Part shown: positions 1 to 64,000 of the stretch, in pieces
How the letters are laid out: the number at the start of each line of letters is the position of its first letter
How positions within the stretch are numbered: the first letter of the stretch is position 1
Source of the DNA: Candidatus Kuenenia hertensis
GTDB lineage: Bacteria; Planctomycetota; Brocadiia; Brocadiales; Brocadiaceae
Length of the DNA stretch: 64,000 nucleotides
Direction of reading: 5' to 3'
Assembly (NCBI GenBank): GCA_021646465.1
Contig: SOET01000006.1
Span: 62,001 to 126,000 of the forward strand
Notes under the pieces: model-generated
What the model was told of the DNA's origin: nothing
Database searches by the model: none
Seen by the model: the letters and a program-made list of their open reading frames with translations, nothing else
Made by a program: the position numbers and the translations under genes

Positions 1-906
1 ATCGGGAACCCATTCGGTTTGACACAAACCGTTTCAGTGGGTGTTATTAGTGCTATTGGACGGGCCAATGTCGGCGTTGCACAATATGAAGATATGATTC
101 AAACAGACGCTGCCATAAATCCGGGGAACAGCGGCGGGCCGCTGGTCGATTTAAACGGGGAAGTAATCGGCATAAACACCGCAATTTTCACCAGAAGCGG
201 TGGTTATCAGGGTATCGGATTTGCCATACCCGTCAATATGGTAAAAGCTATTATGAAAGACCTTATAGAGAAAGGCAAGGTCACGAGGGGCTGGCTCGGT
301 GTCGCAATACAGGACATCAGTCCCGATCTGGCAGAATCATTTGATGTAGCCATCACTGAAGGAGTTATTATCAGCGACGTGCAGGATAATTCTCCGGCAA
401 AAGAGGCTGGTTTCGAGCGTGGTGATATTGTAATCAATTATAATGGCAAGCCAATACGGGACGTCAACCACCTTCGCAATACCGTAGCACAAACGGAAGT
501 AGGCAAAAAAGTAAAGGTTACCGTGCTGAGAAGCGGAGAAGAAAAAATACTAACGGTAAAAATCGGTGAACAACCAGTAGAAATGTTTGCGGCAGCTCCA
601 GGAGGACCAATACCGGAAAAAGAACTTGGTATAACGGTGCAAACCCTTACAAAAGAAATCGCAAAAAATCTCGGCCTGGAAGATGAAACAGGCGTTATCG
701 TAACAGAAGTACATCCGGAAGGCCCTGCAGCAATGACAGGTATGAGAGAGGGAGACATCATCAAGGAAGTTAACCGTCAAAAAATAACCAATGTGGAAGA
801 GTTTAACAGCGCCGTGAAGAAAGGTGATAAGAGGAAAGGAATACTGCTGTTAATAAAACGGGGGGAATACGCTCAGTATCTTATTGTGAAATCAGATAAA
901 GAGTGA
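1..906 (+). CDS. htrA: HtrA/Deg-family periplasmic serine protease, 3' part (5' end outside window)
   Basis: The frame is open from base 1, so this is the C-terminal 301 codons of a Do/HtrA-like protease that degrades or refolds damaged envelope proteins. The catalytic serine sits in the GNSGGPL motif at visible residue 44. It is followed by two PDZ domains (about 95-185 and 205-300) for substrate binding and allosteric control. The His and Asp of the triad and the signal peptide must lie upstream of the window. The gene ends in TGA and is followed 34 bases later by a strong intrinsic terminator. Assignment to the family is secure; which paralogue (DegP, DegQ or DegS type) cannot be told, although two PDZ domains argue against DegS. 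Confidence 0.93.
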
Positions 907-940
907 TAAAAATTCTCTTTTGTAAAAACTTTTTACATAA

Positions 941-972
941 AAAAGGGCAATCAAAAAGATTGCCCTTTTTTT
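941..972 (+). terminator. intrinsic terminator of the htrA-like gene
   Basis: Perfect 12-bp arms AAAAGGGCAATC / GATTGCCCTTTT around a 5-base A loop, followed by a T run. The A-rich 5' side means it could also stop transcription coming from nifS on the opposite strand. Confidence 0.9.
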
Positions 973-1168
973 ATTGCCTACAAGATTTTATAATAATTTG
1001 TTAAATCCGGAATGGGCAAAGAGAAAATGTAACAGGGCTATTAATTATACGAGAGGAATAGTCATCCCGGAGTTTTGGGAACGAGTCATGCTTTACACCC
1101 CCAGTAGTTCGGTAAATTACGCTGAATAGATACAAAAAACAGCAACATCACCAAATCACATAATGGTC

Positions 1169-2368
1169 TTAGCAGTGACCTGCCGCAGCAGAAATTTGCC
1201 CCTGAAATTTCGAATCACGGTTATAGGGTGATATCTCCCTGAGCCTCCTTACTATCGGCGGAAGGTGTTCCACAATATAATCCACATCGTCTGAAGTGTT
1301 GTACCTGCTTAAGCTTAACCGAACAGAACCATGCACCGCCGTAAAGGGAATACCCATTGCTCTTAATACATGAGAAGGTTCCAAAGAACCCGAAGTGCAG
1401 GCGGAACCGGAAGAAGCACAAATCCCCTTTTCATTAAGTAATAACAAAATAGCTTCTCCCTCCACATACTCAAAACTTATATTTGTCGTATTGGGCAACC
1501 GTGGAGATTTATATCCGTTTATTATTGCATCAGGCGCTTTCTCCACAATTTTACGTTCTAATCTGTCGCGTAATTGCTTTACCCTCGTTTGCTCCTCTCC
1601 CATAAATCTTTTTGCCAACTCACACGCCGTGCCAAGACCAATAATAGAAGGCACATTTTCCGTACCGCCCCTGCGATTTTTCTCCTGATGCCCTCCAATA
1701 ATAAAAGGGGCTATCGATGTGCCTTTTCTTATGTACAATGCCCCGACTCCTTTTGGCGCGTGTAATTTATGCCCTGAAATCGTTAATAAATCTATTGAAC
1801 TCTCAGAAAGATTCAACGGTATCTTACCTACTGCTTGTACCGCATCGGTATGAAAAACAGATCCCTTTTGCTTTACAATACCGGCAATTTCCTTAATCGG
1901 GAAAATGACACCCGTTTCATTGTTTGCATACATAATTGACACAATTGCCGTATCTTCCCTCACGGCATTGGACAACTCATCCACATTGATCATCCCATCT
2001 CTATCCACTCCCAGTTCCGTAACATGATACCCATTTTGCGCAAGATACGTACACAAATTGTACACTGCTGGATGTTCAACCCGTGACGTCACAATATGTT
2101 TTTTCCCTGGATTTGCCCGAAGAACTCCCATTATTGCGGTATTATCGCTCTCAGTACCGCAGCTGGTAAATACAATCTCTTCAGGCTCGGCGCCAATGAT
2201 ATCCGCAACTTGCTGTCTTGCGTTGTCTATCTTTTTTGCAACCTGGCCGCCAAAGACATGCATGCTGGAAGGATTACCGTAATACTCAGAAAAGAAAGGC
2301 AGCATTTCTTCCAGAACTTCAGGGGCAACCCTTGTTGTTGCATTGTTATCCGCATAAATAACCTTCAT
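1169..2368 (-). CDS. nifS: cysteine desulfurase (NifS/IscS class I)
   Basis: A 399-aa PLP enzyme that takes sulfur from cysteine for Fe-S cluster assembly. It starts MKVIYADNNATTRVAPEV, as in the class. The PLP-binding lysine lies in SGHKLHAPKG near residue 203, and the persulfide-forming cysteine in ASSGSACTSG near residue 325, on a long class-I-type loop. Its start overlaps the nifU stop by 4 bases (ATGA), so the two are translationally coupled, with nifU first. No nitrogenase genes are visible, so the pair is probably the housekeeping Fe-S assembly machinery, as in epsilonproteobacteria, rather than nitrogen-fixation specific. That fits an organism rich in Fe-S proteins. Confidence 0.95.
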   Translation of the reverse strand: MKVIYADNNATTRVAPEVLEEMLPFFSEYYGNPSSMHVFGGQVAKKIDNARQQVADIIGAEPEEIVFTSCGTESDNTAIMGVLRANPGKKHIVTSRVEHPAVYNLCTYLAQNGYHVTELGVDRDGMINVDELSNAVREDTAIVSIMYANNETGVIFPIKEIAGIVKQKGSVFHTDAVQAVGKIPLNLSESSIDLLTISGHKLHAPKGVGALYIRKGTSIAPFIIGGHQEKNRRGGTENVPSIIGLGTACELAKRFMGEEQTRVKQLRDRLERKIVEKAPDAIINGYKSPRLPNTTNISFEYVEGEAILLLLNEKGICASSGSACTSGSLEPSHVLRAMGIPFTAVHGSVRLSLSRYNTSDDVDYIVEHLPPIVRRLREISPYNRDSKFQGQISAAAGHC

Positions 2369-3219
2369 GATGTTACCTCCTCTACGATGAGTGTATCGGT
2401 GACAAATTCTCTCAATTTAGCCTCTACGGTCGATTTTAACGTTACCCCTGAACTCGGGCATGCGGAACAGCTTCCACGGAAAGACACCATTACCCTGTCG
2501 CCATCGATATCAATCAGTTCAATATCTCCGCCATCTGCTAACAGGGCAGGACGAATATCCCTTTCTATTGTCTCCTGCACAAGTTTCATTTTTTGAATAT
2601 TCGTCAGTTTTTTGGCGGGTTTCCTCGCTTTTTCAATAAGCGATTTCTCTTTCTCTTTATGCCATACTTCATCTATAATTGCCTGAATCTGCGGGTGACA
2701 CGACTGACAACCCCCACCCGCCTTACAATAGTTCGTAACCTGCTCAATGGTAGTAAGCTTGTGTTCCCTTACCTCATGTGCAATCTTATTATCAGTTACT
2801 CCAAAACATTTACAGACAATTGTTCCTTCATCAACAGGTTTTTCCAGCTTTATTCCCCGATAATTCGCAATAGCAGCTTCCAGAGCCTCACGCCCCATGA
2901 CAGAACAATGCATTTTTTGTTCCGGCAAACCATCAAGGTACTCCGCAATATCATTATCGGTAATCTTTTCTGCATCCTCTATTGTTTTTCCTTTTACCAT
3001 CTCCGTCAGAGCACTCGCCGATGCAATAGCACTTCCGCAACCGAAGGTCTTAAATTTTACATCTGATATAACACCCGCTCCATCTATTTTCAGCATCAAT
3101 TTCAGAGCGTCGCCGCAGGCTAAACTGCCTACTTCCCCCACTGCATCCGGATTTTCAATGTCACCAACATTCCTCGGATTCAAAAAATGGTCTTTTACCT
3201 TTTCAGAATAATCCCACAC
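2365..3219 (-). CDS. nifU: modular Fe-S scaffold protein NifU
   Basis: A 284-aa three-domain scaffold. Residues 1-130 are IscU-like, with cluster cysteines in SLACGDAL, FGCGSAIA and MHCSVMG. Residues 130-190 are a Bfd-like [2Fe-2S] domain with CKCFGV and the CKAGGGCQSC motif. Residues 205-284 form a C-terminal NifU domain with GSCSACPSS. This full modular form is known from diazotrophs and from Helicobacter-type housekeeping systems. It is the first gene of the nifU-nifS operon. An inverted repeat at 3263-3287 lies about 45 bases upstream of its start codon. Confidence 0.95.
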   Translation of the reverse strand: MWDYSEKVKDHFLNPRNVGDIENPDAVGEVGSLACGDALKLMLKIDGAGVISDVKFKTFGCGSAIASASALTEMVKGKTIEDAEKITDNDIAEYLDGLPEQKMHCSVMGREALEAAIANYRGIKLEKPVDEGTIVCKCFGVTDNKIAHEVREHKLTTIEQVTNYCKAGGGCQSCHPQIQAIIDEVWHKEKEKSLIEKARKPAKKLTNIQKMKLVQETIERDIRPALLADGGDIELIDIDGDRVMVSFRGSCSACPSSGVTLKSTVEAKLREFVTDTLIVEEVTS

Positions 3220-3262
3220 ATCTTATTCCTTTCTTTATAATTAATGAGAAACAGGAAAAAGC

Positions 3263-3287
3263 AGAGACAGGTTTAAAACCTGTCTCT
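3263..3287. repeat. REP-like palindrome, GAGAC family (variant core)
   Basis: Arms AGAGACAGGTTT / AAACCTGTCTCT around one central A. It shares the GAGAC/GTCTC ends with copies at 10855, 13306, 20536, 24654 and 39325 but has the AGGTTT core, like the 10855 copy. Confidence 0.75.
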
Positions 3288-3762
3288 TCATGTTTTAAAT
3301 ATATTCTTTTCTCTTTGTAATGTCAAGCATTGCCTGATGTTACAAACCCAATGACAGGGTCACGTCAAATTCTTATTTAACCAATTACAATATAAAAAAT
3401 TATGGCGAATCGTAAAAACGGCTTGTTTTTGATAATACCAAAACACTCCGGAATAACTTTGACATAATCCTGAACCAATGATAATTCATTTGACACCTGA
3501 GAGGAGTTAATGCTAGATTTATAGTTTTATTTTATACGATATGACACATTACAATAAACCACAAATACGTTGCCTTAATTTATGCCTTTCGCCAACCTAT
3601 AATTGCATATTTTCACGATATGGGTCCACCCCCTTCGCCCCCGCCAGCGGGGGATAGTTGTTGTCCCCTCAATGAGGAGGATTAAGGGGGAGGAGAAAAG
3701 GTTAAAAGTCTTAAACATAAAATTAGGCCTTTCGGCAACTTTTTGGGACACAACATTTCAAC

Positions 3763-3792
3763 GTAGGGGGCTGAAGATTTTCAGCCCTTACA
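3763..3792. repeat. REP-like palindrome, GTAGGGGCTGAA family, copy 1
   Basis: An imperfect hairpin with GGGGGCTGAA / TTCAGCCC arms, nearly the same as the element at 5577-5604. Confidence 0.7.
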
Positions 3793-3814
3793 AAGATTGA
3801 AATTTTCGCAATAA

Positions 3815-3902
3815 TTCACCGCATAGCCGCAGAGAGTAGTGGCAAGGCGCGCTTTTGCCGCTAAAATTTTTCCTCTGCGTCCTTTGTGTCTTTGCGGTGA
3901 TC
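3815..3902. repeat. CACCGCAGAG-type inverted repeat, copy 1
   Basis: Begins TTCACCGCATAGCCGCAGAG and ends CTTTGCGGTGATCT, giving complementary ends around an 88-bp body. A second element with the same ends lies at 18839-18949. Such CACCGCAGAG repeats are common in intergenic DNA of several phyla. Confidence 0.65.
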
Positions 3903-3934
3903 TGAACTGTTACAATTTTTCATACGTTTTTTGT

Positions 3935-3960
3935 GCTGTCAGGAGTTTCCTCCTGACAGC
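3935..3960. repeat. REP-like palindrome, GCTGTCAGGAG family, copy 1
   Basis: A near-perfect 26-bp palindrome with arms GCTGTCAGGAG / CTCCTGACAGC, 33 bases before the pepA start. The same palindrome is at 52192-52217, with a related one at 52148-52173. Confidence 0.8.
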
Positions 3961-3993
3961 AATCCAACCGCTTTTAAAGAAAGGTATTTTTTT

Positions 3994-5514
3994 ATGAATA
4001 TCAATGCGAAAACAGGTATTGCCGCGAACGAAACCGCGGAAATGTTAGTTTTTTACCTCTACGAAGAGAGCAAGAAGATAAACGAAACTCTGGAACCGTT
4101 TGATACTTCATTTAACCATATCATCTCCGAATTATTAAAAAATAAAGAATTTGTCGCAAAACTTAACAATACTTACACCTTGCCTACCTATGGCAAATTT
4201 CCCTCTCAGCGTATTATGCTTGTTGGTTTAGGAAAAAAAGAAGAGGTAACCATTGACAAAATCAGACAAGCGGCAGCTACTTCTGTAAAAACAGCACGGG
4301 ATATGGGTATCAAAAAAGTAACAAGTGTAATGGATTCAATTGAAATCCCCTCACAAAAATCATTTGAATGGTATCAGGGTTTTATAGAAGGCGCCGTATT
4401 GGGTCTATATCAGTTTAAAAAATACAAAGAAACAAAACCGGATGAAGAAAAAGAGATGAAAACACTTACCCTCCTCCTTTCAGACAAAAAAGTCCTGTCT
4501 TTCGTAAAAGAAGCCATAAAAAGAGGGCAAGTTATTGCAAATGCAGTTTCATTTGCCAGGGATTTGGTGAATACTCCATCGCAAGACAAGACTCCCACCA
4601 TCTTATCAAATATTGCAAAAAATTTAGCAAATGAACCTGGCATCGATTGCAAAATATTATCAATGCCAGACCTTAAAAAACTCAACATGGGAGGTATATT
4701 AGGAGTTGCTCAAGGCAGTACGCAACCCCCCAAATTTATCATACTGGAATACAATCCTCGAAGCAAAAACCAGGACACCATTGTAATTGTTGGGAAGGGA
4801 ATCACTTTTGATTCCGGAGGAATTTGCCTGAAACCACCAAAAAACATGGACCAGATGAAAAGCGATATGTCGGGCGGAGCAACCGTACTGGGTATTTTTA
4901 GCGCACTTGCCAGGCTTAAGATCCCGCAACATGTTGTAGGGCTTGTTCCCTGCACGGAAAACATGCCCAGCGGGTCTGCAATAAAACCGGGAGATATTGT
5001 TAAATTCCATTCCGGGAAAACCGCAGAAGTGGCAAATACCGACGCTGAGGGACGTTTAATTCTGGCCGATGCCCTCTCTTACGCTGAAAAATTTCATCCT
5101 GATGCCGTAGTAGATTTCGCAACACTTACCGGAGCATGCATCGTCGCCTTGGGCAACATCGCAACTGGTATGATGGGAAATAACGAAGAACTAATAAATA
5201 GAATAAAAACTGCGGGAGAAAAATCCTGGGAACGGGTATGGGAACTTCCTCTATGGGAAGAATACCAGGAATTGATTAAAAGCGATATAGCAGATATTAA
5301 AAATACCGGAGGCGCCGGAGCAGGCACGATAACCGCCGCCTGCTTTCTCAGCAAATTTACGGAAAAATATCCCTGGGTGCACCTTGATATCGCGGGAACC
5401 TCCTGGTCGGAAAAAAACAGCGCGTACATACAAAAAGGTGCCACTGGAGTCGGCGTTATGCTGATGCTGGAGTTATTAAAGAATTGGAAAACATTTCCAA
5501 AAAAACATTCATGA
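3994..5514 (+). CDS. pepA: leucyl aminopeptidase (M17 family)
   Basis: A 506-aa cytosolic two-metal aminopeptidase that removes N-terminal residues from peptides. The C-terminal catalytic domain shows the metal and active-site signatures GKGITFDSGG, the MKSDMSGG segment and the family hallmark NTDAEGRL. I chose the ATG at 3994 because an AAAGAAAGG ribosome site lies about 10 bases upstream and the longer open frame runs through a repeat palindrome. The N-terminal macro-like domain (residues 1-170) is present, so the protein is full length. A palindrome of the AGGGGCTGAA family separates it from uvrA. Confidence 0.95.
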   Translation: MNINAKTGIAANETAEMLVFYLYEESKKINETLEPFDTSFNHIISELLKNKEFVAKLNNTYTLPTYGKFPSQRIMLVGLGKKEEVTIDKIRQAAATSVKTARDMGIKKVTSVMDSIEIPSQKSFEWYQGFIEGAVLGLYQFKKYKETKPDEEKEMKTLTLLLSDKKVLSFVKEAIKRGQVIANAVSFARDLVNTPSQDKTPTILSNIAKNLANEPGIDCKILSMPDLKKLNMGGILGVAQGSTQPPKFIILEYNPRSKNQDTIVIVGKGITFDSGGICLKPPKNMDQMKSDMSGGATVLGIFSALARLKIPQHVVGLVPCTENMPSGSAIKPGDIVKFHSGKTAEVANTDAEGRLILADALSYAEKFHPDAVVDFATLTGACIVALGNIATGMMGNNEELINRIKTAGEKSWERVWELPLWEEYQELIKSDIADIKNTGGAGAGTITAACFLSKFTEKYPWVHLDIAGTSWSEKNSAYIQKGATGVGVMLMLELLKNWKTFPKKHS

Positions 5515-5576
5515 GTTTGCGACTCACAAAAGGGGACGAAAATCAATAATTATTACAATAATTCATGTTGTACTAC

Positions 5577-5604
5577 GTAGGGGCTGAAAACCTTCAGCCC
5601 CTAC
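5577..5604. repeat. REP-like palindrome, GTAGGGGCTGAA family, copy 2
   Basis: 28 bp with arms GTAGGGGCTGAA / TTCAGCCCCTAC around AACC. It sits between pepA and uvrA and has no T run after it, so it is not a simple terminator. Confidence 0.8.
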
Positions 5605-5632
5605 ACGACAATAATCTATTTTCGAAAGGAAT

Positions 5633-8431
5633 ATGACTATAGAACAAAACAACAATTCCCTTATCATCCGGGGAGCAAGGGAACATAATCTGAAAGGAAT
5701 AAGCGTTGACATACCCCGGGACCAAATTACCGTTATTACCGGCATAAGCGGCTCAGGAAAATCATCCCTCGCCTTTGATACGATTTACGCAGAAGGGCAA
5801 CGGCGCTATATCGAGAGCCTTTCCTCGTATGCCCGCCAATTTCTTGATCAGATTCAAAAACCAGACGTCGAACTTATTGAAGGCTTACCGCCAACTATTG
5901 CCATTGAACAGCGTACCTGCCCCTCAAGCCCGCGCTCAACCGTGGCAACTATTACGGAAATCTACGATTATCTGCGCCTTCTCTACGCAAAAATAGGCAC
6001 ACCCTATTGCTTTCTCTGCAACTGCATCATCTCACGCCAGAATATTGATCAAATAATACAAAAAATCATGGAAATTCCTGCACAATCCAGGATTATGCTT
6101 CTGGCACCGCTCGTCAGAGGTAAAAAGGGAGAGCATCGGGAAATATTTCAATTACTTTTACAAAAAGGGTTTGTACGCGCACGGGTTGATGATTCTATCA
6201 TTGATCTTAACACCATCCCGAAATTAGCACGGTATAAAACCCATGATATATATGCTATCGTGGACAAACTCATTATAAAAGACGGTATCCTGCCGCGGCT
6301 TCACAATTCCATTGAAACGTGTCTCACTCTTGGCAATGGAGTAATGATAGTAAGCAAAGAACATAAGAAACAATGGAAAGATACTATATTCAGTGAACGC
6401 TACGCCTGCCCTCATTGCGGGAAAGGATACGAAGAACCTGCTCCACGCCTGTTCTCATTTAACAGCCCTTATGGTGCATGCGAGGGATGTGACGGACTCG
6501 GAAACACCCTTGATTTTGATCCTGAATTAATCATAAAAAATAAACAACTACGCATTAAAGACGGGGCAATTGATGCCTGGCACAACTGGGGTTCTCTTAC
6601 TCAAACAATTTATGACAATCATCTTAAAACATTTGCAAAAATACATTCCATTTCGCTTAATACCCCTTTTGCTAAATTACCAGAAAAAATTTCTCACTCG
6701 CTATTGTACGGTTCCAGGGATTTTGAGGGAATCATCCCCAATTTAAACCGGCTCTACAAAAAAACTACTTCTGAACGTATTTTAAAACGTCTTTCCGGCT
6801 ATATGAGGCACAGAACGTGCTCTATGTGTAATGGCGCACGATTAAGGCCGGAAGCCCTTGCGGTTAAAATAAAGAATAAGCCTATCCATGAAATTATGGC
6901 CTTCACGGCAGAAGAAGCTCTCAAATTTTTTAAAACGCTAACATTAACCGGACAACAGGCTATTATTTCCAAACAACTGTTAAAAGAAATTCAAAGCAGA
7001 CTCCGGTTCATGATGGATTCAGGATTACACTATCTCACCTTAGGACGCAGCAGCGACACCCTTTCCGGGGGAGAAGCGCAAAGAACACAATTAGCGAAAC
7101 AGGTAGGTACAGGACTTGTTGGCGTATGTTACGTACTGGATGAACCCACAATAGGACTCCATCCGAGAGATAGTGAATGCCTTCAGAACACACTGTATAC
7201 ATTAAAAGAAAATGGAAACACGGTAATACTTGTCGAACATGACGAATATACCATCCGGCATGCGGATTATATTATTGACCTCGGCCCGAAAGCAGGAGAG
7301 CAGGGTGGACAGATCGTGGCACAGGGAACTTTGGAAGAGATTCTCAACAATCCAGACTCTTTAACCGGCCAATATCTGCGCCATTCACCGGAAACACAAT
7401 ATACGCAGAACAGAAAGAAATATAATCTGAAACATGCCCTTGAAATAAAAGACGCCTGCGCAAACAACCTGAAATCAATCTCAGTAAAGATACCCTTAAA
7501 AGTTTTTTGTTGTGTTACCGGAGTATCCGGTTCCGGAAAGAGCACCCTTGTCCACGACGTCTTGTATCGCAGCCTCGCCAACTTGCTTTACGGCAGTCAT
7601 CTTACCCCGGGAAAACATGAAAAAATTACCGGTATTCAACATATCGATAAAATCATAGAAATCGACCAGTCTCCTATAGGGCGTACACCTCGTTCAAACC
7701 CCGCAACTTACACAAAGGTTTTTGATCCTATTCGTTCCCTGTTTGCGCAAACTCAGGAAGCGAAAATCCGCGGTTACACCGCCGGGAGATACAGTTTCAA
7801 CATCAGCGGAGGACGTTGTGAAGCCTGCAAAGGTCAGGGTACAAAAAAAATGGAAATGCATTTTCTTCCGGATACGTATGTTATCTGTGAAGAATGCAAT
7901 GGAAAACGATATAACAAGGCAACCCTGGAAACCACGTACAAAGGGAAAAACATATCAGACGTGCTTGAAATGAGAATAGAGGAGGCGCATCTTTTTTTCG
8001 CTACTATTCCCCAGATTGAACGGGTATTGCGCACACTTAAAGACGTAGGACTGGGATATATAAAACTGGGGCAGTCCAGCACATCCCTTTCAGGCGGAGA
8101 AGCTCAGCGAATCAAGCTCGCCACCGAACTTTCCAAAATAGCAACAGGAAAAACATTGTATATTCTTGACGAACCAACGACAGGGTTGCATATGGCAGAC
8201 ATACAACAATTAATTAAAATATTACACCGGCTTGTTGATTTGGGAAATTCTGTACTTGTAATAGAACACAATCTTGAAATTATCAGGACAGCAGACTATA
8301 TTATCGATTTGGGACCGGAAGGCGGTGCGGACGGAGGAAAGGTCGTCGCAACAGGAACACCTGAAGAGATCACCAAAGTAAAACACTCGTATACGGGAAT
8401 GTTTTTAAAAGAATATTTGTTCCCTAAGTAA
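5633..8431 (+). CDS. uvrA: excinuclease ABC subunit A
   Basis: A 932-aa damage-recognition ATPase of nucleotide excision repair. Two ABC modules are visible. The first has Walker A GISGSGKSS near residue 38, a zinc-binding CPHC...CEGC insertion and the signature TLSGGEAQR. The second has Walker A GVSGSGKST near residue 630, the zinc module CEAC...CEEC, the signature SLSGGEAQR and Walker B TLYILDEPTTGLH. Length and domain order are typical for bacterial UvrA. The AAGGA site ends only two bases before the ATG, a short spacing, but the protein start matches the family (RGAREHNLK close to the N-terminus). Confidence 0.98.
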   Translation: MTIEQNNNSLIIRGAREHNLKGISVDIPRDQITVITGISGSGKSSLAFDTIYAEGQRRYIESLSSYARQFLDQIQKPDVELIEGLPPTIAIEQRTCPSSPRSTVATITEIYDYLRLLYAKIGTPYCFLCNCIISRQNIDQIIQKIMEIPAQSRIMLLAPLVRGKKGEHREIFQLLLQKGFVRARVDDSIIDLNTIPKLARYKTHDIYAIVDKLIIKDGILPRLHNSIETCLTLGNGVMIVSKEHKKQWKDTIFSERYACPHCGKGYEEPAPRLFSFNSPYGACEGCDGLGNTLDFDPELIIKNKQLRIKDGAIDAWHNWGSLTQTIYDNHLKTFAKIHSISLNTPFAKLPEKISHSLLYGSRDFEGIIPNLNRLYKKTTSERILKRLSGYMRHRTCSMCNGARLRPEALAVKIKNKPIHEIMAFTAEEALKFFKTLTLTGQQAIISKQLLKEIQSRLRFMMDSGLHYLTLGRSSDTLSGGEAQRTQLAKQVGTGLVGVCYVLDEPTIGLHPRDSECLQNTLYTLKENGNTVILVEHDEYTIRHADYIIDLGPKAGEQGGQIVAQGTLEEILNNPDSLTGQYLRHSPETQYTQNRKKYNLKHALEIKDACANNLKSISVKIPLKVFCCVTGVSGSGKSTLVHDVLYRSLANLLYGSHLTPGKHEKITGIQHIDKIIEIDQSPIGRTPRSNPATYTKVFDPIRSLFAQTQEAKIRGYTAGRYSFNISGGRCEACKGQGTKKMEMHFLPDTYVICEECNGKRYNKATLETTYKGKNISDVLEMRIEEAHLFFATIPQIERVLRTLKDVGLGYIKLGQSSTSLSGGEAQRIKLATELSKIATGKTLYILDEPTTGLHMADIQQLIKILHRLVDLGNSVLVIEHNLEIIRTADYIIDLGPEGGADGGKVVATGTPEEITKVKHSYTGMFLKEYLFPK

Positions 8432-8435
8432 AATT

Positions 8436-8496
8436 GTTGGGTTTCGTTCCTCAACCCAACCTACGTTAAAAAAAGTAATGCGGGTTGAGAAACCCG
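8436..8496. repeat. pair of palindromes between convergent uvrA and gspE
   Basis: 8436-8460 has arms GTTGGGTT / AACCCAAC and recurs with one mismatch at 18699-18723. 8481-8496 is a second small hairpin CGGGTTGAGAAACCCG. They lie between convergent genes and could end transcription in both directions, although U runs are lacking. Confidence 0.7.
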
Positions 8497-8563
8497 TAGG
8501 TTGAGTTGAGGAACGACTCCAAGAGAAAGCGTAGCGCTTCCCAACATTATTCACTGATAGTTT

Positions 8564-10228
8564 TCATGTATCGGAAGAAACCCTGAGCAGCTCCTCCAAA
8601 GTAGTCTCACCCTTTCGAACCAACTCCAAACCATCTTCCCATAATGTTTTTGTCCCTTTTTTTATGGCCTCTTTCAATATTTCACTTGAATCCTTGTGGG
8701 CTAAAACAAGCCTTCGGATGTCCTCATCAACAACCAGAAGTTCAGCGATAGTCCTTCTCCCCTTCAATCCTGAATTATTACACTCATCACACCCCTTTGG
8801 ACCATACAAAGCAACACCTTCCTCTATCCCGACCGTCTGGCTAACCTCCGGCTCCGGCATATACAACTCGCGGCATTTTGGACACAACCTGCGAACAAGT
8901 CTTTGCGCGAGTATACCGACAAGGCACGATGAGATCAAATAATCCTCTATGCCCATATCCATCAACCGGGTAAAGGCAGAGGCGGAATCATTTGTATGGA
9001 GTGTTGAGAAAACAAGATGTCCGGTCAAAGAAGCCTGAACAGCAATCGATGCCGTCTCACGGTCCCTGATTTCACCAATCAAGACAACATCCGGATCATG
9101 TCGTAAAATCGAACGCAGCCCTGAGGCAAACGTCAGGTCGATCTGAGGATTTACCTGTATCTGGTTTACCCCCTGCATACTGTATTCTACCGGATCCTCT
9201 ACCGTAATAATCTTCACTTCGGACGAAACGATCTCCTTGAGAACGGCATACAATGTTGTTGTCTTTCCGCTTCCTGTCGGCCCTGTTACCAGAAACATAC
9301 CTTCAGGGCGGTTAAGCAGCCTGCGAAATTTCTTTAAAAAATCAGCCTGAAATCCCAGGCTTTCCAAATCAAGCATCACGGCAGTGCGGTCCAGAATCCT
9401 CATAACAATACCTTCTCCATGACTCATCGGGATAACGGAAACTCGCAAATCGATCTCCTTGCCCGCAACTTTCATTTTAATCCTGCCATCCTGCGGCAAT
9501 CGCTTTTCTGCAATATTTAACTTCGCCATAATCTTAATACGTGATACGATTGCGTTATACAGTTCACGCGGAGGGGGAGCAAGCTCGCTCAACACGCCAT
9601 CCACACGATAACGCAGCCTGGTATTTCTCTCGAAAACTTCAAGATGTATATCACTGGCGCCTACCTCAATTGCCTTCGTCAGAATACTGTTCACAAGCCT
9701 GATAACGGGCGCTTCAGAAGCCATATCACGCAATTGCTCTATGTCTTCCATCACCTCAACACTGGAAGCCATGGCATCGTCTTCTTCGCTTACCTCGGTT
9801 TCGTAAAGTTTCTCCAGAGAACCAAGGATATCTCTTTCCGTTCCTGCGAAAACCCGTATCTGTTTGCTGGTTGCTAATGTAATAGTTTCTATGAGCAACG
9901 TATCCTGCGGGTCTGCAAGGGCAATATCAAGAGTGTCTCCATTCAGACAAACAGGAAGCACACGGTTGGCCATCAAAAATACTTTTGGCATATTTTCCAA
10001 CACCGGGTAAGTATCGTTTTTCTTCTTTTCCCAGATTGATATTCCCAGTAACTCACTATAAGCGAGCCGAAGGTCTTCTTCTGAAACAGTTCCAAGGTCT
10101 ATCAGTATCCGACCAAGCTTTTGTCCCGTCTGCTTCTGCACCTCAAAGGCACGCTCTAAATCCTGACGGTTTACCTTGCCTATTTCAAGAAGAACATCAC
10201 CAACATTATGCTCAATTGTAAGCGTCAT
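8564..10228 (-). CDS. gspE: type II secretion / type IV pilus assembly ATPase GspE
   Basis: A 554-aa cytoplasmic hexameric ATPase that drives pseudopilus assembly. Residues 1-150 hold paired MshEN-type N-terminal motifs (GDVLLEIGK and GRILIDLGT repeats). The core has Walker A GPTGSGKTTT, an Asp box, Walker B LIGEIRD and the tetracysteine zinc site CPKC...CDEC. I chose the ATG at 10228, preceded by GAGAGAG, rather than a TTG 84 bases upstream. It follows gspG by 87 bases on the same strand, so the two form an operon. No gspD, gspF or gspC lie in this window; the rest of the secretion system must be elsewhere. Confidence 0.92.
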   Translation of the reverse strand: MTLTIEHNVGDVLLEIGKVNRQDLERAFEVQKQTGQKLGRILIDLGTVSEEDLRLAYSELLGISIWEKKKNDTYPVLENMPKVFLMANRVLPVCLNGDTLDIALADPQDTLLIETITLATSKQIRVFAGTERDILGSLEKLYETEVSEEDDAMASSVEVMEDIEQLRDMASEAPVIRLVNSILTKAIEVGASDIHLEVFERNTRLRYRVDGVLSELAPPPRELYNAIVSRIKIMAKLNIAEKRLPQDGRIKMKVAGKEIDLRVSVIPMSHGEGIVMRILDRTAVMLDLESLGFQADFLKKFRRLLNRPEGMFLVTGPTGSGKTTTLYAVLKEIVSSEVKIITVEDPVEYSMQGVNQIQVNPQIDLTFASGLRSILRHDPDVVLIGEIRDRETASIAVQASLTGHLVFSTLHTNDSASAFTRLMDMGIEDYLISSCLVGILAQRLVRRLCPKCRELYMPEPEVSQTVGIEEGVALYGPKGCDECNNSGLKGRRTIAELLVVDEDIRRLVLAHKDSSEILKEAIKKGTKTLWEDGLELVRKGETTLEELLRVSSDT

Positions 10229-10315
10229 ACTTATTGCTCTCTCGTAAAAAAATCCTTTACTGCCAGAGTTAAAGAGCTTGGGAGTCAACTCTTCAACCCT
10301 TAAACCCTTCAACCA

Positions 10316-10756
10316 CTATTCCCAGCTGACCACGTCAGCATCCTCTCCTTCACCGCCTTCAGTCCCATCCGCCCCATACGACATAATATCATAATCCCCG
10401 TTCTCACCGGGATACACATAGACGTACTCATTTCCCCACGGGTCTTTCGGAACAAACTTCTTTTTCAGATAAGGACCTTTCCAGTTTTCCACCCCATGCG
10501 GAACCGCTACCAACGCCTCCAATCCCTGCTCCTGCGCAGGATATCTGGTAGTATCAAGTTTAAACATCTCCAGGGCAGTAGAAAACCCTTCGATCTGCTG
10601 CTTTGCAACTGTCTGCCGCGATTCACCTACACGGCCAATCATTTTCGGACCGATCAATGCGGCAAGCAGACCGATGATAATCATAACAATGAGCAATTCC
10701 AGCAACGTAAAACCAATATTCCTCAAAAAATACGATTTCATTTTCAATTCTTTCAT
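10316..10756 (-). CDS. gspG: type II secretion major pseudopilin GspG
   Basis: A 146-aa inner-membrane pilin-like protein. The prepilin signal ends with glycine 15 followed by FTLLELLIVM, including the conserved Glu+5, and a 20-residue hydrophobic helix. The C-terminal part has the GspG hallmarks TRYPAQEQGLEAL, DPWGNEYVY and GENGDYDIMSYGADG, which form the calcium site and last strand. It is the first gene of a leftward operon with gspE. An inverted-repeat operator candidate lies 360-400 bases upstream. Confidence 0.95.
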   Translation of the reverse strand: MKELKMKSYFLRNIGFTLLELLIVMIIIGLLAALIGPKMIGRVGESRQTVAKQQIEGFSTALEMFKLDTTRYPAQEQGLEALVAVPHGVENWKGPYLKKKFVPKDPWGNEYVYVYPGENGDYDIMSYGADGTEGGEGEDADVVSWE

Positions 10757-10854
10757 TTCTCTTTACTCCAGGTAATAAGGATTTAATTAGGTCTTTGGCT
10801 ACTTTTAACGGGAGCATTCACAAATTTTTGCAAAACCATCATTCTTGTTCCCAA

Positions 10855-10883
10855 GTAGAGACTGGTTTGAAATCTGTCTCTAC
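10855..10883. repeat. REP-like palindrome, GTAGAGAC family (AGGTTT core)
   Basis: 29 bp with GTAGAGAC ... GTCTCTAC ends and a slightly mismatched GGTTT/AAATC core. Confidence 0.75.
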
Positions 10884-10940
10884 AATTGTGAAGGAAGATC
10901 ATGCTTCCTGTCATGAGAAGCAAAGCTTCTAAAGCAATTA

Positions 10941-10966
10941 CGTTCCAAAGCCGGAGCTTTGGAACG
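10941..10966. repeat. palindrome with CGTTCCAAAGC / GCTTTGGAACG arms
   Basis: Perfect 11-bp arms around CGGA. Degraded relatives of its GGAACGAG edge occur near 1078 and 26157, each followed by a shared TCATGCTTTACA-like stretch. Confidence 0.65.
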
Positions 10967-11119
10967 AGCCAGGGTCTCTTTTGGAATTTTGCAAAAATTT
11001 GGGAATACTCCCTATTATCCTACCCTATTTTTCAAACTATTTCACTTTTTTTTATACCAAAAAAAGCTGTTTCTTTCAAATTAAAGTATACATCTTTCTT
11101 ACAAGATTGAACTATTAAA

Positions 11120-11158
11120 ATACACAATGTGTATTCCTTGCTATATTACATTGTGTAT
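11120..11158. promoter_or_regulatory. tandem operator-like palindromes (ATACACA-A-TGTGTAT)
   Basis: 11120-11134 is a perfect 7+1+7 palindrome. The inverse 11-mer (reading ATACACAATGT on the minus strand) is at 11148-11158, with centres about 25 bases apart. The same 12-mer ATACACAATGTG occurs at 52341-52352, 30 bases before the cytochrome c start. This suggests a binding site for a dimeric regulator; the regulator is unknown. Confidence 0.4.
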
Positions 11159-11316
11159 ATATACTCAAAGAGTTCACAAAATGTGCTGTTCAAAACTATC
11201 TAACTATTTATGCAAACAGAGGCTAAACGTAAATTCTTGAATCCCTATTTGTGAACCTTACAGCATAGAAAAAAATTTTCAAAATTAGTTAATCTTAACA
11301 CAACAGGATAAAGCAT

Positions 11317-11997
11317 TCATTCATCTTCATCTTCACTATCTTCTTCGTCTTCATATTCATATTCTTCCTCATAGTCCACCTCATAATCATCGTCATCATC
11401 GTCATAGAAACCGTTTCGTTCATCAGACCGCGAATGAGCAGTGGAGGCTTTGCCTGCCCTGCTTCCCAAAACAGCAGAAGCTTTCAAAGCATCAATCTCT
11501 TTTTCGATTTCCTCATCAGAGAGTTCGCCCTCTGTTCTTTCGAATCTTACTGCCTGTTCTATCTCTTCGTCTAACCGGAATGTGGCAAGGCCTCCCAAAG
11601 GTTCAATATGTAAAACAGCCGTCATTTCACCAAAAACAAATCCCAATTTCTTACCATGCGCTGTACCATTCGGATAAAAGGTAAATATCCGAACTTGTTC
11701 GCCGGAGTCCTCCAAATTATCGGAAAACATTTGTATTTCAGAGGGAATCTCAACTTTTTCCTTGTCTTCGCACCATAGGTAACCATCCAATAAGTCAAGC
11801 ACTACTTCCGTTTTTACCCCGGTTGACATTGCAGTAATCCTTGCCTCCCGCAGGAAAAAAACAATTCCGGACATAACCTTCCTGAATTTAAGTGTATCGA
11901 GAGACCCTGTATAGCGGGGAATTGAAATACCGGCAATAATTCCCATAATTACCATAACAATAATAAGTTCGATTAAGGTAAATCCTTGTCCTTTCAT
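11317..11997 (-). CDS. GspH-like pseudopilin with a polyacidic C-terminal tail
   Basis: A 226-aa pilin-like protein. A short prepilin leader ends at glycine 5, followed by FTLIELIIVMVIMGIIAG with Glu+5 and a hydrophobic helix, then a GspH-type periplasmic domain (FRKVMSGIVFFLREARITAM resembles the minor-pseudopilin segment). The last 30 or so residues are almost entirely Asp, Glu and Tyr, a strongly anionic tail not typical of GspH. It is probably a minor pseudopilin of the same secretion system as gspG/gspE. The tail might bind calcium or a cationic cargo; that part is inference. Confidence 0.75.
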   Translation of the reverse strand: MKGQGFTLIELIIVMVIMGIIAGISIPRYTGSLDTLKFRKVMSGIVFFLREARITAMSTGVKTEVVLDLLDGYLWCEDKEKVEIPSEIQMFSDNLEDSGEQVRIFTFYPNGTAHGKKLGFVFGEMTAVLHIEPLGGLATFRLDEEIEQAVRFERTEGELSDEEIEKEIDALKASAVLGSRAGKASTAHSRSDERNGFYDDDDDDYEVDYEEEYEYEDEEDSEDEDE

Positions 11998-12453
11998 TGA
12001 ATTTTTTTTAGAAAATGGTAAAATTTTTTTTAAAATCCCTTCGCCCCTTTTTTGTCTTTCCGGTTCTGTTCCCGCATGAACGTTTGCTGGATTACTCCTT
12101 ACAGAATTTTCTTACACTTACAACACATTTGCAAGTGTTTTTTGTGCAAAGAAAGGAAGACACTACTGATAAGGTATTCTTTAGGATGTCATACGAAAGG
12201 ATATATTTCAATGGTTGCATGTTCCCGGCAGATGCCGAAAGTCTTGCGTAATCAACAATGGTTTCCAGCAATTCTCTCTCTTTTAAAAAATACCTTATCG
12301 CATGAGAGTAATCGCAAAGAAAAGTTTACCACCACCTTATAAAATAATTATAAATTTTTGTTGAAATATCATATTATTTTTTAAATAATATGTTAATTGA
12401 TTAATAATTATTCTTTTTTAGCACCTTTTTTTTCTTAGGATTCGGTGTTTAAA
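11998..12453. other. 456-bp divergent region between the GspH-like gene and the PerR/Fur gene
   Basis: Contains the promoters for both divergent genes. Visible features are an 11-bp inverted repeat pair (GATAAGGTATT near 12167, AATACCTTATC near 12290) about 110 bases apart, and the palindromic operator at 12370-12392. The AT content rises sharply toward the regulator gene. No gene is convincing. Confidence 0.55.
12361..12392 (+). promoter_or_regulatory. promoter and palindromic operator of the PerR/Fur-type gene
   Basis: A TTGAAA -35-like hexamer at 12361 is followed by a perfect palindrome at 12370-12392 with arms CATATTATTT / AAATAATATG and a 3-base centre, covering where the -10 would fall. 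An AT-rich palindrome directly before a PerR/Fur-family gene is the expected layout of autorepression. Confidence 0.55.
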
Positions 12454-12891
12454 ATGCAAACAGTTGAAAAACTTACTGACACATTAAAAAATAACGGTCT
12501 TAAAATTACTCCGCAAAGGCTGATGATTTTCAAGGTCCTGGAAAATAACACCACCCATCCCTCTGCTGAGGAGATTTATAAAAAGGTGAAAAAAGTGTAT
12601 CCTTCCGTATCATTTACCACAATCTACAAAACACTGGAAACGTTACGGGATCTTGGTGAAATAAAAGAACTCACCATTGATAAAGACCGTAAGCATTACG
12701 ACCCCGATATCAGTACCCACCACCACTTTATTTGCTCTGATTGCAGGCAGATTCATGACATTCACGAAGATTTTACCGCCAATATAAAACTTGATGATTC
12801 ATTAATAAAGGATTTTTCCATTTCCGGATTTCAGATATCTTTTTTCGGCGTCTGCAATAAGTGCGGACACAAAAGCTTCCAGGACAATTAA
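12454..12891 (+). CDS. Fur-family metalloregulator, PerR-like
   Basis: A 145-aa winged-helix repressor. The DNA-binding half has ITPQRLMIF and VSFTTIYKTLETL. The metal half has HHHFICSDC and CNKC, which give the two CxxC pairs of the structural zinc site seen in PerR and many Fur proteins. The residue pattern and length are closest to PerR, the peroxide-sensing branch, but Fur or Zur cannot be excluded. An in-frame GTG three codons upstream (12445) is an alternative start lying 4 bases after AGGA. Monocistronic, with an operator-like palindrome upstream. It could link oxidative or iron stress to the genes of this oxygen-sensitive organism. Confidence 0.9.
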   Translation: MQTVEKLTDTLKNNGLKITPQRLMIFKVLENNTTHPSAEEIYKKVKKVYPSVSFTTIYKTLETLRDLGEIKELTIDKDRKHYDPDISTHHHFICSDCRQIHDIHEDFTANIKLDDSLIKDFSISGFQISFFGVCNKCGHKSFQDN

Positions 12892-12901
12892 TCCATTCCG
12901 T

Positions 12902-12975
12902 CTGCAGGTCGGATTTCTTACCCTACAATACCAATTTGGAATAAAATATTGTCGGGTAAGAAACCCGACCTACAG
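12902..12975. repeat. 70-bp MITE-like double-hairpin element, copy A
   Basis: Two inverted GGTCGGGTTTCTTACCC-type arms surround a central AATACCAATT-GGAATAAAAT core. It is almost the reverse complement of the element at 13469-13538, including the core, so these are two copies of one element in opposite orientation. Confidence 0.8.
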
Positions 12976-13277
12976 GCTTTTTGTCTTAAAGATTCCGTTT
13001 TCCGAATTATTCTGACGACAAAATCTATTAAGCGTTCCCCCATTTACATGAGGACATGCTTCAAGATCAAATATTCTTTTATCCTTCGACATTCATTATT
13101 CCTTGTTCGATATTCGAGATTGGTATTATTATAAGAGTAATAAAGCTATACCAATAGGTATAAAAATTGCAAAAACAAGTTAGCGCTTATGATGCTGAGC
13201 CCACCCTACGGTTAAAGGCCGTCGAAGGCCTGATCAAACGTTTAGGAGTTTCAAAGTTGTATCGCAACATGCCAGAC

Positions 13278-13375
13278 AACCCCATAAATCCCCCTTTATT
13301 AAGGAGTAGAGACGCATTGCAATGCGTCTCTACATTCCCGCTTGTCTGACGGCAGGCAGGGGGGTTAAGGGGTTG
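13278..13375. repeat. nested repeat: GTAGAGAC palindrome inside a CCCC/GGGG inverted repeat
   Basis: The outer arms (AACCCCATAAATCCCCCTTT and GGGGGGTTAAGGGGTTG) flank a perfect 28-bp palindrome at 13306-13333 with arms GTAGAGACGCATTG / CAATGCGTCTCTAC. The arrangement suggests one repeat inserted into another. Confidence 0.7.
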
Positions 13376-13468
13376 TTTTTACTATTCAGCACATGGTTTA
13401 GGAACGAACCTGTAATATTTTTACGTTGAATAGGTACTTCCGTTCAGAACATCCCTTTTTGCAACACT

Positions 13469-13538
13469 GTAGGTCGGGTTTCTTACCCGACAACATTTTA
13501 TTCCTAATTGGTATTGTCGGGTAAGAAACCCGACCTAC
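13469..13538. repeat. 70-bp MITE-like double-hairpin element, copy B (inverted)
   Basis: Begins GTAGGTCGGGTTTCTTACCC and ends with the complement. The core matches copy A at 12902 in the opposite orientation with only a few differences. Confidence 0.8.
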
Positions 13539-13671
13539 ACTTCGCTCCGTTCGCTTCACTCATGACAGGCTTTGTCATCTGGGCGGAGTCCCTGTCTGCC
13601 GACCGGCAGGGAAAAATCTCTTTACCGCTCAGGATTAACTCCGTCGAAGCACAATTATAATAATTTATGGT

Positions 13672-13720
13672 ATGCATAAAAAAAAGGGGTGTTATATCTT
13701 TCGACATAACACCCCTTTTA
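13672..13720 (-). terminator. strong intrinsic terminator of the S-layer-like gene
   Basis: 14-bp perfect arms (AAAAGGGGTGTTAT / ATAACACCCCTTTT) around a 10-base loop. On the minus strand it is followed by a run of about nine T. It lies 28 bases after the stop codon, as expected for a very highly expressed gene. Confidence 0.92.
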
Positions 13721-13748
13721 ATACTTCTTTACTTAGAGAAGCGCTAAT

Positions 13749-16700
13749 TTACTCTGTGAGATTGACGTTCACCTTTGGATTAGTAACGCCCTTTATCTTG
13801 AACTTCACGTTAGCGCTGCCTTTCTTCTTCTTCGCCTTTATGGTGAAGGTTGCCTGACCACTTGTATCAGTCTCAGCACTGGAAGGTGTTACTTTAATCT
13901 TCTTCTTGTTCTTGGAAGTAAGCCCTCTCTTTACCTTCACACCTGAAGCAGGACAACCCTCATCATCAGTTACCAGCACGATAACATCCTCGCTGTCGCC
14001 CTTTGCAAGGTCTAACTCATCCGGGGTGACAGAAGCAGTTGTCGCCTCGGTCTCGTCTGGTTCCGGACAAAATTTTTCCTCCAGGGTTACCGCTTGAATA
14101 GTTACCGGTGGTGTTACTGTGACATCAACCGTCTCAGCGGTATATCCGGTTGCACTTACTGCTACCGTGTACTCACCAACAGCAAGACTGAAGGTAGCCG
14201 CACCTGTTGAATCAGTAACACCTGACTCACCATCAACCGTCACCGTAGCACCTTCAACCGGATTGCCTTCTGTGTCGTTAACCACGATTACCAATGTTGC
14301 AGGAATCGGAGTTGGTGAAGCTATCGGAGTAGGTGATACACCCGGTGTTGGTATTACCGCCGCCAGCAATGCAAAGTCAAGCGTTGTTGTATCGTCAGCG
14401 ATTACCGTTACGCCAGGAACCTGTTCAGGAGCATAACCGGTTGCGGTCGCAGTAAAGGTATACGTTCCTTCAGGAATACCATCGATCTGATAATATCCGG
14501 TTGAATCTGTTGTACCCGTAAACAAACCGGAAAGGTTTGCAACTACCGCACCTTCAATTCCCAACCCAGTTTCTTCGTCCGTCACGAACCCGGCAACAGA
14601 CCCGGTAGCAACAGGAGTTACTGTTGCAGTTGGCGTTACGCCAGGGGTAACCGCCGGAGTCGGAGTAGGTATTACCTCTTCACCTACCGTAGCAGTGTCG
14701 GTCACAACCGAGGTGCTGCCATCTGCATCAGGACTATCCGTGAACGCCGCCGTTATCGTATCGCCCGTTGCAGCCTGTATACGGGTGTTCTGCAGAGAAC
14801 TACTGGAGCTTACCAGAATAGTTCCCAAGAACGATCCGGTATCAGATCCAGTCTCAGTCAAATTAAGAGTTACTCCGGTAGAATCTGTCGTAGAGGTGAC
14901 TTTGGCACTTACAATATTCTCAGATCCAATCGAAGTATTCGATTCCGGATCATGCAGCGAAACAATCGCATTACCGCCTAAACCAACAGCATCCGAAGTA
15001 ATATCAATAACTGCACCAAAATTCTTCGTACTTACCTGTGCAGTAACATCACGCGCCGGAGAAGTTTCCTGATAGGTAACCGTCAAGGTGCCATTTGCCA
15101 CAGACCTTATAGTCTTTGGGGTCGTGGAACTGCTGGTCTCCGCTCCCGTCTGGAAGGTTCCGGTAAACTGCCCGGAAGATATAGCCGTTTCAGCAAGAGA
15201 AACCGTAATGCTTCCTGCACCTGACGACGAAGTCACGTATACATCCTGCGTTCCATTCCCGGTCAAATCGGAATCTTCAAGAGTAACAACAACCGAATCA
15301 CCGTTCAGGAATGCTTCATTTTTGCTCAGAGAAAGAACACCTTCACCCGCAGAGGTCACAATACTCACCAGGGTTAGATTCAACAGGTTATTCTCATTAG
15401 AACCGCTTGGCGAATCATTGTAGTAAATAGATACCGTGTCGCCTGCTGCCACTTTCAACTGTGGCGGAGAAGAATCCTGGGCTGTAGACCCAGTCGAAGT
15501 AAGCTTAAACGACCCTTTAAACGTGCCCGAATTTACCGATGTTTCCACCAGTTTAAAATGGGTGGTATTCGAAGTAGTCGCCGCGCTGGTATCCGTACTT
15601 GTAACACTTGATGAGTTGCTAGCAAAGACAACCTTTGCCGCTCCACCGTTCTTCTTAGCCAAATCTGAGCTAGCCGCAGAAGTGTTACCCGTAGACGTGC
15701 CTGATGGGAAACCAAGTCCCACTTCGTTTAAACTGACAGGAAGAGTGGTATCTCCGGAAACATATGTTGATTGCCCACCAGAGGTGCTTGTGTTAAGGTC
15801 TTCATCAACCAACGTAACAACAACCGTCTGAGTGAGACCTGCGGTACCAGATGGAGACACAGAAAGCTCCCCGGTATGTGTTGTAAATGTAATATTATTA
15901 GATGCAGATGTCGCAAGGTTATCACCAGAGGCATAATCACCGCTGGAATTGAGCGCATCATTATACCGTACACGGTACGTTGCACCCATATAACCCCCAA
16001 TGCGGAACAACTGCGTTCCGGATACCGTATCCGCACGATTCGGATCCATATCATTACCTACAACCTGTACCCAGGTTTTCCATGGCGTATAAAAGCCGGT
16101 GTTCGACATCTTTGTTACCGACAAGGTCAAGCCGGAAACGCCGGCAACTTCCCTGAACTCTTTATATATTCCATCAGATATCCTTACAACAGACCCGGTA
16201 CCAATGGTACGCGCCAGGTAATCGGCCGTCATCGGACCTTCAAATGTAATTGAAGATGTTCCCGTAAAATCCGCAAAAGTATTAGCATTTGTGGTAGCGC
16301 TGGAAGTGGTAACGCGCGCTGCAACAAAGTCAAATCCAACGGTACCAATAAAAGTACTCGAATTTATGCCCGTTTCTGTAACCGGAACGGCAATCCAGTG
16401 TGTGCCATCTGGCGATATCTCAGCCGTACCTGAAACCGCATCAGCTGTAGCAATGAAGGAGTTGGTTGTTGCGCCCGTTAGTGTGCTCTCTGCGGTCGAA
16501 GAATCACCTTTAGTAAGGGCAATCAGAGGAAAGGCGCTGGTCGCCTGCGTTCCCAACTTAAAGGAAGAAGACCCGGCAGCACCCAGCGGATCCCCGAACC
16601 CATATGTACCGGTGCCGCTAAATGAATTAGATATCTCCCACACCAGCGTACTATCAGCGTTAGAAATCCTGACCGATTGAGTACCCACCTTCGAACCATC

Positions 16701-18374
16701 CTGGTGCGACAAATCGATAACAAAGCTACTAGTATTATAGCCAACAACATTCAGCCTGTCTCCCCGGGAGCTCGTTGTCGTCCCATCCCATGTGCTATAA
16801 GCAACCGATTCCCTTGAGGTAGTACTTGAATTCAAATTACCATCTACAACAGTTATAGCGAAGAAATCGTTGATATCAACAGAAGTCTTATCAACCGCTA
16901 CCGATCCGGTTTCTCCCGTTGCGCCAAACGCGGTAGAACTGGTAACAGTGCCAGCCCCACCAGTGTCCGAGGTTAACGCATCCAGGTAGGAAACCTTAAC
17001 CGAGTCCCCACTCCTGGCGCCAGCAACGTAAAAGGTATCCAACTGAACAGACGTTGAACCAGCGCCACCAGTAGCAATCGCACTATCACTTACGGCTGTA
17101 GCAGCATTGTTAAAACCAGATATCGCAACCAGACAATAATCGTTTCCATCAATCAATTTCACATATCCAAGCGAGCTTGGCGAGGATGCACCACTGCCGT
17201 AAATCGATATAACTGATGAAGATACACTTCCGGCAGCAATCCTGGACTCGGTTAAAGACGACAACTCATACCCAGTCGTCGACCATGTGCTGCTTCCATA
17301 CTGCAATGTCCACGTACCGGAAGAACCATTACCAACGAGCGCCAATGTTCCGGAGCTTGTGGCCTCGACAATCTTAAATGTCACCGAAGCACTACCATCC
17401 GTCAAGGTAATATCATCACCAGCATATTCCGTCCCTGTGCCATATAACAGATTTCCCCTTCCAGCGGTTGAGGACGAGCCATATATCTTACCGGTAGCGA
17501 CAAACGAACCGGTATTCTTCCCTGTTTCCACGAGGAGAATATTACTTGCGACAGCCCCTGACAAGGCATCGCCAGTTGCGCTGTCCTGGTCAATGATCTC
17601 AACACCCACACGCGAACTTCCCGTCCCGGTCAGCCCGGACGTGAACCCATCCTGCAAACCAATAACCTCTTTCAGATTTGGGTTTAAATTAACATTGGGA
17701 TCCACGATTGTTATTTTAAAATTTGCGGCCAGACTTCCATCCGTTATAGCCTCATCGGAATCAAGGGTAGTGCCCCACGGAGAACCCGTAGTAATTACGA
17801 TGGTTGAGTCATCCGCCCCGACAATACTTACGCTTGCCGTGTCCAGGGTTGCACCGCTATACACCAGGGACAGCGTATCACTGCTGTTCACCTTCAAGAC
17901 GCCATTCGTACCATTTCTTGCGTCACCAGGCGCAGAAGAATCAATACCGCCGGTTACCAGCTTCAACGCCCCGGTGCTGGTCCCTAACGACGGATAATTG
18001 TAGCTTCCAAGAAAATCTTCCACATACCCCGTCGTAGACCCAACGGCAGTGGCATGAAGCAACGACGCCTGCCCACTCTGCGTGGTAAACGCCGTACTCG
18101 ACCCTCCTACAAGCGTATAAGTAGCCGATTCACCTGAAGATGTCGCCTGAATCGTAACATCGATGGTAGTTCCGGTAGCCGTAGAATCTTCTACCATTAT
18201 CCATACGCGATCATAATCATTGTCGCCCAATTGCGGCAAATAATGATTCCTATCAAAACTGCCTGTAGCGGCTTTTGCGCTTGATGCAACGCCCATAACA
18301 AGGGCTAACATCAAAAACAGAAAGCCTGCCAGGCCAAACCAACTTAATTTCACATTTACTTTAGGTCTTTTCAT
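13749..18374 (-). CDS. giant exported surface protein, probable S-layer protein (Kuenenia S-layer type)
   Basis: A 1541-aa secreted protein. The signal peptide (about residues 1-36) has a basic start, MKRPKVNVK, and a hydrophobic stretch ending at AKAATG. Most of the body is Thr/Ser/Gly-rich beta-sandwich repeats that share an ETG(x)nTGSF(x)GT-like motif, for example LVETGKNTGSF, VTETGINSSTF, LVETSVNSGTF, LAETAISSGQF and LTETGSDTGSF. A proline/threonine-rich linker follows, then two carboxypeptidase-regulatory/CnaB-like domains and a lysine-rich C-terminal domain with two cysteines. The ATG at 18374 follows AGGAG; a longer frame upstream has no such site. Candidatus Kuenenia stuttgartiensis is known to have a proteinaceous S-layer, and this gene resembles it in size, composition and start, but I could not compare sequences. 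Confidence 0.8.
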   Translation of the reverse strand: MKRPKVNVKLSWFGLAGFLFLMLALVMGVASSAKAATGSFDRNHYLPQLGDNDYDRVWIMVEDSTATGTTIDVTIQATSSGESATYTLVGGSSTAFTTQSGQASLLHATAVGSTTGYVEDFLGSYNYPSLGTSTGALKLVTGGIDSSAPGDARNGTNGVLKVNSSDTLSLVYSGATLDTASVSIVGADDSTIVITTGSPWGTTLDSDEAITDGSLAANFKITIVDPNVNLNPNLKEVIGLQDGFTSGLTGTGSSRVGVEIIDQDSATGDALSGAVASNILLVETGKNTGSFVATGKIYGSSSTAGRGNLLYGTGTEYAGDDITLTDGSASVTFKIVEATSSGTLALVGNGSSGTWTLQYGSSTWSTTGYELSSLTESRIAAGSVSSSVISIYGSGASSPSSLGYVKLIDGNDYCLVAISGFNNAATAVSDSAIATGGAGSTSVQLDTFYVAGARSGDSVKVSYLDALTSDTGGAGTVTSSTAFGATGETGSVAVDKTSVDINDFFAITVVDGNLNSSTTSRESVAYSTWDGTTTSSRGDRLNVVGYNTSSFVIDLSHQDGSKVGTQSVRISNADSTLVWEISNSFSGTGTYGFGDPLGAAGSSSFKLGTQATSAFPLIALTKGDSSTAESTLTGATTNSFIATADAVSGTAEISPDGTHWIAVPVTETGINSSTFIGTVGFDFVAARVTTSSATTNANTFADFTGTSSITFEGPMTADYLARTIGTGSVVRISDGIYKEFREVAGVSGLTLSVTKMSNTGFYTPWKTWVQVVGNDMDPNRADTVSGTQLFRIGGYMGATYRVRYNDALNSSGDYASGDNLATSASNNITFTTHTGELSVSPSGTAGLTQTVVVTLVDEDLNTSTSGGQSTYVSGDTTLPVSLNEVGLGFPSGTSTGNTSAASSDLAKKNGGAAKVVFASNSSSVTSTDTSAATTSNTTHFKLVETSVNSGTFKGSFKLTSTGSTAQDSSPPQLKVAAGDTVSIYYNDSPSGSNENNLLNLTLVSIVTSAGEGVLSLSKNEAFLNGDSVVVTLEDSDLTGNGTQDVYVTSSSGAGSITVSLAETAISSGQFTGTFQTGAETSSSTTPKTIRSVANGTLTVTYQETSPARDVTAQVSTKNFGAVIDITSDAVGLGGNAIVSLHDPESNTSIGSENIVSAKVTSTTDSTGVTLNLTETGSDTGSFLGTILVSSSSSLQNTRIQAATGDTITAAFTDSPDADGSTSVVTDTATVGEEVIPTPTPAVTPGVTPTATVTPVATGSVAGFVTDEETGLGIEGAVVANLSGLFTGTTDSTGYYQIDGIPEGTYTFTATATGYAPEQVPGVTVIADDTTTLDFALLAAVIPTPGVSPTPIASPTPIPATLVIVVNDTEGNPVEGATVTVDGESGVTDSTGAATFSLAVGEYTVAVSATGYTAETVDVTVTPPVTIQAVTLEEKFCPEPDETEATTASVTPDELDLAKGDSEDVIVLVTDDEGCPASGVKVKRGLTSKNKKKIKVTPSSAETDTSGQATFTIKAKKKKGSANVKFKIKGVTNPKVNVNLTE

Positions 18375-18507
18375 ATCCGTCACATCTCCTTTTACTAAGA
18401 CCAACATGATGTACTTACAAACAAAACATAGCCCATACAAAACAACGTACTATTCTTTAAAAAACCTTAAACTCCCAATCAACTTCGACCCCCTTCCAGA
18501 ATCACAC

Positions 18508-18518
18508 CACCTCCTTTT
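18508..18518 (-). promoter_or_regulatory. stand-alone strong Shine-Dalgarno motif in the S-layer leader
   Basis: On the minus strand AAAAGGAGGTG lies about 135 bases upstream of the S-layer ATG. It is followed by a possible 8-codon frame (GTG ATT CTG GAA ... TGA). It could stabilise the mRNA by binding idle ribosomes or start a leader peptide. Confidence 0.4.
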
Positions 18519-18633
18519 ACAGGAATGCGAATAATGATAAGAGATGGGAAAAACAACAAGCTCGATTTTCTCCATCAGCCTGCATCTTGCATTTGCGACC
18601 TTCCGAGAAAACCTTACTGCCACACTCCTTACA

Positions 18634-18647
18634 CTTTCCCTCCTTTC
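18634..18647 (-). promoter_or_regulatory. second stand-alone Shine-Dalgarno motif (GAAAGGAGGG type)
   Basis: Reads GAAAGGAGGGAAAG on the minus strand, 260 bases upstream of the S-layer ATG. It matches the form of the mRNA-stabilising STAB-SD element known from Bacillus cry3A leaders. It is functional only if transcription starts further upstream, which is not shown. Confidence 0.35.
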
Positions 18648-18698
18648 TTAAATTTACATTTATTGAATACTTAACTATTGATAAGCATTTACAGGATT

Positions 18699-18723
18699 GT
18701 TGGGTTTCGTACCTCAACCCAAC
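18699..18723. repeat. palindrome GTTGGGTT / AACCCAAC, copy 2
   Basis: Identical to 8436-8460 except for one base in the loop. Confidence 0.75.
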
Positions 18724-18738
18724 CTACCAAAAGTATTA

Positions 18739-18795
18739 TCGGGTAGGAAACCCGACCTCGAATCTATGTTTTGTCGGGTAAGAAACCCGACCTAC
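18739..18795. repeat. two tandem TCGGGTA(A/G)GAAACCCGA hairpins
   Basis: Small hairpins at 18739-18755 and 18774-18790, the second followed by CCTAC. They are half-elements of the 70-bp family at 12902 and 13469, here in direct orientation. Confidence 0.7.
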
Positions 18796-18838
18796 ATGAA
18801 CCGGACAATTTTATTCATTTCAACAAACTACAATCATC

Positions 18839-18949
18839 TCACCGCAGAGGGTGCGGAGGACGCGGAGAAAAAATCAAAACATAAGACAACCGAATTATTT
18901 CTCTCTTATTCTCTAATAATCTCTTCGACCTCAGCGTTCTCTGCGGTGA
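18839..18949. repeat. CACCGCAGAG-type inverted repeat, copy 2
   Basis: Begins TCACCGCAGAG, ends CTCTGCGGTGA; the inner parts GACGCGGAG and CTCAGCGTT are also partly complementary. Confidence 0.7.
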
Positions 18950-19363
18950 ATTTATAAGCCTTTCTCCGCAGGAAACACCATAAAGCTAAAGTCCGGTCTC
19001 GCAGAATATAGCACGCAAAGAGATTGCAGTCAACAAAAAAATCAATTTTTTTTAAGTTTTCTCAAAGAGTAAGGTAAGGCATTTTAAAGGGTTAACGAGA
19101 ATAGAGTTGGGGAGTTGGGGGGGGGATAAAGTAATATAGATACTACGTAATTTAAGGCTTTTCATTTTATATAGTTACAAAAACGTTTTTGAAGGTGCCC
19201 GCGAGAATATTTTTCATTTGACTTGGCTTTTTTTTCCTGATAGTATCCTTTTCCGAAAGAAGAGGCATGAAAGCGAAAGGAAAGAAAACCGGGTTTTTGG
19301 CAGGCAACGCCCTGCCCTACATCTCTATATATATTAAATAGTTGAGACAACCATTATTTCATC

Positions 19364-19386
19364 GGCGGGTAAGAAACCCGCCCTAC
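19364..19386. repeat. hairpin GGCGGGTAAGAAACCCGCC-CTAC
   Basis: A compensated variant of the TCGGGTAAGAAACCCGA family (both arms changed so pairing is kept), about 85 bases upstream of dnaA. The covariation suggests that the hairpin structure is selected. Confidence 0.65.
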
Positions 19387-19469
19387 AGTTTTATGGTCGA
19401 AACAATCCCCTCGTCCCTTTTGAATGGGGATTTCGTTAAGTATCCTTTAATTTTGCCATTTTAAAACAT

Positions 19470-20498
19470 ATGGATACACGTTATTCCGCAACAATACATG
19501 GAAAATATACCTTTGAAAACTTTGTGGTGGGATCATGCAACCGCCTTGCCCATGCAGCGGCGGTTTCCGTTGCCGATGCTCCGGGATATGCATATAACCC
19601 TCTTTTTATCCATGGCAGCAGCGGACTGGGGAAAACGCATCTTCTTCACGCCATCAACAATCTCATACTTCAAAAAAGCCATTTAAAAACGATCTATTTA
19701 TCATGTGAACATTTTGTAAACCATTATATATCCACAATACAATCCAACGAATGGGAAGCGTTCCGGAATTTTTATCGAAACGGAGATGTGTTTTTGTTAG
19801 ACGATATTCAGTTTTTTGAGAATTCATGCGGAAGCAGGGAAGAGTTTTTTCATACCTTCAATGCCCTTTATAATGCCAGAAAACAAATAGTTATTACCAG
19901 TGATTCCCCGCCTGAATCTATTGCCTCTCTGGAAGAACGTCTAGTCTCCCGGTTTAAATGGGGACTTGTATGCAGCATTGATGCTCCTTCACGGGAAACA
20001 CGTACTGCAATTATCGAAAAAAAAGCCGCATCATGGAATATAACGCTCTCTCACGAATCTGCCGTATACATTGCGGAAAACATATCGGGTAACGTTCGGG
20101 AGTTGGAAGGGGCTATTGCGCGGCTAAGCAATGAAGCCAAAACAACAAAAAATACCATTTCCTTCGATTTCGTCCGAAAGATCGTCCAGGAAATACTGGG
20201 CAGCAGAAAATCTGTCCGAGTAGAAGAAGTTCTTGAAGCTATTTCCAAAAAGTTTAATGTGAGCATCTCCCAGCTCTTATCGAAACGCCGTACACGTACC
20301 CTTGCGTTACCACGGCAAATAGCCATGCATTTATCAAGAAAGCTAACCAACATGTCCCTGGTTGAAATAGGGGGATATATTGGGGGAAGAGATCATTCAA
20401 CCGTAATCCATGGTGATGAAACGATACTCAAAAAAGCAAAAAAGGACAAAAATCTTTCGTTCATTATACAAAAACTGGAAAATGAATTACTCAAATGA
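19470..20498 (+). CDS. dnaA: replication initiator DnaA lacking N-terminal domains I and II
   Basis: A 342-aa protein that begins directly at domain III (YTFENFVVG at residue 14). The AAA+ core has Walker A GSSGLGKTH at about 49, Walker B VFLLDDIQF and a complete C-terminal DNA-binding domain IV with LPRQIAMHLSRKLTNMSL and GGRDHSTVIHG. Typical DnaA is 440-470 aa; about 100 N-terminal residues (helicase-loading and self-association domain I plus linker) are absent. An in-frame TAA at 19437 with no start codon after it before the ATG rules out a simple mis-annotated start. The ATG has no evident Shine-Dalgarno site. It heads the dnaA-dnaN-dciA-gyrB cluster. Confidence 0.95.
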   Translation: MDTRYSATIHGKYTFENFVVGSCNRLAHAAAVSVADAPGYAYNPLFIHGSSGLGKTHLLHAINNLILQKSHLKTIYLSCEHFVNHYISTIQSNEWEAFRNFYRNGDVFLLDDIQFFENSCGSREEFFHTFNALYNARKQIVITSDSPPESIASLEERLVSRFKWGLVCSIDAPSRETRTAIIEKKAASWNITLSHESAVYIAENISGNVRELEGAIARLSNEAKTTKNTISFDFVRKIVQEILGSRKSVRVEEVLEAISKKFNVSISQLLSKRRTRTLALPRQIAMHLSRKLTNMSLVEIGGYIGGRDHSTVIHGDETILKKAKKDKNLSFIIQKLENELLK

Positions 20499-20535
20499 TA
20501 GTTAAAGATTTTTGTTCAAGCCGTTTAACCGGTTT

Positions 20536-20563
20536 GTAGAGACGCATTGCAATGCGTCTCTAT
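20536..20563. repeat. REP-like palindrome, GTAGAGAC family, between dnaA and dnaN
   Basis: Same core as 13306 (GTAGAGACGCATTG / CAATGCGTCTCTA); the last base is T instead of C. Confidence 0.8.
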
Positions 20564-20617
20564 GGTTTTTTATGAACATTTATTGTCTCCTTTTACATAA
20601 AAATCAGGAATATAACA

Positions 20618-21718
20618 ATGAAAATTTTATCTTCGGGAACCGCCTTACATAAAGGTTTTAGTTTAGCGGCAAGCATTGTACCCTCCTCCGCCATGAAACA
20701 GATTTTGCAAGGGGTAAAGCTGGAAGTAACAAATAACCTTGCCGAATTAACCGCAACAGACCTGGAAGTACTCGTGAAATACCGGCTGCCAACAAAGGCA
20801 TGCGAAGGGGAGGGCGGTATCGTTTTGCCCGCTTCGAGAACCAATAATATCTTTCGGGAATGGTCAGGCAATGAAGAAATTTCCGTATTGGTTGAAGAAG
20901 GCCATTGTACTTTACAATCAAAAGGGGGACAGTTCAAAATATTAGGGGACGACCACCTTCAGTTTCCAAAAATATCCAAAACAGACGTTACCGATTTTGT
21001 AGAAATTGACGGCGAAATACTCGGCAATATGGTAGAGAAAGTTGCGTATGCCGTATCCTCCATAAAAGCGCTCAGTATTTACAGCGGGATCGCAATTAAA
21101 ATATCGGGAGATACTATGATAATGGTAGGTTCTGATATGAACAGGCTGGCAGTAGTAAAACGAAAAATACATAATCCGGGAAATGTTACCATGTCGGGAA
21201 TAGCGGCCGTAAAATGTTTGACCTTTTTGCAGCGGTTTGTATCGGAATGTAAAGGTATATTGAAAGTGGGGATAGGAGAATCGCAGATACATTTTATTGG
21301 AGAAAAAGGCGAAGTAATATCACAGCTTATAGAAGGAAAATATCCAAATTATGAGGACGTAATACCCAAAAATAACGACAAAAAGATTGAAGTGAACCGC
21401 AATGAATTATTATCCATAGTAAGAATGGCGTCATTTGTTACCAACGAAGAATATCGTGTAATCGAATTTTCATTAACACAAGGAAAATTAACCATTTTTT
21501 CGACGGCAGCAAATGTTGGGGAAGCATCATTGGAAATCGATGCACAATATGACGGGCCGGATTATACAAATACTTTTAACCCGGATTATATTTTAGATTT
21601 TCTCAAGGCATCGGATAGCGAAACAATAACCATTGAACTCGGTGAAGTTAACGACGCCGCATTATTCAGAACCGGCCATGAAGAAATAAACGTCATGATG
21701 CCTGTTGACTGGAAGTAG
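20618..21718 (+). CDS. dnaN: DNA polymerase III beta sliding clamp
   Basis: A 366-aa ring-forming processivity factor of standard length, with three clamp repeats of about 120 residues. Typical segments are QILQGVKLEV and ELTATDLEV in domain 1, EGKYPNYEDVIPK in domain 2 and the conserved C-terminal MMPVDWK, close to the usual MPMR/MPL ending. It lies 119 bases after dnaA. Its TAG stop falls inside the GTAGG edge of a palindromic repeat at 21715, so the insertion touches or supplies the stop codon. recF, usually next in this cluster, is absent. Confidence 0.97.
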   Translation: MKILSSGTALHKGFSLAASIVPSSAMKQILQGVKLEVTNNLAELTATDLEVLVKYRLPTKACEGEGGIVLPASRTNNIFREWSGNEEISVLVEEGHCTLQSKGGQFKILGDDHLQFPKISKTDVTDFVEIDGEILGNMVEKVAYAVSSIKALSIYSGIAIKISGDTMIMVGSDMNRLAVVKRKIHNPGNVTMSGIAAVKCLTFLQRFVSECKGILKVGIGESQIHFIGEKGEVISQLIEGKYPNYEDVIPKNNDKKIEVNRNELLSIVRMASFVTNEEYRVIEFSLTQGKLTIFSTAANVGEASLEIDAQYDGPDYTNTFNPDYILDFLKASDSETITIELGEVNDAALFRTGHEEINVMMPVDWK

Positions 21719-21839
21719 GTCGGGTTTCTTGCCCGACAAAAGTAGAAGAAAACCACAGATTACACAGATTACACGGATTAAAGCCTGTCTGTGCGTGACT
21801 GCACGCAGACAGGCAGGTCGGGTAAGAAACCCGACCTAC
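21715..21839. repeat. composite repeat between dnaN and dciA
   Basis: 21715-21737 (GTAGGTCGGG/CCCGAC hairpin) and 21813-21839 (its inverse) bracket an ACAGATTACACAGATTACA direct repeat and a separate hairpin at 21783-21814 (GCCTGTCTG ... CAGACAGGC). It resembles the 70-bp double-hairpin element but with a different, longer core. Confidence 0.7.
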
Positions 21840-21850
21840 ACAAAGATATT

Positions 21851-24653
<2,803 letters not shown>

Positions 24654-24654
<1 letters not shown>

Positions 24655-24681
24655 TAGAGACGCAATATCTTGCGTCTCTAC
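24654..24681. repeat. REP-like palindrome, GTAGAGAC family, abutting the gyrB stop
   Basis: Perfect 12-bp arms GTAGAGACGCAA / TTGCGTCTCTAC around TATC. Its first base is the last base of the gyrB stop codon. It differs by one loop base from the copy inside the RAYT gene at 39325. Confidence 0.85.
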
Positions 24682-24693
24682 AGCGTTACGATT

Positions 24694-26136
24694 ATGACAC
24701 TTGTAGAATCGTTTCTGAAATCGTGCCTGAAACATGCACAAAAAACAGCACTCGTTGATGAAAACGGAACCATTACTTATGAGAACTTACGAAAACGCTC
24801 TTTAGCCCTTGCGTCAAATTTATCCCCACAAAAAACCAGCAATCACATTGGAATTTTACTTCCCAATTCCAAGGAATTTGTAATTGCCTTTTATGGAACA
24901 CTTCTTGTGGGAAAAATCCCTGTTCCTTTGAACTATCTCCTTTCACCCGCACAGCTACTTTATGTCATTCACGATGCAGACATAAATACCGTCTTTACAA
25001 ACAACGTATTCAAATCTTTCTTAACTGATCAATTAGAACATATCCTTTCTGTCGATGAATACTCTGACACTTTTCCCATAGAAGAACAAAATATAAAAAA
25101 AGGCGCCGAAGATGAACTTGCGGCTTTATTATACACTTCCGGCACCAACGCTAATCCGAAGGGAGTAATGTTAACACACAAAAATTTCCTGAGTAATCTT
25201 GAAGGCTGCATCGACGCTTTTCATTTTACAGAAAATGACGTCTTGCTGGGAATTCTCCCTCTTTTTCATACCTATGCACTCACCACTACTTTAATCCTGC
25301 CCATCAGTACCGGAGCAACAATTGTATATCTTGAACGATTTTCAGGACCAAAGGTACTGGATGCAATCGAAAAATATAAAATTACTGCTTTATTCGCAAT
25401 ACCCTCTATGTACAGAGTTTTATTACGAACGGCAATAACCGCCAGGCACAATTTGAGTTCCTTAAAACTTTGCACATCCGGAGGAGAACTCCTGCCAGGA
25501 GACGTCCTGGAATCATTCAACAAAATCTTTCCTGTTCCATTAATAGAAGGTTACGGACTCACCGAATCAACCGCCATCGTTTCAGTCAATCTGCCAAATA
25601 AACGTAAACCCGGAAGCATCGGCCCCCCCTTAAGTAATATCGAAATAAAAATAGTGGATGACAATGGTACACCACAGCCCGTTAACAAAGAAGGTGAAAT
25701 ATGGGTAAAAGGGCCAAATGTAATGAAAGGTTACTACAAATTGCCGAAAGAATCCGCTGAAGCTTTAACGTCTGACAACTGGCTGAAAACCGGGGACTAT
25801 GGCAAACTAGACGAAGATGGGTTTTTATGGATTACCGGCAGGAAAAAAGAATTAATCATTATCAGCGGTGAAAACGTATCGCCTTATGAAATCGAACAGG
25901 TAATCAACTGTCATGAAAAGGTATTTGAAGCAGCTGTGATTGGTGTACCAGATAAAATCCGTGGCGAAGTACCGAAGGCATACATTGTACTCCTCGAGAA
26001 TACCACGTGCAGCGGAGAAGAAATAAAAGAATACTGTATGCAGCGACTGCCTCATTACAAAGTCCCCAAATACTTTACTTTCTTAAAAGAACTCCCACAC
26101 GGCCCCACAGGAAAGATTTTAAAAAGGGCGTTATAG
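24694..26136 (+). CDS. AMP-dependent acyl-CoA synthetase/ligase
   Basis: A 480-aa class I adenylate-forming enzyme that activates a carboxylic acid with ATP and joins it to CoA or a carrier. Motifs are the P-loop LLYTSGTNANPKGVMLTH, YGLTESTA, the TGDYGKLDEDGFLWITGRKKELI hinge region and the catalytic lysine in GPTGKILKR at the C-terminus. It resembles long-chain fatty acid CoA ligases but is compact. The ATG at 24694 is 12 bases after the repeat palindrome; an upstream in-frame TTG lies inside the repeat and is unlikely. The substrate cannot be read from the sequence. In an anammox organism a role in lipid synthesis is conceivable but not shown. Confidence 0.9.
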   Translation: MTLVESFLKSCLKHAQKTALVDENGTITYENLRKRSLALASNLSPQKTSNHIGILLPNSKEFVIAFYGTLLVGKIPVPLNYLLSPAQLLYVIHDADINTVFTNNVFKSFLTDQLEHILSVDEYSDTFPIEEQNIKKGAEDELAALLYTSGTNANPKGVMLTHKNFLSNLEGCIDAFHFTENDVLLGILPLFHTYALTTTLILPISTGATIVYLERFSGPKVLDAIEKYKITALFAIPSMYRVLLRTAITARHNLSSLKLCTSGGELLPGDVLESFNKIFPVPLIEGYGLTESTAIVSVNLPNKRKPGSIGPPLSNIEIKIVDDNGTPQPVNKEGEIWVKGPNVMKGYYKLPKESAEALTSDNWLKTGDYGKLDEDGFLWITGRKKELIIISGENVSPYEIEQVINCHEKVFEAAVIGVPDKIRGEVPKAYIVLLENTTCSGEEIKEYCMQRLPHYKVPKYFTFLKELPHGPTGKILKRAL

Positions 26137-26281
26137 TCAAACAAATCTGGTTTTCGAAACGAGTTATGCTTTACATCCCCACAGGAAAACTTGCAATCTG
26201 TAACGTTTTACAATAGAATATATTTCAGCCATAACAGACATAATCTCCGTCAGTTATGAAATGATACCATATAATTGGCTC

Positions 26282-26309
26282 TTGAATATATATAAAAAAG
26301 CGGTAAAAT
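26282..26309 (+). promoter_or_regulatory. sigma70-like promoter for the UDP-sugar gene operon
   Basis: TTGAAT at 26282-26287, a 16-base spacer and TAAAAT at 26304-26309, about 55 bases upstream of the TTG start at 26364. A small CGGT...ACCG hairpin overlaps the start of transcription. Confidence 0.5.
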
Positions 26310-26363
26310 CCACCGTAAGCATTTTTTAATACTGATATTTAGCCGAATTGAGGAGAATCGTAA

Positions 26364-27311
26364 TTGAGAACATTAATAACAGGGGGCGCAGGATTTATTG
26401 GTTCGCATCTTTGTGATTATTTTATAGAAAAAGGACATGAAGTTATCTGTATTGACAATCTTTTGACGGGCAGCCCTGATAATATTTCCCATTTAACAGG
26501 CAACGACCGTTTCCGGTTTATAAAACATAATGTAAGTGATTACATATATGTAGATGGACGCATCGATAACGTTTTGCATTTTGCTTCTCCCGCCAGCCCG
26601 TTTGATTATTTAAATTATCCAATACAAACATTAAAAGTTGGCTCTCTCGGCACATTAAATAGTCTGGGGCTGGCAAAGGCGAAAGGGGCGCAATTTCTTC
26701 TTGCCTCTACCTCTGAAACATACGGCGATCCGCAGGTTCATCCGCAAAGGGAGGATTATTGGGGACATGTAAATCCGGTCGGACCACGGGGTGTATACGA
26801 TGAGGCGAAACGATTTGCGGAAGCAATGACAATGGCATACCATAGATATCATCAGATGGATACAAAAATAGTCAGAATATTTAATACCTACGGTCCAAGA
26901 ATGCGTATTAAAGATGGGCGTGCACTTCCTAATTTCATGTGCCAGGCAATTAGAGGTGAAGATATCACGGTATTTGGAAACGGTTCCCAGACAAGGAGTT
27001 TTTGCTTTATTTCTGACCTTGCAGAGGGTATTTACAAATTACTTCTTTCAGAAGAGCATGATCCTGTAAATATTGGAAATCCGGAAGAAATAACCATTCT
27101 ACAGTTGGCAGAAATTATACTCTCCATCACTAACAGCAAAAGCAGGATTGTATTTAAGGAACTTCCCGTAGATGATCCGAAGGTACGGCAACCAGACATA
27201 TCCAAGGCAAAGAGCATATTACATTGGGAGCCAAAGGTTTCACGGGAAACAGGACTACAAAAAACACTGAAATATTTCCGGGATGCATTGGATGAAAACA
27301 AACAACATTAG
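26364..27311 (+). CDS. NAD-dependent epimerase/UDP-glucuronate decarboxylase-like protein
   Basis: A 315-aa extended short-chain dehydrogenase acting on nucleotide sugars. The NAD-binding GGAGFIGSH motif begins at residue 7, STSETYGDP holds the catalytic Ser/Thr, and YDEAKR is the YxxxK pair. [20 protein letters not shown] and NTYGPRM fit the UDP-glucuronate decarboxylase (UDP-xylose synthase) group. The start is TTG, supported by GAGGAG eight bases upstream and by the position of the NAD motif. It is first in an operon with a flavoprotein, a phosphohexomutase and an STN-HEAT protein, suggesting supply of activated sugars for surface polysaccharide. Confidence 0.9.
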
Positions 27312-27327
27312 CCCATGAGGTGTTTTT

Positions 27328-27900
27328 GTGAAAGTTATTGCAGTCTTTGGCAGCCCTCGTAGTGGTGGAAATTCTGATATACTACTTAATACTATTATTG
27401 ATGGTATTGAAGCAAATGGAATAACTGTTGAAAAGATTATTCTGCGTAATTTGGCCTTCAATCCATGTATTTCATGTGGTAAGTGTATGAAGACAGGACT
27501 TTGTGCGGTGAATGATGATATGCAGAAGCTGTATCCCCGTTTTGCTGAAGCCAATGGCGTAGTCGTGGCATCTCCCATTTATTTTATGGGAGTAAGTGCG
27601 CAACTAAAAGCATTTATTGATCGTTTTCAGGTATTTTGGGCCCGTAAATATATACTGCATTTACCGGTAAGGGAAAAGGGCAAAATTGCCAAAGGTTTTT
27701 TTGTGGCAACTGCCGCACGAACAGAGAGTGAGGGGCTTTTTGCCGGAGCAATAAAAACAGTAAAATCCTTTTTTCATGTAATTGACGTGGAATATGCCGG
27801 TGATATGCTGTGTTCCGAATTAGAAGAAAAAGGAGCTGTATATAAAAAGCAGGCACTCCTTAAGCAAGCATTTGATACCGGCAAGACTTTATTCGTTTAA
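27328..27900 (+). CDS. iron-sulfur flavoprotein / NADPH-dependent FMN reductase family
   Basis: A 190-aa flavodoxin-fold protein. The FMN phosphate loop is GSPRSGGNSD at residues 8-17, and SPIYFMGVSAQLKAFIDRF is the second flavin motif. The cysteine cluster CISCGKCMKTGLC in the middle is the compact 4Fe-4S ligand pattern of Methanosarcina-type iron-sulfur flavoproteins. It uses a GTG start after GAGG and follows the epimerase gene by 16 bases. It probably transfers electrons to an unknown acceptor; a link to the sugar genes beside it is not evident from the sequence. Confidence 0.88.
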   Translation: MKVIAVFGSPRSGGNSDILLNTIIDGIEANGITVEKIILRNLAFNPCISCGKCMKTGLCAVNDDMQKLYPRFAEANGVVVASPIYFMGVSAQLKAFIDRFQVFWARKYILHLPVREKGKIAKGFFVATAARTESEGLFAGAIKTVKSFFHVIDVEYAGDMLCSELEEKGAVYKKQALLKQAFDTGKTLFV

Positions 27901-27927
27901 TGCATTACTTTTTAACTGAATAGTTTT

Positions 27928-29436
27928 ATGGAAAATCAAAAAGAGAAACACCGTTGTCCGGGAGAACCTTACGAGATCAGCGATTCTGTATGCAAAGGCA
28001 GGCAAAGGGTAAACTATCCGAAATGCAATGTATGTCTGGAAAAGGTTGAAGAACAATCCGGGACGGATCAACCAAAACCGGAAACAAAGTTATCAATGGG
28101 TATTTTCAAAAGTTATGATATTCGGGGAAAATATCCGGCAGAACTTGATGATCTGACTGCCCGCAAGATCGGAACATCCATTGCCTTGTTTTTAAAAGAA
28201 AAAAATCACCGTACAAAAAACATAGTTGTCGGCAGAGATATGAGATTTTCTTCCAAATCATTGGCAAATGCTCTCATTGAAGGTATCTGCTCTACGGGAA
28301 TGAACGTGATTAATATTGGTGTTGTCTCAACGGAAATGACCTATTTTGCCGTAGGCTATTATGAGTATGATGGCGGGGTAATGGTAACGGCATCCCATAA
28401 TCCGGCAGAATATAACGGATTTAAAATATGCAGAGAACAGGTAATACCAGTTAGTTTTGAATCTGGTATAGAAAGAATCGCAAAATTAACACAACAATAC
28501 CACCCACCCCGTATTGAACAGCTTGGCAAAGTAATCTTAAATAATGTTTTTAAAGATTACAAAAAACATGTATTGAAATTTGCAAACAACCTCAGACATC
28601 TTCGTGTTGTTGTAGACGCCGGGAATGGTATGGCAGGAAAAATTATTCCCTTCGTTTGCGAAGGGCTTCCGATAGAAATTATCCCGTTATACTTCGAACT
28701 TGATGGTAATTTCCCCAATCACGAGGCAAACCCTCTCAAACCGGAAAATGTAGAAGATTTAAGAAACAAGGTAAGAGAAACAAAAGCTCATATTGGTGTT
28801 GCCTTTGACGGAGATGCAGACCGGTGCGTGTTCGTGGATGAAATGGGCAGAGTTATAGGATGTGATATTGTTACCGCACTGATGGCTCAAAAATTTCTTG
28901 AGCGGGAACACGGGGCTACCATTGTATACGACCTTCGGTCAAGCAAGGCAGTTCCTGAAGAAATAAAGGCTGCGGGCGGAGTACCTTATCGTGAACGGGT
29001 AGGCCACACCTATATGAAGGCGGCGTTACGCGAAAAGAACGCACCATTTGGAGGAGAACTTTCAGGGCATTATTATTTCAGGGATAATTATTATTCCGAC
29101 TCAGGGGTTATAGCGTTTTTAATGATACTGGAACTTTTGAGTTCAAAGCGGGTTCCTTTTTCCAATATCATTGCTCCCCTTAAAAGGTATTATTCTACAG
29201 GAGAAACAAATTTTGAGGTAAAAGAAAAAGACGCAAAATTAGAAGAAATTGCCAAAAGATTTTCCAATGCAAAAATAGACTATCTTGACGGAATAACTGT
29301 CGAATACAATGATTGGTGGTTCAATATACGAAAATCCAACACTGAGCCTCTCCTGAGATTGAACATAGAAGGAAAAACGCCGGAAATTATGGAAAAGGGC
29401 AAAAAAATACTCACCAGCATTATCAGGGGGAAATAA
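27928..29436 (+). CDS. phosphomannomutase/phosphoglucomutase with a Cys-rich N-terminal extension
   Basis: A 502-aa alpha-D-phosphohexomutase interconverting hexose 6- and 1-phosphates. The phosphoserine loop is TASHNPAEYNG (Ser about 156), the metal loop is DGDADR (about 294-299), the sugar-binding loop GGELSGHYYF, and the phosphate loop KSNTEPLLRL. About 55 residues precede the catalytic start MGIFKSYDIRG and hold four cysteines (10, 22, 33, 36), suggesting a small metal-binding module. ATG at 27928 heads the only long frame; an internal ATG before GIFKSYD is possible. Its stop overlaps the next gene by one base. The enzyme would feed GDP-mannose or UDP-glucose synthesis for polysaccharides. 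Confidence 0.92.
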   Translation: MENQKEKHRCPGEPYEISDSVCKGRQRVNYPKCNVCLEKVEEQSGTDQPKPETKLSMGIFKSYDIRGKYPAELDDLTARKIGTSIALFLKEKNHRTKNIVVGRDMRFSSKSLANALIEGICSTGMNVINIGVVSTEMTYFAVGYYEYDGGVMVTASHNPAEYNGFKICREQVIPVSFESGIERIAKLTQQYHPPRIEQLGKVILNNVFKDYKKHVLKFANNLRHLRVVVDAGNGMAGKIIPFVCEGLPIEIIPLYFELDGNFPNHEANPLKPENVEDLRNKVRETKAHIGVAFDGDADRCVFVDEMGRVIGCDIVTALMAQKFLEREHGATIVYDLRSSKAVPEEIKAAGGVPYRERVGHTYMKAALREKNAPFGGELSGHYYFRDNYYSDSGVIAFLMILELLSSKRVPFSNIIAPLKRYYSTGETNFEVKEKDAKLEEIAKRFSNAKIDYLDGITVEYNDWWFNIRKSNTEPLLRLNIEGKTPEIMEKGKKILTSIIRGK

Positions 29437-30299
29437 TGTCCGCATCTGCTTTTCATATTATTTTACATTCCCTACGGATTGCAACATACACAACAATTGC
29501 AGTCTTTTCCCTCCTGCTCTTTCATCACCCTATTAGTTTCGCCTCAAATACCGGCGCCGAAGTATTTGACATAAAATTTGCTCAGGGGAAATTATCCGTA
29601 AAACTGGAAAATTCTCCATTAGAAAAAGTGTTGAAGGAAATTATGGCGCAAAGCGGCGCAAGAATATGGCTGACCGATTCGATTGATACACAAGTCACTA
29701 TAGAATACCACGATATTCCCATCAGAGAAGGAATACACAGGATTTTAAAAGACAAAAATTACGCTTTCAGTTATGATCCCAACGAATTAAAAGAAGGAAA
29801 AATATCAATAGTGAGCGCCAACAAATCCAAGGAAATTTATACCCCCACAAGCAAAAAACCCCTTGAAAAGTTAACGAAACGAGGCGGTAAAAAAAAGAAG
29901 AAAAAAGAAAAAAAGGATACAAAATTTGACGCACTTGCCAAAGACGCATTGGAAAATGAAGATGCGGAAAAAAGGGAGGACGCCATTATCGAATTAGGAG
30001 AAACTGAAGATAAAAAGGCAATAGAAATCATTGCCAAGGCATTAGAAACAGATGCAAATGAAGATGTAAGATTAAGCGCTATTGATGCATTGCTTGAAAT
30101 AGACGATGACTCTATAGTAAAACCACTTTCTAAAGCAGCCCTCACCGATAAAGACCCCTGGGTCCGGGAAAGTGCAGTTGAAGCACTCGGTGAAATCGAG
30201 AGTGAAGAGGCTATAGAAATTATTAAAAAGGCGCTTAACGATGAAGATGGCTCTGTTCGTGAAATAGCACAAGAACTTCTGGACGAGTTGAATGAATAA
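29436..30299 (+). CDS. exported STN-domain protein with HEAT repeats
   Basis: A 287-aa protein with an N-terminal hydrophobic signal (about 10-37). A secretin/TonB short N-terminal-like domain follows (LSVKLENSPLEKVLKEIMAQSGARIWL and VTIEYHDIPIREGIHRIL, about 50-125). Next comes a lysine-rich linker (GGKKKKKKEKKD), then four to five HEAT-like repeats of about 31 residues (for example DPWVRESAVEALGEIESEEAIEIIKKAL) to the C-terminus. STN domains are usually found in secretins and TonB receptors, so this may be a periplasmic adaptor of an envelope complex. The exact function is unknown. It is the last gene of the operon. Confidence 0.75.
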   Translation: MSASAFHIILHSLRIATYTTIAVFSLLLFHHPISFASNTGAEVFDIKFAQGKLSVKLENSPLEKVLKEIMAQSGARIWLTDSIDTQVTIEYHDIPIREGIHRILKDKNYAFSYDPNELKEGKISIVSANKSKEIYTPTSKKPLEKLTKRGGKKKKKKEKKDTKFDALAKDALENEDAEKREDAIIELGETEDKKAIEIIAKALETDANEDVRLSAIDALLEIDDDSIVKPLSKAALTDKDPWVRESAVEALGEIESEEAIEIIKKALNDEDGSVREIAQELLDELNE

Positions 30300-30318
30300 C
30301 ATTCTATGATTTTTTATA

Positions 30319-30347
30319 TTGACATTTAACAAAAAATCGTTTAAATT
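30319..30347 (+). promoter_or_regulatory. strong promoter of the NusG-paralogue leader
   Basis: Perfect TTGACA at 30319-30324, a 17-base spacer and TAAATT at 30342-30347. Predicted start near 30354, giving a leader of roughly 110 bases that contains a terminator hairpin. Confidence 0.65.
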
Positions 30348-30418
30348 GACTAACGTTTACAATTTTAAACAATCGCCGTAGCAAAATCTCTCACATCTCC
30401 CAATTGTGAGGCCCCGCT

Positions 30419-30456
30419 CCTCCCGCAGATTTTCCAAAATCTGCGGGAGGTTTTTT
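30419..30456 (+). terminator. terminator/attenuator hairpin directly before the NusG paralogue
   Basis: 14-bp perfect arms (CCTCCCGCAGATTT / AAATCTGCGGGAGG), 4-base loop, then TTTTTT. The T run ends 6 bases before the ATG at 30463, and the ribosome-binding GGGAGG is in the 3' arm. A smaller hairpin CTCACA...TGTGAG (30390-30410) precedes it. The arrangement suggests conditional termination or ribosome-site masking. Confidence 0.8.
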
Positions 30457-30462
30457 AAAGTT

Positions 30463-30972
30463 ATGGAAAGAAACATTGCTTACTGGTTTGCGGTTCACAC
30501 GAAATCTCGTCATGAAAAACAGGTGGATTCCTTCTTAAAGGAAAAGAATATTAGCTCCTTCCTTCCGTTGGTAAAAGTAATAAGTCGCAGACGGGATAGA
30601 AGAAAGTTTATCGATGTTCCGCTTTTCCCTGGGTATTTGTTTGTCAATATATCATTGGATAATATATATGAGGTGAAAAGCACACGGGGAGTTGTAAGAA
30701 TTGTTGGTAACGAAGAAAACCTTGAGCCTTCTCCTATTCCTGATGTAGAGATACACAATTTAAAAACATTGATAAATAGTAATGTTTCGATCGATCCATA
30801 CAAATACCTGCAAAAAGGTACGAGAGTGAGAGTTGTTTCCGGCCCCCTTATGGGATTGGAAGGGATGTTAGTCAAAAGAAAGACGAACTACCGCGTTGTC
30901 ATTTCAATTAACCTTTTGCAAAAATCTACATCCGCAGAAATCAGCATAGCAGATGTAGAATCAATTGACTAG
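30463..30972 (+). CDS. specialised NusG paralogue (UpxY/LoaP/RfaH-like antiterminator)
   Basis: A 169-aa protein with an NGN domain (YWFAVHTKSRHEKQV, FIDVPLFPGYLFVN, GVVRIVGNEE) and a C-terminal KOW domain (GTRVRVVSGPLMGLEG). The housekeeping NusG normally lies beside secE and the ribosomal protein L11 genes, which are not here, so this is a paralogue. Such factors bind RNA polymerase on long polysaccharide operons. The ATG at 30463 is the best start: a longer frame would begin inside the terminator stem. The next gene is an EPS-type MarR regulator, a pairing typical of exopolysaccharide loci. Confidence 0.9.
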   Translation: MERNIAYWFAVHTKSRHEKQVDSFLKEKNISSFLPLVKVISRRRDRRKFIDVPLFPGYLFVNISLDNIYEVKSTRGVVRIVGNEENLEPSPIPDVEIHNLKTLINSNVSIDPYKYLQKGTRVRVVSGPLMGLEGMLVKRKTNYRVVISINLLQKSTSAEISIADVESID

Positions 30973-31065
30973 AAATAATTAGCCAATGAGAATTCTACGT
31001 ATCAACTAATTACTACGGATAGCTTTCTGTAATTTAATATTAATCTGTTAAGTAGTTAAAGATCT

Positions 31066-31638
31066 ATGGCAAACGACGAAGAAATTACACAATACAATAT
31101 CCTTGAAACATTGGCGAACAGCGACAGGATTTCTCAGCGCCAATTGTCTTCACAGCTTGGCATTAACGTTGCTTCGGTAAACTTCGCTTTAAAAAAACTT
31201 ACAAAGCGGGGGTTAATAAAGGTCTTAGGGACAAATCCAAGAAGGATTCGTTATATTTTAACCTCAAAGGGAATTACAGAAAAAACTCAGATTGCCTATA
31301 ATTTTTTAAATAGAAATTTCCATTTTTATAAGGCAGTAAGAAAGGATGTTGAAACCAAGATCCAAAATATACCCTTTAACGGTCAAGCCCGTGTTGCCCT
31401 CTATGGCGTCACGGACCTTATGGAGATTGCATATTTAGTAATCCAGGATAAAGAGTTGGATTTAGTTGCGGTAATTGATGATGAGATGAAGATCAGAATT
31501 TTTGGTTATCATGTAATCGGAATCGAAGAAATAAGTATTTACTCTCCCGATTACCTCCTTTTAACAAAAGAGCTTGACCTTGTTGAGGTTAAAAAGCATA
31601 TACCGGATTCAGTAAAAATTGTGGATATACGGGTATAG
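31066..31638 (+). CDS. MarR-type winged-helix regulator, EPS-associated
   Basis: A 190-aa protein. The N-terminal winged helix (LANSDRISQRQLSSQLGINVASVNFALKKLTKRGLI, residues 14-50) is followed by a helical linker and a C-terminal domain (ARVALYGVTDLMEIAYLVIQ and DDEMKIRIFGYHVIG) with a nucleotide/CoA-binding-like alpha/beta pattern. This matches the architecture of the EPS-associated MarR family regulators found beside polysaccharide clusters and NusG paralogues. It is separated from the NusG paralogue by 93 bases on the same strand. Ligand and target operon are unknown. Confidence 0.82.
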   Translation: MANDEEITQYNILETLANSDRISQRQLSSQLGINVASVNFALKKLTKRGLIKVLGTNPRRIRYILTSKGITEKTQIAYNFLNRNFHFYKAVRKDVETKIQNIPFNGQARVALYGVTDLMEIAYLVIQDKELDLVAVIDDEMKIRIFGYHVIGIEEISIYSPDYLLLTKELDLVEVKKHIPDSVKIVDIRV

Positions 31639-31779
31639 CGATACATTAGCAGTCTCAAACGTTTTTCCGCCTCACCTTCTTTTTTAAAATAGCCATTGCT
31701 TCTGCAAAGTCATACCTGTTTAACTTTCATGCAGATATTCTCTGTTTCAAATTAATTGTTTAAGGATTATTATGATATT

Positions 31780-32613
31780 ATGAAATTCACAAAAATGCAC
31801 GGAATAGGCAATGATTATGTTTATGTAAATTGTTTTCACGAAGCAGTTAAAGACCCTGCCGGTTTAGCGAAGAAAATAAGCGACAGACACTTTGGGGTAG
31901 GTTCCGACGGGTTAATACTTATATTGCCGTCAGAGACTGCAGATTGCAGGATGCGGATTTTCAATGCGGATGGCAGTGAAGCACAAATGTGCGGAAATGG
32001 TATCCGCTGTGTTGCAAAATACGTGTATGATCACAAACTGGTCAGAAAAAACCCGCTTAAAGTAGAAACGCTGGCAGGCATTAAAACCATTGAGCTTTTT
32101 ACTCAAAATGATTGTGTATATAAAGCAAGGGTCAATATGGGTTGTCCGGGTCTTATGCGTTCGGAAATACCAATGGTTGGCACTGACACACAAGTAATTA
32201 ACGAGTCACTAATACTTGGTGACGGCATTTCATTTCCGATTACCTGTGTTTCAATGGGAAATCCTCATTGCGTAATCTTCGTTGATGATTTAAAACAAAT
32301 CGATATAGAAAAAAAAGGGAAAGCAATTGAACATCATAACGTTTTCCCGGAAAGAACAAATGTTCATTTTGTCAGGGTTCACACTCCAAAAGAAGTAACT
32401 ATGATTACATGGGAGCGTGGGTCGGGTATCACCCTGGCATGTGGTACAGGTGCTTCCGCCGTTTGCGTTGCAGGCGTTCTTAACAAACGAACAGAACGCA
32501 ACCTTTTAGCACACTTACCGGGAGGGAATTTAGAACTGGAATGGGCAGATGATGAAAACGTTTATATGACAGGTACTGCCACTGAAGTTTTTACGGGAGA
32601 GTGGCTCTTATAG
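31780..32613 (+). CDS. dapF: diaminopimelate epimerase
   Basis: A 277-aa PLP-independent epimerase converting LL- to meso-diaminopimelate for lysine and peptidoglycan. Catalytic cysteines are Cys71 in AQMCGNGIRC and Cys221 in LACGTGASA. The FTKMHGIGNDYVYVN start is typical, supporting the ATG at 31780 with AAGG upstream. Presence of DapF agrees with peptidoglycan in anammox planctomycetes. It overlaps a 45-base frame extension of the following lipoprotein gene. Confidence 0.97.
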   Translation: MKFTKMHGIGNDYVYVNCFHEAVKDPAGLAKKISDRHFGVGSDGLILILPSETADCRMRIFNADGSEAQMCGNGIRCVAKYVYDHKLVRKNPLKVETLAGIKTIELFTQNDCVYKARVNMGCPGLMRSEIPMVGTDTQVINESLILGDGISFPITCVSMGNPHCVIFVDDLKQIDIEKKGKAIEHHNVFPERTNVHFVRVHTPKEVTMITWERGSGITLACGTGASAVCVAGVLNKRTERNLLAHLPGGNLELEWADDENVYMTGTATEVFTGEWLL

Positions 32614-32645
32614 CAACGGGACAATTTTTTTATCAAAAAATTACA

Positions 32646-33488
32646 ATGAAGTTATACAGAATTCAAAGATTGTTTCTTTTCGCTATCGTATTATCCGGCT
32701 GCGCAAGCACCAAAACAATTGTACAAAGATCGATATGGGAAGATACCTCTACCATTTTGAATAGCAAAGAAGGCAAAGCACAAAATCTTTCAATACAAGA
32801 AATAAAAGATGTTTTAATTACCAACAACTCAAAGCTTGTTACGCTTCGGACAAAGGCAAAAATAACCTTCATTTCACCTGAATCAAAAGGCCCTGTTACC
32901 TGTACCGGCCTGATACTATATGAAACGCCAAATCATCTTCGCGCAATAGGTTCCAAGCTGGCAACTACCATATTTGATATGTCAACCGATGGCAATAATT
33001 TTTGGGTACATATCCCCTCAGAAAAAAAAGTTTACACGGGATCATGCAATGCCCTGCATAAAGAGAATTCAGCAGGAATAGGTATTTCTCCGGAAGACAT
33101 GGCGCTATTATTTAATTTTAAAGACATTTTAGGCAGCGAAAGAACGTTGGTGGAAATCTGGCCTTACTACTGGGTTGTTCATGCAATAGATACGAATGAA
33201 GGAAAAACAAATCTAAAAGGAAAACTATTGATTGACAGGATTAATGCAGATACATTTCGGTGTGAGACGTTTTACCCCGACGGCACTGTCCGGCTGCAGG
33301 CAGTATTTACGAATTATTTCACCTTCGAAACTTGCCGATTGCCTCAAAGAATCGATGTCAGATGGCCATTATACAACACTTCTTTAGGCATTACTCTTTC
33401 TGACATCGTAGTAAATAATCAACTTGATCCAAAAATATTTACCCCTGCGATACCCAACGGTGTGGAGATTGTTTATCTGAAAAATTAA
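32646..33488 (+). CDS. outer-membrane lipoprotein, LolA/LolB or DUF4292-like
   Basis: A 280-aa lipoprotein. Signal peptide MKLYRIQRLFLFAIVLSG ends in the lipobox Cys at 19. The body (LVTLRTKAKITFISPESKG, then several alternating strands and the IPNGVEIVYL end) resembles the LolA/LolB-like fold used to carry or sense lipoproteins. The ATG at 32646 is chosen because it places the lipobox correctly. Its 3' end overlaps convergent rpiB by 4 bases. Function is inferred from the fold only. Confidence 0.7.
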   Translation: MKLYRIQRLFLFAIVLSGCASTKTIVQRSIWEDTSTILNSKEGKAQNLSIQEIKDVLITNNSKLVTLRTKAKITFISPESKGPVTCTGLILYETPNHLRAIGSKLATTIFDMSTDGNNFWVHIPSEKKVYTGSCNALHKENSAGIGISPEDMALLFNFKDILGSERTLVEIWPYYWVVHAIDTNEGKTNLKGKLLIDRINADTFRCETFYPDGTVRLQAVFTNYFTFETCRLPQRIDVRWPLYNTSLGITLSDIVVNNQLDPKIFTPAIPNGVEIVYLKN

Positions 33489-33937
33489 ATACCGCCTCCA
33501 TTTTCCAGTTCTGTTATTTTTTCCAAACGGCGGGCATGCCTTCCCCCTTCAAAAGGCGTTTCTAACCATAGTTTTATCTTCTGCTCCAGGAGTTCTTCGT
33601 CGATAACATCAGCACCAATACAAAGTACATTAGAATCGTTATGCCTTCGGCTCATCTCTACCGTGTAAAGGTTATGGCACAATGTTGCCCTTACACCTTT
33701 TACCTTATTTGCAACAAGTGACATGCCGATTCCGGTACCACAGATTAAAATACCTCTGTCGCATTCTCCCTTTCCCACCGAAAGTGCCGCTTTTAATCCA
33801 TAATCGGGATAGTCCACTGACTCTGAGTTTGAAGAAGTACCATAATCCTCTACTGAATGCCCTAATTCCTTCAACGTTTCCTTGACACGTTCTTTAAAAT
33901 CATACCCTCTATGATCCGATGCTATCGCAATCTTCAT
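33485..33937 (-). CDS. rpiB: ribose 5-phosphate isomerase B
   Basis: A 150-aa RpiB/LacAB family isomerase interconverting ribose and ribulose 5-phosphates. MKIAIASDHRGYDFKE and the CGTGIGMSLVANK loop, with the catalytic Cys, are diagnostic, and HNLYTVEMSRRHNDSNVL completes the active site. The internal ATG at 33937 is preferred over one 7 codons upstream because family members begin here. Convergent with the lipoprotein gene, 4-bp overlap. Confidence 0.96.
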   Translation of the reverse strand: MKIAIASDHRGYDFKERVKETLKELGHSVEDYGTSSNSESVDYPDYGLKAALSVGKGECDRGILICGTGIGMSLVANKVKGVRATLCHNLYTVEMSRRHNDSNVLCIGADVIDEELLEQKIKLWLETPFEGGRHARRLEKITELENGGGI

Positions 33938-33987
33938 TGTAGTTTCACAATCTTCCATTAAAAAGTTTACAAAAATTTACACCTTCT

Positions 33988-34620
33988 CTAAAATTTTATA
34001 AGACGATTTTGAATAGTTGCTTCAGGAATAATGCCCGGACGAACAACCTCAAATACCTCGTCTTTTATTTTGATGATCGTTGAAGGCAGGTGCGACCGTG
34101 TAGGTCCTCCATCCAGTATAATATCAATTTTCCCCTCAAAATACGCTAATACCTGCGCTGCATCCGTTGCCGACGGACGTCCTGAAATGTTAGCACTGGT
34201 AGTTACTATCGGAATATTTGCCGTGCGGATTAAATCCCTGGCAATGGCATTATCAGGCAATCTCACACAAATATCTGAACCATCCTTTAACGTGAAAATA
34301 ATCGCCAAAGGTCCTGGCCAGAAGATATCCATTAATTTTCCTGCCGTGTCAGATATAACATCCACGTATTTCCTTACTTCACGGATATCAGCTATCATCA
34401 AGGTAAGCTTCTTTTCCTCCGGTCTCTTCTTTGCCTCATAAAGCCGTTCGATAGCATCAGCATTATCCTTATGAACACCCAATCCATATACAGTCTCTGT
34501 GGGAAAAGCTACTATTTCACCGTTTCTTAAAGACTGAGCTGCGGCTTCAATACAAGACCAATAAATGCCATGGTTCCGAACAGTCAGTACTTGCGTTATT
34601 TTGGCGGTATCACAATACAT
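33988..34620 (-). CDS. tsaC: threonylcarbamoyl-AMP synthase (Sua5/YrdC/TsaC)
   Basis: A 210-aa enzyme making the precursor of the tRNA t6A37 modification. The YrdC core is intact: GEIVAFPTETVYGLG, KKRPEEKKLTLMI, FWPGPLAIIF and VTTSANISGRPS. It lacks the Sua5 C-terminal domain, so it is the short form. It lies 50 bases upstream of rpiB on the same strand, a frequent neighbourhood. Confidence 0.95.
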   Translation of the reverse strand: MYCDTAKITQVLTVRNHGIYWSCIEAAAQSLRNGEIVAFPTETVYGLGVHKDNADAIERLYEAKKRPEEKKLTLMIADIREVRKYVDVISDTAGKLMDIFWPGPLAIIFTLKDGSDICVRLPDNAIARDLIRTANIPIVTTSANISGRPSATDAAQVLAYFEGKIDIILDGGPTRSHLPSTIIKIKDEVFEVVRPGIIPEATIQNRLIKF

Positions 34621-34705
34621 ACTACATAGTTTAAATGCTTAATATTGATATTTCAACTTCTTTTATATCTTGACAATAAATTATTAAATTTGGTAGAGTT
34701 GCCAC

Positions 34706-36529
34706 ATGAAATCCTTATTACAGAATATATACTTTTTAATCATTTTCTTAATAATATTCCCCTCCTCTTTTGTTCCGTTATCCAATTCGCAAGCCCTCTG
34801 TGCACACGAAATTTTTATGGATATTGACGAAATCAAACCCGGGATGAAAGGATATGGCAAAACCGTATTCTCCGGAGATGACATTGAAATTTTCAGTGTC
34901 GAGGTTTTAGGTGTTTTAAAAAACTGGGAAACAAAGGGAGACCTTATTCTGGTTAAAATGACAGGCAGTCCTCTCGAAGAAACAGGTATCATTGCGGGTA
35001 TGAGCGGTAGCCCCGTATACATAAACAATCGTTTGATTGGTGCAGTTGCCTATGGATGGAGTTTTTCAAAAGAAGCGATTGCCGGTGTATCTCCAATAAA
35101 TGAAATGAAAAAGACATTGCTCAATATCCCGGAAGAGAATAGTAGCAATTTTCCCCCTTCCATTGACTGGGAGCTTCCCTTACTGCATGAAAACAATGGC
35201 GAATTAATACCGCAAACACCATTGTTTCAACCGCATGATGAAACATTAAATCATCAGGCAAACGAGATAAAAATCACTCCTATTCTTTCTCCTTTGGTGG
35301 TATCAGGATTCTCGGGTAAAGCTTTGGAAGAGATGAAATCTTTTTTTAGCTCATATGGTTTGTACCCCCTGCAAGGAGGGGGCTATGCATTGCCATCAAC
35401 ACAATATTCAACAAAATTAGTCCCCGGCGCATCGGTAGCCGCTGTTTTGATCAGGGGAGACCTGAATGCCGCCGTTGTCGGTACGGTTACTTATGTTGAA
35501 GGCAATAATATCCTTGCCTTCGGGCACCCTTTTTTGCATGCGGGAGCCACAGACATTCCGATGGCCACAGCTTATGTATATGCAATTCTCAGCAGCCAAT
35601 CCAATTCCGTAAAAATGGCTTCACCAGTAGAAATACTTGGTCAGATTAATCAGGACAGAAGATCGGGAATCGCCGGCACTATCGGTAAATTTTCCCGCAT
35701 GATTCCTTGTCGTATAGAAGTAAATGGAGCACAAAACGCTAAATATAACTTTGAGGTTGCAGACAGTAAACTGTTAACGCCGGTTCTTGTTGTAATGGCA
35801 GCTCAGGGTGCGGTTGCCGCCACAGAAAAAAAACTGGGGGAACGGTGTGTAGACATTGAACTTTCAGCCATGATTAACGGATATGATAAACCGCTGGTAT
35901 TAAATAACATCTATTATGAATATAACCAGACATGGTTTTCTATTGACAATATTGCACAACGCTTTGCAATGATACTTAATAATCAATTTCAGGAAATTAC
36001 TGTTAATGAAATTGGCCTGAAAATTAATATTCTGGATTCACGCAAGACGGCGTCAATCGACGCCATACGGGTAAGAAAAAAACACGTACAACCGGGAGAG
36101 GTGTTGCCTGTGGACGTGCTGCTAAAGCCCTATGCCGGAAATGAAATTTGTAAAACCATTCAGGTAAAAATCCCTGAAGATGTAATCCCCGGCAATCTTC
36201 TGGAAGTTACGGCCTGTGATGCAAAATTCAGTCAATCGTTAGACAGAGGAAGAGCTGCGGGGAAACATTTACCGGTCAATTTTGATCAGCTTTTAGACTA
36301 TGTCGGTGATATGGAAAAAAATAACAATCTCATTGTACGCGTTCTTCTTTCCAAAAACGGGCTAACATACAAAGGGGAAGGGCTGCCATCATTACCACCT
36401 TCCATTCTTTCTATTATGAGCCATGCCGGTCAAAGCGGAATAGGCCCGCTCTTAGGGGAAATAATTACAAAAGTACCGACAAATTATATTCTCAACGGAA
36501 AGCAAAGCATACAAATATTGGTTAAATAA
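34706..36529 (+). CDS. SpoIVB/S55-type peptidase domain protein, exported
   Basis: A 607-aa secreted protein. Signal peptide about residues 1-32. GMKGYGKTVFSG and GMSGSPVY (nucleophile Ser near 102) match the S55 serine peptidase family founded by Bacillus SpoIVB. The GASVAAVLIRGDLNAAVVGTVT segment and FGHPFLHAGA, with His, are other family hallmarks. Planctomycetes and other non-sporulating phyla have long S55 proteins without the PDZ domain. The gene ends one base before the following beta-propeller gene, so they form a pair. It may act in envelope protein processing. Confidence 0.82.
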   Translation: MKSLLQNIYFLIIFLIIFPSSFVPLSNSQALCAHEIFMDIDEIKPGMKGYGKTVFSGDDIEIFSVEVLGVLKNWETKGDLILVKMTGSPLEETGIIAGMSGSPVYINNRLIGAVAYGWSFSKEAIAGVSPINEMKKTLLNIPEENSSNFPPSIDWELPLLHENNGELIPQTPLFQPHDETLNHQANEIKITPILSPLVVSGFSGKALEEMKSFFSSYGLYPLQGGGYALPSTQYSTKLVPGASVAAVLIRGDLNAAVVGTVTYVEGNNILAFGHPFLHAGATDIPMATAYVYAILSSQSNSVKMASPVEILGQINQDRRSGIAGTIGKFSRMIPCRIEVNGAQNAKYNFEVADSKLLTPVLVVMAAQGAVAATEKKLGERCVDIELSAMINGYDKPLVLNNIYYEYNQTWFSIDNIAQRFAMILNNQFQEITVNEIGLKINILDSRKTASIDAIRVRKKHVQPGEVLPVDVLLKPYAGNEICKTIQVKIPEDVIPGNLLEVTACDAKFSQSLDRGRAAGKHLPVNFDQLLDYVGDMEKNNNLIVRVLLSKNGLTYKGEGLPSLPPSILSIMSHAGQSGIGPLLGEIITKVPTNYILNGKQSIQILVK

Positions 36530-36530
36530 C

Positions 36531-38771
36531 ATGAAGAACAGCATTCAACCAGCATTTAAGATATTCGTACTCATTTTTACCATTGTATCAGTGCTACCAT
36601 TCGCAAATGCCACCACACCACACATATGGTCACAGTCTACAGAGTATGATTTCGAGAAAGGCACCTTCCGGAACATTTCTGTTCACCGCAAAGGCGAACT
36701 GTCTCTTTCTTCTCAAATCGAGACTATCAAAGGGATTGACGATACATATGTATGGTCAATTACTATGGATGAAAAAAAACGTATATTCATTGGTACGGGG
36801 GATCCGGCAACGGTGTATCACGTAAAAGACAATTCCGAAGCAGTAGAAATCTTCCAATCTTCTGAACTGTATGTACAAAGTATTATTGCCGATAAGAATG
36901 GCAATATATACGCAGGCACAGCACCAAGGGGCATAATATACAAAATTAACAACGAGGGGGAAAGTTCAGTTTTTTGCAGCTTACCGGTCCCGTATATATG
37001 GGATATGGAAATAGACAACAATTCCAATCTCCTTGTGGCAACTGGAAATGATGGTATCTTGTTTAAGATATCGCCCGACGGATGCCCGGATATTGTTTTC
37101 GATTCTCCTGAAACAAATCTTTTAGACATCATACTTGATCAAAACAATAACATATACATAGCAACAGAACCGAATGGTTTGATATATAAAATAGAAAGCA
37201 ACGGAAATGCACATGTTCTTTATGATGCGGAAGAAGATGAAATACATTGCCTTGCAATCGATTCTTCCGCCACTATATACGCTGGTACGGCGTCCGGAAC
37301 ACATGCGGTAATGCCTAAGGTTTCCGCAGAAAAACTCGCCAGTGAAACAGCGGTAATTCCCTCTCCATTCAAAGAGGGAAAAGCCTGGGATCTCAATATT
37401 CCCGAAGAACTGACCATTACAAAAACGGTATATACTCAACACGAAAAAAACGCATCCCAGAGATTAAGAGCGCAACAACAAACAACGGGAGGCCCGATAA
37501 AACCAAATTATATTTATAAAATTACCGAAGAAGGATTTGCAGAAAAAATTTTTGAGATAGATCAAGCATTTATTTTCGATATGGTATTTGATGCAGAAGA
37601 TAACCTTTTTGTTGTGACCGGAAATGAATCTTATATTTATAAAATTTTCAGTGATACTTCGTTTATCCGTTTGGCAGATATCGATGTGTGCCAGTTGCTT
37701 TGCTGTTTGATTACGGATAATGACGAATTATACTTTGGATCGGGAAATGAGGGGAAAGCATATAAGTTACTGCCTGTTTATGCAAAAACCGGCACCTTTA
37801 TATCTAATATACTGGACACCTCTTCCTTATCGTCATGGGGAAATATTTCCTGGTCATGTGTAGAACCCGAATCGACCAAAATTACTTTGGCCACAAGAAC
37901 GGGAAATTCTGAAAAACCTGATGTAACATGGAGCGATTGGTCAATATCCGATAGTTCTCCATGTGCAAAAATTACAAATTCCTCTGCCCGTTTTATTCAG
38001 TATAAGGCAACATTGCAAACCGAAAATGTTGAAATTTCACCTTCTTTGAAAATGGTTTCTTTGTCCTATTTACCGAAAAACCAGGCGCCAAATATCATTA
38101 AATTTGAAACAGAAAAAAATGTTTCTGCACCTCAACAATCTTCACCAACAAAAAATGACGTTGCCGTAGAAACAAAATCACAGTTGTCTTTCCTCCAAAA
38201 ACCACATCACGAAATTGCCCAGAAAAAAATTCTTTGGGAGATAGAAGATCCAAACAATGACACATTGCAAGTTACGGTTTCCTATAAAGGCATAGACGAA
38301 AACACCTGGAAAATACTGAATAAAAGTAATCAAAATAAAGGCTCATGCACATGGGATACCCTCCGCCTGCCTGATGGAAAATATCAAATCAAGCTGGAAG
38401 CCAGTGATTATCCCGATAATCCTCCTGAAACCGCACTCAACACGGAAACGATATCGCAACAACCCCTGACAATCGACAATTCAAGGCCCACAATTGCAGA
38501 ACCAATAACGGCTGAAATTAAATCCGATGGAAGGTGTATTATAACTGGTTCTGCACAGGACAAGTGCAGTGAGATCGTGAAGGTTCAATATACCATCGAT
38601 GGACAGGAATGGTTATCCGCCTATCCCGCAGATGGCATTTTCGATTCCTTACAGGAAACCTTTCAAATTACAACAGAACCTCTGCATCAGGGAGATTATA
38701 CCGTTGTTATCAATGTCTTTGATTCTGAAGGAAATATTGGTGTAAAAAAAGTGATATTTACGGTAAAATAA
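36531..38771 (+). CDS. exported beta-propeller protein
   Basis: A 746-aa secreted protein with a signal peptide (about 1-27). About ten strands of the form NGNIYAGTAPRGIIYKI, NNIYIATEPNGLIYKI and DELYFGSGNEGKAYKL recur at roughly 45-residue spacing, typical of NHL/WD40-like propellers. The C-terminal third holds beta-sandwich segments (DDPNNDTLQVTV-like, GKYQIKLEASDYPDNPPE). It probably binds a ligand or partner at the cell surface. It is co-transcribed with the S55 peptidase gene, so it may be its substrate, inhibitor or scaffold. Function unknown. Confidence 0.75.
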   Translation: MKNSIQPAFKIFVLIFTIVSVLPFANATTPHIWSQSTEYDFEKGTFRNISVHRKGELSLSSQIETIKGIDDTYVWSITMDEKKRIFIGTGDPATVYHVKDNSEAVEIFQSSELYVQSIIADKNGNIYAGTAPRGIIYKINNEGESSVFCSLPVPYIWDMEIDNNSNLLVATGNDGILFKISPDGCPDIVFDSPETNLLDIILDQNNNIYIATEPNGLIYKIESNGNAHVLYDAEEDEIHCLAIDSSATIYAGTASGTHAVMPKVSAEKLASETAVIPSPFKEGKAWDLNIPEELTITKTVYTQHEKNASQRLRAQQQTTGGPIKPNYIYKITEEGFAEKIFEIDQAFIFDMVFDAEDNLFVVTGNESYIYKIFSDTSFIRLADIDVCQLLCCLITDNDELYFGSGNEGKAYKLLPVYAKTGTFISNILDTSSLSSWGNISWSCVEPESTKITLATRTGNSEKPDVTWSDWSISDSSPCAKITNSSARFIQYKATLQTENVEISPSLKMVSLSYLPKNQAPNIIKFETEKNVSAPQQSSPTKNDVAVETKSQLSFLQKPHHEIAQKKILWEIEDPNNDTLQVTVSYKGIDENTWKILNKSNQNKGSCTWDTLRLPDGKYQIKLEASDYPDNPPETALNTETISQQPLTIDNSRPTIAEPITAEIKSDGRCIITGSAQDKCSEIVKVQYTIDGQEWLSAYPADGIFDSLQETFQITTEPLHQGDYTVVINVFDSEGNIGVKKVIFTVK

Positions 38772-38825
38772 AAAAGCAAACCTACTCCTCTTTTCAGGAG
38801 CACCTCTGGTAAATATATAATGGTA

Positions 38826-38903
38826 CGGGGCGTGGCTCAGCTTGGCTAGAGCGCGACGTTCGGGACGTCGAGGTCGCTGGTTCAAATCCAGTCGCCCCGA
38901 CCA
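38826..38903 (+). tRNA. tRNA-Pro (anticodon CGG)
   Basis: Acceptor CGGGGCG pairs with CGCCCCG; the anticodon loop TTCGGGA lies in stem CGACG/CGTCG and gives CGG; T arm GCTGG-TTCAAAT-CCAGT; the CCA end is encoded. A second proline tRNA with TGG is at 54577. Confidence 0.96.
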
Positions 38904-39024
38904 TTTTAAATCCTGCATGATTGTTAGTAATACCAAGTACACGCATATTCAGGCAAAATTTTATTTTGCGCAGCAATCAAATAATGGATTTTGATAATTG
39001 CCATAAAGGCAAAACTTCCTTACC

Positions 39025-39591
39025 ATGATAGAAACTGTAATGAACACATCTAAATATAAAAACAAATACCGTATTGAAACAACCAGATTAAAATGTTGGA
39101 ATTACGGAGCGAACGGTTATTATTTTGTTACGATTTGTGTCAAAAACCATGAATGCGTTTTGGGTTGCATTGAAAACGGCAAAATGGTCTTATCAGAAAT
39201 CGGCAGGATTACACATCAATGCTGGCAGGAAATTCCGGCACATTTCCCTTTTACCCGCATTGATGCATTTATTGTTATGCCTAATCATATTCATGGCATC
39301 ATTGTGATTGATAAACCATTTGCTGTAGAGACGCAAAATCTTGCGTCTCTACAATATGGCGTTGAATCACCGAAAACCCTATTTGGTCCTCAATCAAAAA
39401 ATTTGGCTTCCATTGTGCGAGGATACAAAACCGGTGTTAAAAAATGGACAACGATAAATAACTTTTCTTTTCAATGGCAATCAAGGTTTCATGAGCGCAT
39501 CATCCGCAACGAACCTGAATTGAATAAAATACGTAAATACATCATAAACAATCCTCTGAACTGGAAGACGGATGAAAATTATAAGGCATGA
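39025..39591 (+). CDS. RAYT (REP-associated tyrosine transposase) containing an in-frame REP palindrome
   Basis: A 188-aa HUH transposase of the Y1/IS200-IS605 superfamily. YYFVTICVKNHECVLG and MPNHIHGIIVID (the HxH pair at 88-90) are diagnostic, and the tyrosine in VRGYKTG is the likely nucleophile. RAYTs mobilise REP palindromes. Here a 28-bp GTAGAGAC palindrome is read through as VETQNLASL (residues 101-109) in a variable loop after the HUH motif. It lies 122 bases after tRNA-Pro(CGG). No inverted terminal repeats or second IS gene were seen. Confidence 0.88.
   Translation: MIETVMNTSKYKNKYRIETTRLKCWNYGANGYYFVTICVKNHECVLGCIENGKMVLSEIGRITHQCWQEIPAHFPFTRIDAFIVMPNHIHGIIVIDKPFAVETQNLASLQYGVESPKTLFGPQSKNLASIVRGYKTGVKKWTTINNFSFQWQSRFHERIIRNEPELNKIRKYIINNPLNWKTDENYKA
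39325..39352. repeat. REP-like palindrome inside the RAYT coding sequence
   Basis: Arms GTAGAGACGCAA / TTGCGTCTCTAC around AATC, in frame with the RAYT gene. It is the same element as 24654-24681 except for one loop base. Confidence 0.9.
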
Positions 39592-39595
39592 CCAG

Positions 39596-39706
39596 ATGGT
39601 TTATAACCTCAACGACCTTACTTCGGAGGAAATTGAGCTTGTGGAGAGGGGAAAGGAGAAGAATTGGAACAAACAGAACAGACTGTATGATATTTCATCG
39701 AAGTAA
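39596..39706 (+). pseudogene. 36-aa remnant resembling the C-terminus of a DNA methylase/restriction protein
   Basis: MVYNLNDLTSEEIELVERG resembles the YGLTEEEIKLVE endings of Eco57I-type restriction-modification proteins. The rest of such a gene is absent. It starts five bases after the RAYT stop. Assignment is by short similarity only. Confidence 0.3.
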
Positions 39707-39845
39707 TGCCATATGCCGCCTTGCGGGAGATATTTGGTTATGATGCAAATCAGCTGGTAGGATTGTATAAGAGAGAAGCCAGGATTTAAGTGATATTGCA
39801 ATGCTTAAGAAAGTAAGGAAATACCTGGAGGAAGAGAATGGATAA
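39706..39845 (+). pseudogene. frameshifted remnant resembling a nucleotidyltransferase C-terminus
   Basis: Frame 1 gives LVGLYKREAR then stops; shifting frame near 39783 gives DLSDIAMLKKVRKYLEEENG. The combined pattern resembles the DLxDIxxLKK endings of small nucleotidyltransferase-family toxin-type proteins. This suggests one frameshift in a gene whose 5' part is lost. Confidence 0.35.
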
Positions 39846-40008
39846 AGGATTTGTGTACACGCTTGAAGATGAAAAAATAATTGAATACATGAAATTATCA
39901 ACAGAGGAAAAATTAAAATGGCTGGACGAAATAAACGAGTTTAACAGAATAGTGTTAAGCGAACGCGAAAAGGAGTTGAGGGATAAATTAAGAAAATGCG
40001 AAATATAA
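39838..40008 (+). CDS. 56-aa protein, possible partner of a nucleotidyltransferase-type cassette
   Basis: MDKGFVYTLEDEKIIEYM ... IEYMKLSTEEKLKWLDEINEF is a charged, helical small protein. A GGAGG site lies 6 bases before the ATG, and its start overlaps the end of the remnant frame by 8 bases. Short proteins of this pattern (YMxLxxEEKLxWLxExNxF) occur next to nucleotidyltransferase genes, possibly as antitoxin-like partners. It has no other recognisable motif. Confidence 0.45.
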   Translation: MDKGFVYTLEDEKIIEYMKLSTEEKLKWLDEINEFNRIVLSEREKELRDKLRKCEI

Positions 40009-40137
40009 TAAAATAGCAAAATGCTTGTTTTCATAAATATCTTTTTTACTCCAGTATAGAAACGCTATTTTGAACTTACAAATTCCTGTTTATAACAATT
40101 TCAGTATAAGAAATATTTCTTCATTCTTTTCCCGATA

Positions 40138-42141
40138 ATGTTCCGAATACTACCCATAACCATACTCTTTGTACTGCCTTTTCTCGTATTCCTCAATGCA
40201 CTTGACAATGCCTTTGTCTACGACGACGTATTTACCATTATCGATAATTACTTCATCAGGGATTGGGGGAATTTTCGGCATTTATTCACCCATGAATATT
40301 TCAAACATTCGGGAGAAGCAACGTATCGACCTCTTGTAACCCTTTCTTATTTTATTGATTACTCAATTTGGCGACTTAACCCTTTTGGATACCACCTGGC
40401 AAATAATTTATTTCATGCCGCTGCCGTTATCCTTGTTTATTTTATAACGTCTGCCGTTATGAGAAACAAGGTGGTTGCTTTTCTTGCGGCAGTATTCTTT
40501 GGCGTGCATCCAATCCTGACTGAGACGGTAAACGCCATCAGCTATAGAGAAGACCTCCTGACTACGGTGTTTTTTCTTGGTGCTCTATGGTTGTTTATTT
40601 ATTCCGGCAATAATTTCAAAAGATATATACTTCTGTATCCCCTATCGCTCCTTCTCTATCTTTTTGCATTATGCTCTAAAGAGATGGCAATTACTTTACC
40701 TTTGATGATTTTCCTTTTTGACTGGATTTTCGGGGGAAATGTAAAAATTAAGAAGAACGCCCTGAAATATTATATTGGCTTCATAGCGGTAAGCATTTTT
40801 TATCTCTTTTTACGATTTGTGTTGTTGCATAATCCGTCCGAGGGACAATTAACGTATCCGGAAGACAGCTTCTTTGTAAATGTGCTTACGATGCCAAAAG
40901 TTGTTGCCTCATACATAAAACTCTTGTTCCTCCCCACACATTTTAATGCTGAATATATGATTGACCCGACGTTAACGCCCCTTGCATCCTCCTTTCTTTT
41001 CAGCATACCTTTGTTGTGTACTGCAGGAATAATTGCCTATAGGTTTTATTTTTATTCAAAACCATTCTTTTATTTTACGCTATGGTTTTTCATTACCCTT
41101 GTTCCTGCAATGAACATACTTCCTATTGCCAACATAATGGCGGAAAGATATCTTTATCTGCCTTCAGTAGGGTTTTGCGTAATTTTGGCGATCATAGTAC
41201 TGGCAATATGGGAAAAAGCTTACACGGTAATTTTGCTCAAAAAAAGCACTACTGAAGGAAATACAACAGAAGCATATTCATTCCCTTTTTCCAACAAGGA
41301 TATAGTGACGAAACAAAAAAATCCTTTAAAAATTTCTATGATTGTTTTATTCATAGTAATTCCTGCCATTCCCTATTCAATTACCACCATTCAAAGAAAC
41401 AGGTGCTGGAAGGATCAATTTACCTTTTGGTTAACCACCGTAAAAGACTCTCCCGACAGCGCCAGAGCGCACAACAATCTTGGCATGATTTACTTTGAAA
41501 AGGGAAATACTGATCGTGCAATACGAGAATTTCAGACCTCGGTTTCTCTGGAATCAGACCCCGAGTATCATCACAATCTGGGAATGGCATACCAGCAAAA
41601 AGGCATGAAAAAAGAAGCGGTAGAGGAATATTTACTTGTTTTAAAGATGAATCCCGACTCTGCTATTACTCACAATAATATGGGCAATATATTGATCGAC
41701 CTGGGAAGGATTGATGAAGGAATTATGAAATTCAAAGATGCTATCCGCTTAAAACCAAATTACTATGACGCACATTATAATTTGGGGCTTGCCTATTTTA
41801 AGAAAGGAGCTTTAAGAGAATCGATGGAAGCGTTTAAAAATGCCATACATTATGAACCTGATCATCCTGAAGCGCATAGTTGCCTGGGAACGGTCTACGC
41901 AAATACAGGCATGGCTGATGACTCTATCAGGGAATATAAAGAAACCTTACGTTTGCAGCCAGACTATATCACCGCATATAAGAATCTTGGCACGGTGTAT
42001 CTCAATTACAAAAAAGATGTTCAAAGTGCAATGGAGTATTTCCGTGAATTTCTTAAGCGATGTCCAGATGATAATGAAGCGGAAGAAATACGCAGAATGA
42101 TAGAGAAGTTTCAGGCTTTGCAGAATACAGCGCATCAATAA
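40138..42141 (+). CDS. TMTC-like polytopic membrane protein with C-terminal TPRs
   Basis: A 667-aa protein. The first 430 residues have about 10 transmembrane helices and motifs typical of the GT-C/TMTC (DUF1736) class, including FVYDDVFTIIDNYFIRDW near the N-terminus (the DD motif), TYRPLVTLSYFIDY and FFGVHPILTETVNAISYREDLL. The C-terminal 220 residues are at least six TPRs (for example AHNNLGMIYFEKGNTDRAIREFQ). Such proteins are candidate O-glycosyltransferases. S-layer and surface proteins of anammox bacteria are known to be glycosylated, so it could act on those; that is inference. Confidence 0.85.
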   Translation: MFRILPITILFVLPFLVFLNALDNAFVYDDVFTIIDNYFIRDWGNFRHLFTHEYFKHSGEATYRPLVTLSYFIDYSIWRLNPFGYHLANNLFHAAAVILVYFITSAVMRNKVVAFLAAVFFGVHPILTETVNAISYREDLLTTVFFLGALWLFIYSGNNFKRYILLYPLSLLLYLFALCSKEMAITLPLMIFLFDWIFGGNVKIKKNALKYYIGFIAVSIFYLFLRFVLLHNPSEGQLTYPEDSFFVNVLTMPKVVASYIKLLFLPTHFNAEYMIDPTLTPLASSFLFSIPLLCTAGIIAYRFYFYSKPFFYFTLWFFITLVPAMNILPIANIMAERYLYLPSVGFCVILAIIVLAIWEKAYTVILLKKSTTEGNTTEAYSFPFSNKDIVTKQKNPLKISMIVLFIVIPAIPYSITTIQRNRCWKDQFTFWLTTVKDSPDSARAHNNLGMIYFEKGNTDRAIREFQTSVSLESDPEYHHNLGMAYQQKGMKKEAVEEYLLVLKMNPDSAITHNNMGNILIDLGRIDEGIMKFKDAIRLKPNYYDAHYNLGLAYFKKGALRESMEAFKNAIHYEPDHPEAHSCLGTVYANTGMADDSIREYKETLRLQPDYITAYKNLGTVYLNYKKDVQSAMEYFREFLKRCPDDNEAEEIRRMIEKFQALQNTAHQ

Positions 42142-42199
42142 ACGAAAACGAGACTTCGTTATCACATAAAAATTTGTACCCTTCGGCTCTCAGTATTTG

Positions 42200-42328
42200 T
42201 CATTCTTTTGAATTTGCAGCTTTTTCACCTCTTCTGCCTAAAACAACACACATAATGACAAAACCTGCTAAAATTGCTACAAATAAGACGTATGCGGTAA
42301 TCATTAACTTGCCATATATTCCGCCCAT
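42200..42328 (-). CDS. 42-aa single-pass membrane protein at the end of the bat operon
   Basis: MGGIYGKLMITAYVLFVAIL begins a 42-residue frame with one clear transmembrane helix (residues 9-29) and a charged C-terminus (GRRGEKAANSKE). It has GGAG six bases before the ATG and lies 20 bases after the batE-like stop on the same strand. It ends 58 bases from the converging TPR gene. Too short for most gene callers; no family recognised. CcmD-like proteins look similar, but no cytochrome c maturation genes lie here. Confidence 0.65.
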   Translation of the reverse strand: MGGIYGKLMITAYVLFVAILAGFVIMCVVLGRRGEKAANSKE

Positions 42329-42348
42329 TCTACTCTCCAATTCTTACA

Positions 42349-43218
42349 CTAAATTACTCCCAAGTTATCTTTGTGCAGCCAGCCCCTTCTTATTTCCTTA
42401 TCTTCTTTTTTATCAGTATCTGACTGCAAGGCATCTTCCTGTTTTATACCCACATGCACATATACCTTATACCATTTGCCCTTTACTTGTTCAACAATGC
42501 ATTCTACCCCTTCGTGGATCTCATATTTTGTTTCATATTCTTCCCCCGGCCCGTATCGCACCGGGCATTTTTTTGTAATTATTACTCCGCGGTCAGTGCC
42601 CTGTTCCACGTAAATTTTTATCCCCAGCGATACGACTGCTATCAGCAATCCAACAGAGAAACCTATGATAACCCGCTTCAGCCATTGATACTTTAAAATA
42701 ATCAACGCAATAAACAGCACCATGACTATTATATAAAGGGACACTGATAATGTAATAATCTCATTTTGATTCATGAGAAAAAACCAGAACAACACACGCT
42801 GTATAACCGCGGGGGTTTCATGATAGACCTCTTTATCCTCGATGGAGTTTTTTGCCAATCTCAGATTTGCGTCAAGCTCCGCATTCCGTGGCATCAACCG
42901 CTGGGCTTTTCGATAATTCAGGATTGCTTTTCCCACCTCACCCAAACGATAGTAAGTGTTTCCAAGATTATAGTATACCCGTCCATTCCGAAATCCTTTG
43001 GAAATGATCATTTCGTACTGCAACGCTGCTTCCTCAAGTTTTTTGTTTGCTTCCTGAAGGTTTTTTTCCGCTATAAACTTTACTGCCTCTAAATGGTTTT
43101 CATTTGCCGTGGCAAACGTTTTTACCACCTCATCTTTTGAGAGTGAATATCCAAATAATTTCCCCGCACAAAGGAACAGTACCGCAAAAATGAATACACA
43201 GAATCGTGTTCGCATCAT
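42349..43218 (-). CDS. batE: BatE-like TPR and SH3-type protein
   Basis: A 289-aa membrane protein. Signal peptide (1-23), a TPR pair (GRVYYNLGNTYYRLGEVGKAILNYRKAQRL, 75-110), two transmembrane helices (about 150-205) and a C-terminal SH3-like domain (KCPVRYGPGEEYETKYEIHEG). This is the typical BatE architecture of the Bacteroides aerotolerance (Bat) operon. Its ATG overlaps the batD stop by 4 bases. Confidence 0.85.
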   Translation of the reverse strand: MMRTRFCVFIFAVLFLCAGKLFGYSLSKDEVVKTFATANENHLEAVKFIAEKNLQEANKKLEEAALQYEMIISKGFRNGRVYYNLGNTYYRLGEVGKAILNYRKAQRLMPRNAELDANLRLAKNSIEDKEVYHETPAVIQRVLFWFFLMNQNEIITLSVSLYIIVMVLFIALIILKYQWLKRVIIGFSVGLLIAVVSLGIKIYVEQGTDRGVIITKKCPVRYGPGEEYETKYEIHEGVECIVEQVKGKWYKVYVHVGIKQEDALQSDTDKKEDKEIRRGWLHKDNLGVI

Positions 43219-45056
43219 AGTTGTTTCTCCAATTTCGTAATAAGCTGCTCAGCTATATTCAGAGAATGTTCCATCTCGTCTTTCGTGCCGGTATCGCTCG
43301 AAAACCTACGGTAATCGAAATCAGACAGGCATCGGGTAACGTCTTCAATAACATCCACCGGGACCCCTTTATTCCGTAGCAATACTGATACTCTGTCGCC
43401 AGATGCGCTTGCGGCAGGGATATTGAATTTATCCGCAAGATATTCGGTAATGCCCCTCGAAAGACACGCATAAAACTCAGAAGAAGAATCCCCGGAAAGT
43501 GCTGATTGTGCCATACCAAGCCTTCTGTTTGCAACGGAATGCGCCCGTCTGTTTCTCGCATAACCAATATCCGTCTGAAGGCGGTCTTTATGCCTCACAA
43601 CAAAAAAAGAGGTTATTAAGATAATTGCAGGAAGAAAAAGTCCTCCTATTAAGAAAGGGTTTTTATAAACGGGATATCCGTGATTTTTCAGAGAAGAAAT
43701 ACCGGTCATAATCGGGAGGATATCTTGTGTTAATAAACGTACCTGTTGCTGCGAAGCTGGTAATTTTTCCTGAGAGAGCGTTAATTGAATGGGTATCTCC
43801 TGCTCCCATGATTCAACCGTAATAGGAATAGGGTCTTTTGTAATTGTTTTATATCGATTCTCACGGGGATCAAAATAACTGAATACTATGGCAGGAATGC
43901 TTTTTAGCTCTGTTTTTTGCGGTTCTATGACTTTGCTGAATACTTTCCTGCCGCGAATCACTTCTTCTCTATTCGTAATTTGCGTAGTGGATTCGGCGGG
44001 ATATACTTTAAAATCGTCTTTATTATTAAATACCAGTTCAGGCTCATTTATTGTCTGGATGTTTCCCTCACCATATACAGAAACAGATAATGTTATGGGG
44101 TCGCCTACCTTTACCCGGGACGTTTTAATGGACGCCTCCATATTAAAATTTCCCACAGCACCTTTGAATTCCTCTGGCCTTCCGTACTCCGGAAGGGGTT
44201 TTATTTTCAAAAGAACAGGATTTGTTATCCTTTCTACAGGATATTTTCTTTGTCCCCTGCCAAAAAAATCATCAAAAAAGGAATCACCGAAAAAATCATC
44301 TCGAGGTGATACCCTGCGGTTTCTCTCTTCCTGAACAATCAAATTACACTTCAATTTTGCCGGCGATATTGTCAATTCACCTGATACTATCGGAAACACC
44401 GCAGTGCGCAATTCCAGGACATTATAAATTATCCCGTCTCTTACTTCCTCATATTGGATTTGGTCTCCTAATTTTTCTTCCATAAAATTTTTTGTAGCCG
44501 GAGCAGTATAATCAATATCCGCAATAGGCAATCCTTTCTGAAAATACAATTTGAAGTAAAGGATTACCTGTTCATATAAATACGGCTCTTCATTGTCGGT
44601 TTTCAATTCCACAAAAACCAATTTATCAAGATCAAACGATTTTGTGCCCGATGAAGGCGTTGACTCTACAACTTCGACAATTATCGGGCTTGACGTATAT
44701 CGTTTTCCTTTGTATTCCATAGTCGATGGCCCAATTGTGTGCTTGCCTTTTGTAACAGGCCGCAACACATATATATACCCTTTGCTTACCGATACCTGCC
44801 CGTTTATTATTCGCGTTTGAGCGGAAATTTGGGGGCCATACAACACATTAAATCCCTCAATTTCCGGGAAAGTCGGCTGGGAAACATCCTGTGTACCATG
44901 GACGGTCAACGTGAGTGTCAGCTTATCATCTAATGTTACTATTTTTTTATCTACGGTAGAGATCAAACTAATCTCCTGCGAATACGCTTTTTCTCTACTG
45001 CCCAAAATAATTATCAGCAATGCCAAAAATCCAAAGATGCCTATATGTTTTTTCAT
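43215..45056 (-). CDS. batD: BatD-like oxygen-tolerance protein
   Basis: A 613-aa exported protein: signal peptide (1-26), repeated beta-sandwich BatD domains (SLISTVDKKIVTLDDKLTLTLTV, FNVLYGPQIS, SIKTSRVKVGDPITLSVSVYGEGNI), one transmembrane helix (about 470-490) and a cytoplasmic helical tail. Length and domain order fit BatD. It sits between batC-like and batE genes. Confidence 0.9.
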   Translation of the reverse strand: MKKHIGIFGFLALLIIILGSREKAYSQEISLISTVDKKIVTLDDKLTLTLTVHGTQDVSQPTFPEIEGFNVLYGPQISAQTRIINGQVSVSKGYIYVLRPVTKGKHTIGPSTMEYKGKRYTSSPIIVEVVESTPSSGTKSFDLDKLVFVELKTDNEEPYLYEQVILYFKLYFQKGLPIADIDYTAPATKNFMEEKLGDQIQYEEVRDGIIYNVLELRTAVFPIVSGELTISPAKLKCNLIVQEERNRRVSPRDDFFGDSFFDDFFGRGQRKYPVERITNPVLLKIKPLPEYGRPEEFKGAVGNFNMEASIKTSRVKVGDPITLSVSVYGEGNIQTINEPELVFNNKDDFKVYPAESTTQITNREEVIRGRKVFSKVIEPQKTELKSIPAIVFSYFDPRENRYKTITKDPIPITVESWEQEIPIQLTLSQEKLPASQQQVRLLTQDILPIMTGISSLKNHGYPVYKNPFLIGGLFLPAIILITSFFVVRHKDRLQTDIGYARNRRAHSVANRRLGMAQSALSGDSSSEFYACLSRGITEYLADKFNIPAASASGDRVSVLLRNKGVPVDVIEDVTRCLSDFDYRRFSSDTGTKDEMEHSLNIAEQLITKLEKQL

Positions 45057-45078
45057 TTTAAAATCTTTCCTCTTTGAA

Positions 45079-45957
45079 CTACCAATTCTTTCCTGTCGAC
45101 CTGTGCGGTTGACGGTTTTTTTCTCTGCTTATATTTCTTGCCTCTTTTTCCGACTGATTCATCGCATCAAGAATACGTTCTGCTTCTTCTTTCGACATTT
45201 GACGGGGCATCTCATGTTGAGGCTGCATATCTTGCTGTTGCGAAGTGGGCTTACCCTGCTGCTGACCTCCGTTTGCACGAGAAGGCTGTTCCTTTTCCTT
45301 GTTTAAATCTTCCTTCTGTTTGTTCTCAGATTGCTGATCCTCTTCTTCCGGTTCCTGCTCTTTATTCTTTTCTTCTTTATTTTCTCCGGATTGATCATCT
45401 TCTTTGTCCTGATTATTTTGCTGTTCCTGTTCATTTTGTTGCTGCTCTTGTTCCTTCTCCTGCTCCTTTTCTTCTCCCTGCTGCTGTTGCTGCTGCTCTT
45501 TTTCTTCTAATTTCCTTTCGACAAACTCATGATTATACTTCGCATCGTTTTTTAACTGATCAAGTTCGCTATCTTTTTCAGGCGCCAGTTCATCAACAAT
45601 ATCCACCGTTCTTTTATACCAGTCCAACGCCTCAGTCATTTTCCCCTGCTTATAGAGGGTATTTCCTATATTAAAGCTGGATTTCGCCTGCATTTCCAAA
45701 TTCGCCGACTTCATCGTCTTTTCAAACGCCTGAAGCGCCTCATCATACTTGCCCCGTTTATACTGGGTATCCGCCACATTAAAACTCAATTGCGGATCAT
45801 CAGGGGAATCTACCAGTGCGTTAAGGTATTTGTCCAGGGCTTCGTCATAATTCCCGTTGTTATAGAGTTCATTTCCCTGCCGAACCTGATCGGCAAAAGG
45901 GTCTATCCACCCAAGAAACAACCAACCACTCACAATAAAACGCAGAACCATTACCAT
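45079..45957 (-). CDS. batC: BatC-like TPR protein with a Gln/Glu-rich tail
   Basis: A 292-aa protein: signal-like N-terminus, three TPRs (GNELYNNGNYDEALDKYLNAL, LSFNVADTQYKRGKYDEALQAF, FNIGNTLYKQGKMTEALDWY), then about 130 residues of Q, E and K that are predicted to be disordered. This is the BatC type, which bridges VWA and BatD partners in the periplasm. Spacing to its neighbours is 22-29 bases. Confidence 0.87.
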   Translation of the reverse strand: MVMVLRFIVSGWLFLGWIDPFADQVRQGNELYNNGNYDEALDKYLNALVDSPDDPQLSFNVADTQYKRGKYDEALQAFEKTMKSANLEMQAKSSFNIGNTLYKQGKMTEALDWYKRTVDIVDELAPEKDSELDQLKNDAKYNHEFVERKLEEKEQQQQQQGEEKEQEKEQEQQQNEQEQQNNQDKEDDQSGENKEEKNKEQEPEEEDQQSENKQKEDLNKEKEQPSRANGGQQQGKPTSQQQDMQPQHEMPRQMSKEEAERILDAMNQSEKEARNISREKNRQPHRSTGKNW

Positions 45958-45986
45958 ATAATCTTTTTTTTACCTTGCAAATATTA

Positions 45987-46982
45987 TTATTTCGTCTCTT
46001 TTACAAAACATTCCAGACATATAAAAATAAGGGCAATAAAAAGGGGTATCTGAAACCGATTTACATATTTTTTCACACGTTGTGTTTTATAAACAGCATC
46101 CTCTATCTGTGCAATGCTTTCGTTATAAATCTTCTCAAGACCCCATTGTGTACCATAGGCAGGGGTGTAAAGCCCGTCCGTTTCAAGAGCTATTTTATTC
46201 AAAGTAATCTCATCCAGTCTTGATTTCACGACCTGACCCTGAGCATCTTTTAACAATGTTTCTTTACCATTCTCGTCAACAACCCTGATGTACGATCCTT
46301 CCTTTTTACCAACGCCGACTGTATAAATAACAATTCCCTTTTCCTTTGCTTTTTTTGCCGCCTTTAATGGGTCGGCCTCATGATTTTCCCCATCAGTAAT
46401 CAATATAATTGCTTTATGGTTGTTCGAGTTTTCGCTAAAGGCTTCGATCCCTTTATAAATCGCTTCGGCAATTGCAGTTCCTCCAACAGGAATAATATTC
46501 ACATTCAAATCATTTAAAAAGAGGCGAAAGGCGCCATAATCAGAAGTGAGAGGACAATACGTAAACGCCCGCCCCGCAAAAGCGACCAACCCTATTCGGT
46601 CACCCTCTAATATATTCAGCAAATCTTCGATTTCCCGCTTTGCAACTTCCAGACGGTTTGGTTTTACATCGTCTGCAAGCATACTACGGGAAGTATCAAC
46701 CGCAATCACAATATCAATGCCCTTCTTTTCCACTTCTTCCCAATGATATCCCCATTTAGGTTCTATGAGTGCAGCTACAAGAAAGAGAACTCCTATGATC
46801 ATCAGAATTGCCCTAAACCATTGTTTTTTCCTGCTAAAGGAAAATCCTGTCATTTTCAACAACTCAAGACGGGCAAACCGGTTTAAATCTTTCGTTCTTT
46901 TTCTGAAAAAAAGAATATATCCTATTAACAGAAGGGGGATAACGGAAAGTAAGTATAAATAGTTAAGATTGCCGTACTGCAT
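45987..46982 (-). CDS. batB: BatB-like von Willebrand factor A protein
   Basis: A 331-aa membrane-anchored VWA protein with two N-terminal helices, a VWA domain with the MIDAS motif DTSRSM at about residue 92, GGTAIAEAI and ITDGENHEADP, and a C-terminal transmembrane helix. It is the second VWA protein of the operon. The missing glycine of DxSxS (DTSRS) is normal for BatB. Confidence 0.92.
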   Translation of the reverse strand: MQYGNLNYLYLLSVIPLLLIGYILFFRKRTKDLNRFARLELLKMTGFSFSRKKQWFRAILMIIGVLFLVAALIEPKWGYHWEEVEKKGIDIVIAVDTSRSMLADDVKPNRLEVAKREIEDLLNILEGDRIGLVAFAGRAFTYCPLTSDYGAFRLFLNDLNVNIIPVGGTAIAEAIYKGIEAFSENSNNHKAIILITDGENHEADPLKAAKKAKEKGIVIYTVGVGKKEGSYIRVVDENGKETLLKDAQGQVVKSRLDEITLNKIALETDGLYTPAYGTQWGLEKIYNESIAQIEDAVYKTQRVKKYVNRFQIPLFIALIFICLECFVKETK

Positions 46983-47049
46983 ATGTTATATTATATTACT
47001 GAAATAGTAGTGTATTCTCCGTATTTTATGCAAAATGAAAGTAATGCCA

Positions 47050-48054
47050 CTAAGGGATTTTCCTGAATTTTGTTTTTTTCAAACATAATTCAATCAATAA
47101 ACAACCAAATGCCGGAAGCAAAAAATAATGAAACAATTCCTTATATTCTTTGTAATGAGTTATTTCTGTTTCTGTTTTTTCAAGTTTGTCTATTTGCTCA
47201 TAAATTTCTTTAAGCGACTCGGTATCGGTAGCCCGATAATACCGTCCACCGGTAATTTTTGCTATCTCCATAAGACTTTCATCATCGATTTCTATCTTTA
47301 CCTGTCTCATCACCTTGTTCCCAAATAAATCTCTCGCAGGATAGGGAACCAATCCCTTTGAGCCTGCCCCGATCGTGTAAATTTTAATACCAAATGCCTT
47401 TGCAATTTCCGCTGCGGTATAAGGATCGATTTCCCCCGAATTGTTTCTTCCGTCCGTCAAAAGCACAATTACCTTGCTTTTTGCTTTCGTATTTCTCAGC
47501 CTGTCAACAGACGAAGCAATCGCAGAACCTATTGCGGTACCGTCCTGAAGCATACCGATCTCTGTTTTTTCCAATAGCTGCATTAATATCCCATAATCAA
47601 GTGTTAATGGGCATTGTGTATACCCTTGCGCTGCAAATACCACAAGGCCAATAGGATCTGTTGTGCGTTTATTTATAAAATCCTTTACCACTTGCTTTAC
47701 CACATATAAACGGTTTTGCCGTTTACCGTCCATTTCAAAATCCTCAGCCAGCATACTTCCCGAAACGTCCACTGCAAGAACAATGTCAATGCCTTCTGTT
47801 GTTACCCTCGTTTGTTCATTACCGTGCTGCGGCCGAGCCAATGCAATGATGCATAACGCAATAGCTACCGTACGTAAAACAATACTAATATGACGATACC
47901 TTTGCGCCAGTGACGGTTTCAGTTTTTTTAAATTTTCTATAGAAGAAAAAAGCAGCGGATGTGTTCCCTTGCGCCGGAAATAAACGTAAATCAAAAAGGG
48001 AATTATAATTAATAATGATAATAATAAAGGATCCCGAAAAATCATTGAAAACAA
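47050..48054 (-). CDS. batA: BatA-like von Willebrand factor A protein
   Basis: A 334-aa protein with the same layout as batB: two N-terminal transmembrane helices, MIDAS DVSGSM, the DGTAIGSAIA and LTDGRNNSGEIDP motifs and a C-terminal helix. BatA-type proteins assemble with BatB in the inner membrane. Upstream is a 134-base gap and a gene of unknown function. Confidence 0.92.
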   Translation of the reverse strand: MFSMIFRDPLLLSLLIIIPFLIYVYFRRKGTHPLLFSSIENLKKLKPSLAQRYRHISIVLRTVAIALCIIALARPQHGNEQTRVTTEGIDIVLAVDVSGSMLAEDFEMDGKRQNRLYVVKQVVKDFINKRTTDPIGLVVFAAQGYTQCPLTLDYGILMQLLEKTEIGMLQDGTAIGSAIASSVDRLRNTKAKSKVIVLLTDGRNNSGEIDPYTAAEIAKAFGIKIYTIGAGSKGLVPYPARDLFGNKVMRQVKIEIDDESLMEIAKITGGRYYRATDTESLKEIYEQIDKLEKTETEITHYKEYKELFHYFLLPAFGCLLIELCLKKTKFRKIP

Positions 48055-48188
48055 TACACCCTGGAAAAAAGTATTAACAAAACATAGTAATAAACTGGCA
48101 TAAATACACGACGCATAACTGACATGAACAAGTAGTATCTTTATTTGGCCTGATTGAACGGAGGAAAAAACTTTGCACTACATAATTT

Positions 48189-48701
48189 TTAAAATATTGA
48201 CGAAAGTTTAATTCTCTCACCCCCCGCGATTGCATCCCATATATCCTTTTCCTCTATATCATTCTTCGAAAGAATATCGACAAAAGCCTGGTACGCCGTA
48301 TTCTTTGATTTCAAGAGTTCTTCCGCACCCTTTTCAGTGTAAAAATATCTGCTCATAAGCGTTTCAGACTGTTTATATAGACGGGCTCCGGCAAGATCTT
48401 TTTGGGTTCCTATATCTTCTTCATACTCAGCCAATACTCCTTTATCAACGTAGTAGAGACTTAAACATGCCCGGGCACTTCTTACATCTAAAAAACGAAT
48501 CTTCTCTTTTTTTGATATGATTTCCTTAATTTCAGGAGTGGCATAAATTCCCCATATTATTTGCATATTCTTTTTAACTCTTTTCATTTTCCCTGCGGAT
48601 ATCGGGGCATGCGCGTGAGAAGGCTTACTCCCCTTTTTACTACTCAAAGCTTTTTCATGGCTTAAATATTTTTCCATAAACTTTTCCGGCGCTTTTACCA
48701 T
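48189..48701 (-). CDS. 170-aa protein of unknown function in the moxR-bat operon
   Basis: No signal peptide, transmembrane segment or recognised family. A basic N-terminal 50 residues (KALSSKKGSKPSHAHAP) leads to a helical part with ATPEIKEIISKKEKIRFLDVRS and AYQAFVDILSKNDIEEKD. The frame has good codon use and lies between the BatD-like and batA genes on the same strand, so it is likely expressed with them. It is not a usual member of moxR-bat loci. Confidence 0.65.
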   Translation of the reverse strand: MVKAPEKFMEKYLSHEKALSSKKGSKPSHAHAPISAGKMKRVKKNMQIIWGIYATPEIKEIISKKEKIRFLDVRSARACLSLYYVDKGVLAEYEEDIGTQKDLAGARLYKQSETLMSRYFYTEKGAEELLKSKNTAYQAFVDILSKNDIEEKDIWDAIAGGERIKLSSIF

Positions 48702-48758
48702 TTTTCACATCCTCTTTAAAAAAGGTTAACGTGATACAAAATAATATCAACGATTATA

Positions 48759-49787
48759 TCATTTCGCCTCAACTATCATCACCTCTTCTTTTTTTTCCTC
48801 CAGTTCCGCCTTTGTTTCATCGATCAACCGCTTTGCAAGATGGTATGTTTCCTTGCTTTCTAATAAAGAAGGGCCGTATTTTGCATATTTTACCATATCA
48901 CATTTCCCGAGAAATACCTGAATAAGTTTTTTATGCTCATTATTTAACTTATTTGTATATGCCATTTCAACCAGGAATTCTTCCGTAGTGCGTTCAGGAG
49001 CGGACAAACCAAACCGGTCTTCTATATAATGCCGCAAAATATTTGTTATGCGATAATAATATTCTTTTACCAATCCCTGCTCTATAAGATTTTCTTTTGA
49101 TAATATTTCCAGCAGCTCATACGCTTTCTCATGAGGAAGTTTTTTAACAACTTCTGTTTGTACGCGCCCGGCTTTTTTCCGTTTTTTCAATAGCCAGTAA
49201 ACAGAAAAGCACAAAAGAATTGCCGCAACTCCTGTGGAAATCCATTGAAATAAACGTTTATAATTTTTATCCACATCGACAGGGGGGGCAATATCCCGAA
49301 TATCCGCAGCCTCTTCGCCTTCCGTTAATATACCTTTAATGTTTATTTCAATTTCATCGGTAACGGCAACACCCTCTCTTGAGCCATCCTCTTTATACCC
49401 TATTTTCATTGAGGGAATTGTTTGCAGCCCCGTTCTGTATGAACTCAAAATATAGCTGCGTTCAACAATTCTGCTCCCGTCTTTTTCCTTCGCGATCTCC
49501 TTCGTCTCTCCTGCATTTTTTACAGAAAACTCCCCAATCGAATCTCCAAGATCAGGGATTTTAATATTTACATTACCCTGCCATTTTACCTGAATCACCA
49601 GTTTGATTTTGTCACCTATCGTCACATCGTTTTTATCAACACTCGCTGTAACTTCTACTGTTGCAGCATCATCAACATTCTCCGATGCATTCGCTGCCAG
49701 GGATGAAGCCCCGAAAAGGAGTGTGCATATTGCCAGCAGTAAAATCAATGTTCTATACCGGCATACTAAACGCTCTATGGTTGCCAT
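48759..49787 (-). CDS. BatD-like/DUF4381-type membrane protein
   Basis: A 342-aa protein with a signal sequence (1-33), a BatD-like beta-sandwich domain (VEVTASVDKNDVTIGDKIKLVIQVKW, about 45-160), one transmembrane helix (about 190-212) and a cytoplasmic domain with the DUF4381 pattern (YYRITNILRHYIEDRFGLSAPERTTEEFL). It is the second BatD-type protein of the locus, beside the DUF58 gene, as in other MoxR/DUF58/BatA clusters. Confidence 0.8.
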   Translation of the reverse strand: MATIERLVCRYRTLILLLAICTLLFGASSLAANASENVDDAATVEVTASVDKNDVTIGDKIKLVIQVKWQGNVNIKIPDLGDSIGEFSVKNAGETKEIAKEKDGSRIVERSYILSSYRTGLQTIPSMKIGYKEDGSREGVAVTDEIEINIKGILTEGEEAADIRDIAPPVDVDKNYKRLFQWISTGVAAILLCFSVYWLLKKRKKAGRVQTEVVKKLPHEKAYELLEILSKENLIEQGLVKEYYYRITNILRHYIEDRFGLSAPERTTEEFLVEMAYTNKLNNEHKKLIQVFLGKCDMVKYAKYGPSLLESKETYHLAKRLIDETKAELEEKKEEVMIVEAK

Positions 49788-49809
49788 GGAAATACAACGT
49801 GAATAAATT

Positions 49810-50703
49810 TCAAATCCTCTTTCCTCTTATTCTGAAAAAACGAATTATAGGTTCTACATAATTTTTCTGAGTATTAATAACAACTTCATCAACGCCTATT
49901 GAACGAAACAATTGAGACCGTGCCTCTTTTTGCTGATGTGCCATTATGCGATATTTTTTTCTTGATGTTGAATCTGATGTATCTATTAATATTCTCTCTC
50001 CTGATTCCGCATCTTTTAATTCGATAAAACCAACATTCGGCAGTTCCTGCTCCCTCGGATCAATGATATTAACTGCTATTACATCATGTTTTTTATTTGC
50101 AGTCCTTAAAGATGGCGCAAAGTCATTCTCTTCTGCTATAAAATCAGATACGATAAATGTAATGGTGTGACGGGAGGTAATCTTATTTAAGTAATCCAAT
50201 GCTGCGGTAATATCCGTACCCTTCCCTGACGGCTTTGCACACAGAAGTTCACGAATAACTTTAAAGACATGTTTTGCACCTTTTTTAGGAGGTATGAATT
50301 TCTCAATTTTATCCGTAAATATAATCATGCCTACTTTATCATTATTTTTAATGGCGGAAAAGGCGAGGAGAGAACATATTTCTATTGCAATTTTATTTTT
50401 TAAATATTTTACCGATCCGAAATTTCCGGAAGCACTTACGTCAACAAGAAGCATTACGGTTAATTCCCGCTCCTCAACGAAACGTTTAACAAAAGGACGC
50501 CCCATGCGTGCCGTTACATTCCAGTCTATCGTTCGGATTTCGTCTCCCGGCTGATATTCTCGCACCTCTTCGAATTCCATGCCGACTCCTTTGAATATGC
50601 TGTGGTACTCACCTACTAACGCTTCATTGACAAGGCGGCTTGTGTGAATCTGAATCTGGCGAATTTGCTTTAAAATATCTGTCGAAATCATACGTGTTAT
50701 CAA
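49810..50703 (-). CDS. DUF58 protein (MoxR-associated VWA-like)
   Basis: A 297-aa DUF58 protein with the signature GEYHSIFKGVGMEFEEVREY, PGDEIRTIDWNVTARMG and MLLVDVSASGNFGS. No transmembrane segment is seen. Its ATG overlaps the moxR stop by 4 bases, so it is coupled to its ATPase partner. Confidence 0.93.
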   Translation of the reverse strand: MITRMISTDILKQIRQIQIHTSRLVNEALVGEYHSIFKGVGMEFEEVREYQPGDEIRTIDWNVTARMGRPFVKRFVEERELTVMLLVDVSASGNFGSVKYLKNKIAIEICSLLAFSAIKNNDKVGMIIFTDKIEKFIPPKKGAKHVFKVIRELLCAKPSGKGTDITAALDYLNKITSRHTITFIVSDFIAEENDFAPSLRTANKKHDVIAVNIIDPREQELPNVGFIELKDAESGERILIDTSDSTSRKKYRIMAHQQKEARSQLFRSIGVDEVVINTQKNYVEPIIRFFRIRGKRI

Positions 50704-51689
50704 GGAACTTCTACGTTATCAAATATTTTACTAATGATATCTTCCGGACGTATCTCTTCCGCTTCTGCTTCATATGTTATAATTATTCTATGCCGAAGGA
50801 CGTCCATTCCAACAGATTTAACATCCTGAGGAGTAACAAAACCTCTGCCCCTGAGAAACGCATGAGCCTTTGCTGCCAGCGTTAAATTTATTGTCGCACG
50901 GGGAGAAGCGCCATATTCGATAAATTGCTCCAACTCCAGGTTATACGTTTTTGGCTCTCTGGACGCAAAAACAATATCAATAATATAATCTTTAATCTTA
51001 TCATCGATATAAATCTCATCTACCACGGTACGCAGACGAATAATATCGCTCGGGGAAATTATTGAATTTATCTTAATATCTCTCCTGGTAGTAGCCATAC
51101 GTTCTAATATTTCACGTTCTTCCTTTTTATCGGGATACGTAATATTTAACTTCAGCATAAACCGGTCCAACTGCGCCTCCGGCAGCGGATACGTGCCTTC
51201 ATGTTCAATTGGGTTCTGTGTTGCCAATACCAGGAATGGTTCCTCCAGTGTAAAAGTCTGCTCACCGATGGTAACTTCCCGATCCTGCATGGCCTCTAAA
51301 AGCGAACTTTGTACCTTTGCAGGGGCGCGATTTATTTCATCTGCCAGTACTATATTGGTAAAAACAGGTCCCTTACGAACAGTAAATTCGCCACTTTTTG
51401 GATTATAAATAAGAGTGCCAAGCAAATCAGCCGGCAGCAAATCCGGAGTAAATTGTATCCTTTGAAAAGAGGCATGCATTGCTTTCGCAAGGGTCATTAT
51501 CGACATTGTTTTTGCCAATCCGGGAACGCCCTCTAATAAAACATGTCCGTTGGAAAGAATCCCGATCAGCAACCTCTCAATCAGGTATTTTTGTCCCACA
51601 ATTACCTTTCCAACTTCGTACAGAAGGGAATTTATCAGATCGCTTTCCTCTTTTACCCTTTCTGTAATATTTCTAACGCCAGAATCCAT
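50700..51689 (-). CDS. MoxR-family AAA+ ATPase
   Basis: A 329-aa chaperone-type ATPase. Walker A is EGVPGLAKTM, Walker B LADEINRAP, followed by ATQNPIEHEGTYPLPEAQLDRF, diagnostic for MoxR. The ATG follows GGAGGAG by 4-5 bases. It heads the leftward operon moxR-DUF58-BatD-like-unknown-batA-batB-batC-batD-batE, which assembles or activates envelope complexes and is tied to stress and oxygen tolerance. Confidence 0.95.
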   Translation of the reverse strand: MDSGVRNITERVKEESDLINSLLYEVGKVIVGQKYLIERLLIGILSNGHVLLEGVPGLAKTMSIMTLAKAMHASFQRIQFTPDLLPADLLGTLIYNPKSGEFTVRKGPVFTNIVLADEINRAPAKVQSSLLEAMQDREVTIGEQTFTLEEPFLVLATQNPIEHEGTYPLPEAQLDRFMLKLNITYPDKKEEREILERMATTRRDIKINSIISPSDIIRLRTVVDEIYIDDKIKDYIIDIVFASREPKTYNLELEQFIEYGASPRATINLTLAAKAHAFLRGRGFVTPQDVKSVGMDVLRHRIIITYEAEAEEIRPEDIISKIFDNVEVP

Positions 51690-52147
51690 TCACTCCTCCA
51701 TAACAAATTTATCCTTCGGTTATAAATATAAATTACATCGGTAAAAATCCTTTTTTTTCTGCAATGCAATGTATTTTAACAAACATTGCCCGGTAATTTG
51801 TTCCTAAATATTACAAGTTTAACTAATTTACATACAAAAAAAGTGATTATATAATAAATGTATTTATATGAAAACAGGTATTTTGTAAATGTTCGTTTAT
51901 AGTGAAAAGTACTTGACACCTTATGGAGTGAATGTTACGATTTTTGATACTGCTAACAAAAAAAGGGCAAAACTACAAAAATAGTGTCACTAGAAACATT
52001 TAGAATAATTTTTTTATGAAAACTAAAAGTTATAATTGCGTTTTAAGAAAAAAATATTTTTGTCCCGGTTTTTTCAGGCGGGAATACTGATTATCCATAA
52101 TTTTGTAGCAATTTAGATTTTTGAAAAATTCACCACGCTCTTGCAGT

Positions 52148-52217
52148 GGTGGCAGGAGGAAACTCCTGCCACCTGATACAGTGTCAGGGTTGCTGTCAGG
52201 AGGAAACTCCTGACAGC
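52148..52217. repeat. two REP-like palindromes, CTGTCAGGAG family
   Basis: 52148-52173 (GGTGGCAGGAG / CTCCTGCCACC) and 52192-52217 (GCTGTCAGGAG / CTCCTGACAGC) lie side by side. The compensating G-C to T-A changes between them keep pairing intact. A third member is at 3935. Confidence 0.8.
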
Positions 52218-52340
52218 ACGGGGAGTTTAGATTTTTCAAACGGCTAAATTGAAACATAATTTTTGATTGGGGGGGGTGGTTGTAGAAGAAAAGATTTCTG
52301 GTTGAATCAAAAACGAAATTACCTCGTAAAAAGTCTAATT

Positions 52341-52352
52341 ATACACAATGTG
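52341..52352 (+). promoter_or_regulatory. ATACACAATGTG motif upstream of the cytochrome c gene
   Basis: Identical 12-mer to the palindrome half-site at 11120. It is 29 bases before the TTG start and continues as TGCACAT, forming an imperfect palindrome. The adjoining TTATACACA also resembles a DnaA box, but a single copy is weak evidence. Confidence 0.35.
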
Positions 52353-52381
52353 CACATATTTTTTTATAGGAGGATTTACCT

Positions 52382-52726
52382 TTGAAAAAACTTATCAGCT
52401 ACTGTACTATTTCTGCAACGGCAATTTTTGGTCTTTATTTTATACAACCGAGCTTTACTGCGACAGCAAATGACGTTAATCAGATATATAAAGATACCTG
52501 CGAATTATGCCATGGCCCTGATGGAAAAGGCACCGAAGCAGGAAAACAATTTGGGGTACCCAATTTTGCGGACCCTGATTACCAGAGATCAAGAACTGAT
52601 GAGCAAATGAAAGAATCTATGACAAAAGGAACAAAAAACCCAAACTACGTACCGCTCGGAGACCTCGGGGTTGATCTTTCACACCTTGATGCACTTGTAC
52701 AGATTGTACGTGGATTTGGCGGATAG
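52382..52726 (+). CDS. small exported monohaem cytochrome c lacking the usual axial Met
   Basis: A 114-aa periplasmic protein. The signal peptide is about residues 1-29, the haem motif CELCH at 40-44 and PDGKGTEAG the following class-I loop. At the place of the usual KNMPxF ligand motif the protein reads NYVPLG, with Val90 where Met is expected, so the distal ligand appears missing. The gene starts with TTG, supported by AGGAGGA eight bases upstream. It is monocistronic, with a strong terminator. It may carry electrons or bind a small ligand such as NO, as in the anammox periplasm; that is inference. Confidence 0.88.
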   Translation: MKKLISYCTISATAIFGLYFIQPSFTATANDVNQIYKDTCELCHGPDGKGTEAGKQFGVPNFADPDYQRSRTDEQMKESMTKGTKNPNYVPLGDLGVDLSHLDALVQIVRGFGG

Positions 52727-52753
52727 ACCCTTTTTGATAATAAAAGTCTGAAC

Positions 52754-52790
52754 AAAAAGGGCAGAACATATTCATGTTCTGCCCTTTTTT
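52754..52790 (+). terminator. intrinsic terminator of the cytochrome c gene
   Basis: 16-bp perfect arms (AAAAAGGGCAGAACAT / ATGTTCTGCCCTTTTT) around a 4-base loop and six T. It ends 9 bases before the rtcA start codon. Confidence 0.92.
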
Positions 52791-52799
52791 CTTTTAACT

Positions 52800-53840
52800 A
52801 TGGCGGATGATCTTATCAAAATTGACGGTTCTCTTGGAGAAGGAGGAGGACAAATACTGCGAACTTCACTTTCTCTCTCAGCCATTACAAAAAAACCTTT
52901 TGAAATATACAACATCAGAGCCAGCAGGAAAACACCAGGGCTCAGCCATCAACACTTACAAGCGGTAAATGCCACTGCTCTGATATGTAACGCGGAAGTA
53001 GCGGGAAATACGCTTCGTTCTGTAACTCTCAAATTTTATCCGGATAGAATTCAACACGGAACATACACTTTTAACATCGGGACAGCGGGTTCAATCTCCC
53101 TGGTGTTACAAACGATATTCTACCCTCTTAGTTTCACAAAAAGCCCCTCCACACTCACCATTGCAGGCGGAACACATGTCACCCATAGTCCCTGTACGGA
53201 TTATCTGGAACGGCAGTGGTTATTTTTTTTGAGGAAAATCGGGTATGATGCTGAAATAAAAACTATCAGAGCCGGATTTTATCCCCGAGGCGGAGGTGAA
53301 GTTGCGATGAAAATAAATCCCTCACGTGCGCAGCAAACGATACAAATAGAGGAAAGAGGAAGGCTTCTCCGGATAAGAGGGATATCTATGGTAAGTAACC
53401 TGGATATAAACATCGCCAAAAGACAACAAATACAGACACTGAAACTGTTTTCAGAACTGAAGGTACCACATGAAATATCTTTACTAGAAATGCCCGCTAT
53501 CGGTAAGGGTACGATGCTGTTCCTCATTGGAGAATTTGAACATAGCCAATGCTGCTATTTTAGCCTAGGCGAAATTGGCAAACGTGCAGAGACCGTTGCT
53601 GAAGAGGCATGCAACAAGTTAAAAACTTTTCTGAAAACCAAAGGCACATTCGATGAATACCTGGCAGATCAGATTATAATTCCTCTGGCTCTGGCAAATA
53701 AAAAGACAGAGTTTACCACGCCAATAATTACTCAACATCTGTTAACTAACATTCAAATTATAAAACAGTTCCTCCCTATTGATGTTAAAATATCGGAAAG
53801 TCTAAACGAAGAAGGCACTATAACAATACAGCCGCTTTGA
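52800..53840 (+). CDS. rtcA: RNA 3'-terminal phosphate cyclase
   Basis: A 346-aa enzyme that converts RNA 3'-phosphate ends to 2',3'-cyclic phosphate through a covalent His-[23 protein letters not shown] is the family start, [14 protein letters not shown] is the RNA/nucleotide loop, GGTHVTHSP follows, and the AMP-accepting histidine is in QHLLTNI (His313). The ATG lies 9 bases after the preceding terminator and lacks a Shine-Dalgarno site. rtcB and a sigma54 regulator rtcR, often linked, are absent. Confidence 0.95.
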
Positions 53841-53865
53841 GTTGAACAATAAACGGGTAAATAAC

Positions 53866-53903
53866 AAAGGGCTATGCCTTTCATTATAAAGCATAGCCCT
53901 TTT
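53866..53903. terminator. hairpin between convergent rtcA and zinc-finger gene
   Basis: Perfect 12-bp arms AAAGGGCTATGC / GCATAGCCCTTT with a 13-base loop. Short T runs on both strands; probably a bidirectional terminator. Confidence 0.75.
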
Positions 53904-53917
53904 GCACAAAAACAGCT

Positions 53918-54175
53918 TTACTCAATTGCAGTATATGTTTCACCTGCAACAGCACCATCATTACCATATACAGTCGGCATGTAAAATGTATTTTCGGCTG
54001 CCTGATCAATCTTTTGATTGCATCTCGCACACCTTCTGTTATGCGGACCACGACTGATAAATTTTTTCCCACACATCAAACAACTTCTTTCCGCCTTATC
54101 AATATATACATTTTTTAAAGAAAGGCTTCTTTCGTTATATTTTTTTCTCGATTTTTCTTTCTGGTGAATGTTCAT
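53918..54175 (-). CDS. 85-aa CxxC-CxxC zinc-finger-type protein
   Basis: Basic N-terminus (MNIHQKEKSRKKYNERSL), then CLMCGKKFISRGPHNRRCARC, a four-cysteine zinc ribbon at residues 32-52, and a short C-terminal tail. Such small proteins, which may bind nucleic acid, are frequent in planctomycetes; no specific function is known. Convergent with rtcA; AT-rich 400-base region upstream. Confidence 0.7.
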   Translation of the reverse strand: MNIHQKEKSRKKYNERSLSLKNVYIDKAERSCLMCGKKFISRGPHNRRCARCNQKIDQAAENTFYMPTVYGNDGAVAGETYTAIE

Positions 54176-54576
54176 TTACTACTCCTACTCCCACAAAAAC
54201 AATAAAAAATAAGGTGTAATTATAACTCAATCTTAAAACAAGGCAATACAAAATATTGTTCCATTCTTTACAAAATATTTTATTATTTTCTTAATATATT
54301 GTTTAATAAGTAGTTATGCTAAATCAGGCGTTGCGAATTTGGACAAAATATTAAGAAAAATACCTTCAGGAATTTTTTGTTTTTTGCAGTTAAAAATCGG
54401 CGACAGTTACATAAAACGCTGAAAAGATTGCTCTATCTCTCAACAAAATAATATGTTATAAACCTTTTATATTTAAAAACCCAACATTTTTATTCTGTTT
54501 TTCCTTGTATTTAAACAAATGTAAAGTATAATCTGATTTGCATTTCTTCGTAAGGAGGAGTGTATTCATAAAAACA
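54176..54576. other. 401-bp AT-rich region upstream of tRNA-Pro(TGG)
   Basis: Holds the promoter of the leftward zinc-finger gene, not clearly recognised, and the tRNA promoter at 54505-54532. No gene or repeat is seen. Confidence 0.6.
54505..54532 (+). promoter_or_regulatory. promoter of tRNA-Pro(TGG)
   Basis: TTGTAT at 54505-54510, a 16-base spacer and perfect TATAAT at 54527-54532, 44 bases upstream of the mature 5' end. Confidence 0.6.
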
Positions 54577-54654
<78 letters not shown>

Positions 54655-54763
54655 CTTACCATCACAATTTTCCATTTCCTTTGGTTGTCGTTTCAACTGT
54701 TTTGGACAAAAACTGCCATTTTAACCCATCAGATTGCAATTTCCGATAGATTCGTTTGCACCA

Positions 54764-57289
54764 CTATGATTTTTTCTTCATCTCGACTTTGACGTCTATT
54801 TTTTCTCCCTCTTCCAAATCAACCTCTATCCTGGTTTTTTTGTAGCTATTCTTATTTACGGTAATCTCATACGTATCAGCATCTAAATTACCAAATTCAA
54901 AAAGGCCGTTTTCATCCGAATACGTTTTCCTTTTAATTTTTGTTGTATTCCCTTTCAGCTTCACTTTGGCAGATTTTAAAGGATTTTTATCTTCATCAAG
55001 CAAGCTACCCGATATCCTCCCCAATAATGCCGACAGATCGTTATCCAATTGCGAAATAAAGGTATCTATGCGACCGCTATAAGTTTCATATAAACTTCCA
55101 TCTGTGATCGGAAAATTTGAAGAATCTGTAATGCCGGCAATATATATGTCGCCTTCCGTCCCAATTGCCAATGCTTTTCCACAATCATACCCGGAATCTC
55201 CTCCTAAATAAGTAGAATCAAGCAAATCTTCCAGATCTTCGTTAAACCTGGAAATAAACACATCCGCATTTCCACCATTAAATGAAGTACTATACGCTCC
55301 TATCGTAGTAGGAAAATCTGACGAGTACGTACCGCCGGCAACATAAACATTCCCACCTGAATCAATGACAATGGCATTAGCATGTTCATATCCATAATCA
55401 TAATTAAACCCTTCTGAAGGATAACCAGAGCCTCCTAAAAATGTTGCGGCAACAAGGGTTTTTAAATCATTACTCAGTTTCAATACAAAAACATCAGAAC
55501 CAAAATTGTACGTTGTATCGTAAGCCCCGCTTGTTGTCGGAAAATTTGAAGAAATAGTGCCGCCTGTTATATAAATATTTCCATCAGGATCTCTTGCCAT
55601 ATCGTTTATGTAATCATTAAAATATCCTCCAATATACGTGGAAGCAACAAGGCCCTCCAGATTCTTATCAAACTTTGAAACAAAACCGTCAGCATCGTAT
55701 TCTCCCCCATTAAAGGAGGTATCATACGCATCTGAAGAAGGAAAGTCTGATGAGCCGGTAGTGCCTGCGACAAAAACATTTCCTTCGGAATCAACATTAA
55801 CGGCACTACTGTAATCAACCGAAGTGCCTCCCAAAAACGTTGAAGCCAAAAGACTCGTTAACTCTTTATTGAGTTTTGAAACAAAAACGTCACCGGAGCT
55901 ATCTGCCAGCGCGGTTTTATAAGCACTCGCAGAAGTCGGAAAATCAGAAGAATTGGTATCGCCTGTTATATAAATATTTCCCTCCGAATCGGTCGCAATA
56001 TCGCGGCTATGATCGCCAAATGTTCCCCCTAAATACGTAGAAGCCAGAAGATCGGCCAATTCCGTATCAAATTTAGAAACAAAGACATCTCCATAACTAT
56101 CATTTAACGACCCGGCATAAGCATTTGCGGTTGTTGGGAAATCTGACGAATTGGTATCTCCCGTCACATAAACATTTCCTTCCGAATCTAAAAACAAAGA
56201 TATCACCCGATCATCTGAAGACCCTCCCAAAAAAGTCGAAGCAAGAAGACTGGTTAAACTTGCATTTATCTTTGAAATGAAAGCATCACTACCTTCACCA
56301 CCGGTATCAAATGAACCACTGGTAGTCGGAAAATCGGAGGGAGAAGTATTACCCGCAACATAAATATATCCTTCCTCATCAATTGCCAAAGAACACACTT
56401 TATCATTGTCTGAACCACCCAGATATGTAGAGGCAAGAAGAGGATCGATTATAAGTTCCTTCGTTTTATCATAATCGTCCACATTAAAACCGTAGATCAT
56501 ACCGGAATCTTCCAAAACATAGGAAGCCGCAACATTGACCATTTCCCCATTTATTTCCTGATATGCTATCGGCCTGGTGAACGTAACCTTTCCCAGCGGT
56601 GTATCTGCCTCCAACTGCCCTTTTTCATTAACACTTAGTTCGTCTGCACCGTTTATACTCATCCTTATTACTTCAGGATTGGTATTTGGCTTAACATAAA
56701 AAAGTTTTTCCACATTATTCCCACAGGCTTTTAATACAACATCTACTCCATTAAAAACCTCTCCAAAACTTAAACATTCATACGTTGGGATGTTTCTTTG
56801 GCACTGCGATGGCTCTTTGCGCTTAAAATAGTTTACCTTCGTGACAGAAGGTTTTTCCCCCATTATATTAAGGGTTTTCCCGCCAATAAATTGCTCCTTA
56901 AGCACAACCCTCTTAATAGCAGGAACACTCTGATTATCAGTTTTTACCGTGCCTGCAACTGCGCCGTCATCAGGGCAAGGATATGTTTTGTTGTTATTTT
57001 TCCGCGTTTTCGTTCTTGAATCGTCTAAAGCATACGGTAATGAATAAACTATTTCGCCTTCATTTGTCACATAGATTATAGCGCCAAATGTATTAGCGTA
57101 AAATTTAACCCTTGCATCTATTTGGCCTTTATTAGGAATAAAGGGAACAGAAAGCATTTGTGCTTTTTTAATCATTTCTTGATGTAAGGTTCTTTGCTTA
57201 CCACATTGCTCTGCAAAAAGTGTCGACCCCAGGAACGTAAAAAATAATAACATAACTGATATTATTATGTTCTGGTTCACTTTATTCAT
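54764..57289 (-). CDS. exported SBBP-repeat beta-propeller protein
   Basis: An 841-aa secreted protein with a signal peptide (1-27), an N-terminal region of about 260 residues and then at least eight SBBP repeats of about 55 residues (pattern DSEGNIYITGDTNSSDFPTT ... VFVSKFN). The end holds a carboxypeptidase-regulatory-like domain (GRISGSLLDEDKNPLKSAKVKL, about 755-838). Such proteins are abundant in planctomycetes and probably face the cell exterior. Function unknown. Confidence 0.87.
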   Translation of the reverse strand: MNKVNQNIIISVMLLFFTFLGSTLFAEQCGKQRTLHQEMIKKAQMLSVPFIPNKGQIDARVKFYANTFGAIIYVTNEGEIVYSLPYALDDSRTKTRKNNNKTYPCPDDGAVAGTVKTDNQSVPAIKRVVLKEQFIGGKTLNIMGEKPSVTKVNYFKRKEPSQCQRNIPTYECLSFGEVFNGVDVVLKACGNNVEKLFYVKPNTNPEVIRMSINGADELSVNEKGQLEADTPLGKVTFTRPIAYQEINGEMVNVAASYVLEDSGMIYGFNVDDYDKTKELIIDPLLASTYLGGSDNDKVCSLAIDEEGYIYVAGNTSPSDFPTTSGSFDTGGEGSDAFISKINASLTSLLASTFLGGSSDDRVISLFLDSEGNVYVTGDTNSSDFPTTANAYAGSLNDSYGDVFVSKFDTELADLLASTYLGGTFGDHSRDIATDSEGNIYITGDTNSSDFPTSASAYKTALADSSGDVFVSKLNKELTSLLASTFLGGTSVDYSSAVNVDSEGNVFVAGTTGSSDFPSSDAYDTSFNGGEYDADGFVSKFDKNLEGLVASTYIGGYFNDYINDMARDPDGNIYITGGTISSNFPTTSGAYDTTYNFGSDVFVLKLSNDLKTLVAATFLGGSGYPSEGFNYDYGYEHANAIVIDSGGNVYVAGGTYSSDFPTTIGAYSTSFNGGNADVFISRFNEDLEDLLDSTYLGGDSGYDCGKALAIGTEGDIYIAGITDSSNFPITDGSLYETYSGRIDTFISQLDNDLSALLGRISGSLLDEDKNPLKSAKVKLKGNTTKIKRKTYSDENGLFEFGNLDADTYEITVNKNSYKKTRIEVDLEEGEKIDVKVEMKKKS

Positions 57290-57595
57290 GTCAACGGTCT
57301 CCTTATATGTGATATTGTGATATGCGCTATCTCTAACTTTACGCTGTGCTTCAAATTACATAGGATTTACAGGCGTATTAATTTGGAAAACAAAATTTTT
57401 GCAATGAGTTCAAAATGTATAGCAGGTGAGATGTGAAAAATGTCATTCTGCGTCAGCAGGCAAAAGCGTTATTTTTGAAACATTCCCTGGACTTTACGAC
57501 AACCCTTCGTTCGTGGAACAACGAAGAGGCTTTTACTGACACAAATATGTGCAACCTTGGCCGCTGCAAGTTGTGCAAATATTTAGCCATTGAAA
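57290..57595. other. 306-bp intergenic region
   Basis: Between two leftward genes. Holds a CTTCGTT/AACGAAG hairpin near 57507-57528 and an imperfect TGTGCAAC repeat near 57550-57585. No gene is seen. The promoter of the SBBP gene lies upstream of 57289 but is not recognised. Confidence 0.5.
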
Positions 57596-59122
57596 TTATT
57601 TAGTAATGAGAGGTGTATTTTCCAGTATGGCATTTACCAGTCCGGGGATCGTATATTCCTCTGCTTTAATTGCAATATTTATTCCCATTTCTTCTGCTGT
57701 TTTTGAAGTAATGGGACCAATACTTGCAAACTGGACATGTCCGTTCAAAGAAGTGATATTTTCCCTTCCTATAAGCTGTACAAAATTTCTTACGGTTGAT
57801 GAACTTGTAAATGTAACAACATGAACCTCTCCATTTTTCATTTTCTCCAAAAGATTGATATCTTTTGGCTGTCCCATAATGGTCTTGTACACAACCAAAT
57901 CAGTTACCTCGCCGCCTAATTTCTGTAATTCTTCCGGAAGATAACTTCTTGCAATGTCTGCCCTGGGAAGTAAAAACCGTTCTCCTTTTATCACCGTTAC
58001 GTTTTTCAATTCTTCCACCACAGATTCCGCCACAAACTTTGGCGGTTTGCAATCAACCCTGATATGATACTTTTCTATACCACCGGCAGTGGCAGGACCG
58101 ATTGCACATATTTTGAGGCCTTTCAGAACCCTTACATCCTTTCCCAATTCAAACAATCGGTTGAAAAAACTATCAACCCCATTAATGCTGGTAAATACAA
58201 GCCAATCATAAGAATGAATATTCTGTATTGCTTCATCAAGGAGTTGTATTGTATCGGGTTTTGCAATTTCAATGGCAGGAAACTCAATTACATTGGCACC
58301 AAATTCATATAACCTATCCGCAAAATCACTGGCCTGCTCTCTCGAGCGGGTAACGACAACCGTTTTTCCAAACAATGGTTTATTTTCAAACCAGTTAAGC
58401 TGATCACGCAATTTAACAACTTCACCAACGATGGTAATTGCCGGAGGCTTAACATTTTTTGCCTTTTCTACGATGGTACTCAGCGTACCGACAACCGTTT
58501 CCTGCCGGAAAGTAGTGCCCCACCGTATAACCGCTACCGGCGTATCCTCGGAACGCCCGTGTTTTATAAGCTGAGACGTAATATACGGAAGATTTTTCAC
58601 CCCCATATAAAATGCGAGAGTACCGATTCCCGTGCTTATCTTTGACCAATCAATAGAGCTTTCATTTTTCGTAGGATCTTCATGGCCGGTAATCAATCCA
58701 AAGGTAGAAGTAAACTCCCGATGTGTTACAGGAATTCCTGCATAGTTAGGAGTTGCAATGGCTGCGGTAATGCCTGGGACTACTTCAAAAGGAATTTTAT
58801 ACTCTTTCAGAACAAGGGCTTCTTCACCGCCTCGTCCGAAAACATATGGATCTCCACCCTTTAACCGGGTTACTACTTTATCTTCCAACGCTTTTTCCAC
58901 AAGGAGCTTATTAATATCATCCTGTTCAAGGGTATGGGAAGCACCCTGCTTTCCCACATATATCGTTTCCACTCCCGGCCTTGCGGCTTTAAGCAATTCA
59001 ACGTTTACAAGATAATCATAAACAATGACGTCTGCTTTTTTAATACACTCCAACCCTTTTACAGTTATAAGTTTTGGATCACCAGGCCCCGCACCCACTA
59101 AATACACAATACTGCGTTTCAT
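57596..59122 (-). CDS. fused uroporphyrinogen-III C-methyltransferase and uroporphyrinogen-III synthase (CobA-HemD)
   Basis: A 508-aa bifunctional tetrapyrrole enzyme. Residues 1-245 are the SUMT domain (VGAGPGDPKLITVKG, RLKGGDPYVFGRGGEE, TPVAVIRWGT), which makes precorrin-2. Residues 255-508 are the HemD domain (KTVVVTRSREQASDF, DWLVFTSINGVDSFF), which makes uroporphyrinogen III. The ATG at 59122 is preferred (AAAGG ten bases before, family start). The fusion supplies the branch point to sirohaem, cobalamin and haem d1, and with it the haem supply of this cytochrome-rich organism. Confidence 0.93.
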   Translation of the reverse strand: MKRSIVYLVGAGPGDPKLITVKGLECIKKADVIVYDYLVNVELLKAARPGVETIYVGKQGASHTLEQDDINKLLVEKALEDKVVTRLKGGDPYVFGRGGEEALVLKEYKIPFEVVPGITAAIATPNYAGIPVTHREFTSTFGLITGHEDPTKNESSIDWSKISTGIGTLAFYMGVKNLPYITSQLIKHGRSEDTPVAVIRWGTTFRQETVVGTLSTIVEKAKNVKPPAITIVGEVVKLRDQLNWFENKPLFGKTVVVTRSREQASDFADRLYEFGANVIEFPAIEIAKPDTIQLLDEAIQNIHSYDWLVFTSINGVDSFFNRLFELGKDVRVLKGLKICAIGPATAGGIEKYHIRVDCKPPKFVAESVVEELKNVTVIKGERFLLPRADIARSYLPEELQKLGGEVTDLVVYKTIMGQPKDINLLEKMKNGEVHVVTFTSSSTVRNFVQLIGRENITSLNGHVQFASIGPITSKTAEEMGINIAIKAEEYTIPGLVNAILENTPLITK

Positions 59123-59380
59123 CAATAAAATACCTTTCCCTAATATAATCAAAATAAATTTTTAGTCACATCATATTGAAATCTTGTTGTTTAGTCAAAT
59201 TGTTTTATTCTTCGCCCCCCAAAACCTCCCCCATAAATTTTCGTAATAGTTTAGTTTTTTGAAAAAACATGATTTTTTAACTATTTTGCAACCCTGACAG
59301 GGTTAAACCGTCAAACAGGATTTACCTTATATTGTTACAATTTTTCAAAAAGCTACACGGTTACAAATTTTCTGATTGCT

Positions 59381-61192
59381 TTAATTTTGCGCAAAGTCAC
59401 CGGAATTCAGCTCTATATCTTTGTAACGTTCCATAATCCGGCCTATTGCTTCAATTACATTTTCTCTGACATCTTCGTCTTCACTATTTACGAATGCCTT
59501 AAGGGCAAGGAGTGTTTTTGGAGTTCCGACTCTGCCAAGCGCCCAGGTAGCCGAACCTACCACCAAAGGAGATTCATCTTTTAGCGCCCAGACCAAAGGG
59601 GTGACGGATCTCGCATCACCCAGCCAGCCAAGTATCTGTGCCGCACGACTTCTCGTATGTTCATTAACATCATTCAAAGAGCTTATTAAAGACATTACTG
59701 CAGGAGCACCTATCTTTATCAGCGCCCAACTTGCTTTACGCCTGGCAGATTCTTCGTTGTCCTGCAAAGCCTTTATCAAAAAAGGAACTGCTTTTTCTCC
59801 CATAGAAGCCAATGCCCACGCTGCTTTTGTACGGGCAAATGATGCATCGCTCTCTGAATCGGCAACCAGGATATCGTACAATATCGTAATTGCTTTATCA
59901 TTTCCGGTATTGCTTACCGCTTCAATGCACGCCTCTTTAACAAGCCAGTTCTTTTCTTTTCCAAGCACCTCAAACAGAGGAAAAGCTGAATTTTGATTTC
60001 CTAAAGTACTCAACGCCCTTGCAATATCATATTTTACATTTATGTCGGGTTCTATTTGCAACCTGTCAATAAGCGCCTGTACTGATTGTATTGCAACAAG
60101 CCTTTTTAATGCCAATGCCGCTTCCCTGCGAACTCCGGTATTTTTATCATCTAAAAGCGGTTCTATCTGCGCCGCAATAGTACTATTCCCGCAAAAACTC
60201 AATGACCAGACGGCATTCTGTTTTATCTCTGCATTTTTCTTTTTAAGAAGTTTCAGAAGCGGCGGTACCGTGTATTTTGGAGGAAGAACCGCCAATGTTA
60301 TTGCCGCAGTCCGCGATTCATCTTTATCCGCACCCTGCAACGTTTTTAACAGGGTTTTAAGTTTTTGGTTAATAAACGGGTCGTCGCCAGCTATCGCAAT
60401 CGGCCTGCTTTCAGGTTGTATTTTCTTTATTTCTTTAGCCGAGTTGACCAAAGTGTTCATATTCAAAACATCCATAGCTACGTATGGATAGTCAACGAGA
60501 AGAACATCTACCCCCTTCCGTATTGCCTTCTTCATGATACGTCTGTCATCATTCTCCAGTATGGAAGTAAATGAATATTTTTTTTCTTCGCGAATTCGTT
60601 TCAATTTTTCTTCGTTCAAACCTCCTGGGGAAACATAGACCAGTCCCTTTCCAGGGGATTCAGGACTTTTTGAATTAAAGCTCCTCATTGCCCCCCACCA
60701 ATATACTTGTGGAAACATCTCATATGTTCTCACCAATTCCGCAACTTGTTCTTCCAGAAAAATCTGTTTTACATTTAAAATCAGCTTCAGTTTATTAATT
60801 TTACAAAACATCAACACATCAGATAGCAAAGGAACCCGCTCACCCTTAAATTCAATACCCCTCCATAACCCTGCATCGTACTGTTGCAATTCCGAATATA
60901 ATAACTGGTCCACCCGCCCCATTCCATCTGTTGTCCTGTCAATTGTTTCGTCATTCATCAATATTAACCGGCCATCCTTTGTCCTGCGCACATCCACCAA
61001 AATACCGTCAACTCCCAACTCTACCGCCCTATTTAAGGCGGCAAATGTATTTTCAGGCGCCTCTTCCAATATGCCCCGGTTTACAAAAATTTCTACACTT
61101 TTGTTATTATCCGCGTAAAGCTGCCTTCCAAAAATCACAGCAAAAAGCACAAATATTATTTTTGTATAACTGTTTTTTTTATTTATCTGCAT
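59381..61192 (-). CDS. degenerate GDPD-domain protein with HEAT repeats
   Basis: A 603-aa exported protein (signal peptide 1-27). Residues 32-250 have the glycerophosphodiester phosphodiesterase fold pattern (PENTFAALNRAVELGVDG, TKDGRLILMNDETIDRTTDG), but catalytic His, Glu and His are replaced by Asn38, Leu65 and Asn80; only Asp67 remains. Residues 280-590 are about nine HEAT/PBS-lyase-like repeats (for example DKNTGVRREAALALKRL). It is probably a non-enzymatic binding protein. Its start overlaps the LptC-like gene by 14 bases, tying it to LPS transport. Confidence 0.82.
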   Translation of the reverse strand: MQINKKNSYTKIIFVLFAVIFGRQLYADNNKSVEIFVNRGILEEAPENTFAALNRAVELGVDGILVDVRRTKDGRLILMNDETIDRTTDGMGRVDQLLYSELQQYDAGLWRGIEFKGERVPLLSDVLMFCKINKLKLILNVKQIFLEEQVAELVRTYEMFPQVYWWGAMRSFNSKSPESPGKGLVYVSPGGLNEEKLKRIREEKKYSFTSILENDDRRIMKKAIRKGVDVLLVDYPYVAMDVLNMNTLVNSAKEIKKIQPESRPIAIAGDDPFINQKLKTLLKTLQGADKDESRTAAITLAVLPPKYTVPPLLKLLKKKNAEIKQNAVWSLSFCGNSTIAAQIEPLLDDKNTGVRREAALALKRLVAIQSVQALIDRLQIEPDINVKYDIARALSTLGNQNSAFPLFEVLGKEKNWLVKEACIEAVSNTGNDKAITILYDILVADSESDASFARTKAAWALASMGEKAVPFLIKALQDNEESARRKASWALIKIGAPAVMSLISSLNDVNEHTRSRAAQILGWLGDARSVTPLVWALKDESPLVVGSATWALGRVGTPKTLLALKAFVNSEDEDVRENVIEAIGRIMERYKDIELNSGDFAQN

Positions 61193-63173
61193 TGCCCGAT
61201 TCTTTACTAATGAGCTGCCAGTGCGGCCTGCCTTCCCATGTTATCCTGTCCGCAGTCATATCAAAATAAACCTTTTCCGAAAATGTCCTGGAACCTTCTT
61301 TTCGTAATTCTGCCTTCGGATTACCTGTCAATACCCCCATATTTTGTGCTAAATCCCACGTAAAAAACGAGCCAAACCCCTCGCTGCCGCCTAAATCTTC
61401 GCTATAAAAATAAACGTTGCCCGCGGTAATGATTTTTGAAATCTCTCCGTTTGGTCCCATATAAGCATCGACCTGGTCTCCGCTCAGCCTTTGTCCTCTT
61501 TGAGAAACCTCTACTTCTTCAAAAAAACTTGCCTTTTTTATTACTTCATCATATTCCATTTTGTTTACCCAAACAACCTTAATGCCTGTTCCTTCCTTTT
61601 CTTCAGCACGGTGCATTCCCTTTCCTATTTCATACAAACTTCCTTTTCCCTCGCATACTATTTTTTCTTCATTTTCAAAGAAAGAAACCTTGGGGGAAAT
61701 AATTTGTCTTTTGTTTCCTTCCCTGAGAATAGCAAAAGGGTTCCCATATAAAACAGTTACTTTATCGCTTACATTCCAGGCAACCTGATCACCAACTGCC
61801 TCGCTAAACAAATCACCTTTTTTATCAATAATATGAACCCTCTCTTTTGCATCGAGCGTTTTCAGGTCATAATCATCATTATTAAACGTGACGTTTAAAT
61901 TATCACAACGAAGAATAGAATCAGCCCTTCTGACTTCTATGTTTTTTTCGAAACTGGCTTCCCGGGTATCTCCAAAATAATTCATTTTCCCGTCCCATTT
62001 AACATTAATAGTGTCTTCCTTCATTTTAGCTTTTGCAGGTTTCCCCTCCTGATTATCTTTCTCTTTGGGTGTTACCTTCAAACTACCTGCTGTCGGGACA
62101 TTTATTTTATTAACGGTTTTATAAAAAATCATTTTTAAGGCATCAATACTGAGATCATCCCTTATAAATTCTGCTTTCCTGGCGTCTTCCAGAATGGCGC
62201 TTTGCGTATTAACATCCCAGGAAAGTGTATCTCCTTTTGCAATTTTTGCCCCCTCCGAGGCAAGCACATTTCCACTTGCAATTGCCTGTTTCGTCTTTTT
62301 TGTCTCCGCGTCAAGAAAAATAACAAGTTTATCTGAAAATACGGTAGAACTGCCCTTCTTTACTTCAACATTATCATTGAAAGTCATAATATTTGAATCC
62401 GGCTTCCTGTCAAACACAAGAGGTCCACTGGAACGAATGGTTGTCTTTTCTCCGGTTTTTTCCTCCTCAACAATTTTTCCCGTGTCCGGTTCCTCAAATC
62501 CACGATCTTGTCCAGGCTCTTCTTCAGAAATAAAAAAAAGATCATTTTTCACACCGTCCATTTCCATTTCAGCGTCTTTTTTGATCCACATCTTTCTATT
62601 AACAAGATCTATCTCACACCCTTTACCCGTAATCACAAGACCGGTTCTGGTAATAGTAACAAACTCATCCGTCTGCACCGCCCTTTTCTCAGGCAAATAT
62701 CTCATGTTTTCAGTACATAACCGCGTTTCCTGATCCAGATGAACCACAACGTTATCGGAAAGATACCCTTCATTCGATGTCTTATCCATCTCACCGATAT
62801 CCGATGTAATTATTACCTTTTGCGCTTCATTTTCCGGATTTTCATCATCCATTACTTCAATTTCCGGTTCAATGATTTTATATCTGTCATTCTCCAGCAA
62901 AAAAGTATTTCTTCCTCTCATAACAAACGTTTCATTTCCTTCCTTATTATAATTGGGAAGGAAAAGGTCATCAACCGTTTGAGTTATCTTTTCGGATTTT
63001 CTGATGTCTTCTATTATGCGCTTATTTTTCAATGAATCTTCTTGCGGAACAAGGCTTTCTCCCGGTTTTTCATCTGGGTTTTTTGATTCAGGCTTTGAGA
63101 GAACAACTGAAACGATTATTGCAATGAGGCAAACGATGGGAATGCCTAAAAATATATATCTTCGCTTAGTCAT
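61179..63173 (-). CDS. LptC/OstA-family protein with multiple OstA-like domains
   Basis: A 664-aa protein anchored by an N-terminal transmembrane helix (8-27). Segments with the OstA/LptA pattern recur (LSDNVVVHLDQETRLCTENMRYL, FNDNVEVKKGSSTVFSDKLVIFL, FEKNIEVRRADSILRCDNLNVTF, FFEEVEVSQRGQRLSGDQVDAYM). They indicate several fused beta-jellyroll units of the LPS bridge, with LptC-like architecture at the start. Normally LptC (190 aa) and LptA (180 aa) are separate. It lies just downstream of kdsD-kdsC, as lptC does in E. coli. Confidence 0.83.
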   Translation of the reverse strand: MTKRRYIFLGIPIVCLIAIIVSVVLSKPESKNPDEKPGESLVPQEDSLKNKRIIEDIRKSEKITQTVDDLFLPNYNKEGNETFVMRGRNTFLLENDRYKIIEPEIEVMDDENPENEAQKVIITSDIGEMDKTSNEGYLSDNVVVHLDQETRLCTENMRYLPEKRAVQTDEFVTITRTGLVITGKGCEIDLVNRKMWIKKDAEMEMDGVKNDLFFISEEEPGQDRGFEEPDTGKIVEEEKTGEKTTIRSSGPLVFDRKPDSNIMTFNDNVEVKKGSSTVFSDKLVIFLDAETKKTKQAIASGNVLASEGAKIAKGDTLSWDVNTQSAILEDARKAEFIRDDLSIDALKMIFYKTVNKINVPTAGSLKVTPKEKDNQEGKPAKAKMKEDTINVKWDGKMNYFGDTREASFEKNIEVRRADSILRCDNLNVTFNNDDYDLKTLDAKERVHIIDKKGDLFSEAVGDQVAWNVSDKVTVLYGNPFAILREGNKRQIISPKVSFFENEEKIVCEGKGSLYEIGKGMHRAEEKEGTGIKVVWVNKMEYDEVIKKASFFEEVEVSQRGQRLSGDQVDAYMGPNGEISKIITAGNVYFYSEDLGGSEGFGSFFTWDLAQNMGVLTGNPKAELRKEGSRTFSEKVYFDMTADRITWEGRPHWQLISKESGNADK

Positions 63174-63269
63174 TATTTATTTGAGAAAAAATTTTTTTAT
63201 TTATGAAGTGCTTTACTCGTTGCAAAACATCGGTTGCACAAAGCCGGTATGAAAAAGGGTTTTTATAAT

Positions 63270-63782
63270 TTATATCTGTTTGTCCCCGTATCGCTCCATG
63301 ATAATAAACCATTTCTCCTGAAACTTTATTATCTTCTCGGCAACTTCCCTCACTGCACCGCATCCGCCTTTGGCTTTTGTGACATAAGAAGAATACTGCT
63401 TTACGATGGGCATAGCATTAGCAACTGCAACAGGAAAACCAACGCGATAAAATATGGGGAGGTCTATAAGGTCATCGCCAATATAACACACTTCCTCATC
63501 TTTTAGAGAATATTTTTCAAGAATCTCATTATAGACATCCAGTTTATTTTTGACTCCCTGGTGCACCTCTGCAATATTTAACTCTTTTGCACGATGATCT
63601 ACCGCTTTGCATATCCTCCCACTTATTATTGCCGTTTTTATATTGACACGATGAAGATATGATATTCCTGTGCCGTCCAGCACACTGAAAGCCTTCGTTT
63701 CCCTGCCATCGTCATCAATATAGATGGCGCCATCTGTTAAAACTCCATCAACATCAATAATAACAAGTTTTATCTCTTTCAC
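63270..63782 (-). CDS. kdsC: 3-deoxy-D-manno-octulosonate 8-phosphate phosphatase
   Basis: A 170-aa HAD-family phosphatase (tetrameric C0 type) removing phosphate from Kdo-8-P. Catalytic aspartates lie in VIIDVDGVLTDG, Thr/Ser in IISGR and the metal motif in YIGDDLIDLPIF. It starts 5 bases after the kdsD stop and precedes the LptC-like gene, so these genes form an operon for the LPS inner core. Confidence 0.95.
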   Translation of the reverse strand: MKEIKLVIIDVDGVLTDGAIYIDDDGRETKAFSVLDGTGISYLHRVNIKTAIISGRICKAVDHRAKELNIAEVHQGVKNKLDVYNEILEKYSLKDEEVCYIGDDLIDLPIFYRVGFPVAVANAMPIVKQYSSYVTKAKGGCGAVREVAEKIIKFQEKWFIIMERYGDKQI

Positions 63783-63787
63783 ACTAT

Positions 63788-64000
63788 TTAAAATCTAACC
63801 TCCAATAAATCCTGCACATCAACGATACCAACTGGCGTATAAAAATCGTCAACTACAGGAATTTGGTCAATTTTATTTTCTCTGAGTATTTTATATGCTT
63901 CTTCAACTAAGCAACGATTATTAATTACCTTGGGGGAAGGAGTCATTACCTCTTTTATTGCCTTGCATAAAAATGAAGTGCCTTCTCTTAAAAGCCTTCT
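63788..64000 (-). CDS. kdsD: arabinose 5-phosphate isomerase KdsD/KpsF, C-terminal part (5' end outside window)
   Basis: The last 70 codons of a protein with a CBS domain: EVMTPSPKVINNRCLVEEA and NKIDQIPVVDDFYTPVGIVD. The context (directly before kdsC) and the final DLL ending match KdsD, which makes arabinose 5-phosphate for Kdo. The SIS domain lies outside. Confidence 0.88.
   Translation of the reverse strand, partial: RRLLREGTSFLCKAIKEVMTPSPKVINNRCLVEEAYKILRENKIDQIPVVDDFYTPVGIVDVQDLLEVRF

Follow-up and report, generated by a model that had tools for sequence, protein, structure and literature searches.

The window analyzed here is a stretch of 64,000 nucleotides from Candidatus Kuenenia hertensis (contig SOET01000006.1, positions 62,001 to 126,000 of the forward strand), whose forward-strand open reading frame at 39025-39591 encodes a protein of 188 residues that, judged from its sequence features, is an intact RAYT (TnpAREP; class 2 TnpAY1), a kind of transposase presumed to copy short hairpin repeats (REPs). 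It matches the NCBIfam model NF047646 (REP_Tyr_transpos; E-value 9.9e-14) with a score of 51.4 bits, which is below the curated cut-off of 80; the same model is matched by all 19 aligned members of the family, and Pfam gave no match for the window protein. The PDB entry nearest to its AlphaFold model (mean pLDDT 77.7) is 4er8 (E-value 1.8e-6; 152 alignment columns; 20% identity; TM-score 0.53 by query length), the structure of a RAYT in complex with a REP hairpin. In an alignment of 19 homologues the following are invariant: the HUH motif H88-I89-H90 (39286-39294, + strand; columns P86, N87, H88 and H90), the WQ pair W151-Q152 (39475-39480, + strand), and Y172, the probable catalytic tyrosine (39538-39540, + strand), with N176 and P177 of the Y---NP motif. 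In E. coli TnpAREP the region with the conserved WQ contacts GTAG (PMC6006769), and by analogy the WQ pair might do so here.

The earlier note, made from the sequence alone, had described a perfect palindrome at 39325-39352 inside the coding sequence of an HUH transposase, read as VETQNLASL between the HUH motif and the probable tyrosine, and this description is borne out: GTAGAGACGCAAAATCTTGCGTCTCTAC has perfect 12-bp arms and a 4-nt loop, AATC, which is not self-complementary. Adding the flanking T and A extends the stem to 13 bp and the element to 30 bp, TGTAGAGACGCAAAATCTTGCGTCTCTACA (39324-39353, + strand), which is exactly ten codons; hence the frame puzzle previously seen in a 28-bp element (nine codons plus one base) presents no real problem. 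The REP is read in frame as A-VETQNLASLQ (residues 100-110), between H88-x-H90 and Y172, and lies about 300 nucleotides inside the gene, away from its start. With its GTAG...CTAC ends it conforms to the double-foot pattern GT[AG]G...C[TC]AC. Residues 103-118, comprising most of the REP-encoded peptide, have a pLDDT below 50 in the model, suggesting that the linker holding the REP is probably disordered.

In its HuH and Y---NP motifs, double-foot in-frame REP and peripheral variable region the gene resembles TnpAREP subclass 2.4, for which the main text of Quentin et al. (2018, PMC6006769) describes double-foot REPs situated in the gene, in frame and generally between HuH and Y, in a variable region termed peripheral and of perhaps little impact. 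We refer to the window RAYT as subclass-2.4-like, an assignment made by features and independently of the published clustering. It differs from that subclass in the absence of flanking REPs: other than the internal one, no copy of GTAGAGAC lies near the gene, the next being at 24654 and, unpaired, at 48453. REPs flanking the gene, forming a REPtron, are usual in described RAYTs, though not universal. Given the lack of a flanking REP and the near-absence of dispersed copies, the window RAYT may be inactive now.

The gene lies at or near a rearrangement point (window 39018-39773), 121 bp after a tRNA-Pro gene, because in G002, a genome of the same genus, the sequence to its left (ending at 39017) and that to its right (starting at 39774) fall on separate contigs; for the same reason the boundaries of its insertion are unreadable from G002. 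No clean empty site was found in the same-genus genomes, and the only known RNA family in the region is the tRNA-Pro.

The window contains 10 occurrences of GTAGAGAC, where 0.52 would be expected. As previously noted, a copy differing by one loop base is present, at 24654-24681 (between two genes, recorded without a strand), 14.7 kb from the gene. Pattern searches of the organism's own genome recovered this as the one other copy of the exact element (at most 2 mismatches), together with 84 GTAGAGACGC-N8-GCGTCTCTAC elements (at most 3 mismatches), mostly with other loops. A different RAYT, on contig C40 (L093), carries the type of the latter in its linker and may be the one to which they belong. 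A recent insertion from this abundant GTAGAGACGC family is unsupported, as the loops are not the same and the gene's exact element is close to unique. The proposal that the element had jumped into its own transposase gene thus stands in part: an in-frame REP does occupy the HUH-Tyr linker of a RAYT, as it does in homologues, but a recent jump in this genome is not supported, given the single other copy and the presence of the identical 28-mer in two homologues (L017 and L018), and inverted in a third (L019), whose proteins are only 52-58% identical to the window RAYT. Additional REPs, representing two or more types, lie in the window at 10855-10883, 13306-13333 and 20536-20563, one of them slightly decayed and AGGTTT-like and two with the loop ATTGCAAT. 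Elsewhere in the genome (L012:1501-1528; contig C25:73769-73796) a GTAGAGACGC REP is read in frame as VETQGIASLR in the middle of a 209-residue open reading frame that reads as a tyrosine recombinase/integrase; among 15 sampled own-genome REPs it is the sole one inside a long open reading frame.

Relatives of the gene were searched in 59 genomes, almost all of them belonging to the same order, and a homologue is present in 46; to 73 full-length homologues from these relatives were added 90, most of them from other phyla, giving a set of 163. In-gene palindromes of equal strength are found in 103 of these 163, versus 1-4 after codon shuffling, and in 22 of 416 neighboring control open reading frames, with a density of 0.055 per kb in the controls versus 0.99 in the RAYTs; the shuffles and controls rule out a chance palindrome. 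Almost all (98 of 106 in-gene palindromes) are situated in the linker after the HUH motif, with their centers 10-57 residues behind it, and they are encountered in Brocadiales and many other lineages, including Bacteroidota, Cyanobacteria, Chloroflexota, CPR, Spirochaetia and Proteobacteria. That palindrome-bearing genes have a longer HUH-Tyr span is weakly supported (median 91 versus 86.5 residues, p 0.013, across mixed subclasses). The in-gene element is not indispensable, since about one-third of the homologues have no intact palindrome, with decayed remnants all that is left in some.

Several variants of this anatomy were observed. Some linkers (L069, L085, L093, L114, L145, L167 and L084) contain several REPs or half REPs in series and are lengthened by in-frame repeats; others (L123, L139, L124, L161 and L109) contain perfect or near-perfect palindromes of 40-48 bp in which the flanking linker bases are mirrored too, e.g. 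GGACGGCGTGGTAGAGACGCAATGCATTGCGTCTCTACCACGCCGTCC. Two homologues (L118 and L130) have no REP in the usual linker and carry one about 37 residues before the HUH motif, perhaps in a turn between two early strands; the L118 open reading frame has three palindromes. In L076 (G012:C1:3094300-3095010) one and a half tandem REPs in the N-terminal half are accompanied by a frameshift near the usual linker, and it is likely a pseudogene caught after REP insertion.

The majority of the in-gene palindromes are GTAG...CTAC double-foot REPs, 98 of which sort into 38 types, and these types are linked to the RAYT lineage. In 58 RAYTs a palindrome is also present outside the gene, at a distance of up to 700 bp, and in 38 of these an external palindrome matches the internal type (permuted mean 4, maximum 9). 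On a RAYT tree built without the linker, many of whose forks are weak, the types change 44 times, with a minimum of 37 and a shuffled mean of 77. In a single genome with three dominant REP types (G024), the linkers of three RAYTs hold two of those types and a near type (L066). The stems themselves covary, with 308 of 312 inner pairs intact versus 163 expected by shuffling. Replacement nevertheless occurs: L047 and L021 are about 70% identical and have different REPs, and half-by-half identities gave no sign of the C-terminal half having been swapped together with the palindrome. Partial or duplicated REPs are present in the linkers of L028, L019, L025 and L030. RAYTs recognize their cognate single-stranded REPs and were concluded to co-evolve with them (Corneloup et al. 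2021, PMC8266576).

To gauge retention, we compared 45 disjoint nearest pairs of homologues with 50-80% backbone identity, picked regardless of palindrome sequence; the comparison was repeated in this form because an earlier one, grouped by palindrome, was biased. At least 27 of the 28 palindrome bases are kept in 16 pairs, where less than one would be expected from the backbone third positions, which at identical residues are about 54% identical. Likewise, in ungapped, apparently orthologous insertions (e.g. L063/L079, L072/L070 and L054/L058) all bases are kept at 41-60% identity of backbone third positions. One could suppose that the encoded peptide is kept for the protein's sake, with the palindrome as a by-product, and VETQNLASL is indeed common to L016, L017 and L018. 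We hold this to be very improbable, since the peptides of different types (VGANNYSPLQ, CRGGSRTAPT, GRDTVHRVPT and RRGTACRAPT) are unrelated, the region is predicted to be disordered, and the in-gene REPs use two reading frames across the homologues and also occur inverted. These frames and inversions rule out conservation at the level of the peptide and show that it is the DNA that is kept. According to the earlier note, relatives specifying the same loop residues with non-palindromic codons would speak against its reading; the opposite is seen, the nucleotides being kept while residues and frame change.

How the bases come to be kept is a distinct question, on which the copy number of the elements bears. 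In G052 and G053 the in-gene copy is alone in the genome (at most 2 mismatches), contrary to the earlier expectation that genomes with this RAYT would be enriched in the exact element. The in-gene copy is also the only one of its type in G010 (at most 3 mismatches), G001, a one-contig genome, has one decayed copy besides it, and in each of G028, G029 and G030 the one exact GTAGAGACGC element lies within the RAYT. Where the in-gene copy is alone in its genome, there is at present no other from which to refresh it, and its conservation points to a constraint on the DNA itself, although donors may have existed in the past.

The sequence could also stay constant if one enzyme kept re-inserting one and the same REP. 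On this view RAYTs would prefer nearby single-stranded DNA, such that REPs would often land in or near their own gene; of these hits only the in-frame ones in the flexible linker would survive, and repeated re-insertion would keep the copy fresh, with no selected function. To such tolerated insertion and turnover we accord a real, albeit minor, probability. It fits with the REPs flanking many of these genes, with the tandem, partial, duplicated and degenerate REPs in several linkers, which show that insertion is ongoing, with RAYTs broken at or near the linker (L076 and L100), with the in-frame REP of the same family in the tyrosine recombinase (L012), and with the view of intragenic REPs as tolerated in loops in PMC3733652 and in the main text of PMC6006769. 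However, it sits poorly with perfect conservation in G052, G053 and G010, where no other copy is available for re-insertion, and with the apparently orthologous insertions that retain every base over diverged backbones. The data favor a cis-acting DNA element tied to the specificity of the enzyme over a neutral passenger.

A cis-acting role might alternatively lie in autoregulation, with expression of the enzyme limited by a hairpin in the RAYT mRNA or by the RAYT binding this REP, in the gene or in its transcript. The enzyme and element are cognate and the hairpin predicted in the transcript is very stable (-31.2 kcal/mol for 91 nt, z -5.9), but the element lies about 300 nucleotides into the gene and elsewhere in it in L118 and L130, and stability by itself demands no lineage-specific sequence. 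We consider autoregulation improbable.

The reading that we somewhat prefer, from the sequence comparisons above, is a self-contained REPtron, a gene that would hold its cognate REP internally as a DNA site acting in cis. The cognate REP would be retained in the gene's own reading frame, within a disordered linker of the protein, as an inherited cis element at the nucleotide level. When the gene becomes single-stranded, the palindrome would fold into a GTAG-footed hairpin recognized by its own enzyme; the RAYT would bind and process this hairpin, and the element would be kept on that account. Enzyme and substrate would be physically inseparable, with the same bases encoding both the protein linker and the DNA hairpin, and the gene could be transferred and seed REPs without a flanking or dispersed copy.

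Parts of this arrangement have precedents. GTAG REPs and intragenic REPs were described by Di Nocera et al. (2013, PMC3733652), with GTAG-tagged palindromes and in-frame insertions in coding regions as seen here; those insertions lie in many unrelated genes, with replication and repair genes prominent, whereas in our set the site that recurs is the RAYT itself. The E. coli RAYT/TnpAREP REPtron (4er8; PMC8266576) shares the fold, the catalytic motifs, the GTAG-footed hairpin substrate (putative in our case) and the co-evolution of enzyme and REP, but unlike the window gene it has its REPs outside the gene, as imperfect palindromes with a bulge. Rickettsia palindromic elements (RPEs) are likewise palindromes in frame inside genes (PMC3733652 and general knowledge). 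In contrast to the RAYT-internal REP, they are scattered over unrelated genes. We know of no report of an RPE inside a cognate transposase.

The presence of REPs inside the gene is itself known since 2018 (PMC6006769); the main text of that work reports this presence, suggests that the region has little impact, and contains nothing on sequence conservation, lineage linkage or sole-copy cases. In the related literature, including PMC6006769 apart from its supplementary files, we found no prior report of these three features. What is new here is that the REP type follows the RAYT tree, that it is retained letter for letter over long evolution, and that it is sometimes the sole copy in the genome; the repeat thus resembles a maintained DNA signal more than an accidental insertion. 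More tentatively, at a confidence slightly short of even, we propose for this RAYT subclass as a whole that selection maintains the in-gene REP as a cis element, which would make the gene a one-piece REPtron, serve as a barcode of its substrate through horizontal transfer, and allow it to seed new REP families. These observations address the questions of how REPs come about and why every RAYT is paired with a REP of its own. A REP retained letter for letter in the gene would be a built-in label of the substrate of the RAYT, such that the gene by itself would reveal cognate pairs, in many phyla, without guessing from its flanks.

Follow-up and report, generated by a model that had tools for sequence, protein, structure and literature searches.

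The locus and its genes

The window analysed here is a stretch of 64,000 nucleotides from Candidatus Kuenenia hertensis, and its minus strand carries a gene for a 603-residue protein in which a GDPD domain is joined to HEAT repeats. The reading frame, strand and coordinates given in a preliminary description of this DNA were right, and the fusion that it reported is borne out by Pfam (GDPD, E 1.1e-23, residues 39–143; HEAT_2, E 4.9e-47) and by an AlphaFold2 model. The features are:

59381..61192, minus strand: gene for the pseudo-GDPD/HEAT protein, 603 aa, ATG start (open reading frame, Pfam, AlphaFold2 model, orthologues)
61112..61192, minus strand: putative N-terminal export signal, residues 1–27, with a basic start, a hydrophobic helix and then LYA/D as the putative cleavage site
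60455..61102, minus strand: GDPD-fold barrel, residues 31–246, with the catalytic set lost (Pfam, model, alignments, structure match)
59408..60379, minus strand: HEAT solenoid, residues 272–595, about ten two-helix repeats (Pfam, model, structure match)
61179..63173, minus strand: lptCA, a fused LptC and LptA-repeat gene, 664 aa, overlapping the pseudo-GDPD gene by 14 nt
63270..63782, minus strand: kdsC, KDO-8-phosphate phosphatase (TIGR01670, 181 bits, cut-off 107)
63788..64000, minus strand: 3' part of a kdsD/kpsF-type arabinose-5-phosphate isomerase gene (TIGR00393, 270 bits, cut-off 204)
57596..59152, minus strand: cobA/hemD, a uroporphyrinogen-III methyltransferase/synthase fusion and conserved downstream neighbour

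The overlap with an LptC/OstA gene had been noticed earlier, and its length is the 14 nt given above. The whole kdsD/kpsF-type gene, present in the related locus L126, encodes 329 aa. Next to the cluster, at 54764–57289 on the minus strand, lies a gene for an 841-aa protein with DUF7948, SBBP beta-propeller repeats and a carboxypeptidase-regulatory-like domain.

Protein parts and predicted fold

The PF03009 match of the window protein is above cut-off, and the same family was matched in all 34 orthologues scanned; among NCBIfam models 13 match the protein, none of them at its curated cut-off. The AlphaFold2 model, built from an alignment of 34 orthologues (pLDDT 84.0, pTM 0.80), predicts a helix at residues 3–21, a barrel at 31–246, a poorly ordered linker at ~247–269 and ~20 helices from residue 272. 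Residues 32–244 of the model superpose best on true GDPDs, namely 1zcc (Z 24.8, 2.3 Å, 210 residues) and 2pz0 (Z 24.4), both over about 210 residues at 2.3–2.4 Å, and this is the outcome of the structure prediction that the preliminary description had proposed as a check. The solenoid matches the structures of HEAT-type alphaRep proteins. A hydrophobic N-terminal stretch (Kyte–Doolittle mean >1.6 over 12 residues) precedes the domain in 37/37 orthologues, and we infer that the protein is exported and periplasmic.

Distribution and phylogeny

A search of the class found the gene in 57 of 62 Brocadiales genomes, although two of these, G039 and G057, have no more than short frames (85 and 117 aa). 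Matches were present in 5 of the 13 class genomes outside the order, the best scoring 75–153 bits against 311–422 bits for full-length members from the order; no comparable match outside Brocadiales, that is none above 153 bits, was found in these 13 genomes. When 392 Planctomycetota genomes were searched, 35 matched at E 1e-40 or better and 34 of these belong to Brocadiales, the lone match from elsewhere (G289) being a 307-aa frame at 141 bits. The matches from outside the order appear to be ordinary GDPDs. A scan of ~85,000 species genomes (GTDB r220) with two peptide patterns, which a divergent relative could escape, gave no comparable match outside the anammox order among the best 80 of 194 loci. 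Of these 80, 42 have E values of 6e-52 or lower, and the others begin at 1e-31; the genus-named loci among the 42 are from Brocadia, Jettenia, Loosdrechtia, Scalindua and Anammoxibacter, all of them anammox genera, and the remainder are from Brocadiaceae, Planctomycetota or uncultured bins without a genus name. In these searches the pseudo-GDPD/HEAT protein was found only in Brocadiales, to which it appears to be specific. Two orthologue frames are shortened (L129:5001-6050 and L157:4902-6272, 349 and 456 aa), and these may be draft errors or real truncations.

Five of the 62 order genomes have neither the gene nor lptCA. We rejected this as evidence of co-loss and read the absences as assembly gaps, because four of the five have no close homologue of cobA/hemD either, and in the fifth (G047) cobA/hemD stands on a contig from which both other genes are missing.

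For the comparisons below, a family alignment of 52 rows was assembled from 37 orthologues in 37 genomes (the window's own included) and 15 non-duplicates from the GTDB r220 collection, 27 of the 42 close loci being left out as duplicates. The controls were 42 other GDPDs, 38 of them the rest of the pattern-scan loci and 4 from Brocadiales genomes. In a FastTree phylogeny the 52 rows cluster together with none of the 42 controls among them, albeit with weak node support (0.17), and the Brocadiales families f2, f4 and f5 are each grouped with support of 0.98–1.0. Of 39 order genomes searched, 37 have a PF03009 match, and in 33 of these 37 the protein is the sole one. A few order genomes hold an extra, ordinary GDPD, in one case (L068, genome G013, contig C44) fused to a GPDPase membrane domain.

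Gene neighbourhood

The order kdsD-kdsC-lptCA-pseudoGDPD-cobA/hemD recurs among the 37 loci. The preliminary description had proposed a look at homologues beside lptC, and lptCA is indeed directly upstream on the same strand in 34/37; measured between first-start reading frames the gap is ≤60 nt in 30 of the 34, 13 of these being overlaps. kdsC is present in 31/37 loci, and cobA/hemD is on the same strand in all 29 where it was found. One of the three exceptions (L062) breaks off where its contig ends, and lptCA lies close to the edge of a different contig. The other two (L045 and L048) are the Anammoxibacteraceae loci, in which the pseudo-GDPD gene is unlinked and kdsC and lptCA lie together elsewhere. 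Three of the four families in which the gene was found retain the link. At both of these loci (L045:5937-9600 and L048:5593-8939) the pseudo-GDPD gene adjoins a gene for an HtrA-like protease (Trypsin_2 and PDZ).

An LPS pathway exists in these bacteria, since LpxC was found in 72 of 75 class genomes and the window genome has two LptF/LptG-type genes. Throughout the anammox order a single chain combines LptC with LptA repeats. LptCA is modelled (pLDDT 80.1, pTM 0.65) with a membrane helix at residues 4–25 and four beta-rich modules, the LptC-like one and three more, and is possibly the whole LPS bridge in a single polypeptide.

Rate covariation with LptCA

The pairwise distances of the pseudo-GDPD/HEAT protein covary with those of LptCA, with a partial r of 0.64 when KdsC and CobA/HemD are held constant, whereas the other gene pairs, with the remaining two genes held, give values of 0.02–0.40. 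This test used 26 loci and the window; the other 11 of the 37 loci were dropped, either because they lack one of the four genes or, in the case of L001, because the window took its place. With a fast-evolving control, one BatD-like envelope protein (Pfam BatD; the gene was present in 30 genomes, of which 19 and the window were used), the value between the protein and LptCA is 0.53 (p 0.0005) and that between the protein and the control 0.13 (p 0.13); LptCA itself covaries with the control at 0.30 (p 0.005). These p values come from permutation of labels, which ignores phylogeny. Split by domain, the between-protein values are 0.38–0.65, on a par with the within-protein values of 0.52 and 0.53. 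The covariation with LptC and LptA is supportive of a partnership rather than proof of one.

The protein had been suggested to be a new accessory part of LPS transport. The adjacency to lptCA and the covariation of rates speak for this proposal, and it is weakened by the separation of the genes in Anammoxibacteraceae. A tetrapyrrole role, as the cobA/hemD neighbour might suggest, is less likely, given the partial r of 0.21 with CobA/HemD and an N-terminus resembling an export signal. The Anammoxibacteraceae loci instead raise the alternative that the protein is a scaffold for another envelope process, such as quality control with the HtrA-like protease, and that its place beside lptCA is a relic of an old operon. 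Operon neighbours are not always partners, as the tetrapyrrole enzymes encoded on the opposite side illustrate. We nevertheless consider this rather unlikely, as the rate covariation picks out LptCA over CobA/HemD, KdsC and the BatD-like control, and the link to lptCA has been preserved in most of the families.

Catalytic positions in the window protein

The following codons were placed by alignment:

61079..61081, minus strand: Asn38, at the position of the His of the HRG motif
60998..61000, minus strand: Leu65, at the position of the metal Glu
60992..60994, minus strand: Asp67, the metal Asp, kept
60953..60955, minus strand: Asn80, at the position of the catalytic His of the HD motif
60773..60775, minus strand: Asn140, at the position of the third acidic metal ligand (ELK motif)

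In alignments with 2pz0 and 1zcc and with the 42 other GDPDs, Asn38, Arg39, Leu65, Asp67, Asn80, Asn140 and Lys142 of the window protein stand in the columns of the enzyme His, Arg, Glu, Asp, His, Glu and Lys, column 140 being less surely aligned in one control group, where many members show Asp beside a gap. Both catalytic His, those of the HRG and HD motifs, are therefore absent, and the set of three acidic ligands is incomplete (Leu65, Asp67, Asn140). The three replacements listed in the preliminary description, Asn38 for His, Leu65 for Glu and Asn80 for His, are real and Asp67 is kept as it stated, but it missed a fourth loss, that of the acidic ligand (Glu or Asp) at position 140.

The spacing of positions 38, 65 and 80 equals that of His51, Glu78 and His93 in the enzyme LpgD. 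In the study of that enzyme (PMC10404611), the E78A and H93A mutants are deficient in LPG hydrolysis, H51A retains significant activity, so that the first His is not essential, and stabilisation by Mn is lost only in E78A. The window protein is therefore without both of the residues essential in LpgD, and without the third acidic ligand as well.

The catalytic set across the family

The full set HREDH at positions 38, 39, 65, 67 and 80 is found in 0/52 family rows and in 41/42 controls. Column by column, His38 is retained in 25 of the 52 rows, Arg39 in 5 (lost in 47), Glu65 in 32, Asp67 in 50 and His80 in 13, and column 140 holds Asn in 43, Asp in 9 and Glu in none. Both catalytic His occur together in 2/52. 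Glu65, His80 or both are gone in 42/52, and the 10 rows that keep Glu65, Asp67 and His80 are mostly from Scalindua. One row (L033) combines all of His38, Glu65, Asp67 and His80, yet it carries His39 and Asn140. Intact residues in close homologues, which on the preliminary description would speak against a pseudo-enzyme, are seen in part: the two same-genus relatives (L031 and L032) both keep His38, but have Leu65 and Asn or Ser80 in place of Glu and His.

The losses follow no single pattern. Column 39 often holds His and column 80 often Cys or His, and the seven catalytic positions show 29 different states in the 52 rows, with no residue set in common. Family f2 has Lys65 in 6/6 rows and Arg80 in 5/6. 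Lys65 is accompanied by Asp140 in 7 of the 8 rows that have it, against 2 of the 44 others (Fisher p 2e-6, uncorrected for shared descent), which suggests that a Lys65–Asp140 salt bridge may stand in place of the lost metal. Taken as family traits, the motif losses first described hold in that loss of the full set is general; the NRG motif is a detail of the species, and Glu65 is still common. Full-length orthologues are present across the order and have the loss of the full set in common, so the catalytic loss is not due to chance.

Selection on the domain

Site rates were estimated under LG+G8 from the 52 rows. Positions 38, 39, 65 and 80 lie at the 64th to 75th rate percentile of the domain, and their mean rate is 1.26 compared with 0.65 across the motif regions (53 sites; p 0.007, random four-site draws). 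Residue 140, at the 19th percentile, evolves slowly. In the family the PENT, DRTT and insert motifs hardly vary, in agreement with the earlier remark that the fold motifs around the catalytic residues are kept, and Asp67, Asp81 and the insert motif YDAG-W-F-GE-P are likewise conserved. Only 7 of the 216 domain sites are at least 80% conserved in other GDPDs and yet have that residue in less than 60% of the family, and His38, Arg39 and His80 are three of them. Since the catalytic columns are fast and the surrounding motifs constrained, the domain is under selection, but not for its old chemistry.

These data bear on two further readings. The preliminary description proposed that the pseudo-enzyme may bind an LPS precursor or the head group of a phospholipid; in a fuller form of this idea, the protein would be a sensor or carrier whose old pocket holds such a precursor, glycerol phosphate or the head group of a lipid. 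The conserved Asp67, Asp81, PENT, DRTT and insert motifs mean that a cavity may remain, and residue 140 is always Asn or Asp. One shared ligand should conserve its site, however, and the phosphate and metal contacts at 38, 39, 65 and 80 are among the less conserved positions and vary by lineage, to the point that one family has Lys65, mostly with Arg80, and Lys65 appears paired with Asp140, perhaps as a salt bridge for the metal. As the old phosphate and metal site is not conserved, we do not favour head-group binding and regard it as unlikely. Distinctly improbable is an altered or weak enzyme, at least in Scalinduaceae and some Brocadiaceae, that cleaves a periplasmic phosphodiester in envelope upkeep: the rows keeping Glu65, Asp67 and His80, the dispensable first His of LpgD (PMC10404611), the frequent His and Cys at columns 39 and 80 and the protein's standing as the only GDPD-family member in most of these genomes would fit, against which stand the near-general loss of Arg39, the complete loss of Glu140, the many catalytic states without a common set and, in the window protein, the absence of the two residues that LpgD needs.

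A putative adaptor of the LptCA bridge

The protein has an enzyme fold without the conserved catalytic motif and is kept by selection, which is what defines a pseudoenzyme. The earlier description of it as a pseudo-enzyme is well supported by the absence of the full set from every row, by catalytic columns faster than the motifs and by lineage-specific substitutions. Most likely it does not cleave phosphodiesters any more, although the Scalindua orthologues that keep Glu65, Asp67 and His80 may have residual activity.

Our preferred reading, to which we give a probability of roughly 0.5, is that it is a pseudoenzyme serving as a periplasmic adaptor, which binds the single-chain LptCA bridge and keeps it stable; we infer both the contact and the role. 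It is probably an undescribed helper of the LPS bridge to the outer membrane. In the ancestor of the order an exported GDPD would have been joined to HEAT repeats, and catalysis would then have been lost as the protein took on a structural part in LPS export. The GDPD and HEAT halves alike would have since evolved in step with LptC and LptA, and the HEAT arc and barrel would hold the long single-chain bridge, by analogy with LptY. The two Anammoxibacteraceae loci, where the gene is beside that of the HtrA-like protease and not lptCA, count against an LptCA adaptor. A more specific version can be put forward only tentatively: a dedicated anammox subunit of LPS export, in which a pseudo-phosphodiesterase and a HEAT arc clamp an LptCA of one LptC-like and three LptA-like modules, tied to the unusual anammox envelope. 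A single-chain LptCA bridge with a pseudo-GDPD clamp would be an Lpt architecture without a description in the literature searched.

Much fixed nitrogen goes back to the atmosphere through anammox bacteria, whose cell plan is unusual. The existence of a true outer membrane in these cells has been disputed, and genomic work argues for one (PMC3422733). An order-wide dead-enzyme protein beside LPS genes offers a handle on how the anammox outer membrane is made. It is also a warning for annotation, in that the Pfam family label alone would name it a phosphodiesterase.

Comparison with known systems

No earlier description of the pseudo-GDPD/HEAT protein, and no GDPD pseudoenzyme with HEAT repeats or a link to LPS, was found in a search of open-licence PMC papers. 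The HEAT repeat unit is shared with the phycobilin lyase/NblB HEAT models (NF045915 and NF058502), but the similarity, at 81 bits against a cut-off of 300, is a generic repeat match. For role, the working analogy is with two accessory lipoproteins that belong to the translocon for LPS, LptY and LptM; LptY binds and stabilises the LptD beta-taco domain of the Lpt machine (PMC12644819). LptY and LptM differ in being lipoproteins that act at LptD. With GDPDs of the GlpQ/UgpQ type (PF03009; 1zcc, 2pz0 and LpgD, 8ghh) the protein shares the barrel, the GDPD insert and the PENT, DRTT and D-x-P motifs, and it differs from them in the loss of the catalytic His, Arg and His and of the third acidic ligand and in the added HEAT solenoid. 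In this it resembles pseudoenzymes in general, which retain the fold, lose the catalytic motif and often serve as regulators or scaffolds (PMC5106787, PMC10211241).
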